From NCBI GenBank assembly GCA_024274695.1, contig JAJSAI010000001.1, forward strand, positions 1-6,375: a DNA stretch of 6,375 nucleotides. Reading direction: 5' to 3'. The number at the start of each line of letters is the position of its first letter. Position 1 is the first letter of the stretch. Shown here one piece after another: positions 1-6,375 of the stretch. The notes below the pieces were generated by a model. That model did not search any database. It saw nothing but the letters and a program-made list of their open reading frames with translations, and was not told the DNA's origin. This DNA is from an archaeon. GTDB lineage: Archaea > B1Sed10-29 > JAJSAI01. Made by a program: the position numbers and the translations under genes.

Positions 1-83
1 TACTCCACCTGGAAAAGGCGGCCGTCAGGGCTGAAAACTGTTATAGCGCGATCGTACGCTTGGGTTGAAACACCAGGATACAT
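1..83 (-). CDS. psmA: Proteasome alpha subunit, N-terminal 27 codons (runs off window)
   Basis: Reading the minus strand from the ATG at 83-81 gives a start of [20 protein letters not shown] followed by GRLFQVE. This is the proteasome alpha signature ([20 protein letters not shown]) at the N-terminus of archaeal 20S alpha subunits. Alpha subunits form the outer rings of the 20S core, and their N-terminal tails gate substrate entry in the cytoplasm. Only 27 codons and two bases lie in the window. The start is supported by a strong SD inside the end of rnp2. The stop of rnp2 is 3 bases upstream, so the gene is the next member of the same transcription unit. This order (rnp3, rnp2, psmA) is the known archaeal exosome/proteasome superoperon order, and SBDS and exosome genes would be expected beyond the edge. 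Confidence 0.95.
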   Translation of the reverse strand, partial: [27 protein letters not shown]

Positions 84-86
84 GAT

Positions 87-458
87 TCACTCCTCCTTGT
101 GTTGGTCGATAGTCTCAAACAATCCAATCTTTTTAACCTTTTTCAGGCGCTTCAGGGTGCCTGAAACATCGTGGGTGAGCACAGAAGCTGGCTCTCCTGC
201 TATTCTTCTTATCAGAGCAAGCGCTGCTATTACTTCTTCAACCTTTTCCGCTCCCGCCCTTAAAATACCTTTCTGTTCTTCTGGATCGTACTCTATTACC
301 CTGAAGCCTGCTGCTGCCGCGCCCAGCGTCCCAACGTACCCTGTCACCGCATTACAGACCGCGGCCACCACTTCTTTCTTGGGCAGGGGGTTCCTGGACT
401 CTACCGTGAACGAGATGTACCTTTCTCTTTCCTTCAGGTATGCTGGGAACGGTTTCAT
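87..458 (-). CDS. rnp2: RNase P protein component 2 (Pop5 family)
   Basis: This encodes a 123-residue Pop5-family protein, a protein subunit of archaeal RNase P, which removes the 5' leader of pre-tRNA. Pop5 pairs with Rpp30 (encoded just upstream) and activates the catalytic RNA. Visible family marks are the N-terminal basic motif MKPFPAYLKERERYISF, a central Gly/Ala-rich stretch (GTLGAAAAGFRVIEYDPEEQ), then KGILRAG, the helix IAALALIRRIAGEPASV, and the C-terminal VSGTLKRLKK. Length is normal for archaeal Pop5 (about 120). The ATG at 458 is chosen over one 13 codons upstream because the protein then begins at the conserved MKPFP and overlaps the rnp3 stop as ATGA; the longer form adds residues atypical of the family. 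No strong SD precedes it, so translation is probably coupled to rnp3. The end is acidic (HKEE). Confidence 0.93.
   Translation of the reverse strand: MKPFPAYLKERERYISFTVESRNPLPKKEVVAAVCNAVTGYVGTLGAAAAGFRVIEYDPEEQKGILRAGAEKVEEVIAALALIRRIAGEPASVLTHDVSGTLKRLKKVKKIGLFETIDQHKEE
90..98 (-). promoter_or_regulatory. Shine-Dalgarno of psmA
   Basis: The minus strand reads AAGGAGGAG here, 6 bases before the psmA ATG and inside the last codons of rnp2. It fixes the psmA start and shows that the proteasome gene has its own ribosome entry despite being packed against rnp2. Confidence 0.8.
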
Positions 459-934
459 CCTTTTAACACCTTCTCCCAGGCGTGGGAGCACGCCCATTTC
501 GCCTGAGGTCTTGTAAGCCCCAGGGTGTGCCCGAAGGCCTCGAGCATTCTAGGGTTCTTGAGCCCTGCGGGGCCTGGAGCATTGGAGACTATAATGACCT
601 CAGCCCCGTACTTTTTGCATATTCTCACCGTGAGTATCATGCTGTGGATCCAGCCTGCCCTTCTCAAGCCCTCCCTTTCTGCCACGCTCTGGAGGGTTAG
701 CGCGACTCCCGCGTTCTTATGCGCGATTTTCTTGGCCAGCACGGGGTCCAGCAGTGTCTTCCTCTCGTTCAGCGGGTCGATTATGACCGTTCCTTTTCTC
801 ACGTTTTTCAGGATCTCCTGATACCTGTCCGAGGAGACCGTGCGCAGGTCATCGTGAGAAAAAATCTGGTGGAATCCCAGTACTTCGGCCGCTTTTTTCA
901 GTTTCTTGTCCTGCACTAGATCATAGTATCTCAT
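455..934 (-). CDS. rnp3: RNase P protein component 3 (Rpp30 family), short form
   Basis: A 159-residue Rpp30-family subunit of RNase P, with a TIM-barrel-like fold, the partner of Pop5. Visible marks are an N-terminal strand (MRYYDL), VIIDPLNERKTLLDPVLAKK (the family's DP..DHVLAK region), VALTLQSV (like the family's ALGFSLRPLL), EVIIVSNA (the SSGA-type strand), the NPRMLEAFGHTLGL helix and a final QAKWACS. Archaeal Rpp30 proteins are usually a little over 200 residues. This one lacks about 50 residues between the first strand and the VIIDPL strand, so the barrel seems reduced. The open frame continues upstream to 1339, but that stretch lies inside the COG1325 gene and is a low-complexity Arg-rich shadow. 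The ATG at 934 has a GGAGG SD (949-945) and overlaps the COG1325 stop as ATGA. It overlaps rnp2 the same way. Confidence 0.9.
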   Translation of the reverse strand: MRYYDLVQDKKLKKAAEVLGFHQIFSHDDLRTVSSDRYQEILKNVRKGTVIIDPLNERKTLLDPVLAKKIAHKNAGVALTLQSVAEREGLRRAGWIHSMILTVRICKKYGAEVIIVSNAPGPAGLKNPRMLEAFGHTLGLTRPQAKWACSHAWEKVLKG

Positions 935-1362
935 GAGAACAGTTCCTCCGCTGACCTGATCATGTTTTCTCTTGTGGCAGGGTATGCTGCCAGTTTTATT
1001 CTGACTTTGATCACGTCCCCTCCTTTCCCGAGAACTACGTTTCCCTTGCTTGCCTCCTGCTTGTCTATTCTCACGTGCAGTATCCCTTCGGGGTCTATCC
1101 TTTCCTGGATAGACTCTCTCAACTCTTGCAGTTCTGGGTCGGGCAGTCCGAGCACTATGTTCTCTATAACCCTCCTGATCTCTGACTGTTTTCCTGTTTC
1201 TGCCCGGAGCATCCAGAACACTGGCCCGTGAAAACTCTGGTACTCTTCTCTTCTGATGGGCAGGTCTCCTGCAATCGCCTGCAGGGCCTTTTCTACTTTT
1301 TCCTCGTCTTCTGTAGGGTACAGGAAACACTCGACCCATACCCTTGTGGCGAGCCTCTTCAT
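931..1362 (-). CDS. COG1325 RNA-binding protein (predicted exosome-associated, dsRBD-like fold)
   Basis: This encodes a 143-residue protein that I assign to COG1325, the archaeal family predicted as an exosome-associated RNA-binding protein. Support is the N-terminal pattern VWVECFLYPTEDEEKVEKAL, matching the family's beta strand, P-T-E-D-x-x-K-V turn and helix, then FWMLRA in the middle and a C-terminal part with FHGPVF and DVIKVRIKLAAYP. Position is strong support: in many archaea this family lies between rpl15e and rnp3, exactly as here. The molecular role is not established; RNA binding in RNA processing or decay is a family-level prediction. The start has a GAGG SD (1371-1368) and overlaps the rpl15e stop as ATGA. 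The stop overlaps the rnp3 start in the same way. Length is normal for the family. Confidence 0.85.
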   Translation of the reverse strand: MKRLATRVWVECFLYPTEDEEKVEKALQAIAGDLPIRREEYQSFHGPVFWMLRAETGKQSEIRRVIENIVLGLPDPELQELRESIQERIDPEGILHVRIDKQEASKGNVVLGKGGDVIKVRIKLAAYPATRENMIRSAEELFS

Positions 1363-1883
1363 TGTTTCCTCTTTGCTTTCCTGGCCGCGCTTGTCTTTGC
1401 CCTGAACACTCTTCCCTTGTCCTTTGCTATCCTGCTGAGCTCTTTGTCCTTCTGGATTTCCGGCCTGCTCGGGTCAACCATTATCACTTCATAGTACTTG
1501 TACTGCCCGTCCTCTCCTACCCAGTAGGAGTTCACTACTTCAAGGCTCTTGTACTTCCTTCCAGCCCTCTCTTCCGCTATCCACTGCAGGCTCTTCCTCC
1601 TCTTTTTTTTGAGGGTTCCCATTCTCTTGGGCCTTCTTCTCGCGTTAGGCCTCTCGTGCTTTCCAGAGCTCCTTTTTACCCTTACCCTGACTACTATGAC
1701 TCCCTTCTTGGCCTTGTAGCCCAGGGCTCTTGCTCTGGCCAGGTTTGAGGGCTTTTCAACCCTTACGATAGAACTAGTCTTCCGCCATTCGATCAGCTTC
1801 TGCTTGTAGTGTTTTTTCAGTTCAGGGTCTTTGCCCGAGTACTCTTTTTGAAAAGTTTGCTTCAGCATCTGCACGAAACTCAT
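1359..1883 (-). CDS. rpl15e: 50S ribosomal protein L15e
   Basis: A 174-residue basic protein of the archaeal/eukaryotic large ribosomal subunit (eL15). Key marks are KQKLIEWRKTSSIVRVEKPS, the ARALGYKAKKG..VVRVRV block, RPNARRRPKRMGTLKKKRRK, SLQWIAEERAGRKY, the family signature LEVVNSYWVGEDGQYKYYEV, MVDPSRPEI, and a basic tail with RVFRAKTSAA. The length is slightly under the usual 190 or so, mostly at the termini. The ATG at 1883 is chosen because a near-perfect SD (GGAGG, 1896-1892) lies upstream; the open frame extends 21 codons further without family similarity. It is the first gene of the superoperon here, with its own TATA box about 75 bases upstream. The stop overlaps the next gene as ATGA. 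Confidence 0.97.
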   Translation of the reverse strand: MSFVQMLKQTFQKEYSGKDPELKKHYKQKLIEWRKTSSIVRVEKPSNLARARALGYKAKKGVIVVRVRVKRSSGKHERPNARRRPKRMGTLKKKRRKSLQWIAEERAGRKYKSLEVVNSYWVGEDGQYKYYEVIMVDPSRPEIQKDKELSRIAKDKGRVFRAKTSAARKAKRKQ

Positions 1884-1891
1884 TCTTGTTA

Positions 1892-1899
1892 CCTCCTTA
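1892..1899 (-). promoter_or_regulatory. Shine-Dalgarno of rpl15e
   Basis: The minus strand reads TAAGGAGG followed by T, 8 bases before the rpl15e ATG. It is nearly a full complement of the archaeal 16S rRNA tail and decides the start at 1883 over the longer open frame. Confidence 0.85.
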
Positions 1900-1902
1900 A
1901 CC

Positions 1903-1920
1903 GTTCTCCCGAAAGGGAAC
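1903..1920 (-). promoter_or_regulatory. Possible leader hairpin of rpl15e mRNA
   Basis: In the minus-strand transcript the sequence GTTCCCTTTCGGGAGAAC can fold into a stem of six pairs (GUUCCC with GG(GA)GAAC, one bulge, short U-rich loop). It ends 3 bases before the SD, so its folding could affect ribosome access. Ribosomal protein genes are often autoregulated at the leader, but a binding protein is not shown by the sequence, and the stem is short. Confidence 0.35.
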
Positions 1921-1953
1921 ATTCGGTGCGCTGGGTAAGATTTCAAGAAAAAT

Positions 1954-1964
1954 GGTATTTAAAT
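1954..1964 (-). promoter_or_regulatory. TATA box of the rpl15e superoperon
   Basis: The minus strand reads ATTTAAATACC, a canonical archaeal TATA box, between the stop of the kinase-like gene and rpl15e. With a start of transcription about 25 bases downstream, the rpl15e leader would be about 50 bases long and include the SD. This gives the superoperon a promoter separate from that of the upstream gene. Confidence 0.7.
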
Positions 1965-1966
1965 GT

Positions 1967-2596
1967 TTACTTTTTCTTTTTCCGGTAGACTCCCAGGTCC
2001 GTCATCACGAATCTTTTTCTCTCAGGATCCCATACCGCGTTACCTGGGTTCAGGTCAGCGATTACTATCCTGCCGTCAACCCTTTTCTCCTCGTCGTCCA
2101 GGTTCTTTTTCCACAGCTCTTCTTCCCCGAGCGCTCTTTTGATCTCTTCCACGGTCTTCTGGTACTCTCTTTCTATGTCCTCTGGAGTCATGTCCTTCAG
2201 GAGCCCTTTTTTCGCCTGGAACATGAGATCATAGTATGTCATGCCGTTACCGACCATCTCCTCTTCCCAGATTATCTCTCCTTTTTTCTTGTCCACTGTT
2301 ATGCGCACCGGCCTTGCCACTGGATGCCCTCTTGAGAAGAGCTCTCTCTGTAGCTTGAACCTGGCTATCATCTCCTCTGGAGTGATGAGCCTGCCGGTTT
2401 CAGGATTCCGCCCTATCTTGTACCTCTTGACGACCCTTTTTCCCCTGGTCTCGGTGCTCACGAGCAGGATATCCCTTGACTCTGCCCTGCCCAGAATCTT
2501 TTCTTTCCTTGTTCTCTCCCGCTCGGGAAAAAGCTTGAGAAACTTTTTCCTCTGGCTCTTGAGAAGTCCCCTGAGCCTCTTGGATCCTTCGGCCAT
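1967..2596 (-). CDS. Unrecognised small protein with protein-kinase-like motifs
   Basis: A 209-residue, highly charged cytoplasmic protein with no membrane segment. I do not recognise a named family, but the motif order resembles a minimal protein-kinase-like (Bud32/RIO/aminoglycoside-kinase type) fold. There is a basic N-terminal region (residues 1-41), a possible beta3 lysine in RVVKRY (K57), a possible alphaC glutamate (E85 in LQRELF), and the hinge-like stretch IIWEEEMVGNGMTYYDLM (108-125). It then has a catalytic-loop-like IADLNPGN (D181, N186) and MTDLG (D200) in place of DFG. The chain stops only seven residues after that motif, so activation segment and later helices are missing; the usual catalytic-loop His or Arg before Asp is Ala. 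It could be a minimal kinase, a pseudokinase or an unrelated family. The start at 2596 has no SD and a TATA-like element about 22-29 bases upstream, suggesting a leaderless mRNA. It sits upstream of rpl15e in the same direction. Confidence 0.7.
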   Translation of the reverse strand: MAEGSKRLRGLLKSQRKKFLKLFPERERTRKEKILGRAESRDILLVSTETRGKRVVKRYKIGRNPETGRLITPEEMIARFKLQRELFSRGHPVARPVRITVDKKKGEIIWEEEMVGNGMTYYDLMFQAKKGLLKDMTPEDIEREYQKTVEEIKRALGEEELWKKNLDDEEKRVDGRIVIADLNPGNAVWDPERKRFVMTDLGVYRKKKK

Positions 2597-2617
2597 GGCC
2601 TAACGTAAACGAAACCC

Positions 2618-2625
2618 TATTATTA
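2618..2625. promoter_or_regulatory. Shared AT-rich promoter element of the divergent pair
   Basis: TATTATTA is the only AT-rich core in the 51-base region between the two divergent start codons. It lies 22-29 bases from each start (ATG at 2648 on plus, ATG at 2596 on minus). That is the TATA-to-start distance expected for leaderless archaeal transcripts, and neither gene has an SD. One element may serve both directions, or two overlapping boxes exist. Confidence 0.5.
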
Positions 2626-2647
2626 CACTTTCCCCCTCATCTAACTC

Positions 2648-3886
2648 ATGGCGTTACGCAACATCCTACTGGTGGCTGTAGTGGTGCTGGCTGTAGTGCT
2701 CGCCGGCCTTTATTTATCAGGTGCCTTTAACCTGCCTCCAGAGCACTATCCCCCTTATCACGCGCAGAACGCCAGCAAGCTCGTGCAGAAGCAGGCGGGG
2801 GCCAGCAACACTTTCGCTTTCGAACTGTACCAGGAGCTCGCGAAGCAGGAGCCTGATAATATTTTCTTTTCTCCTCAGTCCGCGCGCGTGGCCCTTGCGA
2901 TGGCCGCCGAAGGGGCTAGGGGGAACACCAGAACCGAAATGCTGAACGCCCTTCACCTCCCTTATAATGATTCCGTGCGCAGGCAGTACTTCAAGAACCT
3001 GATGCAGTCAATAACCTCTTCAGAAGAGTACAATTTTTCCGAGGCCAACGCAGTCTGGATAAAAGAAGGGTATCCTATTCTCCCGGATTATATCAGCACG
3101 GTTCGGGAGTACTATCTTTCCGAGGTGCACAACACAATTTCTCCTGATGAGATAAACGCGTGGGCAGAAGAGAAAACCCACGGCAGGATAAAAAGGATAG
3201 TCGGGCAGCTTCCTCCTCTGACCAGGATGGTGATAACGAACGCGGTGTACTTCAAGGGCAAGTGGGAGAAAGAGTTTAATGAGAGCCTAACCCGCCAGGA
3301 GCCGTTCACTCTCGCTTCAGGAGAGACCGTGAAGGCCTGGATGATGCAGACCTCTGGAAGCTTCCCCTACTACGAGAACGGCCGCCTGCAGGCCTTGGAG
3401 CTCCCGTACTCGGGAGGCAGGCTGAGCATGGTGATAGTACTTCCCAAGAATCCTGCGGACATTGACAAGCTGGGCGAGAGCGACTTTAACGAATGCTTGT
3501 GGAACTTGAAGAACACGAGCCTGGCAGAGGTGAAGATACCGAGGTTCAAGCTCGAGACAGAATACCACCTGCTCTCAGCGCTCATGAATCTTGGAATGAA
3601 GGACGCGTTCGATCCCGAGAAAGCGGACTTCAGCGGCATCACGCAGGCGGAGAAACTGTACATTTATGATGTTGCCCAGAAGGCGTTCGTGCAAGTGGAC
3701 GAGCAGGGGACCGAGGCCGCGGCGGTCACAGCAGTCACGGTGGTGGCCACGTGCGTTGGCTGCGGAGGAGGACAGCCCCTGCCCAGGTTCATCGCAGACC
3801 ACCCGTTCGTGTTCATGATCCTGGACAAGCAGACAGGAGAAATCCTGTTCATGGGCAGGGTTTCTGACCCGAGCAAAGAACAGTGA
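2648..3886 (+). CDS. Membrane-anchored serpin (serine/cysteine protease inhibitor)
   Basis: A 412-residue protein: an N-terminal hydrophobic anchor or signal (about residues 5-24, no lipobox cysteine), a short linker, and a full serpin domain (about 54-406). Serpins trap proteases by inserting their cleaved reactive-centre loop into a central sheet. Visible marks are NIFFSPQSARVALAMAAEGA (71-90, shutter region), NAVYFKGKW (198-206), VQVDEQGTEAAAVTAVT for the hinge, and the C-terminal ADHPFVFMILDKQTGEILFM (383-402). The hinge has E352 (P17), G354 (P15), T355 (P14) and then small residues, the inhibitory pattern. By spacing P1 would be T368, next to C369, but the CVGCGGG stretch that follows makes the exact bond uncertain. 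Five N-x-S sequons fit an extracellular domain. The natural target protease is unknown. Leaderless start likely. Confidence 0.93.
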   Translation: MALRNILLVAVVVLAVVLAGLYLSGAFNLPPEHYPPYHAQNASKLVQKQAGASNTFAFELYQELAKQEPDNIFFSPQSARVALAMAAEGARGNTRTEMLNALHLPYNDSVRRQYFKNLMQSITSSEEYNFSEANAVWIKEGYPILPDYISTVREYYLSEVHNTISPDEINAWAEEKTHGRIKRIVGQLPPLTRMVITNAVYFKGKWEKEFNESLTRQEPFTLASGETVKAWMMQTSGSFPYYENGRLQALELPYSGGRLSMVIVLPKNPADIDKLGESDFNECLWNLKNTSLAEVKIPRFKLETEYHLLSALMNLGMKDAFDPEKADFSGITQAEKLYIYDVAQKAFVQVDEQGTEAAAVTAVTVVATCVGCGGGQPLPRFIADHPFVFMILDKQTGEILFMGRVSDPSKEQ

Positions 3887-3903
3887 CCTTGCTTCAGCAA
3901 AAG

Positions 3904-3912
3904 CTTTTTAAA
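3904..3912 (+). promoter_or_regulatory. TATA box of rpl10e
   Basis: CTTTTTAAA lies about 74 bases before the rpl10e ATG. Transcription starting about 25 bases downstream would give a leader of about 50 bases that includes the SD. It overlaps the palindrome AAAAGCTTTT (3899-3908) just after the serpin stop, which might also help end serpin transcription. Confidence 0.6.
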
Positions 3913-3964
3913 CGCGCTCGGCAAGAAAACTTAAGAAACAGCCGGTTTGTTTTACTTGGAAGGC

Positions 3965-3973
3965 AAGGAGGAG
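3965..3973 (+). promoter_or_regulatory. Shine-Dalgarno of rpl10e
   Basis: AAGGAGGAG lies 12 bases before the ATG at 3986, slightly longer spacing than usual. No other in-frame start fits better, and MALRPARCYRD is the family's usual N-terminus. Confidence 0.75.
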
Positions 3974-3985
3974 TAGTGATACGAG

Positions 3986-4531
3986 ATGGCGCTGAGACCT
4001 GCAAGATGCTATCGTGACTGGGACAGGCCTTACTCTAGGACAGCCAAGAGAAAGGTTAACGCTGCTTACGTGAAAGGAGCTCCTGACCCAAGAATAAGAT
4101 CATTTGACATGGGAAAGCTTCCTGAAGACAAGTGGCTGATCCGGGTTGACATGGGCGTTGACCTCAAGTGCCAGATAAGGGACAATGCCCTGGAAGCGGC
4201 CAGGATAGGTGCCAACAAGTACCTTGAAAAGACCCTCGGAAGAGAAAACTATCACTTCAAGGTGAGAAAGTACCCGCACCACGTTCTCAGGGAACACGCT
4301 ATCCTGAGCGGCGCGGGGGCAGACAGGCTTTCACAGGGAATGAGGCACGGGTTCGGAAAGCCGAAGGGAAGAGCGATCAGGGTCAAGGCAGGAGAACCCA
4401 TACTCAGCGTGTGGGTGGCCAACCCAGCGCACGTTAAGGTGGCCAAGGAAGCCCTCAGGAGGGCAGGAGCAAAGTTCCCAGGAAGCCCTGTTTATCACGT
4501 GGAAGAGCTCAAGCCCAAGGCCGCGGCATAA
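3986..4531 (+). CDS. rpl10e: 50S ribosomal protein L10e (uL16 family)
   Basis: A 181-residue archaeal L10e, the counterpart of bacterial L16 and eukaryotic L10, which sits near the A site and central protuberance of the large subunit. Family marks run the whole length: MALRPARCYRDWDRPYSRTA, YVKGAPDPRIRSFDMG, CQIRDNALEAARIGANKYL, the very conserved ENYHFKVRKYPHHVLREHA, GAGADRLSQGMRHGFGKPKG, VKAGEPILSVWV and a C-terminal AKEALRRAGAKFPGSPVY. Length is normal and the frame intact. It is not placed in a ribosomal protein operon but stands alone with its own TATA box and SD between the serpin and glmS. The stop is TAA, followed by a T-rich stretch. Confidence 0.97.
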   Translation: MALRPARCYRDWDRPYSRTAKRKVNAAYVKGAPDPRIRSFDMGKLPEDKWLIRVDMGVDLKCQIRDNALEAARIGANKYLEKTLGRENYHFKVRKYPHHVLREHAILSGAGADRLSQGMRHGFGKPKGRAIRVKAGEPILSVWVANPAHVKVAKEALRRAGAKFPGSPVYHVEELKPKAAA

Positions 4532-4544
4532 AAACCGGTGCACA

Positions 4545-4569
4545 ATTTTTACTCTTTTTCCTTTTCCTT
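4545..4569 (+). terminator. T-rich terminator after rpl10e
   Basis: Three closely spaced T runs (4546-4550, 4555-4559, 4562-4565) begin 14 bases after the rpl10e stop. Archaeal RNA polymerase terminates at T runs without a hairpin, so this is a likely end of the rpl10e transcript. Confidence 0.6.
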
Positions 4570-4588
4570 GCCCACGATCTTCTTATGC

Positions 4589-4605
4589 GTCCTGAACCTC
4601 AGGAC
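4589..4605. repeat. Perfect 7-bp inverted repeat upstream of glmS
   Basis: GTCCTGA and TCAGGAC flank a 3-base spacer (ACC). The repeat lies 15 bases before the glmS TATA box, where an archaeal operator or activator site could sit. It lies after the T-rich stretch, so it is not needed as the rpl10e terminator. No known binding factor is implied. Confidence 0.45.
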
Positions 4606-4620
4606 AGTAGAGGTTTCCCG

Positions 4621-4630
4621 TTTTAAATAA
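4621..4630 (+). promoter_or_regulatory. TATA box of glmS
   Basis: TTTTAAATAA ends 23 bases before the glmS ATG, and no SD lies between. This placement predicts transcription starting at or beside the ATG, giving a leaderless mRNA. It also rules out a leader riboswitch for glmS here. Confidence 0.7.
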
Positions 4631-4653
4631 CTGTTCTGGCATAACTAAATACC

Positions 4654-6375
4654 ATGTGCGGGATAATAGGGTACATTGGGAGCGAGAACGGAGTGGAACT
4701 CGTTTTCAAGGGTTTGATCCGTCTTGAGTACAGGGGCTACGATTCTGTCGGGATAGGGTTCAAGACTCCTGAAGGACTAAAAATAGTGAAGTCAGTGGGC
4801 AGGATTGAAAGCATTCCCGGAGAACCAGACATGCCCAGTCTCGAAAGAAAGGTGAAGAACCCCAACGGCTCCTTCAAGTACTATTCAAACATAGTCATAG
4901 GGCACACGCGCTGGGCCACTCACGGGGTCCCTTCAGAAAGGAATGCTCACCCTCACGTCAGCCAGACAGGCCGTTTTGCGATAGTGCACAACGGAATAAT
5001 CGAGAACTATTCCACGCTCAAGAGCCAGCTGCGCGAGAAAGGATTCCAGTTTGCTAGTGACACGGACAGCGAGGTCATCGCGCACTTGATAGAATATTTT
5101 TATGACGGCGACCTGGTTGAAGCGGTGAAAAAGACCCTATCCAAGCTTGAGGGCGCTTATTCCTTTCTCGTGATCTCAACCGACTAGGACGAGATCATCG
5201 GCGCGAAAATGGGCTCGTCAATGTGCCTAGGGATAGACAAAAACGGGTTCTTCATATCCTCTGACGAATCGCCTTTTGTTGACAGGACTAACAAGGTCAT
5301 TTACCTTGACGACGGCAACATGATAATCCTGAACAAAAAAGGTTATGTCATTCAAACCTTTGAAGGAGTGAACATAGAAAAAGAGATAAAGGAAGTCCCT
5401 TACGATATTGAATCAATCTCGAAGGCGGGATACCCTCATTTCATGCTGAAAGAAATTCACGAGCAGCCTCAGACAATACAAAACGCTTTCAGGTCAAGAA
5501 TAGACCACCTGGACACAATGCTCCTGGAAAACTTTCCCAGGCTGCCGAGAAACATAAACAACATAATCTACCTCGGGTGCGGGACAAGCTATTACGCGGC
5601 CATGATAGGAGCCCAGATAACTGAACAGGCGTGCGGCATAAGATCCTTTGCAGAGAACGCTTCAGAGTTCCTGTCAAGAGAACGAGCCGTGTTCCCCAAC
5701 GACGTTTACATCGCCATTTCGCAGTCCGGAGAAACCGCTGACACGAAAAACGCGCTTGAAAAAGTTAAGAAGAAGGGAGCGTACGTTGCGGGCATTGTTA
5801 ACGTGGTCGGATCAAGCATTGCGAGGATCGCGGGCAAGGGCATGTACCTCCACGCGGGCCCAGAAATAGGAGTAGCGTCAACAAAAGCGTTCACCTCACA
5901 GCTAGTCGCCCTTAACCTTTTTGCGACCATGCTCTCTGCAGACCCTATTCAAAAGAACAGGATAATAGAGGACATGAAAGAACTGCCCTCTCTCGCAGAG
6001 AAAACAATTCAGGAGACGGAGCCTAAGGTACAAAAGCTTGCTTCAGAGATCGCTAAGTACAAGAGCATGATGTACCTGGGGAGAGGAGTGAACTTTCCGG
6101 TCGCGCTTGAAGGAGCGCTGAAGATGAAAGAAGTCGCGTACATTCATGCGGAAGGATACTCTGCAGGAGAGCTAAAGCACGGGCCAATAGCTCTCATAGA
6201 CAAGAACCTTCTGACAGTCTTCATAATAACGGGAGACGCGTACGAAAAGTCCTTGAACAACCTCAAGGAAATCAAGGCAAGGGAAGGCAGGGTCCTGGTC
6301 GTGACAGACAGTCCGGGCAAGGTTGCTTCAGAGTTGTCAGAAGAAGACTTCCTGCTCGCGGTCCCGAAAACAAGA
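4654..6375 (+). CDS. glmS: Glucosamine-6-phosphate synthase with an in-frame TAG at codon 178 (3' end outside window)
   Basis: This makes glucosamine-6-phosphate from fructose-6-phosphate and glutamine, the first step towards UDP-GlcNAc. The glutaminase domain starts MCGIIGYIG, with nucleophile C2, HTRWATHG (R86, W87), HNGIIENY (N113) and DSEV (D138). Residues 53-79 hold about a dozen more residues than E. coli GlmS. After codon 177 there is a TAG, then 396 open codons in the same frame encode the sugar isomerase domains: CGTSYYAAM (309-317), SQSGETADT (356-364), EIGVASTKAF, and LEGALKMKE...ELKHGP with E486, K490, E493 and H509. All expected key residues in the covered part are intact, and about 40 C-terminal residues lie past the edge. 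The TAG falls in the variable loop aligning with the region around E. coli DSRHPD. Alternatives are recoding or readthrough, two split polypeptides (4654-5187 and from the ATG at 5209, which has no convincing SD), a recent null mutation, or a sequence error. Confidence 0.9.
5185..5187 (+). other. In-frame TAG codon in glmS
   Basis: The only stop in the 574 codons of the glmS reading frame in the window. It lies between the glutaminase strand ending VISTD and the next stretch DEIIGAKMGSS, at a loop position tolerant of many residues. A single base change would turn it into AAG (Lys), GAG (Glu), CAG (Gln), TGG (Trp) or TAC/TAT (Tyr). I see no obvious hairpin directly after it. Confidence 0.9.

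Follow-up and report, generated by a model that had tools for sequence, protein, structure and literature searches.

Why does an otherwise ordinary-looking archaeal glmS gene carry a single in-frame TAG: is the codon decoded, is the enzyme made as two proteins, is the gene newly inactivated, or is the base wrong in the draft? The window, a stretch of 6,375 bases that makes up the whole of contig C5 (G000:C5), is part of a Micrarchaeota draft genome of 825,026 bases in 32 contigs (91% complete). Its closest named relatives are the Micrarchaeota drafts AUK049 and AUK095, with 65-66% identity in GlmS; a search for a second genome of the same species found none. Genome-wide counts given below for the draft cover all contigs other than C1, C16, C27, and C31. 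The features of the locus are as follows.

4654..6375, + strand: glmS (glutamine--fructose-6-phosphate transaminase, isomerizing), single copy, 3′-truncated by the contig end; TIGR01135 and NF001484 match across the TAG
4654..5184, + strand: N-terminal part of the glutaminase, 177 codons ahead of the TAG; the GATase_6 match covers residues 79-201, so that the TAG falls inside the domain
5185..5187, + strand: in-frame TAG, codon 178; Asp in both closest relatives, and E or D in most of 109 homologues
5188..6375, + strand: remainder of the glutaminase domain and SIS isomerase domains, in an open and conserved frame

The glmS frame across the TAG

The gene starts at the ATG at 4654, reaches the TAG at codon 178, and then remains open for 396 codons up to position 6375, where the contig edge removes ~40 codons; the C-terminal DKPRNLAKSVTVE tail present in the relatives lies beyond this edge. 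With a residue placed at the TAG, the translation matches the GlmS family along its whole length (TIGR01135, 627 bits, cut-off 418, residues 2-569; NF001484, 634 bits). Its N-terminus, MCGIIGYIG, supplies the Cys nucleophile (MCGI) expected by TIGR01135, and Pfam domains GATase_6 and SIS are both detected, the latter with 163 bits in two stretches (best 300-426). Domain order, glutaminase then SIS, is that of bacterial and archaeal GlmS (TIGR01135, EC 2.6.1.16), with 66% identity to AUK049 GlmS; the gene differs from these by the in-frame TAG in the draft consensus and the lost 3′ end, whereas glmS is uninterrupted and encodes a single chain in both AUK049 and AUK095.

Constraint is similar on the two sides of the TAG. 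None of the 37 near-invariant columns before the TAG is broken, against 1 of the 50 after it (87 in all), the downstream half has a coding score of +85 over its 396 codons, and third codon positions carry most of the differences from the two closest relatives both before and after the TAG. Since the frame past the TAG is under the same constraint as the frame before it, glmS is, judging from the sequence, not an old pseudogene. The initial annotation had described a lone TAG in a frame conserved on both sides and had argued against long-standing decay, and both points hold up. The one broken column is Pro189, which is kept in 108 of 109 homologues and replaced here by Ser, next to a change of Leu190 to Met (codons 189-190, window positions 5218-5223). 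These two changes, ~33 bases past the TAG, may be additional base errors at this site.

Codon 178 itself is a variable acidic (E/D) loop position within the glutaminase domain (E in 57 and D in 24 of the 109 homologues), with Asp, encoded by GAT, in both closest relatives. TAG and a glutamate codon are one base apart, so a single substitution can explain the stop. In raising the decoding of UAG, the initial annotation had held that a sense codon in relatives would leave error or mutation as the explanation, and a sense codon is what both relatives carry.

A split enzyme, in which glutaminase and isomerase are made as two proteins with the second starting from the ATG at 5209, has next to no probability in our assessment. 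That ATG does lie 7 codons past the TAG and opens a frame of 389 codons, but no ribosome-binding motif is seen upstream of it, and GlmS is a single chain in both relatives. Furthermore, the cut would separate parts of one fold: the TAG is interior to the GATase_6 match, and the alignment to 1xff, a solved structure of the glutaminase domain, extends over residues 2-243. As the glutaminase fold spans the TAG, a functional split is unlikely, in line with the doubt already voiced in the initial annotation.

TAG as a terminator in the draft genome

Decoding of UAG, whether as pyrrolysine or, through an amber suppressor tRNA, as a different amino acid, would account for the intact motifs and frame past the glmS TAG, and two further in-frame TAGs occur in PolD DP2 and UbiA (listed below). 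However, the expected machinery was not found in this ~91% complete genome. The PylS N-terminal model (TIGR03912) has no match in the draft, and the C-terminal model (TIGR02367) stays below its cut-off of 178 bits, with two matches of 40 and 22 bits that correspond to SepRS and PheS. No CUA anticodon occurs among 44 tRNAs predicted by ARAGORN with introns allowed, nor among the 38 matches above the cut-off of the Rfam tRNA model, in an inventory from which a few isoacceptors (e.g., Tyr) are also missing. One weak additional Rfam match, at C21:30022-30088, has a GUG anticodon. CUA calls from a relaxed ARAGORN run appeared at the lowest threshold only and were discarded as noise.

TAG also terminates 111 of the 789 called genes that have a stop. 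AUK049 has homologues for 39 of the genes that end in TAG, and for 37 of these no homology extends beyond it, the exceptions being glmS and PolD DP2. Because only these two continue with homology, TAG is a working stop in this genome. Two other TAG genes that end early, uS2 (C32:48371) and a gene at C20:10866, were considered and have no continuation past the TAG. The pattern of an amber reassignment, with TAG rare as a terminator and in excess in frame over TAA and TGA, is not seen.

The locus thus resembles the pyrrolysine-encoding genes of methanogens and other archaea in its in-frame TAG and the open frame that follows, but differs from them in that neither PylS nor tRNA-Pyl was found, TAG is a routine terminator, TAA interrupts genes too, and relatives have an ordinary Asp or Glu at the aligned position. 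The literature search turned up no account of Micrarchaeota that decode pyrrolysine. An amber-specific mechanism predicts interruptions by TAG alone, so the equally frequent TAA stops in core genes point away from it, and we regard UAG decoding as very improbable. The searches for pylS and a suppressor tRNA proposed in the initial annotation have come back empty, and its option of recoding or suppression loses ground accordingly, with no pylS, no CUA tRNA, and TAG in ordinary use.

Interrupted core genes and the origin of the stop

The initial annotation had also proposed counting other genes with an in-frame TAG; a count of in-frame stops shows that TAA as well as TAG interrupts core genes. 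The cases found outside glmS are listed here.

C14:70042, - strand: PolD DP2, lone TAG, homology on both sides
C12:8363, - strand: UbiA, lone TAG, Pfam domain spanning the stop
C32:41355, + strand: uS13, lone TAA, Pfam domain spanning the stop
C13:7274, - strand: ValRS, lone TAA, AUK049 alignment across the stop
C9:5191, - strand: class I/II aminotransferase, lone TAA, Pfam domain spanning the stop
C4:10076, + strand: LdcA remnant, TGA, Pfam domain spanning the stop
C10, near 14514: elp3, split by a frameshift

LdcA appears to be a genuine gene remnant, and leaving it out gives six otherwise intact core genes including glmS, three each interrupted by TAG and TAA and none by TGA. A near-identical second copy exists in the genome for none of the interrupted genes. 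Two approaches contributed to the list. Stop-crossing alignments used the non-overlapping called genes of AUK049 as queries (queries from all open reading frames of the relative had matched mostly antisense shadow frames and were replaced), and across 73,920 aligned codons these crossed three lone stops in the draft, namely the TAGs of PolD DP2 and GlmS and the TAA of ValRS. The reverse comparison, over 81,101 aligned codons of AUK049 (G041), crossed none. A coding-potential screen followed by Pfam searches contributed UbiA, uS13, the class I/II aminotransferase, and the LdcA remnant; it was not exhaustive, with 30 of its 112 candidates picked by eye and seven taken to Pfam. The uS13 TAA ends a four-residue stretch (FSA and the stop) that is absent from solved homologues.

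Based on codon usage, random single substitutions are expected to yield stops in proportions of 0.43 TAG, 0.35 TAA, and 0.22 TGA, and the observed mix, the TGA of the LdcA remnant included, fits such single-base changes. With 0.041 nonsense changes per substitution, six nonsense changes translate into ~150 wrong bases, or ~2 in 10,000 of coding sequence, a plausible base-error rate for a draft. Scattered lone stops plus a frameshift in conserved single-copy genes, in the stop-codon mix expected from random substitutions, are what point errors in draft metagenome-assembled genomes would look like; our literature search, with the terms used, found no report of stop errors in such drafts. Since uS13, ValRS, and DP2 are genes that a cell would be expected to need, a consensus error is the simplest account, and we consider it likely that the glmS TAG is a base-level assembly error in an otherwise ordinary glmS.

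Two observations run against an assembly error. The contrast between zero stops in AUK049 and three here may reflect assembly quality or biology, and the original residues are of a similar kind: inferred as E at the DP2 stop and Q at the ValRS stop, with an E/D column in GlmS. The second clue is weakened because a single base change can turn E and Q codons into TAG or TAA, and E codons abound in this genome. The most novel biological reading would be that this micrarchaeon reads through a few UAG and UAA codons in GlmS, PolD DP2, UbiA, uS13, and ValRS, inserting, e.g., Glu or Gln via a near-cognate or undetected tRNA while both codons still serve as terminators. Such a double role of two codons, as stop and as sense, would be remarkable in an archaeon if true, and we give it only a very slim chance.

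If the nonsense mutation were real and recent, or an allele of a minority strain, it would inactivate glmS and leave glucosamine-6-phosphate to be obtained from a host or by another route. Such a mutation agrees with the TAG as it stands in the sequence, and if recent it would not yet be followed by decay; the P189S change close to the stop, at an almost invariant proline, also counts in its favor. However, uS13, DP2, and ValRS also carry lone stops and their loss is not expected; it is improbable that one genome of this small size recently underwent six such losses independently, and we consider this explanation unlikely, if still a serious one. From the range of options drawn up in the initial annotation, error or mutation is thus favored by the lone TAA and TAG stops in core genes, and neither recoding nor a split enzyme is supported.

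Under an assembly error, a substitution to TAG would have entered the draft consensus at the E/D loop position, and we infer that the draft, not the organism, has the wrong base. In the living cell, glmS would presumably be read without a stop to give a full GlmS which, by analogy with its family, would convert fructose-6-phosphate and glutamine to glucosamine-6-phosphate. As a caution for draft metagenome genomes, lone in-frame stops of all three codons should be counted genome-wide before recoding is proposed.

Serpin gene and cysteine tRNA routes

Upstream of glmS, the window encodes a serpin (2648-3886, + strand; PF00079, E 3.3e-110) with a hydrophobic N-terminal stretch that may serve as an anchor; no homologue was found in the examined part of AUK049. 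In the tRNA inventory, C22:26050-26159 and C32:10220-10324 look like tRNAs for Lys(UUU) and Gln(UUG) with an insert near the D-loop, and the Phe and Arg calls made by ARAGORN for these two loci are apparently miscalls. Contig C24 encodes both routes to Cys-tRNA(Cys), and each route has a GCA tRNA of its own adjoining one enzyme.

C24 7776-9398, + strand: SepRS
C24 15312-16415, - strand: SepCysS
C24 c16475-16548: tRNA-Cys (GCA), adjoining SepCysS, with G37
C24 19982-21352, - strand: CysRS
C24 c21385-21459: tRNA-Cys (GCA), adjoining CysRS, with A37

SepRS has already been mentioned for Micrarchaeota (PMC5424206), and the pairing of two tRNAs with SepCysS and CysRS looks worth closer attention.
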